Assembly (NCBI RefSeq): GCF_018141405.1
Contig: NZ_CP058648.1
Coordinates: 3,064,502 to 3,128,501, forward strand
DNA: 64,000 bases
Reading direction: 5' to 3'
Origin: Serpentinicella alkaliphila
Lineage (GTDB): Bacteria; Bacillota; Clostridia; Peptostreptococcales; Natronincolaceae
The first letter of the stretch is position 1. Every line of letters begins with the position of its first letter. Position numbers and translations under genes: made by a program. A model generated the notes under the pieces. The model was not told where the DNA came from, ran no database searches, and saw only the letters and a list, made by a program, of their open reading frames with translations. Shown here one piece after another: positions 1 through 64,000 of this stretch.

Positions 1-225
1 CACTCAACTCTAATGATATATCTTATGAGTGGAATTGGTAACGTGTCAATTTATGAGTTGCGAAATCCCTGCAAAAGTAGAGCTAGGGTGGTAAGTAGAA
101 GTTTTCATATGGTAGCAGGTGCAGGTATTGATGAAGATTCTGATATTACTTTTCATAATATCGATGCATACAGAATTAAACAAGAACCTAATAGAGAAAA
201 AAGAGAGCAGTTTATAAGAATGTGA
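1..225 (+). CDS. possible 3' end of an unidentified gene
   Basis: A reading frame is open from the first base of the window to a TGA at 223-225. It could be the last 74 or so residues of a gene that begins outside the window, or a chance frame. The end is charged (KQEPNREKREQF). I recognise no family, and there is no clear ribosome-binding site before the first internal ATG at 13. An opposing frame at 46-246 is equally long, which weakens the case. Confidence 0.25.
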   Translation, partial: HSTLMIYLMSGIGNVSIYELRNPCKSRARVVSRSFHMVAGAGIDEDSDITFHNIDAYRIKQEPNREKREQFIRM

Positions 226-567
226 GAAAGAAATACAATATCTCACTATGATTTAAAAGTTTCACATCACAACACAGTAGAATCCATTACTATAAAATAA
301 GGTGTTCTGGGATTCCTCTTAAGTTTTCTCAAATTACTACACCTTCAACTTATTAAAAGTCTATTTATAAGTGTGCAACTACAATAAGTGTGATCAATTG
401 CGCATCTGGATAAGAATGTGCATAAATCACTAATTGAATTGGTAATTGCCGTTCAAAACACTCTCTACTAATATTATACCATTATTTACATATTATTTCG
501 AGACTACTTTTCTTATAATTTCTACACTATAATGTTATACATAAACTAAAATAAGAGGTGGATCAAT
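226..567. other. intergenic region upstream of arr
   Basis: About 340 bases without a credible gene. AT-rich, with several TATAAT-like boxes (for example 513-518 and just after 527) that could serve the arr promoter, but I see no well-spaced -35/-10 pair. A good ribosome-binding site (AAGAGGTGG) ends the region just before the arr ATG. No terminator hairpin, repeat or RNA gene was recognised. Confidence 0.4.
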
Positions 568-984
568 ATGCATAACAAACAGGATGTGTTAGATAATGGA
601 CCTTTCTTTCATGGTACTAAAGCAGAACTAAAAATTGGAGATCTATTAGTACCACAACACTTATCAAATTACCAAGATAAAAAGTCCAACTATATATACT
701 TTACTGCAACATTAGATGCGGCTAAATGGGGTGCTGAATTAGCAACATCTGACTTAAAGGAAAGGATTTATATTGTCGAACCGTTAGAAGATTTCGAAAA
801 TGATCCGAACTTAACTGACAAAAGATTTCCTGGTAATCCTACACGATCATATAGGTCTAAATCTCCTTTAAAAATAGTAGCTGAATTAGGTTCATGGGAA
901 AGACATTCCGATGAAGAGATAAACAATATGCTTACAACTTTAAAAAAACTAAGGGAACAAGGGAAAGCTATAATATACGATTAA
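568..984 (+). CDS. arr: rifampin ADP-ribosyltransferase (Arr)
   Basis: A 138-residue protein, the usual length for Arr. Members of this family inactivate rifamycins by transferring ADP-ribose from NAD+ to the ansa-chain hydroxyl at C23. The sequence has the family hallmarks in order: the N-terminal GPFFHGTKA motif (FHGT, NAD binding), an IYFTA strand near residue 45, the YIVEP strand, and the highly conserved segment with FENDPN, TDKRFPGNPTRSYRS and the ELGSW end. An AAGAGGTGG ribosome-binding site lies seven bases before the ATG. It is monocistronic; the next gene (uvsE) starts 120 bases later with its own ribosome-binding site. No mobile-element ends flank it, so it looks like a chromosomal, possibly intrinsic, rifamycin-resistance gene. 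The assignment is firm; whether it gives resistance here is inference. Confidence 0.93.
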   Translation: MHNKQDVLDNGPFFHGTKAELKIGDLLVPQHLSNYQDKKSNYIYFTATLDAAKWGAELATSDLKERIYIVEPLEDFENDPNLTDKRFPGNPTRSYRSKSPLKIVAELGSWERHSDEEINNMLTTLKKLREQGKAIIYD

Positions 985-1107
985 TACTTGAGAATCTTCA
1001 AACCTGCGGGAGTTCATAATAAGAGAAATATCCTATATGATTCTTAGCGTTAAATATAATTAAATCTGTATATACTATGTTCATATGTAAATAAAGAGGT
1101 GTTTTGT

Positions 1108-2331
1108 ATGAAAATAGGCTATGCTTGTATTTCTCTTGGTGTTAATTATAAAACTAATAGAAGATTTATTTTAAAAAATTTTACAGTTGATAAGTTTTTA
1201 GAAACTAGTAGGTCGAATCTTTTGGACTTAAATAAAATATTAAAATACAACATAGACAATAGAATTTACCTATTTAGAATAAGTTCTGATATTATTCCCT
1301 TTGGGAGCCATGAAATTAATACTATAAATTGGACAAAGGCTTTTAAGGATGAGCTGCTTGAAATTGAAAAATTCATTAAAAATAATAGCATTAGAGTATC
1401 CATGCATCCTGGCCAGTACACTGTATTAAACTCTCCGGACCAGCAAACTGTTATAAAATCAATTAAGGACATAGAATACCACTGTACTTTTCTAGACTCA
1501 TTGAACGTAGACTACAGCTGTAAAATAATAATACACGTTGGAGGAGTATATAATAACAAACAAGAGTCCCTTATGCGATTTAAACAAAACTTTAAATTGT
1601 TATCGAGCTCCTCAAAAAAAAGATTGGTTATTGAAAACGATGAGCGGTCCTATAATATTTCTGATGTTTTACAATTAAGTGATAGCATAGGTATACCAGT
1701 TATTTTTGATAATCTCCACCACAACTTAAACCCATCTTTATCTACGAACCTAACTGAAATTTTACATAAAGTTAGTAAAACCTGGAGTAATTTAGATGGA
1801 TCCATGAAACTACACTATTCGGATATGGCGCAAAACAAAAAAGTCGGTGCTCACTCCGACTTCGTTGATACATCTAACTTTATTAAGTTTTATAATGAAG
1901 TACTATCCTTTTCTCCAGACATCATGCTAGAAGTTAAAGATAAGGATCTATCAGCAATTAAATGTATTAATTGTGTAAATTCAAATTTCGTAGATATAAA
2001 TAAAATCTGGAATAAATATAAATTTACAGTACTTGAACGAAGTCAATCTGTTTATTCGAATTGTATTATGGTTGTAGATAATGGAGAGGTCTTAAAACTA
2101 TACGAACTAATAGACGAAGCATTAGCTCTTCCTGTCAAAAAAGAAAGTCTAATTAATGCTTTAAATCTTATTGACTGCTATTTAGAAGATGTAATCATGT
2201 ATAAAGAAAAAGTACTACTCAAAACACTAATAGCCAAAGGGGATTTCTCAAAAGCTAAAACCTTATTACATAGATTATCGGCAAAATACAATATTAGCGG
2301 TTTGCTTAATTCATATTACTTTATATATTAA
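1108..2331 (+). CDS. uvsE: UV DNA damage endonuclease (UvsE/UVDE)
   Basis: A 407-residue TIM-barrel-type endonuclease that nicks DNA 5' to UV photoproducts and other lesions in an excision pathway separate from UvrABC. It starts with the typical MKIGYACIS and carries the family motifs HPGQYTVLNS (near residue 110), IIHVGG, IENDE, DNLHHN and HYSDM with GAHSD, which supply the metal-binding histidines and acids. The C-terminal 100 residues or so form a less conserved helical tail. I chose ATG 1108 rather than the in-frame GTG at 1099 because the ribosome-binding site AAAGAGGTG (1093-1101) overlaps that GTG and is six bases from the ATG. UvsE is common in spore formers, where it helps repair UV lesions on outgrowth. 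Its stop overlaps the convergent DUF192 gene by four bases. Confidence 0.93.
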   Translation: MKIGYACISLGVNYKTNRRFILKNFTVDKFLETSRSNLLDLNKILKYNIDNRIYLFRISSDIIPFGSHEINTINWTKAFKDELLEIEKFIKNNSIRVSMHPGQYTVLNSPDQQTVIKSIKDIEYHCTFLDSLNVDYSCKIIIHVGGVYNNKQESLMRFKQNFKLLSSSSKKRLVIENDERSYNISDVLQLSDSIGIPVIFDNLHHNLNPSLSTNLTEILHKVSKTWSNLDGSMKLHYSDMAQNKKVGAHSDFVDTSNFIKFYNEVLSFSPDIMLEVKDKDLSAIKCINCVNSNFVDINKIWNKYKFTVLERSQSVYSNCIMVVDNGEVLKLYELIDEALALPVKKESLINALNLIDCYLEDVIMYKEKVLLKTLIAKGDFSKAKTLLHRLSAKYNISGLLNSYYFIY

Positions 2332-2693
2332 AATAAACACTCTTCAAAAACAAGTATATCCTCTTTCTTTACTTGTTTTTTCTTTACTAACCCTGCCTTA
2401 AATTCTATGGCATACTTCGCATCTTTAACCCTTGCCCTTGAACCAGGTATTATATTATCTATACAGCTAATTACTTTCTTATCCTTATCTAAAAAAATAA
2501 TGTCAATGTTAAATTTCATTCCATAGCAATGGATTTCAGAGCAAGGGTATAGAATTAGAGCCTCTTCATCTTCAATATTGTCTCTACCTATAAGTCCTTT
2601 TAGTCGTAGCCAAAAGGTGTCTGCTAATACCACTTTACTTGCTAATATTTCGCCATTTCTGCTATTTAATATTTTATATTTTGTCTTTTCCAT
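2328..2693 (-). CDS. DUF192 family protein
   Basis: A 121-residue protein matching DUF192: a TFWLRLKGLIGR segment near residue 26, an ALILYPCSEIHCYGM motif near residue 45, then FNIDIIFLDKDKKV and a conserved EFKAG before the end. The family folds as a small beta-barrel of unknown function. Many members have a lipoprotein or signal sequence; this one has none and looks cytoplasmic. It is the last gene of the Tad pilus operon, six bases downstream of tadC. DUF192 genes are often found with Tad clusters, which suggests an accessory role, but no function is established. Confidence 0.85.
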   Translation of the reverse strand: MEKTKYKILNSRNGEILASKVVLADTFWLRLKGLIGRDNIEDEEALILYPCSEIHCYGMKFNIDIIFLDKDKKVISCIDNIIPGSRARVKDAKYAIEFKAGLVKKKQVKKEDILVFEECLF

Positions 2694-2698
2694 ATCTA

Positions 2699-3619
2699 CT
2701 ACCCCAAACTTTCTATTAATTGTATTGCAGCTGGCCCTAAAAGTACTAAAAATAATGTTGGAAATATAAAAAATACCATCGGAAGAAGCATCTTTATAGG
2801 AGCTTTCATTGCTTTCTCTTCTATCCTTTGCTTTCTAATCTGCCTCATTTGTTTAGACTGAATTCTTAGAACATTACCAATACTTACTCCTAATTGGTCG
2901 GCTTGTATGATCGCACCAATAAAAGTATTCAAATCCTCAACTCCAGTTCTATCTCCTAAATCTTTAAGAGCATCTCTTCTAGTTTTACCCATCTTTATCT
3001 CCTGGAGTGTTTTGCTAAATTCATAGGAAATTGGTCCTTTTGTTTTCTTTACAACTTTCTGAATTGCCGCGTCAAACCCTAATCCTGATTCCACACTAAC
3101 CGTTAAAAGATCTAATACATCTGGTAGCTCTTTAGACATATCCCCCTGCCTGTTTTTAATTTTAATTCTAATGAATAAATCAAATATTACACGACTAAAC
3201 ACTAGCCCCCATAAGACACTTAATACTTGATTGATTAAATCAGTTTTACTTAAATAAGCTAGTATAAATACACAAATAACTAAAATAGTTGTAAACCCAT
3301 AATAAAGTGTCAGAAACTCACTTGAAGTTAAATCCCATGGATTACCAGCCAGCATTAGCTTTTTCTCTAGTATATCTTTTTTTCTAATAGGTACAACTCG
3401 CTGAGTTATATTCGCCAACCAGCTTATAACGGGTTTAACAATCCTGTCTGCAAAGGATTTTTGTAATTCCTCATCATAGGTAGAGTTTTTAGAAGAACTA
3501 TAAACTTTTAGACGTTCTAATCGTGTATTCATATTAATCTTATCTTTATAGAGTAATACTAATAATAAATAGACTAAACTCGAGATAAAAATAAAAACTG
3601 AAATTGTTATTAGTAGCAT
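2699..3619 (-). CDS. tadC: TadC, type II secretion F-domain inner-membrane protein
   Basis: A 306-residue integral membrane protein with a T2SS F domain, the second of the paired platform proteins of Flp/Tad pili. There is one N-terminal transmembrane helix, a pair of helices around residues 100-150, a cytoplasmic F domain including ELPDVLDLLTVSVESG and GFDAAIQKV, and a final pair of hydrophobic stretches ending LLGPAAIQLIESLG. The cytoplasmic domain is expected to bind the CpaF ATPase and couple ATP hydrolysis to pilin extraction from the membrane. It follows tadB by 12 bases with no promoter between them. Confidence 0.92.
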   Translation of the reverse strand: MLLITISVFIFISSLVYLLLVLLYKDKINMNTRLERLKVYSSSKNSTYDEELQKSFADRIVKPVISWLANITQRVVPIRKKDILEKKLMLAGNPWDLTSSEFLTLYYGFTTILVICVFILAYLSKTDLINQVLSVLWGLVFSRVIFDLFIRIKIKNRQGDMSKELPDVLDLLTVSVESGLGFDAAIQKVVKKTKGPISYEFSKTLQEIKMGKTRRDALKDLGDRTGVEDLNTFIGAIIQADQLGVSIGNVLRIQSKQMRQIRKQRIEEKAMKAPIKMLLPMVFFIFPTLFLVLLGPAAIQLIESLG

Positions 3620-3631
3620 TTATCCTCACTC

Positions 3632-4594
3632 CTATACTTCAATATCAACAACTCTTTTAATTAAAATAACTCCAACTATCTCAGAAAGTAACCCACCAAA
3701 TAGTATCATTAAACCTACTCTAGATTTTACCATTACATTCATATATGACGGGTTTATAAGCATTAAGATAGCAAATAAAATAGGTGGCATTAATCCAATA
3801 ATTAGTCCTGATATTCGTCCCTGTGCTGTAAGTGTTTTAATTTCACCTTTAATTCTAATTCTCTCCCTTATTGTAAATGAGATATTATCTAGAATTTCTG
3901 CGAGATTCCCACCTATTTGTCTTTGAATTAACACAGCGGTGATAAGCAATTCTAAATCTTCACTCTCTGCCCTTTTTGTTAAATTAATTAGTGCATCATC
4001 TATTGTAGTTCCTAAATTTATTTCTCTATTTGTTTTTCTTAACTCATTTGCTAAAGGGCCATTCATTTCTTTACCTACTAAGTCTATAGCTTGTTGAAAA
4101 CTATACCCTGCTCTTAAAGAATTAGCCATAACCGTTAAGCAATCTCCAATTTGAAGATTTATCTTTTCAGCTCTAGTTCGTCTTTTTCTCTGTATAATTA
4201 CTTGAGGAACTGAAACACATAGAATAGATAATATCAAAATAGGACCTACCCCTCCAAGTATAACGCCCCCAATAATTACACTAAAGATTAAACCTAAAAT
4301 GTTTAACCCTAAAAACTCTTCGCCTCTCATAGGAATTTCAGCCTTTAACAGTTGATTTTCTAGTTTTTTAGTCAAGGTTACTGTAACAAAGAATTTACCA
4401 ATAATACGCAAGATGTTCTTTTTACTTATTTTTTGATTCTCCTTTGATTCCTCGATAAAGGCATTTTTATGGAGCTCCGAATAGTTTTTTAACCGTAATG
4501 CTATAGGGCTTTTTTTACTTCCAATACTTAAGTAAAGTCCTAATAGAGACAATAGTACTGTCATAAAAACTAAAGTTGAAATAATTGGTTCCAT
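3632..4594 (-). CDS. tadB: TadB, type II secretion F-domain inner-membrane protein
   Basis: A 320-residue polytopic protein, partner of TadC in the pilus assembly platform. It has an N-terminal helix, two helices at about 100-140, the T2SS F domain with LRAGYSFQQAIDLV, a central segment with a conserved ELLITAVLIQRQIGGNL and ILDNISFTIRERIRI, and a C-terminal helical pair. A GGGGGAG ribosome-binding site precedes the ATG. It sits between cpaF and tadC, the canonical order. Assignment as TadB rather than TadC rests on gene order and on the RQIGGNLAEIL segment. Confidence 0.92.
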   Translation of the reverse strand: MEPIISTLVFMTVLLSLLGLYLSIGSKKSPIALRLKNYSELHKNAFIEESKENQKISKKNILRIIGKFFVTVTLTKKLENQLLKAEIPMRGEEFLGLNILGLIFSVIIGGVILGGVGPILILSILCVSVPQVIIQRKRRTRAEKINLQIGDCLTVMANSLRAGYSFQQAIDLVGKEMNGPLANELRKTNREINLGTTIDDALINLTKRAESEDLELLITAVLIQRQIGGNLAEILDNISFTIRERIRIKGEIKTLTAQGRISGLIIGLMPPILFAILMLINPSYMNVMVKSRVGLMILFGGLLSEIVGVILIKRVVDIEV

Positions 4595-4612
4595 ATTCTC
4601 CCCCTTTTCTAT

Positions 4613-5965
4613 TTAAGATGGTAAAAATATTTCTCTTGGTAGCTTTACTCCCTCTTCATCTAGCTTTGTTAGAAACTTTGGCACAATTCCTGTAGCTCTA
4701 TGTTGACCAACAATATTTCCTTTAGTATCTATGCCATTTTGAATAAACATAAATATATCCTGAAGGACGATTGTGTCTCCTTCCATTCCAACCACTTCTG
4801 TAATATGTGTGATTTTTCTTGAACCATCTCTTAGTCTACTCTGTTGAACTATAACATCAATCGCTGACGCAATTTGCTCCCTTATAGCCCTTACCGGAAG
4901 CTCCATACCTGACATTAAAACCATAGTTTCCAATCTAGATAACATATCTCTAGGGGTATTTGCATGTCCAGTAGTTAATGAACCATCATGTCCTGTGTTC
5001 ATAGCCTGAAGCATATCTAAGGCTTCCCCGGAGCGTACCTCACCTACTACTATTCTATCTGGGCGCATTCTCAAAGAGTTTTTAACTAAATCCCTCATTG
5101 TAATTGCACCTTTACCTTCAATATTTGCTGCTCTAGTCTCAAGAGTTATTACATGATCTTGATTTAACTGTAGCTCAGCCGCATCCTCTACAGTTACTAT
5201 TCTTTCGTCATTAGGAATAAAAGAAGAAAGGACATTTAATGCAGTTGTTTTACCACTCCCTGTACCACCTGAAATTACAATATTTAGTTTTGATTTAACG
5301 CAGGCCTCTAAAAAACGGGCCATATTTGGTGTTAACGTGCCAAATTTAATCAAATCCTGGATCCTTAATGGATCTTTAGAAAATTTTCTAATTGTAATAC
5401 TTGGGCCTTTTAAAGCTAGTGGTGGTATAATCGCATTTACCCTGGAACCATCTGGTAATCTTGCATCTACCATAGGCATACTTTCATCAATTCTTCTTCC
5501 TATAGGTGACACAATTTTATCAATTATATGCATCACATGTTTGTTATCCCTAAACACTATGTCAGTTAAAACTAATTTTCCTTTTTTTTCTACATATACT
5601 TGTTTTGGACTATTTACCATAATTTCCGATATAGTTTCGTCATTAATTAGAGACTCTAAGGGCCCCAATCCAATTACTTCGTTTATAATTTCTAATGCAA
5701 TGCTTTGACGTTCCGAATATGGCAGAAAACCAGCATCTCTATCTAAAATAGTTTTAACCAAATCCCTGACATTGTCCTCCAACAAATCGTCAGAATAATT
5801 GTTCTTTTTAATCTCCTTATCCATCTCATCAATTACTTCTTTATGAATTCTAATTTTTAAATCCTCATATTTATCCTTTTTTTCATCTTTATTTAATTTC
5901 TTCTCTTTATCTAATAATAGTGTGTCTGGCAATTTTTGCTTTTCTATACGCTGTAATAAAGACAT
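4613..5965 (-). CDS. cpaF: CpaF/TadA pilus assembly ATPase
   Basis: A 450-residue secretion ATPase of the VirB11/GspE superfamily (CpaF branch), the motor of Tad pilus assembly. An N-terminal helical region (about 1-110) is followed by the ATPase core: GPLESLINDETISEIMVN, the RLPDGSRVNAIIPP segment, Walker A GGTGSGKTT (about residue 235), an Asp box with EDAAELQ, Walker B RPDRIVVGEVR and the His box TGHDGSLTTGHAN. All nucleotide-binding residues are present. The ribosome-binding site GGGGTGGAG lies just before ATG. It sits 11 bases after cpaE and is followed by tadB and tadC, which form the membrane platform the ATPase acts on. Confidence 0.96.
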   Translation of the reverse strand: MSLLQRIEKQKLPDTLLLDKEKKLNKDEKKDKYEDLKIRIHKEVIDEMDKEIKKNNYSDDLLEDNVRDLVKTILDRDAGFLPYSERQSIALEIINEVIGLGPLESLINDETISEIMVNSPKQVYVEKKGKLVLTDIVFRDNKHVMHIIDKIVSPIGRRIDESMPMVDARLPDGSRVNAIIPPLALKGPSITIRKFSKDPLRIQDLIKFGTLTPNMARFLEACVKSKLNIVISGGTGSGKTTALNVLSSFIPNDERIVTVEDAAELQLNQDHVITLETRAANIEGKGAITMRDLVKNSLRMRPDRIVVGEVRSGEALDMLQAMNTGHDGSLTTGHANTPRDMLSRLETMVLMSGMELPVRAIREQIASAIDVIVQQSRLRDGSRKITHITEVVGMEGDTIVLQDIFMFIQNGIDTKGNIVGQHRATGIVPKFLTKLDEEGVKLPREIFLPS

Positions 5966-5976
5966 CTACTCCACCC

Positions 5977-7197
5977 CTATCCAAAAAACTTAAATAAAGA
6001 TCGTTTTGACTTAGAAGCTTCTAAGTCTTTTTGATAACCGTAGTCCTCAATAACCATTTTAGCGATATCCTCTATTGCCTTACTAATCTTTGAATTTGTT
6101 TTGTTCATAATAAATGGAACCCCTCTGTTAGCAGCTTTTACAACTAGTTTACCATCGCTAGGCATAAGATTTGCTAAATTAAACTCTAACGTATTCTCAA
6201 CATCCCGAGGAGTAATCCCAAAATCTTCAGAAGCCCTATTTAAAACCAACTTTGTTTTATCTTTATAATGTAATGTATCTAAAAGATCCAAGCTTAACTT
6301 CATATTTTTAATTGCAGGTAGATCCATAGACATAATTAAAACTATCTGATTTGAAATATCCAAGGCACCTAAAGTAGTTTCATGAAAAAAAGGAGGAGTA
6401 TCTATTATCACGTAATCATAATGATTTCTAAGTACTGTTAATATCTCGAGCACATTTTCTGCATTTATTAGTTCTGAATCCTCAGGTCTAATTGGAGCAG
6501 GTAATATTTTTATTCCAGATAGATGGGGGATTAAATAGCTTTCTAATAGGTCAATATCAATTTTATTTCTCTCTTGCACTAATTCAGAAATGCTTTTCTT
6601 TGGTAAAATATTTAGAAATACAGCTACATCACCAAACTGCAAATCTAAATCTACTAATACAACTTTTTTCATGGTCTCCTTTGCTATTTGAATAGCCAAA
6701 TTTACTGATAAAGTTGTTTTCCCTGCACCACCCTTAGTCCCAAATACCGTAACGATTTGAGGTGCTTTATGTTTATGCTTAACATTTAGAATTTTAGAAT
6801 TTTCTAAAGCTGCCAATTTCTTTTTTTCATTATGATATACTCTTCTAATACAATCAGTAAGTTCTTCATCAAGAAATGGTTTAACTAAATAGTCCTTAGC
6901 CCCGGCCTGCATAGCCTTTTTAAAATATTCTAAGTCTCTTCTATCACTTATGATTATTGTTGGAATATTGGGATATCTTGAAACTACTTTTTCTGTCACA
7001 GTTATGCCATCTGGAGCTGACATATTCAAATCAACAATTAAAACATCAGGAAGCAATTGCTCAGTTTTCTTAATAGCCATTTCTCCATTATTTACCTCAG
7101 CTACTATTTTCAAATCTTCAGTTGAAGAAAATACATTTAAATAATATCCTTCATTTGCAACTAAATCACTAGCTATTAACACTCTTATTTTGTCCAT
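5977..7197 (-). CDS. cpaE: CpaE/TadZ-like response-regulator and MinD-type ATPase
   Basis: About 406 residues. The first 120 residues form a receiver domain (start MDKIRVLIASDL, phospho-acceptor Asp in VLIVDLNMS, KPF lysine loop VKPFLDEE). From about residue 145 a ParA/MinD ATPase follows: deviant Walker A FGTKGGAGKTT, VVLVDLDLQFGD, IDTPP. Such TadZ/CpaE proteins place the Tad apparatus in the cell, often at a pole. The ATG at 7197 is preferred over the upstream 7215 start because GGGAGGTG ends five bases before it. Unlike many CpaE proteins, its receiver domain keeps the Asp, so phosphorylation is possible, but no kinase gene is nearby. Confidence 0.93.
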   Translation of the reverse strand: MDKIRVLIASDLVANEGYYLNVFSSTEDLKIVAEVNNGEMAIKKTEQLLPDVLIVDLNMSAPDGITVTEKVVSRYPNIPTIIISDRRDLEYFKKAMQAGAKDYLVKPFLDEELTDCIRRVYHNEKKKLAALENSKILNVKHKHKAPQIVTVFGTKGGAGKTTLSVNLAIQIAKETMKKVVLVDLDLQFGDVAVFLNILPKKSISELVQERNKIDIDLLESYLIPHLSGIKILPAPIRPEDSELINAENVLEILTVLRNHYDYVIIDTPPFFHETTLGALDISNQIVLIMSMDLPAIKNMKLSLDLLDTLHYKDKTKLVLNRASEDFGITPRDVENTLEFNLANLMPSDGKLVVKAANRGVPFIMNKTNSKISKAIEDIAKMVIEDYGYQKDLEASKSKRSLFKFFG

Positions 7198-7226
7198 AAT
7201 TACACCTCCCAACATTACATTACTAG

Positions 7227-7943
7227 TTATTTAAGAAAGTCTTCTGCTATAAAAGGTTTTGAATAGAATTTTGAATCGTCTATAGGAGAACGTAGTAATA
7301 AATTAATCGTTCCTCTTTGATTAGCCATCTGCAACTGTATAGACTCTTCTAATGACACTGCTAAAGTTACAGTTTTAGCGTCTACTGGATTCTGAGCATT
7401 TTCTCCTGTACGTATAGTTAATGCTTTTCCTATAGCTAAAACTTCTATATCCTGAAGTACTGCAAGTGAGTGGGGTTTTGATTGATTATTCGTAATATCA
7501 ATAGAAATTACGGAAATAATATCTACCTTGTCCCCAGGCCTTATTAGTCCAGAAACACCACTTACTTCATCAACAGGCACTGACATAGCCCTTTTACCCT
7601 CTGGTATCATATATGCTAGACCTTCTTTGTAATCTCCACGCTCAACAATTTGATTATTGAAGATGCTTTGTCCGACAGTAAAATCCACTAAAGATATTCT
7701 ACCTACTACGTCTCTTATTTCTAATACCTCATTTGCATGCTTATATTTTGAAGGTATCTTCCTATGCTCTAACATATTCCCTGTAATTACTGTCTTCTCA
7801 GGAATTACTTGTTTTGCTACTACTATTTCTACATATTCAGTAGTATCTATAGTCTTTTTAAAGTTATTTAAATATGTATAGGTTAATATGGCTGCTATTA
7901 ATCCAAAGGCTATTGCTAAAATAAACACTACTTTGTTTTTCAT
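7227..7943 (-). CDS. cpaB: CpaB/RcpC Flp pilus assembly protein (SAF domain)
   Basis: About 238 residues with one N-terminal transmembrane helix (VVFILAIAFGLIAAILTYTYL), then a SAF domain (VVAKQVIPEKTVITGNML) and an RcpC/CpaB domain (GKRAMSVPVDEVSGVSGLIRPGDKVDII). The extracytoplasmic part is believed to act in pilus exit or peptidoglycan passage. In monoderms the secretin partner is missing, as here. The ATG at 7943 is chosen because GGGGGA is six bases upstream; the 7961 start lacks such spacing. It lies between the TadG-like gene and cpaE. Confidence 0.9.
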   Translation of the reverse strand: MKNKVVFILAIAFGLIAAILTYTYLNNFKKTIDTTEYVEIVVAKQVIPEKTVITGNMLEHRKIPSKYKHANEVLEIRDVVGRISLVDFTVGQSIFNNQIVERGDYKEGLAYMIPEGKRAMSVPVDEVSGVSGLIRPGDKVDIISVISIDITNNQSKPHSLAVLQDIEVLAIGKALTIRTGENAQNPVDAKTVTLAVSLEESIQLQMANQRGTINLLLRSPIDDSKFYSKPFIAEDFLK

Positions 7944-7960
7944 ATATTGTCCCCCATTCA

Positions 7961-8866
7961 TTAGTGCGTAAGTTTAGTTCCATATAAACCATAATCAGGC
8001 CCGTTATAATCTATCTCTCCAGAGGTTACGGTTCTAACAAATTTTCCTGTTATTATACTATCGTTACCTTGGCCAGTAACTGCATCTACTAAAAATACTG
8101 AAAAACCTAGAACTTTAACCTTTTTACTTTCTATAAATTCTATTACAGGTACTTTTAAGAGTCTGTCACAGTTTGGATTAAATTTTTCAGCATTACAAAA
8201 AGGCGTATGATTACACCTTCCAATCCTATAGTCGATGGCTCTTTTAGTAGGATTAGACATGTTACCGGTTTCAATATCTAATATATCTCCAATTCTAATA
8301 CTTCCTTTAAAACCATAGGTGAGATTATCTTCATAAACCTTTGCTCCTGGCTTAGAAAGGGCTAAGGCTCCAAACCAACCTGTACTACCATCGCCTCCCC
8401 CTACCTTTAGGGTATAGGTTTGACCAAATACAAAGTTATAATTTTGAATTCCAAGTGGCACTGCCCCACTTGCACCAACTATAGGTGCCACCTGTGCAAT
8501 AGCGCTACCATCTACATTTCCAATGCCAAATCCTAAAATTTTTGCAAATAAAAGCTCAACTTTCCTTTCATATTCGACTTTAATTCCTCTGTTATTATTA
8601 AATATTTCTACATTTAATTTTTCTGGATTTATACCATTAGTAGCGGCATACTCTTTAGCTTTATCTACTGCCATAGTTGGAGAGTATGGTAGCTCTTGTA
8701 CTCCAGCTAAAGCAGCGGCATCTATTGCATTTGAAATTTTAGCTTCTGTTATATACAACAAACCACCATCAACAACTAATGCAACGCATCCTATTAGTAC
8801 TACCATTAATAAGGCTACAATAATTACTGTACTTCCGTTCTCATTATTTAATAATCTACGTATCAT
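7961..8866 (-). CDS. TadG-like pilus-associated protein (TadE/Flp-type N-terminus)
   Basis: A 301-residue protein. The first 50 residues are a pseudopilin-like TadG segment: NNENGSTVIIVALLMVVLIG, then VALVVDGGLLYITEAKISNAIDAAALAGVQEL, typical of Flp-associated minor pilins. The rest is extracytoplasmic and beta-rich, with a Cys-containing part (RCNHTPFCNAEKFNPNC, four cysteines) that may form disulphides or bind a metal. It lacks the von Willebrand A domain of classical TadG, so it is a shorter variant. A GTAGGAGGTAG ribosome-binding site precedes the ATG. It is expected to be a minor pilus component. Confidence 0.85.
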   Translation of the reverse strand: MIRRLLNNENGSTVIIVALLMVVLIGCVALVVDGGLLYITEAKISNAIDAAALAGVQELPYSPTMAVDKAKEYAATNGINPEKLNVEIFNNNRGIKVEYERKVELLFAKILGFGIGNVDGSAIAQVAPIVGASGAVPLGIQNYNFVFGQTYTLKVGGGDGSTGWFGALALSKPGAKVYEDNLTYGFKGSIRIGDILDIETGNMSNPTKRAIDYRIGRCNHTPFCNAEKFNPNCDRLLKVPVIEFIESKKVKVLGFSVFLVDAVTGQGNDSIITGKFVRTVTSGEIDYNGPDYGLYGTKLTH

Positions 8867-8876
8867 AGGCTACCTC

Positions 8877-9278
8877 CTACTCATACCTCATCGTTACTTG
8901 TGATGAAACCTTATATGAACCCCCTGTAAATACCGAAATAAATGGTGCATAAATTTGTACAGGATACTCTACTTTTACTGTAATCCCATTCCCTCTAACT
9001 CTAGAAATTTGACCAGGTGATATATTAACAACTACTTTACTATCATTTAATTGGAGTGCTGAGGTTCTGTTTTTCACTAAAGAAATAATCTCCGTATCTT
9101 CTGTTCCTACCGCTGCGGCCCTTGCACCTTCCCTTGCTCCATGTGTAACCATTAGATATGTACCAAATATTCTACCAAACTCTACTATTCCAAAAACTAA
9201 GAGAAGAAGTATTGGCAAAACCAAGGCTAGTTCAACTAATGCCTGTCCTCTATTTTCTTTCTTTAGTCTTATTAGCAT
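8877..9278 (-). CDS. tadE: TadE-like minor pilin
   Basis: About 133 residues. It begins MLIRLKKENRGQALVELALV, with a TadE pseudopilin motif: a short basic leader, Gly before the processing site and a conserved Glu at +5-type position inside the hydrophobic helix, then GRIFGTYLMVTHGAREGARAAAVG, the classical TadE segment. It is a likely substrate of the neighbouring prepilin peptidase. Two starts are possible: ATG 9278 (two bases after the upstream stop) and ATG 9299 (overlapping the upstream gene). The purine-rich GGGGGCGTAGGG lies before 9278, which I prefer. Confidence 0.88.
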   Translation of the reverse strand: MLIRLKKENRGQALVELALVLPILLLLVFGIVEFGRIFGTYLMVTHGAREGARAAAVGTEDTEIISLVKNRTSALQLNDSKVVVNISPGQISRVRGNGITVKVEYPVQIYAPFISVFTGGSYKVSSQVTMRYE

Positions 9279-9280
9279 CC

Positions 9281-9787
9281 CTACGCCCCCAATATGCAAA
9301 ATGCAAGCATTGCACCTATTGATATAGCAACTCCATAGGGGAACATATATTTGTCTTCATCCCCAATAAATGAAATTATTTTAAACTTAGAGATAATCAT
9401 CAACTTAAGACCTAAGATTATATTTTTTAGTGTTCTAAACACTTTTTTTCTATAAACTAATATTGCTAATGCAATGATACCACCTGTAATTCCCGTTGCT
9501 AAAAAAGTATAGAATATGAACTTCGGTCCTTTTATTGCTCCTATTGTTGCTAATAGTTTTACATCTCCGGCACCAATACCACCATATATAAAAGGAATAA
9601 TTAGAAAAAAAAGGCCCATTAAAAAACCGAATCCACTGATTTTCAAGCCTATTAAACCATCTTTCCATATATTCATTCCTATACCTATAATTAATGCTGG
9701 TAGTAGTACTTTATTATATATTTTTCTTTCCTTTAGATCTGTAACAAAGCAGATTAAAAGAGTTACACCAACGATAATGTTTTCCAT
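9281..9787 (-). CDS. tadV: type IV prepilin peptidase (TadV/CpaA)
   Basis: A 168-residue integral membrane aspartyl protease of family A24, predicted to cleave the Flp, TadE and TadG leaders. The two catalytic aspartates are visible: CFVTDLKERKIYN near residue 17 and the GAGDVKLLATIG motif near residue 73. There are about six hydrophobic segments. It lacks the N-methylase domain of PilD, as expected for TadV. It follows flp after a hairpin and poly-T tract (9803-9836), so it may be transcribed at a lower level than the pilin. Confidence 0.93.
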   Translation of the reverse strand: MENIIVGVTLLICFVTDLKERKIYNKVLLPALIIGIGMNIWKDGLIGLKISGFGFLMGLFFLIIPFIYGGIGAGDVKLLATIGAIKGPKFIFYTFLATGITGGIIALAILVYRKKVFRTLKNIILGLKLMIISKFKIISFIGDEDKYMFPYGVAISIGAMLAFCILGA

Positions 9788-9802
9788 AATCTCACATCCT
9801 TT

Positions 9803-9836
9803 TTTAAAAAATAGGTCCTACTATTAAGTAGGACCT
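9803..9836 (-). terminator. intra-operon terminator/attenuator between flp and tadV
   Basis: A perfect 10-bp stem (AGGTCCTACT / AGTAGGACCT, 9813-9822 and 9827-9836) with an ATTA loop is followed on the minus strand by ATTTTTT. It lies just after the pilin gene and before the prepilin peptidase gene. Such leaky terminators raise the pilin-to-assembly-protein ratio; that role is inferred. Confidence 0.8.
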
Positions 9837-9849
9837 TTCTTTAATTATG

Positions 9850-10041
9850 CTAACTTTGACTTGGACTCGTTGCTTCATTAAGTTGTGGGTTATTAGTTAT
9901 ACTCTCAAAGATTTCAACTAATTTACCTCTAAAGGCTACTAATACAGTTATAAGTAGAACTGATACAATTCCAATTATTAATCCATATTCCGTCATACCT
10001 TGTCCTTCTTCTTCTTTCCATAACCTTTTTAATACGTTCAT
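9850..10041 (-). CDS. flp: Flp/Fap-type major pilin
   Basis: A 63-residue prepilin: MNVLKRLWKEEEGQGMTEYG. The motif GQGMTEYGLIIG is the canonical Flp processing site, with cleavage after the Gly and Glu/Tyr at positions 5 and 6 of the mature chain. A single hydrophobic helix (LIIGIVSVLLITVLVAF) follows, then a short Asn/Ser/Gln-rich tail. It is the first gene of the operon, directly downstream of the c-di-GMP riboswitch and its terminator, and is the main structural subunit of the pilus. Confidence 0.95.
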   Translation of the reverse strand: MNVLKRLWKEEEGQGMTEYGLIIGIVSVLLITVLVAFRGKLVEIFESITNNPQLNEATSPSQS

Positions 10042-10110
10042 TTTTCTTACCCCCTAATTTAATTTTTTGTTTAGACTACTGTTCTAGGAACAGCTGCTGG
10101 GGTACCTGTT

Positions 10111-10142
10111 AAAAAAAACCACTCATCCGTTGACGAGTGGGT
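10111..10142 (-). terminator. riboswitch expression-platform terminator
   Basis: On the minus strand a 9-bp stem with one G-U pair (CCACTCGTC / GATGAGTGG, loop AACG) is followed by eight T residues. It sits between the c-di-GMP aptamer and the flp gene, so it is the likely transcription-control hairpin of the riboswitch. Confidence 0.88.
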
Positions 10143-10169
10143 TATATTTTAGAAAACAGGATAAATATA

Positions 10170-10252
10170 TACCCTCGCAACTGGCTGGCATAGTGATTGT
10201 CACCTTAGCCCCTTTAGCTTTGCGTCACTACCTTTCGATAGCTTTGCCAAAA
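10170..10252 (-). promoter_or_regulatory. cyclic di-GMP-I (GEMM) riboswitch aptamer
   Basis: Read on the minus strand the segment has the GEMM-I core in order: GGCAAAGC, a short stem capped by GAAA (the tetraloop), then GACGCAAAGC (contains the conserved ligand-pocket bases and tetraloop receptor side), AAAGGGGCTAAGGT, and finally the second stem ending ATGCCAGCCAGTTGC. It is followed by an intrinsic terminator and the flp gene. C-di-GMP-I riboswitches bind c-di-GMP in the three-way junction. Whether ligand turns the Tad operon on or off cannot be settled from sequence. Confidence 0.9.
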
Positions 10253-10276
10253 TATTTTGTTTTACTTCTTGATATT

Positions 10277-10305
10277 ATTATATTCGACAGATTTCAAGGA
10301 GTAAA
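10277..10305 (-). promoter_or_regulatory. sigma-A-type promoter of the Tad operon
   Basis: On the minus strand TTTACT and TATAAT are separated by 17 bases, with the expected start site a few bases before the c-di-GMP aptamer. This fits a housekeeping promoter for the riboswitch-controlled operon. Confidence 0.7.
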
Positions 10306-10364
10306 TATTCCAATATTCCTAAATTATAATGAACAAATAGCACTAATATACTGGGCATATCGTA

Positions 10365-11138
10365 TTAATAGTATAAGGATTTTCTCCTACGCCTTTTAAC
10401 CATAGTAACAATTATAACAATAGCTAAAATACCACTCATTAACCAGCTAGGCCTTGAAATAATTGGAATCGTAAGAAATCTATATGCTATTCCGAAAAAT
10501 GCCCAAATAAATACTAGGCTAAATAATATGTCTTTATAAATTAATGTTACTATTGCAGATATTAATGTTGCCAAACTCAGCATTATAATAGTCCAGTATT
10601 CTAGGCTCATTCCAAACCTATTCCAATTCAATGAATACAACATAATATTAAAATTAGAAATTGCTGCTACACATATCCAAGCCAAATATATTATAAAAGG
10701 ATATTTAACTAATATTTTATCTTCAAAGTATGCTCGTAAATTTGGTTGGTTTATGTTAGAATAAATTACAGTTAATACTAAAATAAGTGCTACTAAAGTA
10801 AAAAAAGAAAGTACAAAATATTCATAGTGCCAAAAAAATAGCCAAGCTATATTTAATACTGAACTTAAAGCAAACCAATAACTAACTAAATTAATAAACG
10901 GGTTTTTTCTTTGTGATTTAAGCATTTGAAAAATTGTAAAACAAAAAAGCAATGCATAAATCAATATCCAAATATAAAATACATATGGAGCAGGTATAAA
11001 ATAGATTGGAAACCTTTCTGCTATTTCACCAGTGGTCCGATTGTTTAAAGGTAAATAATTTGCTAAACCATTGGCTATTAATAGTAATATGAAAGTAATC
11101 ATATTAACATAGGCTCTTGTTTTATTATATCTCAACAT
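10365..11138 (-). CDS. TspO/MBR-related tryptophan-rich membrane protein
   Basis: A 257-residue membrane protein with about seven hydrophobic segments and many Trp and Tyr residues. It resembles the larger bacterial relatives of the TspO/MBR (tryptophan-rich sensory protein) family: NGLANYLPLNNRTTGEI near the N-terminus, PAPYVFYIWILIYALLF, LSSVLNIAWLFFWHYE and IYLAWICVAAISN. The typical family proteins are about 160 residues with five helices, so this is the long form. It lies upstream of, and in the same direction as, the Tad operon, but the Tad operon has its own promoter. A role in tetrapyrrole or stress sensing is only a family-level guess. Confidence 0.7.
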   Translation of the reverse strand: MLRYNKTRAYVNMITFILLLIANGLANYLPLNNRTTGEIAERFPIYFIPAPYVFYIWILIYALLFCFTIFQMLKSQRKNPFINLVSYWFALSSVLNIAWLFFWHYEYFVLSFFTLVALILVLTVIYSNINQPNLRAYFEDKILVKYPFIIYLAWICVAAISNFNIMLYSLNWNRFGMSLEYWTIIMLSLATLISAIVTLIYKDILFSLVFIWAFFGIAYRFLTIPIISRPSWLMSGILAIVIIVTMVKRRRRKSLYY

Positions 11139-11216
11139 ACAATTACTCCTTTCTCATAATTTATTTTGCCCCAATATTTGATTTTGAATAATTTTTTTAT
11201 CGATTATAATTATTTT

Positions 11217-11249
11217 GTTAGGGTATTTACTAAATAAAAATACCCCAAC
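11217..11249. repeat. inverted repeat between divergent genes
   Basis: GTTAGGGTATTT and AAATACCCCAAC form a 12-bp stem with one mismatch in the 176-base gap between the TspO-like gene and speD. There is no T-run directly after it on either strand, so it may be an operator or leader structure rather than a terminator. Confidence 0.4.
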
Positions 11250-11314
11250 AAACAAATAATAAATTATAATATATTAAATATTTTGCTTAATAATTATGAA
11301 TTGAGGTGCTTAGA

Positions 11315-12133
11315 TTGAAAATAAAAACGATTAAAAAATTAAAGCTATATGGTTTTAATAATTTAACTAAAACCCTAAGCTTTAATATTTATGACATCTG
11401 CTATGCTAGAACAGAGGAAGACAGAAAAGGCTATATAGAATATATTGATGAACAATATAATGCTGAGAGACTTACTAATATCCTTACTAATGTTGCAAAC
11501 ATTATCGGAGCTAATGTTCTAAATATCGCTAAACAAGATTATGATCCTCAAGGAGCCAGTGTAACAATTTTAGTCTCTGAAGGGGAGATTCATCCTAAAG
11601 ATGCTGAACATTTTGATGATAATGAGTCTCCTGGACCACTACCTGAATCAGTTGTAGGTCACTTGGATAAAAGTCATATCACCGTTCATACTTATCCTGA
11701 GAGTGACCCAGATAAAGGTATTAGTACATTTAGAGCTGATATTGATGTATCCACCTGTGGAAAGATTTCTCCATTGAAGGCTTTAAATTATCTTATTCAC
11801 AGCTTTGATTCAGATATCATTACTATTGATTATAGAGTCAGAGGCTTTACACGTGACATTACAGGAAAAAAATATTTTATTGATCACAAAATAAACTCTA
11901 TTCAGAACTATATAGCATCCGAGACTAAAGAACTTTACCATATGATAGATGTGAATATTTATCAGGAGAATATTTTCCATACAAAAATGATACTTAAACA
12001 ATTCGAGCTTGATAACTATTTATTTGGTGTATCTAAGAAGGAGCTTATACCTAAGGAAAGAAAACGAATAAAACAAAGATTAAAACACGAAATGACTGAA
12101 ATATTCTACGGTAGAAATATACCAAAAGTTTGA
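11315..12133 (+). CDS. speD: S-adenosylmethionine decarboxylase proenzyme, long SpeD type
   Basis: About 272 residues, the length of the Escherichia coli-type (class 1A) enzyme. It makes decarboxylated S-adenosylmethionine for spermidine synthesis. The proenzyme self-cleaves to create an N-terminal pyruvoyl group from Ser in [15 protein letters not shown]; the cleavage is between Lys and Ser. Other strongly conserved parts are [54 protein letters not shown] and the C-terminal [12 protein letters not shown] start it at TTG 11315 because GAGGTG (11303-11308) overlaps the in-frame GTG at 11306 and is six bases from the TTG. No spermidine synthase gene is adjacent. Confidence 0.94.
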
Positions 12134-12161
12134 AGAGGTGATAATTCACCTCTTCCTTTTT
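12132..12161. terminator. speD terminator (bidirectional)
   Basis: GAAGAGGTGA and TCACCTCTTC form a perfect 10-bp stem with a TAAT loop, followed by CTTTTTT on the plus strand. It lies between convergent speD and the lipoprotein gene. Confidence 0.9.
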
Positions 12162-12673
12162 TATTGTTCTAATTTAAATGAATTAATAATTGCTTCATAT
12201 ATTTCACCTTCAATATCAGGTAATGCTCCATAAAACTCATACATCATATTACCGTCATAAAAAATTGTTGTTTTAAGCAAACGTGTTATTCCATCTTTAT
12301 CTGACTGAACTGTATACTCATAAATTGTTATGTCATTTAGTTTATCAACTCTTACAGGCTCAAACAAACTATTGCTTGCTTCCTTTGAAGATAATTTTAT
12401 TTCAATATCATTATCAATCCAATCAAATAAATCCAATAGTTCTTTTCTTTCACTACTAAATTGTATTATCTGTCCTGTGGATGTTTCTTGAATAAAAGAG
12501 TCCTCTACCCTATCCCAAGTGGATGGATATAAAATTGACCATCCATTAGCAGCCATGTACTTCTTATTATTACTATTTGTTTCCTCTGCATATCTGCATC
12601 CTAAAACATTAGAAAATATAATAAATACAAATATAATAAAAAATGCCTTTTTTATTATCCACACCCCCTCCAC
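12161..12673 (-). CDS. predicted lipoprotein of unknown function
   Basis: About 165-170 residues with a lipoprotein signal: a short basic start (KKAFFIIFVFIIFSNVLGC), a hydrophobic core and the lipobox NVLGC, giving a lipid-anchored Cys near residue 26. The mature part includes GWSILYPSTWDRVEDSF, typical of PsbP/DUF1795-like surface lipoproteins, and ends IYEAIINSFKLE, a pattern common in that group. The start is unclear: the ribosome-binding site GGAGGGGG overlaps the GTG codons at 12673 and 12664, and the best-spaced codons are ATA. The gene reads toward speD and ends at their shared terminator. Confidence 0.7.
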   Translation of the reverse strand: MEGVWIIKKAFFIIFVFIIFSNVLGCRYAEETNSNNKKYMAANGWSILYPSTWDRVEDSFIQETSTGQIIQFSSERKELLDLFDWIDNDIEIKLSSKEASNSLFEPVRVDKLNDITIYEYTVQSDKDGITRLLKTTIFYDGNMMYEFYGALPDIEGEIYEAIINSFKLEQ

Positions 12674-12750
12674 AATTATTTATTTTAATAATATATTCGT
12701 GTCCAATAAATATATTATTAATAAACTTATCTTTGTAGCGGAATTTTGTA

Positions 12751-12777
12751 AAAAAGCTGATATACTATCAGCTTTTT
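12751..12777. terminator. spoVA operon terminator
   Basis: A perfect 12-bp palindromic stem (AAAAAGCTGATA / TATCAGCTTTTT, loop TAC) followed by T residues on the minus strand, just after the last DUF1657 gene of the spoVA operon. Confidence 0.9.
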
Positions 12778-12780
12778 TAT

Positions 12781-12987
12781 TTATTGTTGCTTATATTGTG
12801 GCTCCTGACTTTGGATATATTTATTTCTCTGTTCTAATGTTTGAAGTGCATTATCTAAACTTTGAGCAATTGATTGAAAATCTTGCTTTGCTTTTTTATC
12901 TTCAGTTTGAAGAGCAAAAGTTTTAAGAGATGCAGATGCACTTTGAATCCCAGCCATTACCTGCTGCATTTGAGTTCCTACTGTCAC
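12781..12987 (-). CDS. DUF1657 family protein
   Basis: A 68-residue helical protein starting MTVGTQMQQVMAGIQSASAS and ending SQEPQYKQQ, the pattern of the DUF1657 family. These small soluble proteins occur with extra copies of spoVA operons and are made in spores. It is the last gene of the operon, 25 bases after spoVAEb, and resembles the first gene (15747-15953). The family is linked in bacilli to the spoVA-2mob region; the molecular role is unknown. Confidence 0.88.
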   Translation of the reverse strand: MTVGTQMQQVMAGIQSASASLKTFALQTEDKKAKQDFQSIAQSLDNALQTLEQRNKYIQSQEPQYKQQ

Positions 12988-13012
12988 TTAATCACCTCCT
13001 TCGTATATATAC

Positions 13013-13366
13013 TTAACCTTTTGGCCTAAAAAATAAGGCTACAAGAAAACCAAAGATAATTGCTGATGATATTCCAGCACTTGTAACTTCAAAGATCCCT
13101 GTCAAAATCCCTACAATACCGGATTTTTGTGATTCAGCAAAAGCCCCTTTAACTAAAGCATTTCCAAAACTACTAATTGGTACTGAAGCTCCGGCACCCG
13201 CAAACTTAATAAGGGGCTCATATAATCCTAACCCTCCTAGTATCGCCCCTACAACAACTAAACTAACTGTAGTGTGGGCTGGAGTTAACCTTAATACATC
13301 TATCATTAATTGTCCTATTACACAAATACCGCCACCAACTATAAATGCCCAAATAAACTTTTCCAA
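13013..13366 (-). CDS. spoVAEB: SpoVAEb, stage V sporulation protein AE
   Basis: A 117-residue membrane protein with four hydrophobic segments and the typical SpoVAE sequence: FIVGGGICVIGQLMIDVL at the start, VVVGAILGGLGLYEPLIKFAGAGASVPISSFGNAL in the middle and GILTGIFEVTSAGISSAIIFGF near the end. It forms part of the inner-membrane channel that moves dipicolinic acid into the forespore and releases it at germination. It lies 13 bases after spoVAD. Confidence 0.94.
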   Translation of the reverse strand: MEKFIWAFIVGGGICVIGQLMIDVLRLTPAHTTVSLVVVGAILGGLGLYEPLIKFAGAGASVPISSFGNALVKGAFAESQKSGIVGILTGIFEVTSAGISSAIIFGFLVALFFRPKG

Positions 13367-13379
13367 AATACCACCTCTT

Positions 13380-14381
13380 CTACATTTCTATTGATACAGC
13401 ATGGGCAACACAAGGAATACTCTCTTTTTGTTGATATGATAATGGAGATAGTAAAGCCCCTGTAGCTACTACTAAAATTTTCTTTAATTCTCCACTATTC
13501 ATACGATTCATAAAATGTCCATATGTTACAGTAGCAGAACATGCACATCCACTTCCACCTGCTATCACTGGCTGATCTTTTTTATAAATCATAAGCCCAC
13601 AATCCACCAGTATTTTCTCTGGTATTATTACTCCATGCTCTTTTAATAAATCCGCAGCTATTTGATGTCCAACCAATCCTAAATCACCAGTTGCTATTAA
13701 ATCATAATAATCTGGCTCTATATTTAAATCTCGGAAATGGGCTTCTATAGTCTCCACAGCTGCTGGTGCCATGGCTGCACCCATGTTAAATGGATCTGAC
13801 AGTCCCATATCAATAACTCTTCCAATAGTAGCTGAAGTAACTCTGGGCCCTTTTCCTTCCTTTGCAACTACAGATGCACCTGCACCAGTCACTGTCCACT
13901 GAGAAGTTGGTGGTTTTTGTGCACCATACTCAGTTGGATATCTAAATTGTTTCTCTACAGAAGAGTTATGGCTACTGGCACTTGCTACTACATAATTTGC
14001 TGCTCCACTATTTACTAATTGGGCTGCTAATGCTAAACCTTGCATTGAACTAGAGCATGCACCAAATATCCCTAAGAATGGAATTCCTAATGTTCTAGCA
14101 GCAAAGCTACTAGATATTATTTGATTCATTAAGTCTCCACTTAGTAAAAACTGTATGTCTTCCTTTTTTAGGTTTGCTTTATCTATTGCCTTTTGACATG
14201 CTTGTTCTAACATAACTTTTTCTGCCTTTTCAAAGCTATCCTGCCCAACCCATATATCTTGATGAAGTATATCAAAATCTTCACTTAATGCACCCTCTGC
14301 TTCAAAAGGTCCGCCTACAGCAGAAGAAGAAATAATTATAGGTTTATTTTGAAATATCCAAGATTGATGTCCTTTAAGCAT
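13380..14381 (-). CDS. spoVAD: SpoVAD, stage V sporulation protein AD
   Basis: A 333-residue thiolase-fold protein that binds dipicolinic acid. Features of the family are ILHQDIWVGQDSFEKAEKVM near the N-terminus, FLGIFGACSSSMQGLALAA (the position of the thiolase nucleophile), VVASASSHNSSVEKQFRYPTEYG, DLGLVGHQIAADLLKEHG and GSGCACSATVTYGH. It is a soluble, peripheral part of the SpoVA complex at the spore inner membrane. It directly follows spoVAC (stop and start are adjacent), the normal order. Confidence 0.96.
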   Translation of the reverse strand: MLKGHQSWIFQNKPIIISSSAVGGPFEAEGALSEDFDILHQDIWVGQDSFEKAEKVMLEQACQKAIDKANLKKEDIQFLLSGDLMNQIISSSFAARTLGIPFLGIFGACSSSMQGLALAAQLVNSGAANYVVASASSHNSSVEKQFRYPTEYGAQKPPTSQWTVTGAGASVVAKEGKGPRVTSATIGRVIDMGLSDPFNMGAAMAPAAVETIEAHFRDLNIEPDYYDLIATGDLGLVGHQIAADLLKEHGVIIPEKILVDCGLMIYKKDQPVIAGGSGCACSATVTYGHFMNRMNSGELKKILVVATGALLSPLSYQQKESIPCVAHAVSIEM

Positions 14382-14861
14382 CTACATACCACCTAACCAT
14401 TCAAGTGTAATTTTAATTAAACCTATTACAAAAGCAGAAAATACACCATAAGTAATAACTGGACCTGCAATTTTGAACATATTTCCACCTACGCCTAATA
14501 CGTAACCCTCGCTTCGATGTTCCATAGCAGCTGACGCTACAGTATTAGCAAAACCAGTAACTGGAATTATTGTTCCACCACCAGCAAACTGAGCAATATG
14601 ATCATATACTCCTAATCCTGTAAGTAAAGCAGATATCATAATTAGTACTGCGACTGTTGGATTTGAAGCTGTAACTTCATCAAACTCAAAATATGTCATA
14701 AACATCCATTGAAGGAACTGTCCAAAGGTGCATATAAGACCCCCAACTAAAAATGCTTTACAACAGTTTAAAAAAACTGATCTTTTTGGCTCTCTTTGTT
14801 TAGCAAAATCCTGATATTTTTGTTGCGTTGGAGTCAACTTTTTCTTCTTATTACTAGACAT
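14382..14861 (-). CDS. spoVAC: SpoVAC, stage V sporulation protein AC
   Basis: A 159-residue membrane protein. After a basic, Lys-rich cytoplasmic start come the SpoVAC segments CCKAFLVGGLICTFGQFLQ, LLTGLGVYDHIAQFAGGGTIIPVTGFANT and AAMEHRSEGYVLGVGGNMFKIAGPVI. SpoVAC has been described as a mechanosensitive channel component of the dipicolinic acid transporter. It is 11 bases downstream of the DUF421/DUF1657 gene and just upstream of spoVAD. Confidence 0.95.
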   Translation of the reverse strand: MSSNKKKKLTPTQQKYQDFAKQREPKRSVFLNCCKAFLVGGLICTFGQFLQWMFMTYFEFDEVTASNPTVAVLIMISALLTGLGVYDHIAQFAGGGTIIPVTGFANTVASAAMEHRSEGYVLGVGGNMFKIAGPVITYGVFSAFVIGLIKITLEWLGGM

Positions 14862-14872
14862 ATCCTCACCCT

Positions 14873-15733
14873 CTATCTCATTAAATATGGTTCTAACTTT
14901 CTTATTATCATTTCAAGTTTTTGCACGTTTCTGTTATACATCTGTTTAGCATCGTCATCTTGTGTTTCTAAAGCAAAAGTAGTTAGATTGGCCTGAGATT
15001 TCTCTAAGCTTGCAAATAACATTTCCCTTACAGATGGCTGAGGCAATTGAATTTTATCATCAAATAAATCTAAATATAAATCCCCCGAAGAGTCTACTTG
15101 ACCAATAAATACATTATCTAACGAAACCCCAATCGATTCTAACTGATTCATTAACCAATTACTATTTAATCCAATATTACTTAAGGATTCATTAATTACA
15201 TTTCCATCTAGAATAACTGTTTGTGGTGAAGTTTGAGGGTTTACTTTTACACCTAAGTGAGCTGGAGTGATCGGCATATTATCTGGTTTTAATAATATAT
15301 TAATTTCACCACTCGGCTCCATCATCGCAAACTCAACATTCATTAAACTAAATACTTCTTTTGACCTAAGCTCTTTCAGTAAATCCTCACCAGTTAGCCT
15401 AGCAAGTTTTAAATTATCTTCTAGTACCTTTCCATTTTTAACTAGAATAAGCTCTCTGCCATTTATCCAATTAGATGCTAATTTACTTTTAAGACTTAGG
15501 AAATCAAGAACTATAGGAAGAAGCACCCATACAGATAAAGCAACTACTCCAATAGCAATATCATTAATAATATTAACCGATATAAGAGCTGCAATTATCG
15601 CTATAACCACGTAATTAATAAAATTAAATGCGGTCATTCTACCTACATTTTTTTTACTAACGACTCGTGCTAATATAAATACAGTAAAAAAAAGAATGAC
15701 AGACCTTAGTAAAATTTCTATCCAGTTTATCAT
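14873..15733 (-). CDS. DUF421 (YetF-like) membrane protein with C-terminal DUF1657-like tail
   Basis: A 286-residue protein. Three transmembrane helices lie in the first 80 residues (SVILFFTVFILARVVSKKN, FNFINYVVIAIIAALISVN, IAIGVVALSVWVLLPIVLDF), followed by the cytoplasmic DUF421 domain (ELILVKNGKVLEDNLKLARLTGEDLL, VFSLMNVEFAMMEPSGEI). The last 50 residues (MLFASLEKSQANLTTFALET, then a helix ending KLEPYL) resemble DUF1657, so the gene looks like a DUF421-DUF1657 fusion. YetF-like proteins of this kind occur in spoVA-2mob operons of heat-resistant bacilli. It lies between the first DUF1657 gene and spoVAC. Confidence 0.85.
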   Translation of the reverse strand: MINWIEILLRSVILFFTVFILARVVSKKNVGRMTAFNFINYVVIAIIAALISVNIINDIAIGVVALSVWVLLPIVLDFLSLKSKLASNWINGRELILVKNGKVLEDNLKLARLTGEDLLKELRSKEVFSLMNVEFAMMEPSGEINILLKPDNMPITPAHLGVKVNPQTSPQTVILDGNVINESLSNIGLNSNWLMNQLESIGVSLDNVFIGQVDSSGDLYLDLFDDKIQLPQPSVREMLFASLEKSQANLTTFALETQDDDAKQMYNRNVQKLEMIIRKLEPYLMR

Positions 15734-15746
15734 ATGATTACCTCAC

Positions 15747-15953
15747 TTAAAATCCTTTGTATTGTGGTTCTTCAAACTCCAAAACTTTTAACCTTTTTTC
15801 TAAATCTAAAATAATTTCATCCAGTAATTTTGAGGCTTCCATATATGTATCCTTTGATTCTTTTGGGCCTGACTGAATGGAATAAAGTTTCAATGTAGCA
15901 TTGGTCCCCTTTAAATCAGCAATTGTTTTCTTTACCTTCATACCTACAGTCAT
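15747..15953 (-). CDS. DUF1657 family protein
   Basis: A 68-residue protein (MTVGMKVKKTIADLKGTNAT at the start, EFEEPQYKGF at the end), paralogous to the last gene of the operon. It is the first gene of the spoVA operon, with a TTGGAGGAAG ribosome-binding site. The upstream region is very AT-rich. A sigma-G promoter would be expected, but I could not point to a convincing one. Confidence 0.87.
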   Translation of the reverse strand: MTVGMKVKKTIADLKGTNATLKLYSIQSGPKESKDTYMEASKLLDEIILDLEKRLKVLEFEEPQYKGF

Positions 15954-16111
15954 AAATCTTCCTCCAAAATTGTTATTTCTACTCTTATATTTTTTATTTT
16001 TATATGTTTATTTATTCGTTATTTGCATGTTTATTTTAGTAAGCAGTATTCTTTTTCTCTTTTTTATTTATATATTGGTAATAGTAAATTTAAAAAGTTA
16101 CAATAAAAAAA

Positions 16112-16297
16112 GACCACATAAAAATGGAGGCCACTGAAAAAGTGCTTAAATAAAATTTATAAAATGAATGCAAAAAAACAGAGCTCTCAGAATCGCTTCT
16201 AAGGCTCTTTTTTCATCATTATATAAATATTTGACTACCAAAAAACACTATAAAAATTTAAAAAGTTACTTTTTCAGTAGCCTCTAAAAATGTAGTC
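16112..16297. mobile_element. MITE-like element with terminal inverted repeats
   Basis: A 186-base non-coding segment bounded by imperfect inverted repeats. The inner, best part is GAGGCCACTGAAAAAGT (16127-16143) against the complement of 16268-16284 (16 of 17 match); the outer part GACCACAT / ATGTAGTC also pairs. Between them lies a terminator-like hairpin (AGAGC..., 16180-16206) with a T6 run. The ends resemble those I associate with IS1182-type elements in Clostridia. With no gene inside, a non-autonomous remnant is the simplest reading. The 354-base gap 15954-16307 contains nothing else I recognise. Confidence 0.55.
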
Positions 16298-16307
16298 TCT
16301 AATATAT

Positions 16308-17240
16308 TTATTTAGTATGAGTTATTGATTTTCTAAACTTTATGAAATCAAGTTTAAATGTAGATAAAGTATAAACAATTAGTGCTAGCCAAATAAAACT
16401 AAAGCTTAGTAAATGGAGTTTATTAAACTCCTCTTTGAACAAAAACACTCCTAACATAAGACTTAAAGTAGGTGCAATATATTGCAGAAACCCAATTGTC
16501 GCAAACTCCACTTTCTGTGCTCCTCTAGCAAACCATAGTAATGGTGTAGCTGTAACAACACCAGCAAAAGCCAGAATTATCATTGTTGCAGAGGACAGTC
16601 CTATGATAGTCCCTGTTCCATTTACCATTTTATATATTACGAAAGCTAATGCAAAAGGTGTTAATACAACAGTTTCTAAGGCTAGACCTATAATTGAATC
16701 TACAGCTAATAGCTTTTTGATAAGTCCATACAAAGCAAAAGTTATAGCTAATATTAATGCTACCCAAGGCATACGACCGTATTGGAATGTCATAACAGCA
16801 ACACCTATTAATGCTAGACCTATAGCTCCAGTCTGACCTTTATTAAACTTCTCCTTTAACACAGTTGCACTTAGTAGTGCTACAACTAATGGGTTTATAT
16901 AGTAACCCATACTAGCCTGAACAACAAAATTTGAGTTAACTGCCCATATATACGTAAACCAGTTTAAACTAATAATTAAAGAAGCTGAAAGTAATAAAAT
17001 TATATTTCTTTTATTAGTTAAGTTTTCTTTAACTCTCTTATAACTTCCGTTCCATATAAGTAAAACAGAAACAAACACAAAGGACCATATTATCCTATTT
17101 GCAAGAATTTCCCCAGGTGAAACAGCTTTAAGTAGTTTCCAATAAATAGGTAGGAGCCCCCAGGCAGTATATGATGCAGCTGCATATAAAATACCTACCT
17201 TTCTATCTTGCTCTAGTGATAGACTAACTTCTTCTTTCAT
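16308..17240 (-). CDS. rarD: RarD-type EamA permease
   Basis: About 310 residues with ten predicted transmembrane helices, the two-EamA-domain arrangement of the drug/metabolite transporter superfamily. The RarD signature is clear: GILYAAASYTAWGLLPIYWK near the start, ILANRIIWSFVFV, NWFTYIWAVNSNFVVQASMGYYINPLV, and PLLWFARGAQKVEFATIGFLQYIAPTL. The natural substrate is not established. ATG 17240 is preferred over the TTG at 17258, whose codons form part of the purine-rich ribosome-binding site. It is monocistronic and ends next to the MITE-like element. Confidence 0.9.
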   Translation of the reverse strand: MKEEVSLSLEQDRKVGILYAAASYTAWGLLPIYWKLLKAVSPGEILANRIIWSFVFVSVLLIWNGSYKRVKENLTNKRNIILLLSASLIISLNWFTYIWAVNSNFVVQASMGYYINPLVVALLSATVLKEKFNKGQTGAIGLALIGVAVMTFQYGRMPWVALILAITFALYGLIKKLLAVDSIIGLALETVVLTPFALAFVIYKMVNGTGTIIGLSSATMIILAFAGVVTATPLLWFARGAQKVEFATIGFLQYIAPTLSLMLGVFLFKEEFNKLHLLSFSFIWLALIVYTLSTFKLDFIKFRKSITHTK

Positions 17241-17320
17241 CTCTTTCCCTTCTTCCAATAAAATATAAACTAATTATACAACAATTAATGAAGTTGAATA
17301 TACACAAAATATATTCTACT

Positions 17321-17341
17321 AAAAAAGACTGCATAGCAGCC
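17321..17341 (-). terminator. glnS terminator
   Basis: On the minus strand GGCTGC-TAT-GCAGTC (six pairs with one G-U) is followed by six T residues, directly after the glnS stop codon. Confidence 0.8.
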
Positions 17342-17344
17342 TTT

Positions 17345-18994
17345 TTAAAGTTTAAATGAACTTTTTAATGAAACTATTCTATTAAATACTAACTTTCCAT
17401 TAGTTGTGTTTTTAGGATCTACATTGAAATATCCATGTCTAAACAATTGGAATTTATCCTGCGGTTTTGCATCCTTCATATTTAATTCTACAAAACCTTC
17501 CACTATTTCTAAAGAGTTTGGATTAATATTATCTAAAAAGTTATCACTTTCTTCTTGACCATCTAATATTAATGGTTCATATAGCCTGAATTCTGCTGGC
17601 ATCGAGTTATTTGCATCAACCCAATGAAGAGTACCCTTAACTTTTCTACCTGTAAACCCAGAACCACTTTTAGTTTCTTGATCATAAGTACAACGAAGCT
17701 CCACTACATTTCCGTCAGAATCCTTAATCACTTCTTCACACTTAATAAAATATGCATGCTTTAGACGTACTTCATTACCTGGAAATAATCTAAAATATTT
17801 GCTTGGAGGATTCTCCATAAAGTCCTCTTGCTCTACATATATTTCTCTGGAAAAAGGTATTTGTCTAGTTCCTGCTGTTACATCATCAGGGTTATTTTCA
17901 GCATCTAACATTTCTACTTGACCTTCTGGATAGTTTGTAATTACTACCTTAAGTGGTTTAAGTACTGCCATTGTTCTTGGTGCCTTTGAATTTAAATCTT
18001 CCCTAATAAAATGCTCTAACATTTGTTCATCTACTACGCTATTATTTTTAGCAACTCCGATTTCCCTACAAAAATTACGTAAAGCTTCGGGTGTATACCC
18101 CTTTCTTCTTAAACCAGCAATTGTTGGCATTCTCGGGTCATCCCACCCATCAACTACACCTTCATCTACAAGCAACTTTAACTTTCTTTTACTCATTACC
18201 GTATTAGTAACATTCAATCTTGCAAATTCGATTTGTTGAGGTTGACTTTTCATCTCACATTCTCTTACAACCCAATCATATAATGGCCTATGATCTTCAA
18301 ATTCTAATGTGCAAATTGAATGAGTAATATCTTCAATTGCATCCTCTAATGGATGGGCGTAATCATACATAGGATATATACACCACTTATCACCTGTATT
18401 ATGATGATGTGCATGTACTATTCTATAAATAACTGGATCTCTCATATTTATATTAGGAGATGACATGTCAATTTTGGCTCTTAAAACCTTTACACCATCC
18501 TTAAATTCTCCATTTCTCATTCGTTCAAATAAATCTAAATTTTCTTCAACGGATCTGTTTCTATAAGGGCTTTCTTTTCCTGGCTCCGTCAATGTCCCTC
18601 TGTGAGCTCTAATCTCCTCTGCATTTAAATCACAAACAAAGGCCTTCCCTTTTTTAATAAGTAGCACTGCCCTATCATACATTTCTTCAAAGTAATCTGA
18701 TGCAAAGTATAGGTTATCCCAATCAAAACCAAGCCACTTAACATCTTCTTTAATTGACTCTACATATTCAGTATCCTCTTTAGTAGGATTTGTATCATCA
18801 AATCTTAGGTTTGTTTTTCCTTTAAACTCATCTGCCAATTCAAAGTTCAGTACAATTGCTTTCGCATGTCCAATATGTAAATAGCCATTAGGCTCTGGTG
18901 GAAAACGTGTAATAATTTCCTTATGCTTACCAGATTCTAAATCTTTAATTACGATATTTCTAATAAAGTTAGAGCTTGTTGTCTTGTTCTCCAT
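17345..18994 (-). CDS. glnS: glutaminyl-tRNA synthetase
   Basis: About 549 residues, the class I synthetase that charges tRNA-Gln directly. It contains the HIGH motif ([17 protein letters not shown]), the GlnRS-specific LRFDDTNP and [16 protein letters not shown], a conserved [20 protein letters not shown] region with the [16 protein letters not shown] block, the KMSKS-type loop VMSKRKL, and the C-terminal beta-barrel anticodon-binding domains. The start at ATG 18994 (MENKTTS) is chosen because AAGGAGA is well placed before it; the upstream extension to 19084 has no ribosome-binding site. GlnRS in a Gram-positive lineage that usually uses GatCAB is notable but well known in many Clostridia. 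No T-box leader is seen upstream. Confidence 0.96.
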
Positions 18995-19094
18995 AAAAAT
19001 TTTCTCCTTCCTAGTGTACAAACTGCTTTTTCCTCTATATTTAAATAAATATATCACAAATTTAACAAATTTTCTATGTATCAATTTCTTATTT

Positions 19095-19988
19095 TTATTT
19101 GTTTTTCATAATCTCTAAATTTCTAAGCAATACGTTTTTACCTCTCCATGCAAAGGCCCTATCCTTATATCTTCTTATAAACTCTTTATTTGATATATTT
19201 CTTAACTCCTCTTCGTTCAAATTAACAATAAGATTCTCTTTGAACTCATCTATATTTGTAGTATGTATATACTTGTTATGAGGGCATACCTCCTGACAAA
19301 TGTCACACCCATATATCAATGTACCTTTTTTTAAAACTTCTACTTCATCATCACTTAGTTCCCTTTTTATTTGTGTAATATATGCTCTGCACATTCTTGG
19401 ATCTATATCAAAGTTTCCTAATATAATTTGACCTGGGCACATTTTTATACAGTCACAACATTTAATACAAGTTTTTTCAATAGGCTTATCTGGTTCAAAA
19501 TAGTAGTTATTAATTATATAACCAATAAACACATAAGATCCGTACTTATCAGTAATTATGTGACTATTTATACCGAAATATCCTAATCCAGCTAAATATG
19601 CTAAATATCTATCTGATAAAGGTCCAGTATCTACATATGATTGAAACTTAAACCCTTCGATTTTGTTAGTAAGGAATTGTCCTATACTATCGAGCTTTTC
19701 CTTTATGACAATATGATAATCTTTACCATAAGTGTATTTTGAAAGATTTGATTCCAGTTGTTCACAAATGTAGTACGGGAATAAGCATACTATAATAGAT
19801 TTAGCTTCTGCCATTGTTAACTTAGGATCGATTCTAAGCTCTATATTCTGTTCTTCAAGCCCAGTTAAGTGATTAGAATTAACCCTAGCCATTAATATCT
19901 TTTTTAATTCTCCATAAGGCCCTATTGGCGCAATTCCAACTGAATCAATATTTAAATTTAGACAATACTCTCTAAGGGTCTCTTTCAT
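19095..19988 (-). CDS. QueG-like iron-sulphur protein (epoxyqueuosine reductase family)
   Basis: About 297 residues. It matches the QueG family: an N-terminal cobalamin-binding-type domain ([50 protein letters not shown]) followed by two 4Fe-4S cluster motifs, [12 protein letters not shown] and CDICQEVCP. QueG reduces epoxyqueuosine to queuosine in tRNA. Standard QueG is about 380 residues and has a C-terminal HEAT-like region that is missing here, so this is the short clostridial form and its substrate is less certain. ATG 19988 (MKETLREY) has GGAG upstream. It lies 100 bases upstream of glnS. Confidence 0.85.
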
Positions 19989-20107
19989 ATAATTATACTC
20001 CATATACAATTTCTTTTATCTATTGTTACCTAACAATACGATTTTATCATAAGGATATACATATGAAAAAAGTCCTTTAATATATAATCAAAGAACTTTT
20101 CTACTAA

Positions 20108-20689
20108 TTAGATTTTGTTTGAAATAGATTTTGTACCTTTTGAAAAGGGACTAGTTTCTATTCTTAAAATTTTTGCTACTGATTTATATACCAGTACTGT
20201 CAAAGTTGCATTGGCTACTCCCTTAAATACATTAAAAGGAATTATTACTGGTACTATCATACTCTTAACAACTTCTATAGGTACTCCTAAAAACCTTGTT
20301 GTAAAGAAAAGATTTAGAGGAATCATTATTAAAACCATACCAATTATTCCTGCTACTAAAGAAATAATTGCACCCTTAAAAGTATGAAATCTTTTATAAA
20401 TAGTTCCTGCTATAATAACCATAGTTCCAGTTGAAATAATATGCATAACTGCACCAATCCAACCGCTACCAATACTTACTGTAATAGCCTGTATAGCAGA
20501 TACAACTACAGTAATTAGTAATCCTGCTCCAGGACCATATAAAAACGTTGCAACTAGAATAGGTAAATCCCCTGGTTCATATTCCAAAAATGGAGCTGGT
20601 GGGAATGGAATTCTTATTGCGAACATAAGTAGTAGTGAAACTGCTGATAAAACAGCTAATTTAACCATTTTGTTTGTATCATTTCTCAT
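20108..20689 (-). CDS. ribU: riboflavin ECF transporter S component (RibU-like)
   Basis: A 193-residue membrane protein with about six hydrophobic segments. It has the RibU-type substrate motif PPAPFLEYEPGDLPILVATFLYGPGAGL near residue 30, corresponding to the FLxxxxSDxP-type loop that contacts riboflavin, and a C-terminal PFNVFKGVANATL segment for the energy-coupling module. The ATPase and T components are not encoded here and would be shared. No FMN riboswitch is visible in its 95-base leader. A good promoter precedes it (20785-20813). Riboflavin as substrate is inferred from sequence resemblance. Confidence 0.82.
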   Translation of the reverse strand: MRNDTNKMVKLAVLSAVSLLLMFAIRIPFPPAPFLEYEPGDLPILVATFLYGPGAGLLITVVVSAIQAITVSIGSGWIGAVMHIISTGTMVIIAGTIYKRFHTFKGAIISLVAGIIGMVLIMIPLNLFFTTRFLGVPIEVVKSMIVPVIIPFNVFKGVANATLTVLVYKSVAKILRIETSPFSKGTKSISNKI

Positions 20690-20784
20690 TTCTAAATCCC
20701 CCTAAAAGTAAATTTTCCGATAGCTAGACTAGGGAAAATAAAAGTACATTTCAACTCTTATAAGATTAATAAATCAACATATAT

Positions 20785-20813
20785 ATACTATCATTTTATA
20801 CAAATTGTGTCAA
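20785..20813 (-). promoter_or_regulatory. sigma-A-type promoter of ribU-like gene
   Basis: On the minus strand TTGACA (20808-20813) and TAGTAT (20785-20790) are separated by exactly 17 bases, about 95 bases upstream of the start codon. Confidence 0.75.
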
Positions 20814-20820
20814 ATTTTGT

Positions 20821-22188
20821 TTATTTTCTCTTTTTATTTTGAGGTCTACTAGCAGCCTTAGGTTTCGGTCCTTCACTACTCTTCTTTATCGGTTTATCCT
20901 CAAGCTTGGGTTTTGGTTTCTGACTTCTAATGGTTTTCTTCTTTTCTGGTACTTTATCTTTACTTTTATTATTAGTTTTAAATTTCTTATCTTTATCATT
21001 TTCTTTAAACTCATTTTTACCTGTTCTAGGTTTTTTATCTTGCTTTGGAACCCTGTCATTCTTCTTAATCTTTTCCTGTTCAGTTTTATGCTTCTTAATA
21101 GTCATTTTTATTCCTTTTTCTATAGCTAAGATATCCTCTTTGTCTTTAGGTGTAACAAAAGTTACAGCTACACCAGAGTGACCTGCTCTTCCAGTTCGTC
21201 CGATTCTATGGATATAACTTTCTGTATCAAATGGAATGTCATAATTTATAACATGGGTAACACCCTCAACGTCTAGCCCTCTTGCTGCAATATCTGTTGC
21301 CACAAGATATTGTATCTCTGCATCTCTAAAGGATTTCATTACCCTTTCTCTTTTAGCCTGGGATAAGTCTCCATGTAATTCATCGGAGTTGAATCCTTCC
21401 TTAAGAAGTAGTTCATTTAAATGACCTGCTCTTCGTCTTGTTCTACAGAAAATGATAGCTAAGAAAGGATTATTTTCTCTTATAAATTCAAATAAAGCCC
21501 CTTGCTTACCCCTATCAGTTGTTTCTATTATTAACTGCTTTATTTCAGATAAAGTTATTTTTTCACTTTCTACTTTTACCTTTTGTGGATTTTCCATATA
21601 TCTTGAAGCCAACTTTGCTATTCCATCAGGCATTGTAGCAGAAAATAACATAGTTTGTCTTCGTTTTGGAGTTTGTGCTATTATTTCTTCAACCTCCCCT
21701 AAAAAACCCATATGTAGCATCTGGTCTGCCTCATCTAAAACTAAAAACTTTAGTTGACCAAAGCTTATAGTATTTCTTCGTAAATGATCCAGCAATCTAC
21801 CAGGTGTTCCTATAACAATATGAATATCTCCCTTTAACTTATGTATTTGCTTTTCTACATCTTGTCCACCATAAGCGGCCAAAATGTTTAGTCCCTTTAC
21901 TGGTGCCAACTTTTTAACTTCATCAGTAATTTGTATAGCAAGTTCTCTTGTTGGTGTAACTATTAAGCCTTGTATAGCAGATTTATTTGCTTCGATATTT
22001 TCTATCATTGGCAAAACAAAGGCTAGTGTTTTTCCTGTTCCGGTTTGAGCCTGTCCAATAACATCTCTACCCTTCATTAAATATGGAATTACCTCCGTCT
22101 GTATTGGAGTAGGCACGTTTATCCTATTGTCATTTAGTTTGTTTACTATTTCCTGGCTAATGCCAAGATTATTAAAATCTTTAATCAT
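20821..22188 (-). CDS. DEAD-box ATP-dependent RNA helicase
   Basis: A 455-residue RNA helicase with every core motif: Q motif PTPIQTEVIPY, Walker A AQTGTGKT, PTREL, TPGRLLDH, DEAD, SAT, then ATDIAARGLD and HRIGRTGR. The last 90 residues are a disordered, very Lys-rich tail (for example KKTIRSQKPKPKLEDKPIKK), probably for RNA binding. Its closest functional kin are CshA/CshB-type cold-shock helicases in ribosome assembly and mRNA turnover; which one cannot be decided here. It has its own ribosome-binding site (AAGAAGGGTG). Confidence 0.95.
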   Translation of the reverse strand: MIKDFNNLGISQEIVNKLNDNRINVPTPIQTEVIPYLMKGRDVIGQAQTGTGKTLAFVLPMIENIEANKSAIQGLIVTPTRELAIQITDEVKKLAPVKGLNILAAYGGQDVEKQIHKLKGDIHIVIGTPGRLLDHLRRNTISFGQLKFLVLDEADQMLHMGFLGEVEEIIAQTPKRRQTMLFSATMPDGIAKLASRYMENPQKVKVESEKITLSEIKQLIIETTDRGKQGALFEFIRENNPFLAIIFCRTRRRAGHLNELLLKEGFNSDELHGDLSQAKRERVMKSFRDAEIQYLVATDIAARGLDVEGVTHVINYDIPFDTESYIHRIGRTGRAGHSGVAVTFVTPKDKEDILAIEKGIKMTIKKHKTEQEKIKKNDRVPKQDKKPRTGKNEFKENDKDKKFKTNNKSKDKVPEKKKTIRSQKPKPKLEDKPIKKSSEGPKPKAASRPQNKKRK

Positions 22189-22439
22189 TTATTAAACACC
22201 CTTCTTATCTTTATTTTATTTTCTATTATTTACACAATTTACAAATTCATTCTGTATTCTATCATAGTATTTGCCTAATTAATAGTATTTTAGCTATTTA
22301 TTTACAAGTAAACATAATACAATTATTTATTTTAAAATATAGTACTTAAAACTTAGCCCACAATAGATTTTCCCGGTGATTTGACGGGTATAGGTATTTA
22401 TTATTAATTATGTATTATATGGTATATAGCCAAAATCAG

Positions 22440-22468
22440 TTTACATAACTCTATTCTTTAGATATAAT
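22440..22468 (+). promoter_or_regulatory. sigma-A-type promoter upstream of c-di-AMP riboswitch
   Basis: TTTACA and TATAAT are separated by 17 bases. The expected transcription start, about 22475, lies just ahead of the ydaO-type aptamer. Confidence 0.75.
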
Positions 22469-22489
22469 TTACTATGTATCACCCAATGT

Positions 22490-22606
22490 ATGCTGAATTC
22501 TGGTAGTCAAACCAGATACGGAGGAACCAATCTTAGGGGTTAATCCATTCTCATGGTAGGGAACCTTCTATCCCGCACCCGTCAGCTAACTCCGGAAGCA
22601 ATTAAG
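22490..22606 (+). promoter_or_regulatory. c-di-AMP (ydaO/yuaA) riboswitch
   Basis: The leader has the ydaO-type conserved blocks in order: ACGGAGGAACCAATCTTAGG, GGGGTTAATCC, GGTAGGGAACC with its complementary CTATCCCGCACCCG, and the signature GTCAGCTAACTCCGGAAGC. This family binds two c-di-AMP molecules and in Firmicutes often controls cell-wall hydrolases and potassium or osmolyte transporters, usually switching genes off at high c-di-AMP. It is followed by a strong ribosome-binding site (AAGGAAGGAG) and a secreted wall hydrolase gene, a typical context. Confidence 0.93.
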
Positions 22607-22621
22607 GAAGGAGAATTTTAT

Positions 22622-23560
22622 ATGTTCTTAAAAAAGAAAGGTATTATTACCTTACTTGTAGTTCTTTTAGTAGCAACACAGGTAATAGGGGTTTTTGCTA
22701 ACGACTCTTTCGTAACCTTAAGATTTGGAAGTAGAGGTAGTGAGGTTGTTAGGCTTCAACAATCACTTAAAGACAAAGGATATTTCCGTAGTAATACAAC
22801 TGGATACTATGGAGAAATTACACAAAATGCAGTTATTAGTTTTCAAAGAGATAACAGACTTACTGTAGACGGTATTGCTGGAAGACAAACTCAAACTGCT
22901 CTCTATGCATCTCCAACTACTACAACATCCCAAGCTAGCGCAACAACAGTATTGAAATTTGGAAGTAGAGGTAATGATGTAGTAAGGCTTCAACAGGCAC
23001 TTAAAGATAGAGGTTACTTCCAAGGGAACACAACTGGATACTATGGTGAGCTTACTCAGAGAGCTGTTATTAACTTTCAAAGGGATAATAAACTTGTTGT
23101 AGATGGTATTGCTGGAAGACAAACTCAAACTGCCCTTTATTCACAAACTGCTACAGCCGTGTCTAGGGGTACAACAACAGCTAGGAACTTTAGCTCTGAT
23201 GATTTATATTGGTTATCAAGAATTATCAATGCTGAAGCCAGTGGTGAACCATATCAAGGTCAAGTGGCTGTAGGTAACGTTGTCCTAAATAGGGTTTCTT
23301 CTAAGGACTTTCCTAACTCAGTATATGGTGTAATATTTGAATACTACAAAAATATTCCACAGTTTAGCCCAGTTGCTGAGGGCACTATTCACAATACTCC
23401 ATCACCTTCAAGTGTAAGGGCTGCAGAAGAAGCTTTAAGGGGATCTAGACCAGTAGGTGATGCAACTTACTTCTTTAACCCTGACAAAGCAGTAGGGACA
23501 TGGATTGTTAGAAACAAAACTTATGTAACAAGAATCGGTGGACATGTTTTCTATAGATAG
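22622..23560 (+). CDS. SleB-type cell-wall hydrolase with two peptidoglycan-binding domains
   Basis: About 312 residues. A signal peptide (FLKKKGIITLLVVLLVATQVI with cleavage after a VFA-type site) is followed by two nearly identical PG_binding_1 repeats (each LRFGSRG or LKFGSRG ... GYYGE ... FQRDN ... VDGIAGRQTQTALY) and a C-terminal Hydrolase_2/SleB domain from SSDDLYWLSRIINAEA, whose Glu is the likely catalytic acid, to TYVTRIGGHVFYR. SleB is a lytic transglycosylase of the spore cortex; in Clostridia such proteins also act on vegetative walls. The start at 22622 is chosen because the upstream in-frame ATG at 22553 lies inside the riboswitch. The riboswitch and sigma-A promoter argue for c-di-AMP control in growing cells rather than forespore-only expression. 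Confidence 0.92.
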   Translation: MFLKKKGIITLLVVLLVATQVIGVFANDSFVTLRFGSRGSEVVRLQQSLKDKGYFRSNTTGYYGEITQNAVISFQRDNRLTVDGIAGRQTQTALYASPTTTTSQASATTVLKFGSRGNDVVRLQQALKDRGYFQGNTTGYYGELTQRAVINFQRDNKLVVDGIAGRQTQTALYSQTATAVSRGTTTARNFSSDDLYWLSRIINAEASGEPYQGQVAVGNVVLNRVSSKDFPNSVYGVIFEYYKNIPQFSPVAEGTIHNTPSPSSVRAAEEALRGSRPVGDATYFFNPDKAVGTWIVRNKTYVTRIGGHVFYR

Positions 23561-23567
23561 ATTATAT

Positions 23568-23591
23568 AAAAGGTGCAAATTTGCACCTTTT
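23568..23591. terminator. bidirectional terminator after the SleB-type gene
   Basis: A perfect 24-base palindrome (AAAAGGTGCAAA / TTTGCACCTTTT), followed by TATATTTTTG. It lies between convergent genes and can serve both. Confidence 0.88.
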
Positions 23592-23662
23592 ATATTTTTG
23601 TACATATAATAAAACAGTTGGAAATTGTATATTTAATTCCTCTTCATTGTGTATATAATGGT

Positions 23663-24454
23663 TTATTTGTAACCATCCTTAAACCCACTAGAACCAATAG
23701 CAACCTGTCGATTTTGTAGAATCTTTATTTTTAAATCAAGAACTATTTTTTCTTCAACTATGTTGAATTTCCTTTCTTCAAAAGTTTTTTCATTCAACTG
23801 TGGAAAAGAAGTATTTAATGCTTCATCTAGTTCAACTATATGAGCACTTACTAAATCACAATAGGGTAAATCGTTGAAAAATTCTGTGCTTATTTGATTA
23901 TACTCCGTTTTATCACTGGACAGTAACTTATCTTTAGTTCCAAACTCTTGGCCAAATAGATTTTGTTTGATTGAATATGCAAATTCACTAGAAGTATTTA
24001 CTAAAATTGGAGCTGGGGATATCCCGTTAAAAATAACATCTGTAGTACAGGAAAATGGTACATCTGCCGTAAAATGTCTCAAACCGCCATAAAAGCCTCC
24101 ATTTATTGAATCTGTAAGAGTAGAATATTGAATGTCTTTTCGTATAAAGCCCTTTATAAATAACATACCCGTATCATCTAATAGCAAACATTGAGTTACT
24201 TTTACTCTTTTCTTTGAATTTTTTATTTCACAGGCATACTCAGGCAATTTAATAGTTGAACTTATATTGGCACTTACAGTCAGTTCCGCTAAAACAACTG
24301 GAATTTTTGCCACTACACCGGAGGTTATAGCCTGTATGTTAATAGGAGTACTTGGACATTTACATATTGTTTCTCCTACTACAGATACTTTTGTCTCACT
24401 CTCTGGCCTATGTTTTGTCTTTGGATAGTAGTCTACTCTTACATGACTAGACAT
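23663..24454 (-). CDS. spore-coat-type protein, SPOCS/CsxC-like (paralogue 1)
   Basis: A 263-residue protein without signal peptide. The centre, AITSGVVAKIPVVLAELTVS, KLPEYACEIKNSKKRVKVTQC and GMLFIKGFIRKDIQYST, has the beta-rich pattern of SPOCS (DUF3794-like) domains found in clostridial spore coat and exosporium proteins such as the CsxC type. The paralogue at 24683-25489 shares most of its length; the CDLVSA motif and the LDLKIKILQNRQVAI ending are common to both. A sigma-K-like promoter lies upstream (24510-24536). Location in the spore outer layers is inferred from family and promoter. Confidence 0.72.
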   Translation of the reverse strand: MSSHVRVDYYPKTKHRPESETKVSVVGETICKCPSTPINIQAITSGVVAKIPVVLAELTVSANISSTIKLPEYACEIKNSKKRVKVTQCLLLDDTGMLFIKGFIRKDIQYSTLTDSINGGFYGGLRHFTADVPFSCTTDVIFNGISPAPILVNTSSEFAYSIKQNLFGQEFGTKDKLLSSDKTEYNQISTEFFNDLPYCDLVSAHIVELDEALNTSFPQLNEKTFEERKFNIVEEKIVLDLKIKILQNRQVAIGSSGFKDGYK

Positions 24455-24509
24455 AGAGCTTACCTCCTTAAAACTTTATCTTAGGAAAGCGAATCCGTTA
24501 TCCCTAGTT

Positions 24510-24536
24510 TATTTTATGATAAATTTAATGTTTAGT
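24510..24536 (-). promoter_or_regulatory. sigma-K-like promoter
   Basis: On the minus strand AC (24535-24536), a 16-base spacer and CATAAAATA (24510-24518), a full match to the sigma-K consensus AC-N16/17-CATANNNTA. It is about 55 bases upstream of the coat-type gene start. Confidence 0.6.
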
Positions 24537-24624
24537 TACTTTTTAATACACTTGAATAAAATTAACATGATACTTTTTTGCACACTTAGATGTATATTTG
24601 AATATATTAGAATTGAACATAATT

Positions 24625-24652
24625 ATAAAAAAAAGAACCCCTTTGGGGTTCT
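24625..24652 (-). terminator. terminator of the second coat-type gene
   Basis: On the minus strand AGAACCCC-AAA-GGGGTTCT, an 8-bp perfect stem, is followed by a run of T residues. It ends the gene at 24683-25489. Confidence 0.9.
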
Positions 24653-24682
24653 GAAGAATTATCTTATTAGTATCTAATTAAA

Positions 24683-25489
24683 TTAGCAATCGTAGTCTGC
24701 AGCTCCAATAATTCGTGGAATTGCCACTTGACGATTTTGAAGTATTTTTAGTGTTAAATCAAGAACCATTTTTTCTTCGATTCTTTCAAACATTCTTTCC
24801 TCAAAAGGTACCTCTTTAAATGGAGGGAATGTAGGATTTAAAGCTTCATCAAGCTCAACAATTGTTGCACTTACTAAATCGCAATAAGGCAATTCATTAA
24901 AGAACTCAGTACTTACTTGATTATATTCAGTTAAGTCGCTAGATAAAAGCTTATCTTTTGTTCCAAAATCTTTACCAACTACATCCTGTCTCATATTATA
25001 TACAAATTCATTTGAAGTACTATTTACAATAGGTGCCGGTGGAATACCATTAAAAGTAACATCTGTTGTACAAGTAAATGGAATATCTGCTGTAAAGTGA
25101 CGAATATCACCATAAAAGCTTTGCAGTGTTGAACCTACTCTTGTTGCATATTGAATATTTTTTCTAATAAAACCTTTTATGAATAACATCCCTGTTTGTG
25201 GGACTAGGAAGCATTGAGTTACTTTTACTTTTTTCTTAATATCTTTAATTTCATATGCAAACTCAGGAAGTTTAATAATAGAATTAATGTTAACTCTTAA
25301 GGTTAATTCTGCTAATACAACTGGTATCTTAGCTACAACACCCGAAGTTATTGCAGCAATATTTGTTGGTGTACTCACGCAAGTATCAACCGTTCCGCCT
25401 GCCACACTTACTTTAGAATCAGCCTTCGGTGCATGCTTTTGAGTGTGCTTTGTCTTTGGATAATAATCAACTACTACTCTGTTAGACAT
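24683..25489 (-). CDS. spore-coat-type protein, SPOCS/CsxC-like (paralogue 2)
   Basis: A 268-residue paralogue of the gene at 23663-24454, aligned from the N-terminal VDYYPKTKH to the ILQNRQVAI ending. Shared blocks include AITSGVVAKIPVVLAELTL, KVKVTQCFLV, GMLFIKGFIRKNIQY, HFTADIPFTCTTDVTFNGIPPAP, FGTKDKLLSSDLTEYNQVSTEFF and ELPYCDLVSA. N-terminal HTQKHAPKADSKV is an insertion relative to paralogue 1. The two genes are in tandem but separated by a terminator and separate sigma-K-like promoters, so each is a single-gene unit. The ribosome-binding site is GAGGGGGA. Confidence 0.72.
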   Translation of the reverse strand: MSNRVVVDYYPKTKHTQKHAPKADSKVSVAGGTVDTCVSTPTNIAAITSGVVAKIPVVLAELTLRVNINSIIKLPEFAYEIKDIKKKVKVTQCFLVPQTGMLFIKGFIRKNIQYATRVGSTLQSFYGDIRHFTADIPFTCTTDVTFNGIPPAPIVNSTSNEFVYNMRQDVVGKDFGTKDKLLSSDLTEYNQVSTEFFNELPYCDLVSATIVELDEALNPTFPPFKEVPFEERMFERIEEKMVLDLTLKILQNRQVAIPRIIGAADYDC

Positions 25490-25553
25490 TTATATTTTCC
25501 CCCTCTAATTTATATCGTCGAGGCTAGTTAATCTCCTGTCCCTAACCCTACTC

Positions 25554-25581
25554 CATTGTATGGGGAATACTTAGTTTTGGT
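25554..25581 (-). promoter_or_regulatory. sigma-K-like promoter
   Basis: On the minus strand AC (25580-25581), 17 bases, then CATACAATG (25554-25562), one mismatch to CATANNNTA. It lies about 65 bases upstream of the second coat-type gene. Confidence 0.45.
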
Positions 25582-25714
25582 AACCTATAATAAAACTAGT
25601 TTAGAAAAAATTTTTCAACTACTTTTTATAATAAAAATAGTATTTTACTAAATCTTAAGTTGTTTTTAATTAAAAATTTTAAAAGATACTTATTTTTACT
25701 TTTACATATAATAT

Positions 25715-27397
25715 CATGAGTTATGCAGTTCGTGTAAATAAATGTAAATAAGACTGATGTATCGTATATTATAATATACTAAAAAATATTTTTGTTTTAT
25801 ATGTCTTGAAATAGCAAAAAAGACTTGACTTTTTAAACCCGCCCCAATAATCAAAGTGAATGGTATTAATAGCCATTACTCTTGATGAATGGGTGATAAA
25901 TATGACTCTTGGGAAACCGAAATATAGAAATTTACAACAAGGAAATGGGGGCGGAACGCCAGTTTTAAAAGCAATTTGGGATAAATTTGATTTTTCACTT
26001 CTGCTTACGCAATCGGGTATTGTAAAACGTAATGGTGTACCCACTTGGCTTATTGCTTTTGCTTATGTGGTAGGACTTATTGCTAATAAAAATTCTGTCT
26101 CACGTATTTCTGATTATGCTACTAAGGATAGCTTATTACAACCGATGTTTCGGAATCTTAAAATGGCTCAATATACCTTTAGCCGCTTTTTTACAACTGA
26201 TTATAATTGGGGTTTATTTAGTTTTAAAAGAGTACAAAGACTACAACAAGAAGAAGAAACTGCATTTACTGAAGGAGATGTTATTGTACTTGATGATACA
26301 AAGGTGGCTCATGCCCATGGAAAGAAAATCCCTTTCCTTTGTTGGTTATATGATAGCTCCATTAAAATAAATATCTGGTGTATGAATATAGTTGCTACAA
26401 CTGTTGTATTAAAGAACGGACTTAAATATCCATTGTTTTGGCGTATTTGGCGTAAGGTAGAAAATAGCGATGAAAAACAGACAAAAATAGATCTTTCAAA
26501 AGAAATGCTAATGGATATTCGCCGGATTTACACAGGGGTACTATGGGTTGCCATGGACCGCTGGTTTTTATGCAAAGACTTTTTTAATTGGCTCACAGAT
26601 CATCAATATGATTGGGTTACTAAGGCAAAACGTAATACTGCACTTTATCGAAAAGAAATTGAGAATATTACAGGCCGAGAACGCTTTATCCCTGTAAAGC
26701 CTTCAATGCTTATTAAAGAAGTTTTTTCAAACTTCTTATTAGTGGTGCCAAAGATAAAGTAAGTGCTATATCCATACCTAATATTTATATCAAGTTACCC
26801 TACCGTTTAGTTGGAAAGCAGGGTAAAGTAGTAACTAAGTATCGTTATACGCCTATTGCAGCAGTTGTAGCTACAAGACTCAAAGAAGATACTGAAATGA
26901 TGAAGGATGAATTTGAGAAAAACAAAGAGGTTGCAGCTACATATCGTGGGGCTTACCTTTTGATTAGTAATAGGGTCGATAATCCTGAAGAAGCTTTAGA
27001 TGCATATATTAAGCGTTGGAGCATTGAGGTTTTTTTTAGAACTGCAAAACAAGAACTGGGGTTGAATTCTTGCCACTCAACGTCGGAAAGTCATCATTAC
27101 GCCCATATTGAGCTCATTTTTACAGCAGAAACTTTACTTGTCTATGCAAGATGGGAACTCAATAATAAAGGCGCTGAAGAAGGCTTCACCCACGGCGAAA
27201 TGGTCCGAAACTTTTTCAACGCCACATACCGTATCGTTATAAAAGCACAGCAATGCTTTCAAACTATACAAGTACATTTTGACACAGAAGTTAGGCAATT
27301 TGCAAGACTTATTGATAAATTTTGGCCGAAGAATTTATTGTTAGGTTGGTTTACTGTGCAAAATTCCCAGTATATGGAGTCAACTGCATAACTCATG
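25715..27397 (+). mobile_element. IS4-family insertion sequence
   Basis: A 1683-bp element bounded by perfect 16-bp terminal inverted repeats (CATGAGTTATGCAGTT at 25715-25730, complement at 27382-27397). The flanking hexamer TAATAT is present on both sides (25709-25714 and 27398-27403), a plausible target duplication. It contains one transposase gene, now frameshifted. It lies in an intergenic region between the coat-type gene and the DUF3842 gene. Confidence 0.88.
25860..27391 (+). pseudogene. IS4-family transposase, frameshifted
   Basis: A DDE transposase read in two frames. The first part (to a TAA at 26760) has VIVLDDTKVAHAHGKK (first Asp) and WVAMDRWFLCKDFF (second Asp). The second part has YIKRWSIEVFFRTAK, a perfect Y-2-R-3-E-6-K IS4 signature. 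The frames meet at a T6 run (26722-26727): one more T would restore a continuous reading through FFKLLISGAKDKVSAISIPN. So either the gene is inactivated by a one-base loss, or the run was miscounted. The start could also be ATG 25902 (MTLGKPKYRN). Confidence 0.85.
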
Positions 27398-27418
27398 TAA
27401 TATCATGTTAGTATTTTT

Positions 27419-27817
27419 TTAGAAAGAAAGTAGTTTTTGGACTGCACTTTCTAGATGATTTTGAAGACTTTCATCTGTAACACCTGTTATGTATATATTG
27501 CATTTATTAAATGGAATGAGTATTTTTTTAGCAGAACTCTCTGATATTGCCTGAGCCATTTTAGGAGTAAGTTCACCTAACATAGAGTTTGCTGTTATTA
27601 TTCCAATCGGCCCCATAATTATGTCTACTCTACTAGAGTTAAACACTATTGCATTCTCACCAGTTGCTCCATTGGAAGCTCCTGCTTTTAGCATATTACC
27701 AGTTGCTAATGTATTTGTTCCTAAAGCTATTATTTTAAAGTCACCCTTACCCTTTATCTTTTCAATTAAAGACCTACCAATTCCTCCACCTTGTCCATCT
27801 ATTACAGCTATTTTCAT
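27419..27817 (-). CDS. DUF3842 family protein
   Basis: A 132-residue protein starting MKIAVIDGQGGGIGRSLIEK, with a nucleotide-binding-like GQGGGIG loop, then VDIIMGPIGIITANSMLGELTP and KKILIPFNKCNIYITGV. This is the DUF3842 pattern, found in Clostridia, of unknown function. The glycine-rich start suggests a Rossmann-like fold. It is monocistronic with a TGGAGGTGG ribosome-binding site and divergent from the zinc-uptake operon. Confidence 0.85.
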   Translation of the reverse strand: MKIAVIDGQGGGIGRSLIEKIKGKGDFKIIALGTNTLATGNMLKAGASNGATGENAIVFNSSRVDIIMGPIGIITANSMLGELTPKMAQAISESSAKKILIPFNKCNIYITGVTDESLQNHLESAVQKLLSF

Positions 27818-27886
27818 AACGCCACCTCCATAGTACTTCTAATACTTAAGTACAATTATATCAAAAATAATGCTTCTGAGCTAACA

Positions 27887-27915
27887 TTGACATATTATAT
27901 AAATGTTGTTATACT
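27887..27915 (+). promoter_or_regulatory. sigma-A promoter of the zinc-uptake operon
   Basis: TTGACA (27887-27892) and TATACT (27910-27915) with exactly 17 bases between them, near-consensus. It predicts a leader of about 170 bases before the first gene. I found no obvious Zur-type palindrome at it. Confidence 0.82.
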
Positions 27916-28002
27916 AACTGTGGAAAAAATAATATTTTCAGAAGAAAATATTTGTAATATCCTTATCTATTTTATTAAAAAATTAATATTTAGATTAAGA
28001 AT

Positions 28003-28055
28003 CATGAAGATTCCAAGTTTCTATGAAATAGAGACTCTATTCTTCATGTTTTTTT
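28003..28055 (+). terminator. attenuator-like terminator in the zinc operon leader
   Basis: CATGAAGA (28003-28010) pairs with TCTTCATG (28041-28048); inside it AGTTTCTAT pairs with ATAGAGACT. The hairpin is followed by seven T residues and lies between the promoter and the first gene, with no gene before it to terminate. An upstream hairpin (AATATTTTC-AGAA-GAAAATATT) lies around 27932-27953. The layout suggests leader attenuation by an unidentified signal. Confidence 0.6.
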
Positions 28056-28091
28056 ATTTTGACTTAAAATCTATAGAAGGGTTTTGAGATT

Positions 28092-28787
28092 ATGAAAAAT
28101 AATGTGATTGAATTAAATAACATTGTTATGGGTTATGGAAGAAAAGTCATTCTACAAGATGTAAGTCTTAATGTTCAGGCTGGAGAATTTGTATCAATAT
28201 TTGGTGAAAATGGAGCCGGTAAAACCACGTTATTTAAAGGGATATTACAACTACTCCCTATTCTAAATGGTAGTATTAAGGTGTTAGATACAGATGTAAC
28301 GAATAATAAGAATAAAACCTGGCTTAGAACACAAATTGGTTATGTACCACAAACTCATAACCGAGGTAATTTTCCAATCTCCGTATTTGACGCTGCCCTA
28401 TTAGGAAGATGGGGTACTTCTTTCTCGTATTTTAAAAAACCTAATAAAGAAGACAAAAAAATTACTGAAGAAATTTTAGAAATAGTTGGATTACGTCATC
28501 TGCTTAAGGAAGATTGTAGAAAGTTATCTGGGGGACAAACCCAAAAACTTAACATAGCTAGAGCATTGGTTAGAAACCCTAAAATACTACTATTAGATGA
28601 GCCTACTACTCACCTAGACTTAGAATCTCAAGACAATTTAGACAACACTATAAAGGAGATTAGAACTGAATATGACCTTTCAATTCTTATGATTAGCCAT
28701 AACCATGTTCATGCCCGTCAAGTAAGTGATCGAGTTGTTCATTTAAATAATGGAGTAATTCATCAGGACCTTGGGGTGATCATATGA
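28092..28787 (+). CDS. znuC: zinc/metal ABC transporter ATP-binding protein (ZnuC-like)
   Basis: A 231-residue ABC ATPase: Walker A GENGAGKTT (about residue 38), Q-loop VPQTHN, signature LSGGQTQKLNIARAL, Walker B ILLLDEPTTHLD and the switch His in MISHNH. It most resembles the zinc/manganese branch (ZnuC, MntB-like), including the H-rich ISHNHVHARQVSDRVVHLN end. It is the first gene of a three-gene operon with the permease (four-base ATGA overlap) and the solute-binding lipoprotein. Confidence 0.9.
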   Translation: MKNNVIELNNIVMGYGRKVILQDVSLNVQAGEFVSIFGENGAGKTTLFKGILQLLPILNGSIKVLDTDVTNNKNKTWLRTQIGYVPQTHNRGNFPISVFDAALLGRWGTSFSYFKKPNKEDKKITEEILEIVGLRHLLKEDCRKLSGGQTQKLNIARALVRNPKILLLDEPTTHLDLESQDNLDNTIKEIRTEYDLSILMISHNHVHARQVSDRVVHLNNGVIHQDLGVII

Positions 28788-29584
28788 GTATTTATGAGTT
28801 TTTACAATATCCAATTTTTCAAAGAGCACTTTTTGCGGCTATTATTGCAGGGAGTACCCTTTCACTTTTAGGTATAGTTATCGTTATTTTCAATATAACT
28901 ACAATACGCTTTGCATTAATGCACTTTGGTTTATTAGGCGGGGCTATTGGTTTAGCCTTGGGTACGAACCCCTTAACTATTGCAATCCTATGTATAGCTA
29001 TTGGTTCACTCTTGTTTGGTCCTTTATCCGATAAATTCAAATTAGATACTGGGTTAATTGGGGCTTTTTTTATGACTGGGAGTATCGCTTTTGCCTTCCT
29101 ATTATTTTATAAAGCTGGAGTTCCTGCCCTAGAAGTATTTAGTTTATTTACGGGCAGCATACTGACTTTAACTAATAACGACATAGTATTTGTGAGTATA
29201 CTCGGAATAGTTATAGTTTTTACATATATTATATTCTCTAAAGAGATTCAATTAGTCTTTTATGATGAAGAGCAAGCAGAATGGCTAGGTGTACCTGCTA
29301 AAAGGATTCGTAATTGCCTCTTATTTTTAACTGGATTATCTATTGGTGTAGCAATGAAAATCGTTGGTGCCTTACTTATAGACTCTTTAATTCTTTTATC
29401 TGCTATGGCTGCTATACGAATTGCTAAAAATTTCAAACAACTTATATTACTTACATCTCTATTTGGACTATTTACGACAACTGGTGGTCTTCTATTTTCA
29501 ATGCTCTTTGACTTTCCAACAGGAGCAACGATCACATTAACAGGTGTAACAGTTCTATTAGCTAGTATTATTATAAAAAAATAA
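28784..29584 (+). CDS. znuB: zinc/metal ABC transporter permease (ZnuB-like)
   Basis: A 266-residue integral membrane protein of the ABC-3 family with about eight hydrophobic segments. Family features are LFAAIIAGSTLSLLGIVIV, LMHFGLLGGAIGLALG, FYDEEQAEWLGVPAKRIRN (the cytoplasmic coupling loop) and VGALLIDSLILLSAMAAIRIA. It overlaps the ATPase gene by four bases, so the two are translationally coupled. Confidence 0.9.
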   Translation: MSIYEFLQYPIFQRALFAAIIAGSTLSLLGIVIVIFNITTIRFALMHFGLLGGAIGLALGTNPLTIAILCIAIGSLLFGPLSDKFKLDTGLIGAFFMTGSIAFAFLLFYKAGVPALEVFSLFTGSILTLTNNDIVFVSILGIVIVFTYIIFSKEIQLVFYDEEQAEWLGVPAKRIRNCLLFLTGLSIGVAMKIVGALLIDSLILLSAMAAIRIAKNFKQLILLTSLFGLFTTTGGLLFSMLFDFPTGATITLTGVTVLLASIIIKK

Positions 29585-29610
29585 TATAGAACAAAAAAGG
29601 AGGACTTAAA

Positions 29611-30399
29611 TTGAAACTAAAAAAATCTTTATTGTTAGTAGTTTTATTACTTATTTCATCTTTAATTGTATTTGGTTGTACAAAATCAGTCACAAACACT
29701 CCAGCTGTACAAGAAAATCCATCGGACCAGCTATCTATAGTTGCATCCACAAGTTGGACTGCCCTAATAGCAGAGGCTGCAACTGGTGAAAGTGTTGATG
29801 TCATCGCTCCAGTGGAGCTTAGACATCCGCCTGAATACGACTTTAAACCTAGTGATATTGTAGCTGTACAAGAAGCTGATTGGGTAATACTGGCGGGATA
29901 TGAGGGTTTCATGAAAAAAATCTTAGAGTCAAATTCAATCGACGAAGAAAAAACCATTCAGATTAGAACAACTAATACTTATGATCACTTAGTTGCTCAA
30001 ACTAGAGTTATAGCAGAAAAACTTGGTACTCTAGAAATTCAACAAAGTTGGGAAAACGAATTTACAAATGTTATGAACTCAATTCTTGAACAAGCTGAAA
30101 ATAAAGAAATAAGTCAAACTAAAGTTTTAGTTCATATGCATATGGCTGATTTTGTGAGATCCTTAGGGTTTGAAGTATTAGAAGTTTATGGTGCAGAGGA
30201 ATTAAGTCCTGCGAAGATTGGTGAATTATCTAAATTAAATCCAGATTTAATTATAGATAATTATCACAACCCACAAGGTATAGCTATTGCTGAAGTTAGT
30301 GGTGTAGCTAGAGTTGAGCTAAGAAACTTTCCTGGACCTCAACATAAATCTATTATTGAACTAGTTACTGATAATGCAACAATTTTAGGACTATATTAA
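29611..30399 (+). CDS. znuA: zinc/metal ABC transporter substrate-binding lipoprotein (ZnuA-like)
   Basis: A 262-residue lipoprotein (signal SLIVFGC, lipobox Cys near residue 23) of the ZnuA/TroA cluster 9 family. Likely metal ligands are a His in ELRHPPEYDFKPSDI, one in VLVHMHMADF and the acidic/His site in LIIDNYHNPQG. There is no long His-rich loop, which is usual in Gram-positive zinc or manganese binders. The start is TTG 29611 with an AAGGAGGA ribosome-binding site seven bases upstream. Zinc is the best guess; manganese is not excluded. Confidence 0.85.
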   Translation: MKLKKSLLLVVLLLISSLIVFGCTKSVTNTPAVQENPSDQLSIVASTSWTALIAEAATGESVDVIAPVELRHPPEYDFKPSDIVAVQEADWVILAGYEGFMKKILESNSIDEEKTIQIRTTNTYDHLVAQTRVIAEKLGTLEIQQSWENEFTNVMNSILEQAENKEISQTKVLVHMHMADFVRSLGFEVLEVYGAEELSPAKIGELSKLNPDLIIDNYHNPQGIAIAEVSGVARVELRNFPGPQHKSIIELVTDNATILGLY

Positions 30400-30405
30400 A
30401 GAATT

Positions 30406-30438
30406 AAGGCAAACATTTAAAAGTTTGCCTTATTTTTT
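30406..30438 (+). terminator. zinc operon terminator
   Basis: AAGGCAAAC (30406-30414) pairs with GTTTGCCTT (30423-30431), followed by ATTTTTTAT. Confidence 0.85.
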
Positions 30439-30455
30439 ATCTACTTTTAATTTAC

Positions 30456-30731
30456 CTAATTATTATTTTGATATACATCTACAACTTTCGCTACATAGTC
30501 CTCAGGTCCTGAAATAGCTAATATTGTCATAGCATCTTTATCAAAATTTCTTAATTCTACACTATAAGCTTCAGCACCATTTCCATCCATTCTCTCTTCC
30601 CTATTAATGGATATATCTCCTTTGTTCGCAACCTTATATGCTTCCAGGATTTGAGATACTCTATTTTCCAATTCTCCTGTAGGACATTCTAAACCTTGAA
30701 TTCTATCAATAGCGTCCTTCATATTATCCAT
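30456..30731 (-). CDS. hypothetical protein
   Basis: A 91-residue soluble, acidic protein (MDNMKDAIDRIQGLECPTGE at the start) with no motif I recognise. AAGGAGG is 14 bases upstream of ATG 30731; an in-frame stop lies between them, so no closer start is possible and the spacing is unusually long. The end of the gene faces the zinc-operon terminator. Single-gene unit, function unknown. Confidence 0.6.
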   Translation of the reverse strand: MDNMKDAIDRIQGLECPTGELENRVSQILEAYKVANKGDISINREERMDGNGAEAYSVELRNFDKDAMTILAISGPEDYVAKVVDVYQNNN

Positions 30732-30969
30732 ATTATCTTAATCTACCTCCTTAAGTTTTTCTTTTATTATCCTCAATCTATGGTTATTTAATTCTACAAT
30801 ATCTTACAAAACTATTTGTTATATTTATAATTTTCAACATACATTTAAATTGTTTCAATGTCTGAATATTTAAACCTGTCCGATTTTGTTGCATTATGTA
30901 TTTTATAGGAGTATACTATTAAAGACTATTAATATTATATTTATTAATTTAGAAAAGAGGTATTATTTT

Positions 30970-31635
30970 ATGCCAAATATTAATATGAATCTAATAAAGA
31001 AAAAGCTAGTAAAATATGCAACTGGACTGGAACTAATTTTAGCATTATGTATAGTTTTGGCTATAGCAATTGGCTTAATAACAATTATTAGATATTTATT
31101 TCTTATATTCCAAACTGATGTGAGTGAGACCTATTTTATTATGAAGAAGTTTTTAGCTGTAGCTCTTTTGCTCGTAATCGGGGTTGAGTTAGTTTTAATG
31201 TTATTATCTCATTCAACAAGTAGTATTTTAGAATTAGTTTTATTTGCTATTGCACGTAAAATGCTTGTTTATAGTGAAACTATGATGGACTTACTAATAG
31301 GTACCGCTGCAATTGCTATTATATTTCTTACACGTAAATTCCTAATGTCACCAAAATACTCCTATGAAAGGGAGGGGAATATCGTATCAGCAGCATCTCC
31401 AGTTCATGCAATAAATTTTGATTCTGGACTTAACTTACCTGAAAACAAAGGAGTTACATTAGGTGGACTTATTTGTAAATTGTCAGATGAAACATGTATC
31501 CCTATAGAAGAGGGAGCTGAGTACGAAGTCTCTAACGTAAAGATGAAAATCTTAAAAATAAAAGATGGCCTTATTGAGCAAGTATCTATAAAAAATATAA
31601 ATGATTCAGATCAAATAAAATCCACCAATGAATAA
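30970..31635 (+). CDS. membrane protein with C-terminal CorC/HlyC-type domain
   Basis: About 221 residues. The first 130 residues hold four hydrophobic segments (for example LELILALCIVLAIAIGLITI, FLAVALLLVIGVELVLMLL), and the segment ELVLFAIARKMLVYSETMMD resembles PsiE-type phosphate-starvation membrane proteins. After a linker, the last 65 residues (LNLPENKGVTLGGLICKLSD to KDGLIEQVSIKN) match the CorC_HlyC transporter-associated domain, which is usually found in magnesium/cobalt efflux regulators. The combination is uncommon. ATG 30970 has AAAGAGG upstream; the start at 30886 has none. Confidence 0.75.
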   Translation: MPNINMNLIKKKLVKYATGLELILALCIVLAIAIGLITIIRYLFLIFQTDVSETYFIMKKFLAVALLLVIGVELVLMLLSHSTSSILELVLFAIARKMLVYSETMMDLLIGTAAIAIIFLTRKFLMSPKYSYEREGNIVSAASPVHAINFDSGLNLPENKGVTLGGLICKLSDETCIPIEEGAEYEVSNVKMKILKIKDGLIEQVSIKNINDSDQIKSTNE

Positions 31636-31668
31636 AAATATCTTGAGATTTTATCTCAAGATATTTTT
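31634..31668. terminator. bidirectional terminator
   Basis: A perfect 15-bp stem (AAAAATATCTTGAGA / TCTCAAGATATTTTT, loop TTTTA) between convergent genes. Confidence 0.9.
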
Positions 31669-31682
31669 TATTATCTTAAATT

Positions 31683-32999
31683 CTACTTCTTTTTATTTTT
31701 TCTATGATTATTCAATGTATCTAAAAATCTGCTATGTGTCTTCTTATAATTATCTAAATTATATATATTTCTACTATCCCAATTTTGTACTATTTTTTGC
31801 TCTTCCTCACTCATTACTTCAACATATTTTTTTATATTTTCTATAATCGTATTTTTATATTTTGGACATAAATGCTCTACAGATGGGCTATACCATTTCT
31901 CCAGCCAATAAACTTCTATATTATTGTATTCTTTAGTTAGATTTTTTAATAACTTCATCAGAGGATGACTTCCTTCATAATTAGCTGTTATATATGCAAA
32001 CTGATTTTCAAATCTAAGAGGGATTCTTTTTAGGTATGTCCTTGCCTCCGATATTAAAAACAATCTATCTATTAGTTCATCTGTAATTTGTTCCTTATTA
32101 AGGGTTTTTATAATCAACGTTTTTCTAAAACACTTCCAGCAATCCATACAATTCTTTAACCCATCACTCTTCATACATGATTTTGCAATATGGACGTACC
32201 TTTGATCTTTATGCAATATTTTTAATGTAGCCACATTGCTTAATCCTGCTGTGACATCATTACGTAGTAAGTCAACTATATTAAATAACTTTCTCCATTC
32301 TATATTATATAGTCTAGATTTATTAAAGTCCTTAAACTCTAAATAAGCACTTTCTAAAACTGTACCTGAAGCGATACTATCAAACCCATCTTTATAGTCA
32401 GCCAATAGTATAGCTGGAATTGATGTTGAATATTCAATTGCAAATCCCTTTGGACTTCTTACATATTCCAAATCAGTTTCTATAACATGAACATCCCTTC
32501 CTATATCGCTTAAAAATTTACATGCCTTATATATTGCTCTTTTATCGTATATTTTTATATTACTATCATCTTTGGGTAATATCCTATCTAAAAATACGCA
32601 GAAGGTATTCTCGGGTAAAAGCGTTAGTGCTACGGTTGAGTCTACTCCCCCACTATATGCTAACGCAGGTCTAGAATTTCGCTCTGCCTTTCTTGGTTTC
32701 AATCTATTATCTACAGGAATTATTTTTTTCCCTGTTAAACTATGAAATTCTTCATTAAATTCCTTACTTACTCCAATTCCTATGTTTAATTCTTTATCTA
32801 TAAATGGATAAACAATAAGGATTACAGCTAGTGCAAATAAATCTGGATGAATTGAATATACTGTCCAATCCTTAGGTAAAACTATCTTACATTCATCTCT
32901 TTCCATTTTTACACTACCTGTACAGTCCATGCCCTCATTTTGATCTAACAAAAATTTGAGGTTTAACACTCCACTATTACAATTAAAATCTACTTTCAT
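31683..32999 (-). CDS. PP-loop ATPase family protein in polysaccharide operon (DUF6395-like)
   Basis: A 438-residue protein with an ATP-pyrophosphatase PP-loop, ALAYSGGVDSTVALTLLP, near residue 112, like that of amidotransferases and thiolases that activate a carboxyl or carbonyl as an adenylate. An SCMKSDGLKNCMDCWKCFRK segment near residue 290 has four cysteines and may bind zinc. The N-terminal 100 residues are beta-rich without a known motif. It resembles PP-loop proteins found in surface-polysaccharide clusters and is preceded by a GT2 gene and a nucleotide-sugar dehydrogenase gene, so modification (perhaps amidation) of a uronic-acid-type sugar is a reasonable guess. The start has GGGGGG upstream. 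Confidence 0.75.
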   Translation of the reverse strand: MKVDFNCNSGVLNLKFLLDQNEGMDCTGSVKMERDECKIVLPKDWTVYSIHPDLFALAVILIVYPFIDKELNIGIGVSKEFNEEFHSLTGKKIIPVDNRLKPRKAERNSRPALAYSGGVDSTVALTLLPENTFCVFLDRILPKDDSNIKIYDKRAIYKACKFLSDIGRDVHVIETDLEYVRSPKGFAIEYSTSIPAILLADYKDGFDSIASGTVLESAYLEFKDFNKSRLYNIEWRKLFNIVDLLRNDVTAGLSNVATLKILHKDQRYVHIAKSCMKSDGLKNCMDCWKCFRKTLIIKTLNKEQITDELIDRLFLISEARTYLKRIPLRFENQFAYITANYEGSHPLMKLLKNLTKEYNNIEVYWLEKWYSPSVEHLCPKYKNTIIENIKKYVEVMSEEEQKIVQNWDSRNIYNLDNYKKTHSRFLDTLNNHRKNKKK

Positions 33000-33099
33000 T
33001 TATAATTGCCCCCCTTGCACAGGTCATTCAGGCATTGTTAAAAGGAGTTACTTCACTCAAATTAACAATGTAGTAACCCCTAATTAGATTTTTAGATTG

Positions 33100-33843
33100 C
33101 TAATTTGACGATATATATTTAGTAAAATCCTCGGTTTTAGCGATACGAGTTGCTTTTATCATTAAATCCTCATCTGTTATTTTCCATGTGTGTTCATCTT
33201 TATTCGATTTTCTTATACATACATAGTCAAACCTATTTCCTGAATACAATTTAAAGCCACTAAAATAACATCTATTACAAAAATCACTATCTGATCCTGC
33301 AACCAGAGTTTCAGAAAACTTTACTTTTTTAAATACATCTTTATTTATTGTTAGAGTTGCCCCAGCCAAATGAGGCACCTCTTTATTTTCATACTCTGGA
33401 AATTTAAGAGTCAAAAGTTTACTTTCTTTGAAATAAACAAAAAAGGACTTTTTTCCAATAATGTGAGCATCAGTATAGTTGAATAGAGGCATTAATTTAC
33501 TTAAGTATTTTTCTCCATAATAGTCGTCATCATCAAATTTAGATACATAATTATATTTACTTCTTTGTATCGCAAAGTTCAGACAGCGACCTAAATTCTT
33601 CTGTTCCTCTAGCTTATATATTGTAATATTTTTATTTAAATTAATTTTTTTTCTCCAATCATTGAGATCTATCCTATTGTTATTCACTACAATGACAAGC
33701 TCTTTGACTCTCCAGTCCTGCCTGTAGTAATTATTTAAGATATTTTCTAGGGCATCAAGTTTATTTGTACATGTAATTATCGATACACCTGTTGCTTTTG
33801 TGACCTTTTTTTCTTTATTAATCTCTACATCATACATTTTCAT
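33100..33843 (-). CDS. glycosyltransferase family 2
   Basis: A 247-residue GT-A fold glycosyltransferase: GVSIITCTNKLDALENILNN at the N-terminus, an ELVIVVNN strand, RCLNFAIQRSKYNYVSKFDDDDYY with the metal-binding DDD motif near residue 118, and a later HLAGATLTINKDVFKKVKF acceptor region. No membrane segment, so it acts in the cytoplasm on an activated sugar. It overlaps the dehydrogenase gene by 14 bases and is probably translated by coupling. It presumably decorates spore-surface proteins or a glycan; the acceptor is unknown. Confidence 0.88.
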   Translation of the reverse strand: MKMYDVEINKEKKVTKATGVSIITCTNKLDALENILNNYYRQDWRVKELVIVVNNNRIDLNDWRKKINLNKNITIYKLEEQKNLGRCLNFAIQRSKYNYVSKFDDDDYYGEKYLSKLMPLFNYTDAHIIGKKSFFVYFKESKLLTLKFPEYENKEVPHLAGATLTINKDVFKKVKFSETLVAGSDSDFCNRCYFSGFKLYSGNRFDYVCIRKSNKDEHTWKITDEDLMIKATRIAKTEDFTKYISSN

Positions 33844-35146
33844 TTACACTAAGACCCCCTCCTAATGTAATAATATTCCCACTTATCATATTAAAAGAAT
33901 TCCTAGTATCATATATCATTTTTCCATTCTGTGAAATGTAGTTATAATTTATATCAGTGTGATTTGTTACAATTATGATACAATCATATTCACTTAAATC
34001 TTTATTTAAATAATCAATAGAATACAGAATCTCATTATTTACATCTATTTCTTTAATATATGGATCATAAAAATCTACTCCTGCCTTATAATTCTTCAGA
34101 GATTTAATCATTGGAATTGCAGGAGATTCTCTGATGTCATCAATATCTCTTTTATAGGCGACCCCAATAACAAGTATTTTACAATTTTCTAAATCAGACT
34201 TCTTTAGTATATTAATAATAGAATTAACTACATACTCCGGCATACTATTATTTATTTGTGTAGATAATTTAATTAACTCACTTTGAACATTATAGCTCTT
34301 AGCTCTCCAATTTAAATATATAGGGTCAATAGGAATACAGTGTCCCCCGACCCCTGGCCCAGGAAAAAATTCCATAAATCCAAAGGGTTTTGTTGCAGCT
34401 GCATCTATTACTTCCCAAATATTAATGCCCATTTTATCACACATTACTGATAATTCGTTAACTAGTGCAATATTAATAAACCTAAACGTATTTTCTAGTA
34501 ATTTAGCCATCTCAGCCACAGATGCTGAAGAAACACATTTGACATTATCTGTTATCTCTTTATAAAATAAGGCACCAAGCTCTGTACACTCTTTACTAAT
34601 TCCACCAACAACTTTCGGTGTATTTCTTAATCCATATTTTTTATTTCCTGGGTCTACTCGTTCTGGAGAAAAACACAAATTATAGTGCTCATTTAAGGCC
34701 CACCCTAGTTTATCTAATTCTTCCTTAATAAGTTCTTGTGTTGTACCTGGATAGGTTGTACTTTCAAGTATAATTAAACAATTTTTTTTCGAGTATTTTT
34801 TTATATTCGTAACAACTTCATTTATAAATGTTACATCAGGATTATGCTCCTTATCTAATGGAGTAGGCACACATATAATTAGAACATCCATGCTTTCAAG
34901 CCTTTTTATATTATGTGTAACAATTAAATTACCTGATTTAGAAGCTTCAACGATAATACTATCCTCAATTCCTTTAATATATGACCTACCTAATAAGATA
35001 TTAATAATTTTTTTCTTATCAGTGTCTATACCAGTAACTTTATAACCACTTAAAGATGCTGCTATTGCCAAGGGTAACCCTACATAGCCTAAACCTATGA
35101 CTCCTATGTTGGCCTCTTTCTTTATAATTCTCTCTTTTAATGTCAT
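33830..35146 (-). CDS. nucleotide-sugar dehydrogenase (UDP-ManNAc/GlcNAc dehydrogenase type)
   Basis: About 438 residues of the UDP-glucose/GDP-mannose dehydrogenase superfamily. Features are the N-terminal NAD-binding IGVIGLGYVGLPLAIAAS, VLIICVPTPLDKEH, ILESTTYPGTT, LCFSPERVDPGN, and the catalytic Cys in GPGVGGHCIPIDP. The SPERVDPG and GHCIPIDP forms fit the WecC/UDP-N-acetyl-sugar branch better than UDP-glucose dehydrogenase. It would oxidise the C6 alcohol to a uronate. ATG 35146 (MTLKER) has AAAGGGG upstream. First gene of a three-gene operon under a sigma-K-like promoter, so it likely acts in the mother cell late in sporulation. Confidence 0.9.
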   Translation of the reverse strand: MTLKERIIKKEANIGVIGLGYVGLPLAIAASLSGYKVTGIDTDKKKIINILLGRSYIKGIEDSIIVEASKSGNLIVTHNIKRLESMDVLIICVPTPLDKEHNPDVTFINEVVTNIKKYSKKNCLIILESTTYPGTTQELIKEELDKLGWALNEHYNLCFSPERVDPGNKKYGLRNTPKVVGGISKECTELGALFYKEITDNVKCVSSASVAEMAKLLENTFRFINIALVNELSVMCDKMGINIWEVIDAAATKPFGFMEFFPGPGVGGHCIPIDPIYLNWRAKSYNVQSELIKLSTQINNSMPEYVVNSIINILKKSDLENCKILVIGVAYKRDIDDIRESPAIPMIKSLKNYKAGVDFYDPYIKEIDVNNEILYSIDYLNKDLSEYDCIIIVTNHTDINYNYISQNGKMIYDTRNSFNMISGNIITLGGGLSVNENV

Positions 35147-35194
35147 CTCAATTCCCCTTTTCAAAATAAACATATATCTGTCCTTTATCTAATT

Positions 35195-35221
35195 TAAATT
35201 ATGTAAAAAATTTTATCAGGT
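35195..35221 (-). promoter_or_regulatory. sigma-K-like promoter of the sugar-modification operon
   Basis: On the minus strand AC (35220-35221), 16 bases, then CATAATTTA (35195-35203), a full match to AC-N16-CATANNNTA, about 50 bases before the dehydrogenase start codon. Confidence 0.62.
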
Positions 35222-35249
35222 GACTATTTATTTAAAATAAATATAGAAA

Positions 35250-35279
35250 GATGACACAATCTAAAAACATCGTGTCATC
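35250..35279 (-). terminator. terminator of the giant DUF11-type gene
   Basis: GATGACAC and GTGTCATC (8-bp perfect stem) with a 14-base loop and a TTTC tail on the minus strand, 16 bases after the stop codon. Confidence 0.75.
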
Positions 35280-35295
35280 CTTTAATTACATAGAT

Positions 35296-38200
35296 TTAAA
35301 AAAGATTTTCTTTATATTGTGGGAAAAACTCTGGGAAATTCAAATTATTAAAGTTTGTACATATATCTTTTCTATATTCCTCACACTCCTCAGGAATGGC
35401 ACAGAATCCATATGTCGGTATATGCAATTGAACTTCACCAACGGCCTTTATTAGTATGAATACTCCTGATTTAAACATTATTGAGTTGTCATCAAAAATT
35501 GGATTACTTAAGAGCTTAGAAGCTGTTTCAGTTACTATATTTAATCTAAATTCATCTCGTCCCTCCGGGATAAACATTATTATATCCTTTGAAATTATAG
35601 GTAAAGAGGACTCAATATTTATAATTGTACCTGTATCTATCTGCCTTAGTTTTATATTTATAGGTACAACCATTTGGAACTTAACTCTACTAAAATTTTT
35701 CCCCTTAATCTTAGTTATGTCTAAGGAATTTGGTATAATCTCACCATTTTTAAATGTTATGTTTAATATCTTGAAAGGTCCGCCTGAAATCGAAAGTCTA
35801 ACTTTATCTAAACACTCTCTTTGTTGACATACTGAGTATATTTTATTTGCCATTATACATTCTGCGATAAAATCTGTTATTAAAATATGTTCAGCACTTC
35901 TAATATGGCTATAAACTGTCTGTCCGGCGCTCTCATCTATTGCAGATGCAAATGTTCTATTAATAGCTCGTTTTCCTAACGTATAGAAGCTTCCAAAAAT
36001 TGTAACGTATAAATTTGTAGATTCACCGGGTTTTAAGTTTTCTATTGACCAAATAATTGTTCCATCATAAACTTGATATATACCTTCTGTGACCTCTATA
36101 TTATAAAGTTTTACTATCTCATCTATTAATATTTCATCTCTAATAATTATCTCACTAATCGGGCTTTGAGACAGATTTTGTACTGATATTACCACTTTCC
36201 ACATATGCATAGAATTACTCAATAAAGTAGTAGGACCCTCAATAACATTTTTGTTAACTACTAAGTTTGCATCCGGTAGTACGTCCGTTACATAAATAAA
36301 CAAATCTGCTATTGGTCCACTTATTATCTCTACTCCTGTTCCTTCTACAATCCCTCTACCTATAATTGCATTTAGCCCTCTTCTCCCTATACTATTTGCT
36401 GTACCAGTTAGTCTAAAAGTTAAAACAGATTTCTCACCCGGAGGCAGTTTATTAATTGACCAACTTAAGTTGTTACTTTCCATTTTTACACTACCTCTAG
36501 ATATGGATATTATGTCAACATTAATATTGTTGTCTAATATAAATATATCTCTTACAAGAATATCTCTAATTGGTAAATCCCCTTTATTCTCAATATGAAT
36601 TTCTACAACCCATGTATTTTCAGTGCCTACAACAACAGATAGAGATCCGTCAACTATCCTCTTAGTAATATTAAGGGATGCACTTATTTCATTAAAAACA
36701 TCTATTAAATCTGGACTTGAAATATTTGACCTAACCTCATTATTACTAATAGATTCAAATCCAATAGCAAAACTTCGATTTAATGTCTTTGGCCCTGGTA
36801 TTAGAAAGGAACCTTCTATATCTAATATTATTTTTGCAGCTTCTGTACTATCCAATTCCCCTACTTCCCAAGAAATTTTATTTAGACTCCTTTCGTAATA
36901 ACCCTTAGTTATTTCAACAATATTTATATTTTCAATATTATCTAATAGTATTAAATCTTCTACAACTACATCTTGTAAAACTCCACCAGAGTTATTAACA
37001 ATGATTTCAACTCTCCACGTATTATCATCTTTAATCACTGTTCTATTTGGACCTGCAATAATTCTCTTTAATAAATTCAATTTATTATTAGAAATTACAT
37101 TTTCAACATTAATAAATATATCCATGGAGTGCCTGGATATTATCATATTTCCAGTACTTTGTGAGGTGGCTGCCCCAAAAACACGATTTAACGCTTGCAT
37201 ACCTACAGTAGTAAATTGTCCAGTAATTTGTATTATTATTGTGGCTTTTTCGTTAATATCTAAATTATCTATTCTCCAAGTAAACACATTATGGTTAAAT
37301 ACTGTGGTCCCTTTACTAACACTAACTACTGCAGCACTGTTTATTTGTTCTATTAAGAGGGTATCTGACAAAATAACATCTTTTAAATTATCATTACTTA
37401 TGTTTTTAACATGTATCTCCGTTAGCCAAGAAGCATTAGTATCTACTTCGATATTTGTCGGACCACTTACTAACACCTTTGTTATCTCTAATCCCGGGAT
37501 GGGTGTATGATTTAGTACATTGATTGCAGAACCAGTACTAAATCCAGTCTTTATAGCGCCAATACTCGGTTCTACTCCCTTTCCATATACTTCATCAAGA
37601 ACCCCTTCCCCTACAGTTGAAAAACTTCCAGTAAGCTGCAATGTCAATAGATGTACTTCTTTTGCTTCAATGTTACCTACTTCCCATACTAAAGTATTAT
37701 TATTTATATTAACTGACCCTGTAGATGTAGAAATTACTTGTACATCCTCTATATTAACTAAGAAATTATCAATAACCTCTACTTCATTAACATTGTTTTC
37801 TCCTGGATTACTTACTTTAATTTCGATTAACCATTTGTTTGTTTGATTTATCTTAACTTCCGATGGACCATCAACTATTTCTTTAATAACATCTAATGCT
37901 CCAATAGATATTTCAGGGGACAAAGTAATAAAGTCTCCAAATGATTCAGAAGGTGTTCGTCCATTAGGTACTATATCTTTATTGGCATTTCGATTTGATG
38001 TAGCAGTATAGTATATAAAGGATAAGTGAGTCCCCTCATTGATTTCAAGTAGTGAAGAAAATTTATTGTAATTAATCTGAAAATCTAGAAAATAGTTAAT
38101 TGTTCCTCCGAAATTTGTACCATCCTCTACGGGTAGCACTCTAACATTACTAGATAATACAACAGATTCAGAATAACTTGGTATAAAAGGGGCACTTCTA

Positions 38201-38556
38201 TTTACTCCTTCTGCCTGATCGGCAAAGCTATTAGGCGGTTGCTTTATAAAGTTCTCCCATATTTCTAACGTACCGCTTTGTCCGTTTACAGTAAATAACC
38301 AATCATATGATGTCACAGTTGTATTAGTTGAAAATAGAACTCCCCAGTTGAAATTTACTAGATTTGTTCCAGATAAAGGACTTTGTCTTAGCCTCATTCT
38401 AAAAAATATTGCCTTTTCATCCCACTGATAAAATACTGCTGGAAATTCTATACTTCCAACTATATCAGTAGAACCTGGACTCTCATCTACTGGGTCTCCA
38501 ACTGGAAAGTTATTCTTTGTATAAGCTCTCCATTCTACTGGCCACGGTTGAGCCAT
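35296..38556 (-). CDS. giant DUF11-repeat spore-surface-type protein
   Basis: A 1086-residue protein with no signal peptide. Roughly 1-215 is a beta-rich N-terminal domain (starts MAQPWPVEWRAYTKNNFP). Residues 218-885 are five repeats of about 130 residues each with the pattern K-x-I-x-GP ... W-x-x-E-I-x-V-x-N ... G-x-x-x-W-x-I/V-x-x-L ... L-x-G-x-F-x-x-x-G, which I read as DUF11-like Ig-fold units. The last 200 residues start around MANKIYSVCQQREC and form a separate domain shared with the protein at 44876-47890. DUF11 proteins of about 290 residues are main components of Clostridium taeniosporum spore appendages. Absence of a signal peptide fits mother-cell assembly onto the spore. No sigma-K box matching the consensus was found here, only a weak CATATAATG. 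Confidence 0.78.
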   Translation of the reverse strand: MAQPWPVEWRAYTKNNFPVGDPVDESPGSTDIVGSIEFPAVFYQWDEKAIFFRMRLRQSPLSGTNLVNFNWGVLFSTNTTVTSYDWLFTVNGQSGTLEIWENFIKQPPNSFADQAEGVNRSAPFIPSYSESVVLSSNVRVLPVEDGTNFGGTINYFLDFQINYNKFSSLLEINEGTHLSFIYYTATSNRNANKDIVPNGRTPSESFGDFITLSPEISIGALDVIKEIVDGPSEVKINQTNKWLIEIKVSNPGENNVNEVEVIDNFLVNIEDVQVISTSTGSVNINNNTLVWEVGNIEAKEVHLLTLQLTGSFSTVGEGVLDEVYGKGVEPSIGAIKTGFSTGSAINVLNHTPIPGLEITKVLVSGPTNIEVDTNASWLTEIHVKNISNDNLKDVILSDTLLIEQINSAAVVSVSKGTTVFNHNVFTWRIDNLDINEKATIIIQITGQFTTVGMQALNRVFGAATSQSTGNMIISRHSMDIFINVENVISNNKLNLLKRIIAGPNRTVIKDDNTWRVEIIVNNSGGVLQDVVVEDLILLDNIENINIVEITKGYYERSLNKISWEVGELDSTEAAKIILDIEGSFLIPGPKTLNRSFAIGFESISNNEVRSNISSPDLIDVFNEISASLNITKRIVDGSLSVVVGTENTWVVEIHIENKGDLPIRDILVRDIFILDNNINVDIISISRGSVKMESNNLSWSINKLPPGEKSVLTFRLTGTANSIGRRGLNAIIGRGIVEGTGVEIISGPIADLFIYVTDVLPDANLVVNKNVIEGPTTLLSNSMHMWKVVISVQNLSQSPISEIIIRDEILIDEIVKLYNIEVTEGIYQVYDGTIIWSIENLKPGESTNLYVTIFGSFYTLGKRAINRTFASAIDESAGQTVYSHIRSAEHILITDFIAECIMANKIYSVCQQRECLDKVRLSISGGPFKILNITFKNGEIIPNSLDITKIKGKNFSRVKFQMVVPINIKLRQIDTGTIINIESSLPIISKDIIMFIPEGRDEFRLNIVTETASKLLSNPIFDDNSIMFKSGVFILIKAVGEVQLHIPTYGFCAIPEECEEYRKDICTNFNNLNFPEFFPQYKENLF

Positions 38557-38751
38557 TCATATCACCTTCTTTTTTTATGATATACATTATATGTTTCATA
38601 TTATAGAAGCGATATAATATCTTAGATTTTATTAATTGTTTTATTTAATATTGATAAATTTTGACTGTATTGTTAAAATTTATTATATTGAATATTATTG
38701 ATAGGCTAAAGGCAATAATTAAGAAAAACGCTATACAAAAGGAGAGTAACT

Positions 38752-39042
38752 ATGGGAAATTGTTCACAGGGTACTTGTAATGATCATGATCATAAGAAAG
38801 AAAAAAGGAAAATCTATCTTACTTTGCAAGATGATTCTAAACTTGAATGCGATGTTATAGATATTTTTGAAATTAGTCCACAAAAATACATAGCTGTACT
38901 ACCAACGAATTCAGAGACAGCCCTGCTATATAGGTTTACAGAGAATAAAGATGAAATTTCTCTAAGTAATATTGAGAGCGATGAAGAATATACAATGGCT
39001 GGAGACGTATTTTTGAAAAAAAACAGTCACAATTATATCTAA
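38752..39042 (+). CDS. DUF1292 family protein
   Basis: A 96-residue protein: short CxxxxC N-terminus (GNCSQGTCNDHDHKKEK), then the DUF1292 core IYLTLQDDSKLECDVIDIFEI, YIAVLPTNSETALLYRF, EDEISL-type acidic segment and DEEYTMAGDVF. Small acidic cytoplasmic family of unknown function in Firmicutes (YrzB/YrzL-like). GGAGAG is upstream. It stands 50 bases ahead of pepT in the same direction and may be cotranscribed. Confidence 0.85.
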   Translation: MGNCSQGTCNDHDHKKEKRKIYLTLQDDSKLECDVIDIFEISPQKYIAVLPTNSETALLYRFTENKDEISLSNIESDEEYTMAGDVFLKKNSHNYI

Positions 39043-39100
39043 CAAGCTTACAAAGAAAGTTTGGATTTGTAGATATAAGCTACTTAAAGGAGTGGGAATT

Positions 39101-40324
39101 ATGAATAATGTTGTAGAGAGATTTATAAGGTATGTAAAGTTTGACACTAAATCTGATCCTGAATCTCAATCATGTCCTAGTACAAACAATCAATTAAATT
39201 TAGGTAAAGAATTAGTTAATGAATTAAAAAGACTTGGGCTATCAGATGTTTCGATGGATACTAACGGTTATGTTATGGCTACTCTTCCATCAAACATAGA
39301 AAAAGCCTGCCCTACTATTGGTTTTATTGCTCATATGGATACAAGTCCTGATATATCAGGTGAAAATGTTAAACCTCAATTTATTGAAAGCTATAATGGA
39401 GGAGATATAGAATTAAATAAGGAGAAAAATATAATTCTATCTCCAAGTGATTTTCCTGATTTAAAAAACTATATAGGCGATACCTTAATTACAACAGACG
39501 GAACAACCCTATTAGGTGCTGATAACAAGGCAGGAATTGCAGAAATAATTACAGCAATGGAATATTTGATTATGAAACCAGAAATAAAGCATGGAACTGT
39601 GAAAATTGCTTTTACCCCTGATGAGGAAATAGGGCGAGGAGCAGATTTATTTGACGTTAAAAAATTTAATGCAGATTTTGCCTATACAATAGATGGTGGT
39701 CCAATTGGTGAGCTAGAATATGAAAATTTTAATGCTGCAGGTGCAAAAATAATAATTAAAGGTAGAAATGTCCACCCTGGATCTTCCAAAAATAAAATGA
39801 AAAACTCAATTTCAATAGCAATGGAGCTTGCGAACATGTTACCTCAAAATGAAAAACCAGAACATACGGAAAACTATGAGGGATTCTTTCACTTAAACGA
39901 CTTCAATGGTAACGTAGAAGAAACTACACTTAAATATATAATTAGAGACCATAATAAGTATCTCTTTGAAAAGAAAAAATCAATAATAACAGAAGCTGTT
40001 TCATTTCTAAATAAGAAATACGGTGAAGGAACAATTCATCTGGTTTTAAAAGATCAATATTATAATATGAAGGAGAAAATTGAACCTGTATTTGAAATTG
40101 TTGAACTAGCCAAAAAAGCTATGGAAGAGGTTGGTGTTGAACCTATGATTACACCAGTCCGTGGTGGAACAGATGGGGCTAGATTGTCTTACATGGGTTT
40201 ACCTTGTCCAAATATATTTACTGGGGGACATAATTTTCATGGAAAATTTGAATTTATCCCCATTAGCTCAATGAGTAAAGCAGTTGAAGTTATTTTAAAA
40301 ATAATCGAACTCAATTGTATATAG
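39101..40324 (+). CDS. pepT: peptidase T (tripeptide aminopeptidase)
   Basis: A 407-residue zinc metallopeptidase of family M20, removing the N-terminal residue of tripeptides in the cytoplasm. Family motifs are FVIRYVKFDT-like start (RFIRYVKFDTKSDP), GFIAHMDTSPD with the metal His and the catalytic Asp, LLGADNKAGIAEI, FTPDEEIGRGAD with catalytic Glu-Glu, DGGPIGELEYENFNAA, VHPGSSKNKM and the C-terminal PVRGGTDGARLSYMGLPCPN. The start at 39101 is chosen because AAAGGAG precedes it; the GTG at 39092 overlaps that site. Confidence 0.96.
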   Translation: MNNVVERFIRYVKFDTKSDPESQSCPSTNNQLNLGKELVNELKRLGLSDVSMDTNGYVMATLPSNIEKACPTIGFIAHMDTSPDISGENVKPQFIESYNGGDIELNKEKNIILSPSDFPDLKNYIGDTLITTDGTTLLGADNKAGIAEIITAMEYLIMKPEIKHGTVKIAFTPDEEIGRGADLFDVKKFNADFAYTIDGGPIGELEYENFNAAGAKIIIKGRNVHPGSSKNKMKNSISIAMELANMLPQNEKPEHTENYEGFFHLNDFNGNVEETTLKYIIRDHNKYLFEKKKSIITEAVSFLNKKYGEGTIHLVLKDQYYNMKEKIEPVFEIVELAKKAMEEVGVEPMITPVRGGTDGARLSYMGLPCPNIFTGGHNFHGKFEFIPISSMSKAVEVILKIIELNCI

Positions 40325-40332
40325 TTAAAGCA

Positions 40333-40369
40333 AAAGCGTCCTTCATTTTTCAAACTTACTGGACGCTTT
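40333..40369. terminator. bidirectional terminator between pepT and the surface-protein gene copy
   Basis: AAAGCGTCC (40333-40341) pairs with GGACGCTTT (40361-40369). The left end of the 582-bp direct repeat begins inside this hairpin, so the right-hand copy has lost the last bases of the stem and the T run. Confidence 0.8.
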
Positions 40370-40916
40370 GTTAACTAATAATATTCTTTCCACGAAAGCT
40401 GTACAGAAACCTCACACGTCTGAGAAGAAATTGCTACTACGCTTATAGAATATCCGGACTCTAAAAATACATCTATATCTTGTAGAAGCAGAGTAAAAGC
40501 GTCTGATTTAGCTAAAGTATTACCAAGCAAAAACTTTCCAGTATCTGCTACATATGTACCGGCAGTATCATATTCTATTACACTATTAGTTGCATTTATG
40601 TCAGTGTACGAAGTACCAATTATTGTTCCATTTCTAATTAGCCTAATTCAAACTGGTCTATTCCCTTCACTTGAATTTGAAATCAGAGTTAACTCAACGG
40701 GAACTCTATTCGTTTTTCCACTAATGAGAGTCTTATTTCTAACAGTTAACATATTAGTAGGTACATTTGCTACAATAGTCTTATTACTAAACATGGCATT
40801 AGTCGTAGTAACCGCAGAATTCAAATTTCCTTCCAGGTGAACAATTGCACAGGGAGTCTCAACTTTAACATTGCTTTCGTTAGACGTATTTCTAACTTCT
40901 GCCATTAACGGTAGAT
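40335..40916. repeat. long direct repeat, left copy (target duplication of the IS1634-type element)
   Basis: A 582-base segment that appears identical by eye to 42961-43542. It abuts the left end of the IS element. It holds the 3' part of the minus-strand surface-protein gene (including its in-frame TGA at 40648-40650 and the later TAG at 40375-40377), so this copy is a promoterless gene fragment. Confidence 0.93.
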
Positions 40917-42960
40917 CCTGACTTTAGAAGATATTATGCCCATTAAATTTAATAGGAATCTCTGAGGATTGCTAATGAAGCGGTTTTCAGAGATCTTTTT
41001 ATTTGTAAAATTTTAATATATTTTGTCCTGTTATTTCCTATTATTTTCTTTCCATTTATACTTAAAAATGGTATAATAGGAATATAAATAATTATTCAGG
41101 GGGAACAGGTTATGTACGTTGCAATAACAGGTTCAGGAAAGGCTCGTGTAATTCAATTTAGAGAAGATACTCGCATTCCGGGAACTAATCGCAAGAAAAC
41201 TCATGTTGTAAAAACTATTGGCAACTATGAACGTATGCTTGCAGAAGATCCAGATATTATTGCAAAATTAAAAGCCGAAGCAAATTTGAAATTACTAAGG
41301 CAAAGAAAACTTCTACTGCACCTTTAGCTCTTGAAGTACCCGTTATGGATATTTTGTCTCCTACTGATGTTGTTCCTTCCTATAACTTCGGTCATGCACT
41401 AATCAACCAACTATGGAGTAATATGGCCCTTGATAACTTCTTTGAAGTTAGTTCTGGAAAGCGCAATGCAAAGACTGTGGCCCAAGCACTTTATTATTTA
41501 ATTGCTCATCGCTGCGCACACCCATCAAGCATTAATCTAGCGGCTTCAGAGCAAAAACGTTATGCTGGAGTACCAATTCTGGGAAACGATATATTTTATG
41601 ATGTTTTAGACGTTCTTGCTGACCAAAAAGAAGCTGTGGTAGCCCATTTAGCAGACTTTTTTCAAAAGAAAACGAACCGAAAAGAGTCTGAAGCTTACTA
41701 TGATGTAACGACATATTCCTTCGAAAGTACCAAATGGGGCGAACTTAGAATGTTTGGATTTTCAAAAGATCATAAAAATAATGAAGTTCAAGTAGTAATG
41801 GGGCTTTTGATGGATAATAACGGCATTCCAATAACATTTGAGCTTTTTCCAGGGAACACAATGGACCAAAATACTTTAGTACAATCTGTTGAAAAACTAA
41901 AAAAGTTATATGGGTTAGAGAAGATTACCGTGGTAGCAGATAGAGGACTTAATAGTGGAAGTAACTTAGAATACCTTATCAAAGGTGGACAAGACTTTGT
42001 AATTAGTTATACTTTGAAACGTTCTAAAGAACGATTCAAAGAAATGGTTTGGGATGAAAGTAACTGGAATAACACTACAGATCCAATGAGTGGTGAAATC
42101 ATATATCGCAGTAAGGTTGTTAATCAAAATATAGAAGTTAAAGTTCCTCTAAAAGAAGATGAAATTTCAGAAATTGGCAAACGGGGTAGGCCTAAAAAAT
42201 ATAGAATTGAAGAAATACCAGTAAAGATTCATCTGACATGGTCGTCTAAACGCGCTAAAAAAGATAACCAAGATAGAGAAAGAATGCTTGAAAAATTAAA
42301 AAAGAAATTGGATAAGCCATACCAATTAAAAGCAGCTCTAAGAAGAGGATGTAATCAATATCTTGAAATGGAATTAGATACAGAGGGCTGGAAATTAGAT
42401 GAAAATAAAATAAATGAAGCATCACGCTATGATGGTTATTATGCAATAATAACAAACAACCTAGAGTTAAGTACAGAAGAAGTAATGAAAATATACGGGG
42501 GACTTTGGAAAATAGAAGAAAGCTTTCGTATATTAAAGACAGACCTAAGAGCTCGTCCAGTATTCGTGTGGAGTGATAATCATATTAAAGGGCATTTTAC
42601 AATGTGCTTTCTATGTTTATGTATTTTACGATATATGCAATACCTTTTATCAAGTGAACAAGGTAGGCAGGTGTCAGTGGCTGAAATTATGGAAGCGATA
42701 AGAGAACCACTAGTCTTGGTTCAAGGCAAGTTTCCAAAAGTTGTTGTCACACCTACACGAATTTCTCAATCTTATCTTGTCTTAGCTGAGATACTAAAAT
42801 TATCTACACTAAAAAGTAATATGACATTAACGAAGTTCAGAGCTTGCACAAAACTTGATTTATCAGTAAATCTTAAATAATAGGACAAGTATAAAGCGGT
42901 ATAAATGTTTATATATTAACGTTTATACCGTTTTATTCGCCTCTAAGTTCTAAACTCAGG
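40917..42960 (+). mobile_element. IS1634-family insertion sequence with 582-bp target duplication
   Basis: A 2044-bp element with ends CCTGACTTTAGAA (left) and the complement of CCTGAGTTTAGAA (right), 12 of 13 matching. Near the left end a hairpin (ATCTCTGA / TCAGAGAT, about 40960-40998) with a T5 tail can block incoming transcription, and a second one (CGGTATAAA / TTTATACCG, 42897-42930) follows the transposase. Exact 582-bp direct repeats flank it. IS1634-family elements are known for making long, variable-length direct repeats, so this fits a single transposition event. Confidence 0.9.
41112..42880 (+). CDS. IS1634-family transposase, two frames joined by a possible -1 frameshift
   Basis: The first frame (41112-41327) gives the N-terminal MYVAITGSGKARVIQFREDT and KTIGNYERMLAEDPDIIAKL region typical of IS1634 proteins. 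The second (ATG at 41345, same protein in the -1 frame) holds the DDE core: YYDVTTYSFES (Asp), VVADRGLNSGSNLEYL (Asp) and GGLWKIEESFRILK (Glu). In the -1 frame the join reads EITKAKKTSTAPLALEVPV into the second part without a stop. The overlap contains A-AAT-TTG (41282-41288) in the correct phase for a canonical -1 slippery heptamer, so this may be programmed frameshifting. A single lost base is the alternative. A full-length product would be about 590 residues. Confidence 0.8.
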
Positions 42961-43542
42961 AGCGTCCTTCATTTTTCAAACTTACTGGACGCTTTGTTAA
43001 CTAATAATATTCTTTCCACGAAAGCTGTACAGAAACCTCACACGTCTGAGAAGAAATTGCTACTACGCTTATAGAATATCCGGACTCTAAAAATACATCT
43101 ATATCTTGTAGAAGCAGAGTAAAAGCGTCTGATTTAGCTAAAGTATTACCAAGCAAAAACTTTCCAGTATCTGCTACATATGTACCGGCAGTATCATATT
43201 CTATTACACTATTAGTTGCATTTATGTCAGTGTACGAAGTACCAATTATTGTTCCATTTCTAATTAGCCTAATTCAAACTGGTCTATTCCCTTCACTTGA
43301 ATTTGAAATCAGAGTTAACTCAACGGGAACTCTATTCGTTTTTCCACTAATGAGAGTCTTATTTCTAACAGTTAACATATTAGTAGGTACATTTGCTACA
43401 ATAGTCTTATTACTAAACATGGCATTAGTCGTAGTAACCGCAGAATTCAAATTTCCTTCCAGGTGAACAATTGCACAGGGAGTCTCAACTTTAACATTGC
43501 TTTCGTTAGACGTATTTCTAACTTCTGCCATTAACGGTAGAT
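42961..43542. repeat. long direct repeat, right copy (target duplication of the IS1634-type element)
   Basis: The 582-base partner of 40335-40916, abutting the right end of the IS. It is continuous with the upstream part of the surface-protein gene and includes its final stop, so the host gene is not truncated by the insertion; only its terminator is clipped. Confidence 0.93.
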
Positions 43543-44198
43543 TAGGTGACATAATATGCGGATCTAAAGATGTATTAGGATATTCAATCGTATGTACATT
43601 TATCAATTTCCCAGTATACTGATTCACAACAAAAAACTTAATTATCCCATAACCTAACCATTGGAATTCTATAGCATAAATATTCCCCAGAGTAGTGTTA
43701 AGATTCATATTGCTTTCACCAGTCCCATCAAGCTTATCACCATTCCAGTCTGTTTGTGGAGTCCAATAATTAGCTCCATTTTGTCTTCTAAGAACTCCGA
43801 ATGTAGAACCATTATATCCAAAAAAATAGACCGTCCAACTCATCTCCTAAACCTATGGATTGAGTGCTACCAGTAACACCTTGTGTAAAAGTTGCGGTAA
43901 AGTTAACTAAAAGCCCCATCCCAGGTGCATAAATACTAAACTTTCTTGATTTTATTCTAGCCATAGAATTTGATAATGTACCAGTCTGTAAAATCCCTTT
44001 GGAGTTATTCTGTGTTACAGAAGCACTAGCTCCCGAAGTTTCTGGAATAACTATATCAGTATTTATTGTATAAGCAAATGTCCAGGAAGCTAAAAGAGTT
44101 AATGTTGCGACACGCAAATCATTGTATGCTGTTACTGGTAAGTTATCAATATTAATATTTTGTGATTGAAAAACTGCCTTATACAGCTTCGTTGTCAT
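43001..44198 (-). pseudogene. virus-like beta-rich surface protein, frameshift and in-frame TGA
   Basis: If read through, about 398 residues: N-terminal part MTTKLYKAVFQSQNINIDNL to SIGLGDELDGLFF, then GYNGSTFGVLRRQNG, TPQTDWNGDKLDGTGES, EFQWLGYGIIKFFVV and a beta-rich C-terminus ending VQLSWKEYY. The DELDGLFFGYNG / QTDWN / WLGYG pattern is one I associate with phage and giant-virus-type surface proteins, here in a spore-type locus. Two lesions: a T7 run (A7 at 43820-43826 on the plus strand), where six T would keep the frame, and an in-frame TGA (43274-43276) after NRPV, followed by IRLIRNGTIIG in the same frame. The duplicated 3' fragment at 40335-40916 carries the same TGA, so the stop predates the IS insertion. 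Confidence 0.7.
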
Positions 44199-44362
44199 AA
44201 TGCCCCCCGCTTTCTACTTGTAAGTATTTAATATTCCAATACTAAAAATATTTTTTTATGTTCAGCTTTATGTGACAAATTACTATGTGTAGTAATATAC
44301 TGTACCGAACAAATAGATATTTATTTCTATTTAGTTGAAAAACTATTAGGGGGTAAATTTAT

Positions 44363-44722
44363 ATGCCTGCAAGTTTATTTAAGCTTGTTATAGACGCACA
44401 AACAACGACAACAACAAAACCCAATGTCCAAAGATTTTTCTATCAATTAAATACGGGGGACGTGGATAATGGAACTTTAACCATTGTAGCAGCATCTTTT
44501 GTAGATGATAGTGGCGATGCGGTTGTTACAATTCCTACTGCAGTAGCAGACAATGGATACTATATGCTATTAATAAATGGTGTTTTGCAACAAGAAGGTT
44601 TATATACTGTTACAGAAAATAATGTTGTTGTAACGGATGCCACAGGTATTCCTGAAAATGCACCAATTGTACTTGTCGTGACTAACTTCGATCCTGAATC
44701 AGATACTACGATAATATCATAG
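44363..44722 (+). CDS. DUF4183-type spore-surface protein
   Basis: A 119-residue protein. After a Thr-rich start (DAQTTTTTKPNVQRFFYQLN) comes a DUF4183-like unit: YYMLLINGVLQQEGLYTVTENNVVVTD, ending with a valine-rich strand (APIVLVVTNFDPE). DUF4183 is a short beta-rich module common in spore exosporium proteins of Bacillus and Clostridia. GGGGG lies just before the ATG. It is divergent from the virus-like gene and upstream of the second giant protein, with a terminator after it. Confidence 0.78.
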   Translation: MPASLFKLVIDAQTTTTTKPNVQRFFYQLNTGDVDNGTLTIVAASFVDDSGDAVVTIPTAVADNGYYMLLINGVLQQEGLYTVTENNVVVTDATGIPENAPIVLVVTNFDPESDTTIIS

Positions 44723-44736
44723 GGATAAATATTATC

Positions 44737-44762
44737 AAAGGATGTGCCTTAGCACATCCTTT
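44737..44762 (+). terminator. terminator after the DUF4183 gene
   Basis: AAAGGATGTGC and GCACATCCTTT, an 11-bp perfect stem with a CTTA loop; only a weak T tract follows. Confidence 0.75.
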
Positions 44763-44810
44763 AGTAATTTTATAAATCTCTACTCTCATGTCTGGTCTTT
44801 TATTTATTGA

Positions 44811-47890
<3,080 letters not shown>

Positions 47891-47940
47891 AATCAATTAT
47901 ACAACCTACTATTAATAATATATTTTGTAGGTCCTGTATC

Positions 47941-47967
47941 ACCATTTTATATAACTAGAATAATATA
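47941..47967 (+). promoter_or_regulatory. sigma-K-like promoter (one mismatch)
   Basis: AC, 16 bases, then AATAATATA (47959-47967), one mismatch at the first base of CATANNNTA. It is 42 bases before the small Cys-rich gene. Confidence 0.45.
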
Positions 47968-48008
47968 TAGTGCAGTAAAGATAATTACATTTAAGGGGGA
48001 AATATTAA

Positions 48009-48266
48009 ATGGGTAGACTTGGATGTACCTGTAACGATTTATTATTAGGCATAGATTTAGAAGCAAAAGTACAAATAAATACAGTTTGCCAAGGTATGCT
48101 GACTGGAACTATCGAAAATGTAACGGATGCGATTATCCAGTTAGAACAACAACCTGGGCGACTAACCAATATTTGTTGTGATAAGATATGTACAATTAGA
48201 AACTTAACTCCTACTGAGGTAGATTTCATTGGAGATACAGACTTACCACCACCACATGGAGTTTAA
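48009..48266 (+). CDS. small Cys-containing protein, possible spore-surface component
   Basis: An 85-residue protein starting MGRLGCTCNDLLLGIDLEAK with CxC, a central INTVCQGMLTGTIENVTDAI strand region and a CCDKICTIRNLT end, so six or so cysteines in C-x-C and C-C-x3-C groups. I do not recognise the family. The GGGGGA ribosome-binding site is strong. Its place between the second giant surface protein and the YheC/YheD-type gene, and the sigma-K-like box upstream, suggest a cross-linking spore-coat or appendage protein. Confidence 0.65.
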   Translation: MGRLGCTCNDLLLGIDLEAKVQINTVCQGMLTGTIENVTDAIIQLEQQPGRLTNICCDKICTIRNLTPTEVDFIGDTDLPPPHGV

Positions 48267-48299
48267 TTAATACAAAATATAGTTATTAATTAAGTTAAC

Positions 48300-48350
48300 G
48301 AGTGATAATATTTACTAATATGAGTGAATATTATCACTCATATTTTAATA
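48300..48350 (+). terminator. terminator-like hairpin
   Basis: GAGTGATAATATT and AATATTATCACTC, a perfect 13-bp stem (48300-48312 and 48327-48339), followed by ATATTTTAA. It lies between the small Cys gene and the ATP-grasp gene. Confidence 0.7.
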
Positions 48351-48363
48351 AGCAGGTGAATAT

Positions 48364-49413
48364 ATGAGTAAAACTAAAATAAAAAATCCTATAATAGGTA
48401 TTTTAATTTCACCAAAAGAATCTCGAAAAGAATATATTCAGGCCTATACCCCATTTATTAACAATCAGAAATTTACTTTAATTGTATTTAACTCTAAAAA
48501 TATTGACTGGGAAAAAAATAATATTAATGGTATAACATTTATTAATGGTGAACAAGTTGAAATAACCCTTCCTTTTCCGAGGGTGGTATATAATAGATTA
48601 AGTACAACTAATAGCAATTTAATGAAAAGGTTTGAAAAATATATAGGTTTAAATAAATGCTTTAACTATATAAGTAAATTTAGTAAGTGGAAAGTTTACA
48701 ATACCCTTAAAGATAAAGGTTTTGAAGAATATTTACCTAAAACTTATCTCCTAAAAGAAATTAATATTATAGATATTCTCATGAAATATACTTCCATATA
48801 CCTAAAGCCTTCATATGGTCAATTGGGTGAAAATGTTTATAAATTATCTATGACTTCAGATAGATTAATAAATCTTTATTATCATTCAACTAGAGCAAAA
48901 GAAACCTTTAAAAATAATAATGAGTTAAACAGAATGTTAACTGAACTTGTTGGCAAGAAAGAATTTATTGTACAACAAGAAATTCCTATGGTAAGCCTAA
49001 ACAAAGGTTACTTTGATATAAGAGTTCTTATACAGAAAAATATAAATGGTAATTGGGAAGTAACGAGCATAGTTAGTAGAGTCACTAATAAGTTTTTTAA
49101 TAATACTAGTTTATATGAAAAAGTAGTACTAACTGAAGACATTTTAGACGAATTTAATAGTATTGATAAGGTAAAGACCATATTAAAACTAAAAAAACTT
49201 AGCATTCAAGTTGCTAAAACACTAGAGTCTAGTTTTGGACATATAGGCGAGCTTAGTGTTGACTACGGAATAAGTAGTACAGGTGACTTAAAAATTATAG
49301 AAATTAATGGTCAACCTCAAAAGAAAATTTACAAATTTCTAAAAAATAAAAAACAACATGATAATGCTTATATACGACCTATAGAATACGCATATTACCT
49401 TTCAAGAAAATAG
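48364..49413 (+). CDS. YheC/YheD-like ATP-grasp spore protein
   Basis: A 349-residue protein of the YheC/YheD family, annotated in Bacillus as endospore coat-associated. It starts NPIIGILISPKESRKEYIQA, has a PRVVYNRLSTTNSN segment, YLKPSYGQLGENVYKLS, ending the first ATP-grasp half, FIVQQEIPMVSLNKGYFDIRVLIQKN and GHIGELSVDYGISSTGDLKIIEINGQPQ, the metal/ATP-binding end. ATP-grasp enzymes ligate a carboxylate to an amine or thiol, so a coat-modifying or peptide-forming reaction is possible; its substrate is unknown. It is preceded by a terminator-like hairpin and has AGCAGGTGA as ribosome-binding site. Confidence 0.85.
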   Translation: MSKTKIKNPIIGILISPKESRKEYIQAYTPFINNQKFTLIVFNSKNIDWEKNNINGITFINGEQVEITLPFPRVVYNRLSTTNSNLMKRFEKYIGLNKCFNYISKFSKWKVYNTLKDKGFEEYLPKTYLLKEINIIDILMKYTSIYLKPSYGQLGENVYKLSMTSDRLINLYYHSTRAKETFKNNNELNRMLTELVGKKEFIVQQEIPMVSLNKGYFDIRVLIQKNINGNWEVTSIVSRVTNKFFNNTSLYEKVVLTEDILDEFNSIDKVKTILKLKKLSIQVAKTLESSFGHIGELSVDYGISSTGDLKIIEINGQPQKKIYKFLKNKKQHDNAYIRPIEYAYYLSRK

Positions 49414-49565
49414 CAATTTACCATTCTATTTAATATATTTTTATTTTCTCTAAACCAAATTCTAGATTATAAAATACTGTTAGTATATACTAGCAGTACT
49501 TCTATTCTCACACAAAATATCCTTTATTATAAAGAGTTACTTACTAACATATATATTAAACAGGA

Positions 49566-49592
49566 ACCAATGTATATACTGTACATATTATT
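49566..49592 (+). promoter_or_regulatory. sigma-K-like promoter of the lysis cassette (one mismatch)
   Basis: AC (49566-49567), 16 bases, then CATATTATT (49584-49592), one mismatch at the last base of CATANNNTA, about 30 bases before the holin-like start codon. Confidence 0.42.
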
Positions 49593-49623
49593 TAGTGAAA
49601 AAGAAATGATTGGAGTGAATTTA

Positions 49624-49818
49624 ATGAATGAGGCTACATTATTTAACGAGCTACTTGGCACAATCATTAGAGGTTTAGTAATCCCTGTAATCCCTATAAT
49701 TACAACGTATATTGTTTCAGTTTTAAATAAATATACAGAAGAAATAACTAGTAAACTCGATAGTGATACTTTAGCTAAATATACCTTAATAGCAGAAACA
49801 GCTATTGTTACCTCCTGA
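49624..49818 (+). pseudogene. 5' part of a holin-like gene, split by an IS
   Basis: The first 64 codons of an interrupted gene: NEATLFNELLGTIIRGLVIP, a hydrophobic helix (RGLVIPVIPIITTYIVSVLN) and a charged region, with the reading frame ended by IS DNA at 49818. Joined to 51817-52076 (the IS and one copy of the 107-bp repeat removed) it gives a 149-residue protein with one N-terminal transmembrane helix and a charged helical tail. That matches LLH-type phage holins in size and topology. GGAG lies eight bases before ATG 49624. Confidence 0.72.
49707..49813. repeat. 107-bp direct repeat, left copy
   Basis: A 107-base segment apparently identical to 51710-51816. It abuts the left end of the second IS1634-family element and lies inside the holin-like gene. 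Confidence 0.93.
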
Positions 49819-51709
49819 GTTTATAGGTTGCAAGAACAAAAAATCAGCTAAACACCTTAAAAATACTAGGTCATAGCTGATTTGTTTTTATTTTTTTATG
49901 TTGTGAACTATTTCTTTCCTATAAGAACGAATTTGCTCGATTCTTATATTTCTGTAATTTAGAGAAACACCAAATAATTTTTCGATATCTCTATAAATTT
50001 CATCTTGTTTATTAAGTGAGTAGATTCCATTGGTAATAAATCTACACGTCGCATTTCTAAGAGACTCTTGTATTCGTTTAATAGAGTATTTGTTTTTGAG
50101 TTTATTCTCTAAAATTCTCGAAATTAATAATGCTACGAAACAAATAAGAAAATGTCCTTCTATTCTATCCTCTCTTCGAACATAGACAGGACGACCTTCT
50201 AAATCTGACTTTAAAACTTTAAAAGATTCTTCTATCTTCCAAAGACCTCTATACCTTTCAATTATTTCTTCATCAGGCATTTCAAGCTCACTGGTAACAA
50301 GAGCATAATACCCATCTAAGGCCACATCTCTTTCGTACTTAGCGACTTCAAACTCTAAGAGCGTTTTTTTATCTTCCACTTCACCTGTAAAAGTATCTAT
50401 CTCTATTTCTTTTAAATACTTTTTTACACCATAACGATTAGAAGCTTTATATTTCGAAGGATTTTCAAGATACTCTTGAATTTTTTTCTTCTAATTTTTC
50501 TCTTTTGTGTTTTTCTCTAGCATCATAATCGTGACCCAGAAAGATACAACTTTTTCTTTGAGTGTAATTTCCTCACCATTTTCGTTATTAGTTTTTCTTT
50601 CCCTGAAGAAAGATTTAATCTTAAAAGTTTTAGTAGAGTTATAAACGTAGCCTTCATCTTTAAGAATTTCTTTTATAAATGTCTTAGAGGCACCTCTTAC
50701 CTTTTGTGAAACTATGTAACCATCATTGTTTTCTACAAGAAAAGCTAGGTTTTTACCACTATTTAGAGCTTTGTCTGCTGTTAGAATTACTCTCTCAAGA
50801 GCATATCTATTTTTCATATTCTTTAAGGCAGGAATAAGCATTGTACTATCATGGGTATTACCAGAAAAAAGATCATACCCAACAGGTAGGCCTGCTCTAT
50901 CAATTGCTAGACTCATTTGTACGATTGGCGTTGTTCTTTTTTGTTTAGAGATACCAACTTTTTAAGATTATTTTCTAAGTCTGATTCAAAGTAATAGTTA
51001 GTTACATCAAAGAAAACAAGTGAAGTATCTCTACCGTGGATCTGTGAAACTTGTTGATGAAGATGTTGTTGTAGGTCTTCTTTAATATCCTTCATTAGAG
51101 AGAGAGACTCGTAAATAGAATTTATAGTTACTTTAAAAGATTCGAAATACTCATCTTTATTTTCAAATGTTGATTTTTTACTAGCAGGTTTCAGAATTCT
51201 TCCATATAGAAGCAATTGAAAAACTTCATTCAAGTCAAAAACATGCTTTCTTTTACGCATTTGTGATTTAAAAAACTGAGGTAAACTAAGCTCATTATAG
51301 AGTCTTTCAAGAAAAAAGTAGCCATAGTTCTTATCAATTTCCATATCATCGTTACTATCACTAAGGTTCAATGTTAGATTTACTTGGTTTTTAGTTATCA
51401 ATTTAGCAGAATCTTTTAGCTTTTGTAGAATATCCGGATCATTAGCCTCTAATTCTTCAAGATTGCCATAGCATTTAATAATTCTTTGTTTAGATTTACC
51501 ATTTTCGTCACGGTAGCCTTCAACAAGATATACTTTTTTATACTTAGCTGTAGGACTCTTAGTCACTCTAATAAACATAAAATCACCCTCTTTTATTATA
51601 TCACAGTACATCGAAGTACACAACGATTATTTCCAAAATTTCCAATAAAAAAACACCTGAAATTCAAGTGTTTTATTATCTTTTTAGTTTTTGAACCTAT
51701 AAACTCAGG
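49814..51709 (-). mobile_element. IS1634-family insertion sequence with 107-bp target duplication
   Basis: A 1896-bp element with perfect 16-bp inverted repeats (CCTGAGTTTATAGGTT at 49814-49829, complement at 51694-51709). Terminator-like hairpins lie just inside both ends (AAATCAGCT / AGCTGATTT at 49841-49883, and AAAACACCTGAA paired with 51663-51674). It is flanked by 107-bp direct repeats and inserted in the holin-like gene. Its transposase, on the minus strand, is degenerate. The end sequence is related to that of the element at 40917-42960 (CCTGA-TTTA core). Confidence 0.9.
49888..51578 (-). pseudogene. IS1634-family transposase with several frameshifts
   Basis: The remains of one gene. 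It starts at ATG 51578 (MFIRVTKSPTAKYKK) with AGAGGGTG upstream. The first part (to 50913) has the IS1634 N-terminus, GYFFLERLYNELSLPQFF and FFDVTNYYFES (first Asp); the second (50491-50916) has TADKALNSGKNLAFL (second Asp); the third (49888-50379) has GLWKIEESFKVLKSDL (Glu). The parts are joined by at least three frame changes: at an A6 run near 50933, near 50530 and at an A7 run near 50478. The element can probably move only with help from another transposase. Confidence 0.85.
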
Positions 51710-51816
51710 GTATATTGTTTCAGTTTTAAATAAATATACAGAAGAAATAACTAGTAAACTCGATAGTGATACTTTAGCTAAATATACCTTAATAGCAGAA
51801 ACAGCTATTGTTACCT
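51710..51816. repeat. 107-bp direct repeat, right copy
   Basis: Partner of 49707-49813, immediately right of the IS. It begins in the middle of the holin-like gene, so this side has no start codon or ribosome-binding site of its own. Confidence 0.93.
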
Positions 51817-52076
51817 CAATCTACACTGTATATCAAACATATATTGATGATATTCTTAGAAGGAATAATAAACTTTCACCAGAAGAAATAAATACTGCCT
51901 TTACAATGATAAAAGAAAAGTCAAAAAACCTTATTGGTGAGGCAATTGCTCATGAACTAGAGAATAAGTATAGAGATTTAGATACATGGCTAGAAAATAA
52001 AATTTCATTTTTCTTAAACTCTCAATTTATTAGTCCTCATACCTTCCATAGTAGTGAACTGGAGGGAATATTATGA
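51817..52076 (+). pseudogene. 3' part of the holin-like gene
   Basis: Continues the frame of the 107-bp repeat with IYTVYQTYIDDILRRNNKLS and ends HTFHSSELEGIL at a TGA overlapping the next start (ATGA). Together with 49624-49813 it gives the 149-residue holin-like protein. It is followed without a gap by the amidase gene, so the original order was holin, amidase, second membrane protein. Confidence 0.75.
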
Positions 52077-53311
52077 AGGTAATAATAGATTCAGGTCATG
52101 GTGGTAGCGATCCAGGTGCAGTTGCATTCGGAGTTAAAGAAAAGGATTTAAATATTATTTTTACAAACTTATTAGCTAGTCAACTTCAGCAACTAAACTT
52201 TGAAGTAGATAAATCATTGATTAATGATAAAAATTATACACCAAACGAATTAACTGATTTAATAAAAAAGTCAGGTGCAAAGTTATGTATTTCGTGTCAT
52301 AACAATGCTTTCAATGGTAGTGCCAGTGGATTCGAAGTTATTCATAGCATACACACAGACGGTAAACTAGCAAAATTAATATTAGAGGAAGTTAAAAAGA
52401 CTAATTTTCCAATTAGAAGGGCTTTTAGTAGAAAAAGTACTTTACCATCAAGTGTTGAACAAGACTACTACTATATAATTAGATTAACATATCCTCAAGT
52501 CGAAACACTTATTGTAGAGTTCGGCTTTATGGATAATAAAGATGATTTTAAAATGCTAACAGATCCTGAATGGCAAAAGCGTCTTACATCTGCTGTGGCT
52601 TTAGCAATTAGTAAATACGCTTCTCCATTAGCAAATAATAAAACGAGTATTTTAGGAGAATCGATACTTAGACCTTCTCAGTTAAAATCCGCCCTGAAAG
52701 CAGCCAATAACCAAGCTATTCTTGACATAGTTGATATTTATTACAATATAGCTCCAATTTACGGTATAAAAGCAGACTTGGCATTTATCCAATGTTTACA
52801 CGAAACCGGTTGGTTAAAATTCACAGGAGTTGTTAAGCCACATCAAAATAATTTTGCAGGTTTAGGTGCAACAGGAGCAAGCAATCCAGGTTTATCCTTC
52901 ACAACTATTTCAGTTGGAGTTGAAGCTCATCTGCAACACCTTTATGCATATGCTTCAACAAAACCCCTTCCTACTGGACGTACACTATACAACACTAGAT
53001 TTGCACTAGTTATTAGAGGAAGCGCTCCAAACTGGGAAGATTTAAATGGTAAATGGGCAGTACCGGGAGTCGGTTATGGTGAAAGAATTGTGGAGCTTCA
53101 AAAGACAATTTTAGAGAAGTATTTACCTAATATTCCCAAAAACCCTCCTGTAATACAACCTGTTCATTGGGCAAAGCATTATCACGATGAATTATTTGAT
53201 GCTGGTTTACTAAATACAGACCATACGTCCACATTAGATGAACCAGCCAGCAAAGCTATGGTTTTCGCCCTCATAAGCCGCCTAAGAAAGGAGTTAATGA
53301 ATAATGATTAG
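52073..53311 (+). CDS. N-acetylmuramoyl-L-alanine amidase with glucosaminidase-like domain
   Basis: A 412-residue endolysin-like enzyme without signal peptide. Residues 1-185 form Amidase_3: IDSGHGGSDPGAVAFGVKEK with the first zinc His, CISCHNNAF with another and LIVEFGFMDNKDDF with the catalytic Glu. Residues about 215-350 form a glucosaminidase-type domain (FIQCLHETGWLKFTGVV with a Glu, NNFAGLGATG, GVEAHLQHLYAYA). The last 45 residues (HWAKHYHDELFDAGLLNTDH) resemble an SLH-like repeat. With the holin-like gene upstream and a small membrane protein downstream this is a lysis cassette. Its position beside spore-surface genes suggests mother-cell lysis or a domesticated phage remnant. Confidence 0.88.
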   Translation: MKVIIDSGHGGSDPGAVAFGVKEKDLNIIFTNLLASQLQQLNFEVDKSLINDKNYTPNELTDLIKKSGAKLCISCHNNAFNGSASGFEVIHSIHTDGKLAKLILEEVKKTNFPIRRAFSRKSTLPSSVEQDYYYIIRLTYPQVETLIVEFGFMDNKDDFKMLTDPEWQKRLTSAVALAISKYASPLANNKTSILGESILRPSQLKSALKAANNQAILDIVDIYYNIAPIYGIKADLAFIQCLHETGWLKFTGVVKPHQNNFAGLGATGASNPGLSFTTISVGVEAHLQHLYAYASTKPLPTGRTLYNTRFALVIRGSAPNWEDLNGKWAVPGVGYGERIVELQKTILEKYLPNIPKNPPVIQPVHWAKHYHDELFDAGLLNTDHTSTLDEPASKAMVFALISRLRKELMNND

Positions 53312-53696
53312 TTTTATATATAATGTTTCAACTATAGTAATTATAGGATCTATTTTAGTTTTGGTTACTTTCGGATTGAATCTATTATCCTCTTTATACC
53401 GTGAAAGTAAATTTGTAAATAACTCAGAAAAAGCAAATGAAACGCTCAATCAACTTAACGATACAATAAAATTGAGTGTTATGATAACCAACAAATCCTT
53501 TGTAGAAAAACTAAAGCAGTCTAATTCATTTCTTCAACAGGATAAAGAGGAAGCATTTTTCGAGACTAAAAATAGAATACTAAGCATAGCAAACGATAAG
53601 GATTTAGAATTCCTTAAACCATATATAAATAATGTAGATGAATGGATAAATGGCAGAATAGAATACTACGTAAGAACTTCAAAAAATAATAAATAA
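53304..53696 (+). CDS. small membrane protein, possible second holin or regulator
   Basis: A 130-residue protein with a long N-terminal hydrophobic helix (STIVIIGSILVLVTFGLNLL) and a charged, coiled-coil-like remainder (NNSEKANETLNQLNDTIKLS, DKEEAFFETKNRILSIANDK). Its shape resembles the split holin gene product. It overlaps the amidase gene by eight bases, so it belongs to the same transcript. The family is not recognised. Confidence 0.65.
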   Translation: MISFIYNVSTIVIIGSILVLVTFGLNLLSSLYRESKFVNNSEKANETLNQLNDTIKLSVMITNKSFVEKLKQSNSFLQQDKEEAFFETKNRILSIANDKDLEFLKPYINNVDEWINGRIEYYVRTSKNNK

Positions 53697-53722
53697 CATG
53701 TTTATCTATTTATGAATAAGTT

Positions 53723-53755
53723 AAACCTCAATTTCTTTAATAAGAATTGAGGTTT
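53723..53755. terminator. terminator after the lysis cassette
   Basis: AAACCTCAATT and AATTGAGGTTT (11-bp perfect stem, 53723-53733 and 53745-53755), then AGTTG. The T tract is weak. Confidence 0.65.
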
Positions 53756-53809
53756 AGTTGTAAAAGCGTAAGATTGATATATAATATTTTTTTGTTTTGT
53801 AAAACCAGA

Positions 53810-54208
53810 TTAATTCAATGCATCCTCAATAGCCTTTAGTATCATAATACTACTTCCAGTCGCTCCGGTTATAGTGTCTACTTCTAGACTTTGGGCATTA
53901 ATTACACTATTTAATATCTCCTCTGCTTTCTTTCCCTTTCCATTTTTATGGTCTAACATTTGTATATCTATAATTTTACTATTCTCTATAGTAACTTTAA
54001 CCGTTGCTCCTACAAATTCATTAAAATAATATTTTCCTGTATATTCCCCGTCACTTAGTTTCGAAGAGTCAATATTATTAACTTCTATTTTACTTACTTC
54101 TCTAGAAAATTCATCTAACTTATTTTTTAAACCTAAATAAAATACCGAACCAATAAGTATTATTACTACTAAAAACCCTATAATAACCTTTTTAAGTTTA
54201 CCTTTCAA
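53810..54208 (-). CDS. FMN-binding domain protein
   Basis: A 132-residue protein: an N-terminal membrane anchor (KKVIIGFLVVIILIGSVFYL), a middle GEYTGKYYFNEFVGATVKVTI segment and the FMN_bind end DTITGATGSSIMILKAIEDAL, whose Thr is the usual covalent FMN site. The flavin would sit outside the membrane. It is the last gene of the MarR-flavodoxin-membrane protein operon, so a redox relay across the membrane is plausible. Confidence 0.88.
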   Translation of the reverse strand: MKGKLKKVIIGFLVVIILIGSVFYLGLKNKLDEFSREVSKIEVNNIDSSKLSDGEYTGKYYFNEFVGATVKVTIENSKIIDIQMLDHKNGKGKKAEEILNSVINAQSLEVDTITGATGSSIMILKAIEDALN

Positions 54209-54230
54209 AATAACACCTCTTCCATTAAAT

Positions 54231-55115
54231 TTAAACTATTTTTTTTAAAAGTATCTCTTGATTATTAACCTTTCTTAAAAATAACACCGTACAAACCCAA
54301 CTTATAAGGTTTATTGAAGGTATAATATAGATTACTGGTCCAACGTCAACACCTATAAGTAGCTGCCCTAGTATTTTCCCCGTTAATGAAGTCATTAATA
54401 TTGATAAGAACACTATATATATAGGCGCAAATAAATATCCTAATTTATCTTTCTTAATAATTAATAGCCCTGATAAAAATGCCGCAGGCAATAATATAGA
54501 CAAATCAAGACCTTGAACTATAAGTGTAGTATAGTGCTCTAGCTCTATAGGATAAGTTCCTTTTAGCAACGGGCCGACAATTCTACTTAACCATAAAAAT
54601 CCTATAGCTATAGAGTTTGTAATAAGGAAACCACCTATAAATTTTACTGGTAATTCTTTTTTAAACATGGTGTTTAAGTCGTTATATCTAAATGATAATA
54701 TGCAAATTAAAAAGCTATAAAAACTTGCAAATGTAAGAGCCACATACACTAAAAATAATTGGTTATACATAGCCATAACTAAATAAAATAAATAAGTCAC
54801 AAGAAAATAACCCAATGTACCTGTCAAAAGAATTTTACCCCGTATAGACCCTTTAATAGCTAATATTAGACTTGCAATTAAAAGGGGTATACCTATTGTT
54901 AATGTTACATAATCTTGAGCTATTCCTTGTGGCGCAGCAGTAGATGACATATATTTATAAATTCCTTTTCCATACATTGTTACTATATTTCCATGTATAG
55001 ACTCAAATTCAATGGGCCCTGGCCCTGAACTTGAAAATATGCCTACCGTCGTAGCCACAATACCAAGTAGAATTATACTAGTCACCAAAATAATTATACT
55101 TTTACTACTTTTCAT
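54231..55115 (-). CDS. polytopic membrane protein of unknown function
   Basis: A 294-residue membrane protein with about eight hydrophobic segments and a large extracytoplasmic loop after the first (GPGPIEFESIHGNIVTMYGK). I recognise no family motif. In the operon it lies between flavodoxin and the FMN-binding protein, 33 bases after the first, so it may be the membrane partner of a flavin-based redox system. Confidence 0.7.
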   Translation of the reverse strand: MKSSKSIIILVTSIILLGIVATTVGIFSSSGPGPIEFESIHGNIVTMYGKGIYKYMSSTAAPQGIAQDYVTLTIGIPLLIASLILAIKGSIRGKILLTGTLGYFLVTYLFYLVMAMYNQLFLVYVALTFASFYSFLICILSFRYNDLNTMFKKELPVKFIGGFLITNSIAIGFLWLSRIVGPLLKGTYPIELEHYTTLIVQGLDLSILLPAAFLSGLLIIKKDKLGYLFAPIYIVFLSILMTSLTGKILGQLLIGVDVGPVIYIIPSINLISWVCTVLFLRKVNNQEILLKKIV

Positions 55116-55148
55116 TTTTACCGTGTCTACCTCCTCAAAATCATTTAA

Positions 55149-55625
55149 TTAACTATTCATTAATTGAGCAAAGTTATTAATATTATCTTCTAAAATATTT
55201 GATGTATCTTTATCTATTTTTACAACTTTTTTTGTTATCAACTTATCTAAAAATCCCATCTTATTAAATATAAATTCACCACCAAAATTTTCTATTGCTA
55301 CTGCATTTAATCTAAGTTCTTGAGGGAATGAGGCTCTAATCTGCTCTTCTATAGACTCTCCTTCTCTCATACTACATACAAATAACCCAATTTTTTTAGA
55401 AATTAGCTTTTGTAAATTATCTTTGCAAAAATTAACTACTTCATTTTGGATTTTACCAATATATATTGACCCACCGATTATTACTTTATCATACAAAGAT
55501 ATATCTATTTTTTTACCTTCCTTCAAATTAACTAAATCAATAGAACCTTTTAGTTTTTCAGATAGTTTTTTAGCGCATTTTTCAGTGCATCCATACTTAG
55601 TCGAATAAACAATTAAAGTTTTCAT
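55149..55625 (-). CDS. flavodoxin-domain protein
   Basis: A 158-residue protein: N-terminal FMN phosphate loop VYSTKYGCTEKCA, VIIGGSIYIGKIQNEVVNF and GLFVCSMREGE, which fit the flavodoxin/HemG-type fold. HemG-like proteins reduce protoporphyrinogen or move electrons, but a generic electron carrier is the safe call. Its start overlaps the MarR stop (ATGA), so the two are coupled. Confidence 0.87.
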   Translation of the reverse strand: MKTLIVYSTKYGCTEKCAKKLSEKLKGSIDLVNLKEGKKIDISLYDKVIIGGSIYIGKIQNEVVNFCKDNLQKLISKKIGLFVCSMREGESIEEQIRASFPQELRLNAVAIENFGGEFIFNKMGFLDKLITKKVVKIDKDTSNILEDNINNFAQLMNS

Positions 55626-56095
55626 TCACTTACCTCCTCAACATCTTCTAAACATTTTATTTTTTCCGAGAGCTTAAAGATTCCGATCAACATTGCATTT
55701 AATTCCTCTTGATTTAAATCTATAAACAGCTCTTCTAAAAATTTATTACTCTCATCCTGTAAACCTTTCCAAAATTCATAACTTTTATTTGTTAGTCTAA
55801 GTCTTATGGCTCTTTTGTCCTTTTCATCCTTTTCAAGATTTAAAAAACCCTTTTCTTCAAGCTTTAAGGCTATTTGCTTTATATTCTGTCTTGAGCTACC
55901 AATAATCTTTGCCACCTCACTCAATGTTGGTGGACTCTCGAAAAATTCTTCTATTACTGCAGTAAGAAACCATTGCTTAGCTGTCATGTCATGCATAGCC
56001 AATGATTTATCTAGTATAACTTGAAGTTTATTTGAGATTAAAAATAGTCCACCAAATATTTGCTTTTGTTTATACAATTCTTCAGTCTTATTCAT
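55622..56095 (-). CDS. MarR-family transcriptional regulator
   Basis: A 157-residue winged-helix regulator. The DNA-binding region TLSEVAKIIGSSRQNIKQIALKLEEKGFLNLEKDEKDKRAIRLRLT (helix-turn-helix and wing with the typical DxRA-like KDKRAIRLRLT) begins near residue 55. First gene of the flavodoxin operon. Two palindromes with TAGGTAA arms lie just upstream, one on its -10 box, which points to autorepression. Confidence 0.9.
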   Translation of the reverse strand: MNKTEELYKQKQIFGGLFLISNKLQVILDKSLAMHDMTAKQWFLTAVIEEFFESPPTLSEVAKIIGSSRQNIKQIALKLEEKGFLNLEKDEKDKRAIRLRLTNKSYEFWKGLQDESNKFLEELFIDLNQEELNAMLIGIFKLSEKIKCLEDVEEVSE

Positions 56096-56126
56096 ATGTC
56101 TACACCTATCTTTTCCGAAAATTAAA

Positions 56127-56180
56127 TAGGTAATACGTTACCTACATAAGTAATATATTACCTATTTGCCTTTTTGTCAA
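56127..56180 (-). promoter_or_regulatory. MarR promoter and operator palindromes
   Basis: On the minus strand TTGACA (56175-56180) and TATATT (56152-56157) are 17 bases apart. The palindrome GTAATATATTAC (56150-56161) covers the -10, and a second one, TAGGTAA-TACG-TTACCTA (56127-56144), lies at the start site. Both match a MarR-type operator. Confidence 0.75.
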
Positions 56181-56208
56181 CCACTTTTTAGAAATTTTAT
56201 TAAAATTT

Positions 56209-56513
56209 TTACACTGTTTTATGTTTTTTAAGTTTTAGTAGTTCCTTAGCAACAAGTTCAAGAACTAGGGTTTCTCTTTCAATATATACTCCTTTAGACT
56301 TTTCGTTTCTCTCAATTACCTTCTTATTATGATTTATTGCTTCTTTAATATCTACCCATATAGGAGTCATTCCATTAGCTATTTCATAATCCTCTAATTT
56401 TGCCTTATCGAAATTTTCATTGATATCACAAATATAAAAATATGCTAAATTGTGAATTATATCATACTTAGGGTTATAGTGAGGTAGGAACTCTTCTATA
56501 TAACCGAATTCAT
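56209..56513 (-). pseudogene. C-terminal fragment of a NUDIX hydrolase
   Basis: On the minus strand an open frame from the RIT element end to a TAA at 56209: DEFGYIEEFLPHY to ETLVLELVAKELLKLKKHKTV, about 100 residues. It continues the fold of the NUDIX fragment at 59932-60213, from which it was separated by the 3.4-kb RIT element. There is no ribosome-binding site, so it is not a separate gene. Confidence 0.8.
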
Positions 56514-56635
56514 CTTATGGAAAGTAATTTATTATGTGAAGTTGGTAGCTAAAATCGTTACATTTCAATAGAATATTTGTTTTTAACTTTGCATAATAAT
56601 TTCTGATATAGTAGATAGAAAAGGAGAATTCAGTG

Positions 56636-57862
56636 ATGAATATGACTACTATATCATTAAAACAATTAATCAGTAGTGTAGAATCACACCTTAGTGCTTC
56701 TGGATATTCCAAAAATACAATTAACAGATATCGTTCTTGTTGGAGAAAAATATTAAAACGATGCAGTATTTATGGAATAGAAGAATTTTCTTATAAAAAA
56801 TGTTTGTCATTTATTCAAGAAGAATACAATATCCCATCATTAGAAAACCTCAAGCACCACCATGTATTTTATCTTAGGACTATTAAAGTTTTGAATGAGT
56901 ATGCACTATATGGTAAGATTCTTAAATGTCATCAAAAATTAGGAGTTCAGGTAGTCTCAGAATTTGCAGATATATTATCCGAATTTCTAAATACTGGATT
57001 AGAATCTGGATTGACTAAAAGGACTATAGAAGGTAAATCTATTCAACTAACAAGTTTTCTTAATTATATTGAGAAAATTGGTATAAGGAAAATTAGTCTA
57101 CTGGAACCAGAACCTATTCTCTCATATGTGAAATATATTTCCGAAAAGGGTTATTCTACGTCTACTAGAAGTGGTATTCTGTTCACATTAAGAAACTTTT
57201 TATCCTTCTTATATGAAAAAAAGTATATTACTACTCCCATGCAGCAATTATTTCCTGTTATTTTTTCTAATAAAATGGAGCGTATTCCATCTTACTATAA
57301 TGAAGATGAACTTAAGAAAATACTTTCACATGTAAATAGAGATAAGGACATAGGTAAAAGAGATTATCTAATTTTATTGCTTGCCATACAATTAGGAATT
57401 CGTGCTGGTGATATCCGGTTAATGAAGTTAGAATTCATAAAATGGAGCAAAAATACAATTGAATTTATTCAGCAAAAGACAGGAAATCCAATTCAAATCC
57501 CCTTGCCCGATAATATTAAATATGCAATTATTGATTATATTAAAAATGGTCGCCCAAAGGGAGAGTCCCACTATATTTTTTTAAGACATCGAGCGCCATT
57601 TGTACCTTATGGATCAACAAATGTATTTCATTATGTAATAACTCGATATATGGATGAAGCGATGGTATCTTATTCAGATCGTAAACATGGATTGCATTCT
57701 ATGAGACATAGTTTGGCAAGTAATCTACTAAAAAACAATACACCCTACCCAGTAATTACAGGGATACTAGGGCATGAAAATACAAGTACAACTCGCCTGT
57801 ATCTATCAATTGATATTGAGCAACTCCGCTCTGTAGCATTGGAGGTGGCATATGAAGAGTAG
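56636..57862 (+). CDS. ritA: tyrosine recombinase, RIT gene A
   Basis: A 408-residue site-specific recombinase that appears intact. The C-terminal catalytic domain has the Arg in AIQLGIRAGDIRLMK, the HxxR box SMRHSLASNLL (Arg-I context HGLHSMRHSLA), GILGHENTSTTRLYLS, with the Tyr nucleophile. The N-terminal 200 residues hold the SAM-like core-binding domain. GTG 56633 and ATG 56636 are both possible starts; AAGGAG (56621-56626) is six bases from the first and nine from the second. Its end overlaps ritB by 11 bases. Confidence 0.9.
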   Translation: MNMTTISLKQLISSVESHLSASGYSKNTINRYRSCWRKILKRCSIYGIEEFSYKKCLSFIQEEYNIPSLENLKHHHVFYLRTIKVLNEYALYGKILKCHQKLGVQVVSEFADILSEFLNTGLESGLTKRTIEGKSIQLTSFLNYIEKIGIRKISLLEPEPILSYVKYISEKGYSTSTRSGILFTLRNFLSFLYEKKYITTPMQQLFPVIFSNKMERIPSYYNEDELKKILSHVNRDKDIGKRDYLILLLAIQLGIRAGDIRLMKLEFIKWSKNTIEFIQQKTGNPIQIPLPDNIKYAIIDYIKNGRPKGESHYIFLRHRAPFVPYGSTNVFHYVITRYMDEAMVSYSDRKHGLHSMRHSLASNLLKNNTPYPVITGILGHENTSTTRLYLSIDIEQLRSVALEVAYEE

Positions 57863-58852
57863 AGAGATTACCTATATCTTTACGGGTCCCCTCGCAGAAT
57901 ATTGTACAAAGTATATAGTCTATAAACGCAGTCTTGGATTTAAAATGGGATCATCTGTTTATTATCTTTTAAGGGGAATGGACACTTTCTTTTTTCAGCA
58001 TGGTCTACCATTAAATTCTCACATTCTCACCAAAGAAATGGTAGAAAAATATGTAGCACGTCGGGGAGTAGAATCAGTTAAAACACAACATATGAGAATG
58101 AGCATTATTCGTCAATTTTCTTTGTTTATGAACCGAATAGGCTTTAGCTATTATGTATATCCTGAAACAGATCTTGTTCAAATTAAAAATGATTTTACTC
58201 CATATATTTTTACACACAATGAGATAAATAGACTAACTAAAATCCTTGATAAAATTCCAATTAGTCCAAGATATCCAACATACCATATTATATATCCGAT
58301 GTTATTTAGGATGCTTTATGGATGTGGACTAAGAATTAATGAAGCCCTTGGTTTGAGAATGAAAAATTTAGATATTGAACAAGGAATCATAAGGTTGGAT
58401 GCCACCAAGAATAACATACAACGTCTGATGCCTATGTCCAAATCACTACTTAAATATTGTAAAAAGTATGTAAAGAGAATGGGTTTTTCATCTACATATG
58501 ACGGTTACTATTACCCTAGTAAAAATGGTAGTCAATATAATAGCACCCCCGTATACTGTCAATTTAGAAAGTTTATGACCTTTCTTTGGAATATTTAGAG
58601 AAAATGGAACAACTCCTCGAGTACATGACATTCGCCATACGTTTCTTTGTCCATGCTTTGGAAAAGATGGTTGACGAAGGAAATGATATATACTGTTCAC
58701 TTCCAATTCTAAGCACATATCTTGGACACAGGGGTTTGGAAAGCACAGAAAAATACCTTCGATTAACAATTGAAGCCCATGCTTCCATCATTGACACAAT
58801 GACTGAGTACTACAACAATGCCTATCCGGAGGTGGTAGACTATGAAAATTAA
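57852..58852 (+). pseudogene. ritB: tyrosine recombinase, RIT gene B, frameshifted
   Basis: A recombinase with Arg in LYGCGLRINEALGLR and downstream, in two other frames, VHDIRHTF (HxxR) and THLGHRG-type STYLGHRGLESTEKYLRL with the Tyr. The reading frame changes at about 58583 (after MTFLW) and again near 58640 (after RHTF), so the gene as it stands cannot make a full protein. Without these shifts it would be about 333 residues. It overlaps both neighbours by 11 bases, as in other RIT elements. Confidence 0.85.
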
Positions 58853-59857
58853 TTATTTTCAACAGTTACTGTCCTCTTACTTTCTAAAACATATACCTGA
58901 ACGTACAAATTACAGTGATAATACGATTAAATCTTACAGAGATACATTCATTCTTCTCTTTCAGTACCAGGAAGAGTTTCTAAACAAATCGATTTCTAAA
59001 ATGAGACTTGAGACGTTGTCCAGAAAATATTTAGAAGACTTTCTAGTTTGGTTAGAGAAAGAAAAACAATATTCCGTGTCAAGCATTAATCATAGGCTCT
59101 CGGACTCCATGCTTTCTTCAAATATATCCAAATGGAAAAGCCCGAGTATATTGAACTTTGTTCATCAATATTTGATATTAAAACTCGCAAAGTACCTATT
59201 ATTCCAATGAACTATATCTCAGTAGAAGCCATTAAACATCTATTTCGTCTTCATGACAGTTCATCTACAGAAGGACGAAGAGAAATGGCAATATTAGTTC
59301 TCCTTTATGATAGTGGGGCTAGAGTTCAGGAAATTGCTGATTTAACTTTTGGAGATATTCGAAACATAAAACCTGCTACAGTAAAATTAACAGGAAAAGG
59401 CAATAAAACAAGAATTATACCCCTAATGCCACAAACACTTGATATCCTAAATATCTATATGAATGACTGCAAAAGAAAAAAAGAAATGCAACCTGTACAT
59501 CCCTTGTTTTTCAATAAAAAGTTTGAGAAACTTACAAGATTTGGAATTGCTTATATATTAGATAAATATGTAAAGAAAGCAAGGAGTCTACATCCAGAAC
59601 TATTTTCAGGAAAGATATCACCACATACCTTAAGACATAGTAAAGCTATGCACTTGTTAGAAGGCGGAGTAAATTTAATTTATATTAGGGACTTTTTAGG
59701 CCATACATCTGTTATTACTACAGAAATTTATGCAAAATCAAATCCTGAAATTAAACGTAAGGCAATAGAAGAAGCAAGCCATAATGTTTTACCGCTAGAA
59801 AAATATTCAGAAAAGGAGAAAGAAGAAATGATAGAATGGCTTAAAACAATTATCTAA
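58842..59857 (+). pseudogene. ritC: tyrosine recombinase, RIT gene C, frameshifted
   Basis: A recombinase of about 338 residues read in two frames. The N-terminal part (to about 59100) is a core-binding domain; the C-terminal part has YDSGARVQEIADLTF (Arg), SPHTLRHSKAMHLLEGG (HxxR) and FLGHTSVITTEIYAK (His and Tyr). The frame changes after SSINHRLS at about 59104; a one-base change would give LHAFFKYIQMEKPEYIELC and continue. The two frames overlap, so the protein is split. Confidence 0.85.
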
Positions 59858-59931
59858 AAAAATTATGTGAAGTTTGAAGCTGATATTTGGTTGGTTTAAT
59901 CAGTATATTGCTTCTTACTTCACATAATAAA

Positions 59932-60213
59932 TCACTTTCCATAAGACGAATTATGAAAAGCTTTGCATAATTCGTCTATTATTTGTATATTAGTTGCACC
60001 CGTCTCTTCCTCAAGCTCACGTTTTAGTCCTCTTATTAAATCCTCATCGGGATCAACTCCGCCCCCTGGGAAACTGTAATCATTATATCTTTTAGTATAT
60101 TGTAGTAATATCTTTGAGTCTTTTAATATAATCCCTCTAGCTGTAATTCTCTTAGAAACTCTTCCATCTAATTTTTCTAAACTTTTATGTACTATCTTTT
60201 CAATTAGTCTCAT
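59932..60213 (-). pseudogene. N-terminal fragment of a NUDIX hydrolase
   Basis: The first 93 codons. The NUDIX box is visible: GGGVDPDEDLIRGLKRELEEETG, matching GX5EX7REUXEEXG in its main part (REL-EEETG). It reads ELCKAFHNSSYG and then runs into RIT end DNA, stopping at 59932. The rest of the gene is at 56209-56513. AAAGAGGTG precedes ATG 60213. The intact protein, about 190 residues, would have been a nucleoside-diphosphate-X hydrolase. Confidence 0.88.
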
Positions 60214-60365
60214 TATTCAGCACCTCTTTTCAGTATATGTAATTAAAAATACCTATCTATTTTAACATATAAAATAATATGCAATTATTTTAATTATTAT
60301 TGATTTATGTTAGCTTCACTAATATAATAGGTGGAGCAGTGCATAAAAGTAAGGGGGCTTTTTCT

Positions 60366-61385
60366 ATGAATGATCAACAAACTAACTTAAAAATTATTAA
60401 TTCAGTTTTACATATTCTTGATAATAGCGTTCAGATACCTGTACTATCAACAAAATCTATGGAATCTAAAGATGAAATTTATAGCTTCTTAGAGGCGCAT
60501 ATACTAAAAGTAATGACAAGTGATGATATTAGAATCGGTGCTTTTAATGATTTAGAAAATAATATAGTCTATAACTGTACTAAAGAAATTACAAAAGATA
60601 GCTTTATTGAAACTAGTGTTGATTTAGCCAATTTACTATTTGACATTATGAAGAAAAATCCTAATATTCCACCCGCTGATATCATTTTTACATACTATGA
60701 ATTTGATAATAATACATATTTAGCTATAATGAAATTTAATTATAAACTAAGTTATATACACTTTGTATTAAATACAGATGAAGGAACAGTTAATAACTTA
60801 ATAAGACAAACTACCACCCTTCCTAATGAAAATCAAAAGCTAGAGGAATGTGTTCTTATAAACTTGACCACAGCAGAAATAAAGCTCCTAGAAAAAGAAT
60901 ATGAAATAAACGAGAATAAGGACTATTATCTTTCGAAACAGTTTTTAAATTGTAATTTCGATTTGTCTAACAATGAAAAGTTTAAAATAATCAATAAAGT
61001 CACTAAAAAAGTAAATAAGAAATACTTTGATGACGATTTTGATAAAACAATGAAATTCCAAAACGTTTTGTCTGATAGTATAAAAGAAACTGATAGCATA
61101 GAAATAGAAAGTATAGCTAAAAAGGTTTTCAAGGATAATTATGAAATTCAACATGAATTTATTAATGAAATAAAAAAAGAAGGGTTAAATACTAATATTG
61201 ATATTCAACAATCAAAAAGAATAACTAAAAAACTAGAAAGTCATAAATTTAAAACTGATAATGGAATAGAAATCAATTTACCCTTAGCCTATTATAATAA
61301 TAAAGATTTAGTTGAATTTATTAATAACCCAGATGGAACTATTTCAATAATAATTAAAAATATAAATAAAATTATAAATAAATAA
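60366..61385 (+). CDS. nucleoid-associated protein (YejK/NdpA family)
   Basis: A 339-residue soluble protein of the nucleoid-associated NA37/YejK family as found in Clostridia: an INSVLHILDNSVQIPVLST start, HILKVMTSDDIR, LANLLFDIMKKNPNIPPADIIF, YLAIMKFNYKLSYIH and the C-terminal FKTDNGIEINLPLAYYNN-type end. DNA association is known for the enterobacterial member, but function in this group is unclear. ATG 60366 follows GGGGG at proper distance; the upstream start at 60300 lacks a ribosome-binding site. Confidence 0.78.
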   Translation: MNDQQTNLKIINSVLHILDNSVQIPVLSTKSMESKDEIYSFLEAHILKVMTSDDIRIGAFNDLENNIVYNCTKEITKDSFIETSVDLANLLFDIMKKNPNIPPADIIFTYYEFDNNTYLAIMKFNYKLSYIHFVLNTDEGTVNNLIRQTTTLPNENQKLEECVLINLTTAEIKLLEKEYEINENKDYYLSKQFLNCNFDLSNNEKFKIINKVTKKVNKKYFDDDFDKTMKFQNVLSDSIKETDSIEIESIAKKVFKDNYEIQHEFINEIKKEGLNTNIDIQQSKRITKKLESHKFKTDNGIEINLPLAYYNNKDLVEFINNPDGTISIIIKNINKIINK

Positions 61386-61398
61386 ACCTCTTTAGATA

Positions 61399-61428
61399 GA
61401 AATAAGCCCTAGTTGTAGGACTTATTTC
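61399..61428. terminator. bidirectional terminator
   Basis: GAAATAAGCCCTA and TAGGACTTATTTC pair (one mismatch, GTTG loop) between convergent genes; the stop codon of the SGNH gene lies in its right arm. Confidence 0.75.
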
Positions 61429-61991
61429 TTTATATTTATAATACCTGCCATTATACTATGTCCTCTAGGGGTAAAGTGTACCCCATCTATATATATTTCC
61501 TCTTTTTTGTATTTATACATACTTTCATTTATGGCCTTGTAAAAATCAAAACATGTTAGATTAGTTTTTTTAATATAACTGGTAGCCCAGTCTCTATAAG
61601 CCCTAATATTCTCATTAACTTGCTTAAAATCTGTATATGCTGACCAATATTTATTCGCCATTTCAGCATCCATAGGTGGCTGTATACCAATAATTGGCAT
61701 AACCCCATCCTTAATACTTAGGTTAATCATTTCTTCAATATTATTGATGATGTCTGTCTTACTTCTCCCCATTATTAAATCATTGCTTCCACCCATAATG
61801 ATTACATGGGTAGGTGATTTACTGATCACATCTCTTTGAAATCTGTAGGTCATTCCATCTGTTGTGTCACCATTAATACCTTTATTTATTACTTCACCAT
61901 TTAAGCCTTTTCTTAATAAACTAACCCAACATTCTATTTCTCTTACACCATAGCCGAAGGTTAGACTATCCCCTATACATACTATCTTCAA
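61422..61991 (-). CDS. SGNH/GDSL hydrolase (TesA-like)
   Basis: A 189-residue esterase/lipase fold with all SGNH blocks: CIGDSLTFGYG (Ser nucleophile), NKGINGDTTDGM (Gly), MGGSNDLIM (Asn) and DGVHFTPRGHSI (Asp and His). No signal peptide, so it is probably cytoplasmic, acting on acyl or carbohydrate esters. Single-gene unit ending at the shared terminator. Confidence 0.92.
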   Translation of the reverse strand: MKIVCIGDSLTFGYGVREIECWVSLLRKGLNGEVINKGINGDTTDGMTYRFQRDVISKSPTHVIIMGGSNDLIMGRSKTDIINNIEEMINLSIKDGVMPIIGIQPPMDAEMANKYWSAYTDFKQVNENIRAYRDWATSYIKKTNLTCFDFYKAINESMYKYKKEEIYIDGVHFTPRGHSIMAGIINIKK

Positions 61992-62226
61992 TTAAAATTC
62001 CTCCAATTATAATCTAAATTAATGTTATATTTTAATATTTTACATATTAGTTTATTTATCCTTTAAAAATCCAAGGGTTTATGAAAAAAAGTGGTAATAT
62101 TTCAGTTTTAGTGAAATAATATTAAAGATTTGTATAGATTGACCACAAAATAAAATGTTTGTATTTTATGTGTTCTAATAGTTAATAAAAAATATTTTCA
62201 TGTTTTAATAAGAGAGGATTAAATAT

Positions 62227-62535
62227 ATGCAATTACTTAGAGAAATAGCTTGTCCTAAATGCTTAAGTAAAAAGTTTTCCGTTAAGTACGAATCAACTTA
62301 TGTTTACTCATATAAAATTGAACCTCCTAATTCGACAGAACCAAAGGATGAAAATGGGCTCTCATTTCTATTTGACAACCGTGAACAAAAAGGTTTTAAA
62401 CAATATATTGAATGTCTTGAATGCAAAACCCAATATCCTTGTCAGTTTACAATGGACTCAAAAAATATTGACTTCACAATTTTAAGCAAAGCAATTAGAA
62501 GTAATTACGTAGAAAAACCTGAATTTTTTGGATAA
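62227..62535 (+). CDS. zinc-ribbon-like hypothetical protein
   Basis: A 102-residue protein with a CPKC near the start (REIACPKCLSKKFSVKY) and ECLECK near residue 75, a spacing typical of a small zinc ribbon. Otherwise unknown. The frame starts at ATG 62227 with AAGAGAGGA upstream. It is 36 bases before iorA in the same direction and may be cotranscribed. Confidence 0.6.
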   Translation: MQLLREIACPKCLSKKFSVKYESTYVYSYKIEPPNSTEPKDENGLSFLFDNREQKGFKQYIECLECKTQYPCQFTMDSKNIDFTILSKAIRSNYVEKPEFFG

Positions 62536-62571
62536 ATTGGGTATATATTTTCTAAAGGAAGGAGTGGAAAC

Positions 62572-64000
62572 ATGGAAAATATGCTTAACAAAAGAGTTTT
62601 GACTGGAAATGAAGCCATTGCTAGAGGTTTTTATGAAGCCGGTGGAATAATTGCAGCCAGCTATCCTGGCTCACCGACAGTTGAAATACTCGAAAAGTTA
62701 AAAGAATATGAAGAAATATACTCAGAGTTTTCTACTAATGAAAAGGTTGCATTAGAAGTTGCTATAGGTGGATCCATTTATGGGGTCAGATCGATTGCCA
62801 CTATGAAGCATGTTGGGGTCAATATTGCATCTGATCCACTGATGACATTCACACAAACACCAACTAAAGGTGGATTTTTGCTAGTTACTGGTGATGATCC
62901 TGGTCTTTCAAGCTCTCAAAATGAACAAGACAATCGTATCTTTGGAAAATTTGCAAATATGGGTATAGTAGACCCCTCCGATAGTCAAGAAGCTAAAGAA
63001 TTTACTATAAAAGCTTTAGAACTTAGCGAAAAGTTTTCTATTCCTATGATGCTAAGAATAACTAGTCGTCTCTGTCATAGTAGAAGTGTTGTTACTATAA
63101 ATGACCGAATTGTTCCTAACTATACAAGAGGCATAGATAAGGATTTTCAAAAATACTGCATGATTCCTCCTCAATCTAGAGATAAACAATTCTTTATGAA
63201 AGAAAGATTAGAGGAGCTAGAGGCCTATGCCTACGAAACAGAATTAAATCTATTAGAATTAAAAGAGAATTCAGATACTCTAATTATTACTTCTGGACTA
63301 ATGTATAATAACCTAAAAGAATTAGACATAGACGCTAGCATATGGAAACTAGGTTTACTCTACCCTATTTCTAAAAAGAAGGCAAAAGAAATAACCGATA
63401 AATTCTCAAAAATTATTATTTTAGAGGAAATGAAACCATTCATCGAAAATGAGCTTAAGCTCATGGGTATAAATTGTATTGGCAAGGAGCTATTTCGTTT
63501 TACTGGTGAGCTTCACCAACATTTAATAGAAGAGGGTTTATATAAGGCGGGTCTAGTTGAAAGCGTTAAAACAGCTGATTTTAAGTTAAAAGAAACGGTT
63601 ATGAGACCCCCTGTATTTTGTACTGGTTGCCCTCATAGACCTACCTTTGATATTCTAAAAAAATCAAAGGCCAAAATAGTTATTGGCGATATAGGTTGTT
63701 ATTCCCTAGCTGCTATGCCACCCTTCGAACAGTCTAATACGATAATAAGTATGGGCGCAAGTCTTGGCATGATAAAAGGTGTCCAAAAAGCTATGGACCT
63801 ATATAATGAAACTCAACCATTAGTAGCAGTTATAGGAGATGGAACATTTTTTCACTCTGGTCTCCCTGGCTTTATAAATTTATTACACCAAAGAAAAGAA
63901 AAGCAAAACATAACAATAATAATTTTGGATAATAGAACTACTGCGATGACAGGCGGGCAATCTAATGCAAGCTCTGGCTTGTATAACGAAAGTGATGATA
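62572..64000 (+). CDS. iorA: indolepyruvate:ferredoxin oxidoreductase alpha subunit, partial
   Basis: 476 codons of a gene that runs off the window. It oxidatively decarboxylates aryl pyruvates to acyl-CoA with ferredoxin reduction in amino-acid-fermenting anaerobes. The N-terminal half has LTGNEAIARGFYEAG, SYPGSPTVE, SSQNEQDNR and a domain-linker PPQSRD; the C-terminal TPP-binding half starts PVFCTGCPHRP and has GDIGCYSLA and VAVIGDGTFFHSGLPGFIN, the TPP/Mg motif. The C-terminal 4Fe-4S domain lies beyond the end. AAGGAAGGAG precedes ATG 62572. An iorB would be expected next. Confidence 0.95.
   Translation, partial: MENMLNKRVLTGNEAIARGFYEAGGIIAASYPGSPTVEILEKLKEYEEIYSEFSTNEKVALEVAIGGSIYGVRSIATMKHVGVNIASDPLMTFTQTPTKGGFLLVTGDDPGLSSSQNEQDNRIFGKFANMGIVDPSDSQEAKEFTIKALELSEKFSIPMMLRITSRLCHSRSVVTINDRIVPNYTRGIDKDFQKYCMIPPQSRDKQFFMKERLEELEAYAYETELNLLELKENSDTLIITSGLMYNNLKELDIDASIWKLGLLYPISKKKAKEITDKFSKIIILEEMKPFIENELKLMGINCIGKELFRFTGELHQHLIEEGLYKAGLVESVKTADFKLKETVMRPPVFCTGCPHRPTFDILKKSKAKIVIGDIGCYSLAAMPPFEQSNTIISMGASLGMIKGVQKAMDLYNETQPLVAVIGDGTFFHSGLPGFINLLHQRKEKQNITIIILDNRTTAMTGGQSNASSGLYNESDD

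Follow-up and report, generated by a model that had tools for sequence, protein, structure and literature searches.

A NUDIX hydrolase gene of Serpentinicella alkaliphila that carries a RIT element raises the question of how such elements find their targets and by what route they move. RIT elements have been known since 2009. A survey of 2012 regarded their mobility as unproven, found that their ends differ, noting only an inverted repeat of 28-9 bp and an overlapping palindrome, and mentioned RITs lying within a transposase gene and within radC (PMC3414803). RitA, RitB and RitC were described in a 2021 classification, RitA with two core-binding domains and RitC with an extra C-terminal helix (PMC8138268), and a 2023 table gives target specificity and movement of RITs as not tested (PMC10214605). 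The accessible literature does not say where exactly RITs end, by what rule they choose a target or how they move. We addressed these points by comparing the element found in a 64,000-nucleotide stretch of contig NZ_CP058648.1 (the window) with its sister copies and about 50 relatives.

The window element consists of three tyrosine recombinase genes in the order ritA-ritB-ritC, with 11-bp overlaps, between inverted ends (Table 1). Three genes were counted between the ends, and Pfam assigned all three products to Phage_integrase. RitA matches the RitA protein of plasmid pHG1 at 1e-58 and has SAM-like matches at residues 11-46 and 124-197, as judged by Pfam. The preliminary description had called ritA intact, in agreement with its open frame and catalytic residues. 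Catalytic residues are also present in all three recombinases of loci L108 and L109 and of 23 other elements; those of the window ritB and ritC are not readable through the miscalls discussed below.

Table 1. Window coordinates of the RIT element, its end motifs and the NUDIX gene that it interrupts
Feature	Position	Strand	Remarks
NUDIX 3′ half (C-terminal part)	56209-56514	-	DEFGYIEEF... continues directly from NIQII of the other half
Far-side 6-bp core	56509-56514	+	TTCATC
Element proper	56515-59944		3430 bp; flanked by 6-bp cores; 20-bp linker on right only
Left end, arm 1	56515-56524	+	TTATGGAAAG
Left arm 2	56532-56541	+	TTATGTGAAG; +17 from arm 1
Left arm 3, inverted	56587-56596	-	CTTTGCATAA; +72 from end
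ritA	56633-57862	+	Tyrosine recombinase, open frame; R257, H355, R358, H381 and Y390 present
ritB	57852-58852	+	Tyrosine recombinase; frame broken at two GCTG sites in the assembly (miscalls)
ritC	58842-59857	+	Tyrosine recombinase; frame broken at one CAGC site in the assembly (miscall)
Right arm 3, inverted relative to right end	59863-59872	+	TTATGTGAAG
Right arm 2	59918-59927	-	CTTCACATAA
Right end, arm 1	59935-59944	-	CTTTCCATAA
Middle 6-bp core	59945-59950	+	GACGAA; reverse complement of outer core
20-bp palindromic linker	59951-59970	+	TTATGAAAAGCTTTGCATAA
Linker-side 6-bp core	59971-59976	+	TTCGTC; direct repeat of 56509-56514, one difference
NUDIX 5′ half (N-terminal part)	59977-60213	-	Pfam NUDIX, E 3.5e-11; homologues uninterrupted

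The two NUDIX halves rejoin without gain or loss when the element, the linker and one copy of the 6-bp core are removed, and the homologues in related genomes, with 64-65% identity, are unbroken genes. Thus, the NUDIX gene is cleanly split by a genuine RIT element, as the preliminary description had proposed from the three overlapping recombinase genes, the inverted ends and the NUDIX halves outside them. Of the two comparisons that it suggested, the one with uninterrupted NUDIX homologues confirmed the exact joint, and the one with other RIT copies yielded the 6-bp cores, the palindromic linker and the exact ends. Its idea that the ends can be read from the split gene was sound, but the ends as first read had to be corrected to those of Table 1. 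The longest inverted pair, 56507-56549 and 59910-59952, measures 43 nt with 88% identity, about 36 bp of which lie within the element proper. Elsewhere in the window, two near-identical imperfect palindromes at 56124-56167, AAATAGGTAATACGTTACCTA and TAAGTAATATATTACCTATTT, immediately precede the gene of a MarR-type regulator on the minus strand (55622-56095) and are likely to be its operator.

For the comparison of RIT ends we used 32 loci from related genomes and a further 80 from a set of genomes of bacteria and archaea, where the scan gave 564 relatives of the window RitA and the 80 best were used; some loci share one genome (L106/L107 and L137/L139), and flank assignment is uncertain for a few. 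Contigs were scanned for RitA with a five-sequence alignment, an alignment of 16 RitA proteins being too diverse. The search for a common plan made no use of the 6-bp repeats for selection, and 43 elements, of median length 3444 bp, fit it.

The plan reads target, 6-bp core, element, 6-bp core, 20-bp palindromic linker, 6-bp core, target, which in the window corresponds to TTCATC, element, GACGAA, TTATGAAAAGCTTTGCATAA, TTCGTC. Every junction of element, linker and target is a core, i.e., a 6-bp spacer either between inverted 10-bp arms (TTATGNNAAG type) or between an arm and the target. The outer cores are direct repeats of each other, and the middle core is their reverse complement. Among the 41 elements with both flanks, the outer 6-mers agree at 5.1 of six positions and are identical in 20 cases, compared with a mean of 1.8 and a maximum of 2.6 in 5000 shuffles. 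The outer repeat is exactly 6 bp wide, since identity is high over six positions and drops to background outside. The middle 6-mer matches the outer ones at 5.15 of six positions as reverse complement, versus 1.22 when read directly. Two inverted arms that match the element's own arms make up the linker, which is 89% palindromic (consensus TTATGNNAAGCTTNNCATAA), versus 30% for the sequence on the other side. The linker is found on the left in 23 and on the right in 20 of the 43 elements, and it adjoins either ritA or ritC. Of 86 ends, 77 have a second arm at +17 and about 61 a third arm, inverted, between +70 and +73. The arm-core-linker pattern occurs once in the window and in none of 100 shuffles. 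The same end plan was found on plasmid RITs of Cupriavidus necator (pHG1), Rhodococcus, Sinorhizobium and Allorhizobium, the pHG1 element obeying the core-linker plan as the window element does.

We named the target genes by reading across the junctions and by Pfam analyses of the flanking halves, which returned IstB, RVT_1/GIIM, IS66 and rve/HTH_21 for split targets. In these genes the 6-bp core coincides with codons of a conserved motif. Five elements are in the Walker B motif of IstB (IIDE-GY), with the core GAYGAA encoding Asp-Glu, to which the look-alike site of the window can be added, and six are in the IstB Walker A motif (G-GK[TS]H; core GGNAA, Gly-Lys). Group II intron reverse transcriptases are hit eight times in the QGG of PQGG-ISP (core GGNGGN, Gly-Gly), and IS66 transposases four times at HADET (core GAYGAA, Asp-Glu) and twice at other sites. 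Further targets are IS3-type transposases at H[ST]DRG (3) or DWYSR (1), amidoligases (4), the ritC gene of another RIT (1), and single cases in ArdA, CHAP/lysozyme and DNA polymerase A domains, besides a few others. On the RitA tree, the six main target classes require 5 changes, the minimum, versus at least 15 after shuffling, and the orientation of ritABC requires 9 versus 9.7 on average after shuffling. It follows that target class is inherited and that ritABC orientation is not. In these loci, each RIT clade has a single target, made of the codons of a catalytic or conserved motif, mostly in genes of other mobile elements.

All the remaining members of the window clade, L106 to L109 and the sister copy L009, interrupt IstB Walker B. 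At the insertion point of the NUDIX gene the encoded residues are IIDEFGY, which resembles IIDE-GY of IstB, and the gene appears to have been hit because of this resemblance, as an off-target insertion at a nucleotide look-alike of the IstB Walker B motif.

In L182, a RIT interrupts a tyrosine recombinase gene of ritC-like appearance, other than its own, at the codons of the active-site motif HxLRH. In L122, the interrupted gene reads YDYILIDC...LTINALAAADEVII and resembles a ParA-type ATPase in its Walker B region, which would make it another hit in an Asp-containing Walker B motif. A subfamily with short RitA proteins of 315-324 aa and 3.1-kb elements (L114, L129, L140, L163) is found in IS66 HADET throughout, and a subfamily with long RitA proteins (634-646 aa) has 4.1-kb elements (L102, L105).

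Within each of the six target classes the linker lies on a constant side of the target, with ritABC reading either way. This holds for 30/30 elements, sides within a class being not fully independent, although the random orientation of ritABC on the tree argues against simple inheritance. Relative to the target coding strand, the linker is upstream in Walker B (6/6), reverse transcriptase (8/8) and IS66 HADET (4/4) insertions, and downstream in Walker A (6/6), IS3 (3/3) and amidoligase (3/3) insertions.

The S. alkaliphila genome (3.26 Mb, one contig) contains two further RIT copies with 99-100% identity. One of them (L009, also sampled as L002) interrupts an IS21-type istB gene and reads GACGAA, TTATGAAAAGCTTTGCATAA, TTCGTC, element, GACGAA, so that the linker is beside ritA in this copy and beside ritC in the near-identical window copy. 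The asymmetric linker nevertheless has the same orientation relative to ritABC in both copies, on opposite sides. In a second recent pair, L137/L139, the linker is likewise on opposite sides of ritABC, with its orientation unreversed.

We infer from these patterns that RITs are mobile through active recombinases, by way of a circle and with a need for core matching. RitA, RitB and RitC would recombine the two outer cores to form a circle with the order IR-R, core, linker, core, IR-L, in which two equivalent cores in inverted orientation share the 20-bp palindromic linker. Either core of the circle could then recombine with a 6-bp target that agrees with it in sequence and polarity. The side of the linker would be fixed and ritABC free because both cores of the circle read IR, spacer, linker: relative to the target, the linker would always end up on the same side, and the direction of ritABC would depend on which core is used. 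The element would thereby bring its own spacer: of the two outer cores, one would derive from the circle and the other from the target. Each recombinase lineage would have its own choice of target, namely conserved-motif codons in a gene that usually is mobile as well; for the window lineage these would be GAYGAA (Asp-Glu) of the IstB Walker B motif. A transposon that moves via such a two-core circle to lineage-bound targets is in our estimation the best explanation of the data, and quite a probable one.

The main rival is inversion in place, i.e., a one-way integration after which ritABC flips between the left and middle cores while linker and target stay fixed, orientation being a phase switch. 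The left and middle cores are indeed inverted repeats with matching spacers around ritABC, and a fixed linker side is predicted by this mechanism as well. An asymmetric linker should then, however, be turned round with respect to ritABC between copies with the linker on the left and copies with it on the right. Reversed linkers are seen in L160 and L103, which belong to older pairs, but the window/L009 and L137/L139 pairs both keep the same orientation. We thus consider inversion in place unlikely as the explanation, but L160 and L103 suggest that it, or inversion of the linker, also occurs or has occurred. Still another reading would make the linker a pre-existing palindrome of the target, RITs merely having a preference for palindromes, since it is palindromic and always between element and target. 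This has hardly any chance of being correct, given that one element with one and the same linker is found in unrelated targets (NUDIX in the window, istB in L009), that uninterrupted NUDIX homologues have no palindrome at the site, and that the linker arms match those of the element.

A last rival would make the window element a decayed copy. The preliminary description had counted two frameshifts in ritB and one in ritC and wondered whether the copy is trapped or relies on another one; the breaks exist in the letters as given, but they stem from the assembly and not from mutation. Nearly all differences among the three aligned RIT copies are at CAGC or its complement GCTG, with a few at homopolymers. 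Each break in the window is at such a site, where the sister copies read otherwise while being broken at other CAGC sites. Among ten alignable 16S copies, 15 of 27 variable clusters contain CAGC/GCTG, a motif that with one base on either side makes up 5.4% of positions, and the typical change from CAGCA to CAAAGA recurs among them. Unrelated IS copies (L012-L017) have similar clustered indels, and in relatives all three rit genes are open with the recombinase signature in 25/43 elements. As functional 16S genes cannot carry such changes, we attribute them to systematic assembly or base-calling errors, and the ritB and ritC frameshifts are errors of the same kind. True frameshifts in a copy mobilized only by another one are thus very improbable: the notion of a trapped copy loses its support, decay was rejected on the 16S, IS and sister-copy comparisons, and the window copy need not be trapped. 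The systematic miscalling of CAGC/GCTG, seen for example in 16S loci L186-L196 and in the IS loci, probably reflects a modified motif. Any frameshift at CAGC/GCTG in this genome is suspect, and frameshift counts of the assembly are unreliable.

Some copies depart from the plan. Approximately nine resolved loci have no linker, and linker-free elements have one and the same half of the target motif on either side (L110, L165, L096, L086), as illustrated by the flanks DETPVQ and DETTLQ of L110 and GPPGVGK and GPVGTGK of L165. Conversely, L162 has two linkers and the linker-side half-target on both sides (GTPQGG twice, in the left flank to 5349 and at the right end). Linker-free and two-linker RITs are apparent reciprocal products of recombination between copies, with the side rule kept. 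The third S. alkaliphila copy (L010, also L003) also lacks a linker, with istB on its right and a truncated IS on its left. That IS, present in about seven copies in the genome, is cut exactly at the RIT arm, with TCTCTC as the core. Insertion into the IS was rejected, because intact copies of the IS differ in how the left flank goes on and because the linker is missing; L010 was treated as a rearranged copy and looks like a recombinase-made deletion or the outcome of inter-copy recombination. A metagenome-derived contig (L074, also L131) has IR-R, core, linker, core and IR-L in a row at 3990-4040 (oriented), the order predicted for the circle; it could stem from a circle or from copies in tandem. 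Viral contigs, when scanned for the double-core circle junction, had none, and the 3.4-kb contigs checked for terminal overlaps as circle evidence had none.

The window element is of the known RIT type, and the mechanism is the new part. It has adjacent overlapping A, B and C genes alone, terminal inverted repeats and a length near 3.5 kb, like described RITs such as that of pHG1 (overlapping recombinase genes A, B and C, approximately 3.45 kb, terminal inverted repeats, several identical copies per genome). Tn554 and the strand-biased circularizing integrative elements (SE) also have several tyrosine recombinases and carry along a 6-bp core, which is transferred from the donor to the new site (PMC10214605). 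However, their partner genes are different (TnpC and Tfp/Srap, respectively), and the paper that describes them mentions no palindromic linker or two-core circle (PMC10214605). The Tn554 family has TnpA, TnpB and the non-recombinase TnpC, whereas the window element encodes three Phage_integrase proteins only. GInts similarly have three integrase genes and are site specific, but they require a fourth gene (PMC5385486, PMC10214605), and none was seen in the window element; SE and GInts comprise four genes including one of the Tfp/GinC type, as opposed to the three between the ends here. The 6-bp core, the 20-bp linker, the side rule and the target classes are additions to described RITs, parts of whose ends may already be in Ricker 2013.

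The plan fixes every core with base precision, predicts the junction of the circle and makes the mechanism of RIT transposition testable. It would explain both the presence of RITs in transposon genes, as the DNA of catalytic motifs is conserved most strongly in hosts that are dispensable and present in many copies, and the NUDIX insertion of the window as a look-alike hit. With somewhat less assurance than for the window element itself, we think it likely that RITs represent a distinct mode of transposition, using a circle with two inverted cores, leaving orientation free while the linker side is fixed, and with lineages addressed to the catalytic-motif codons of other mobile elements.
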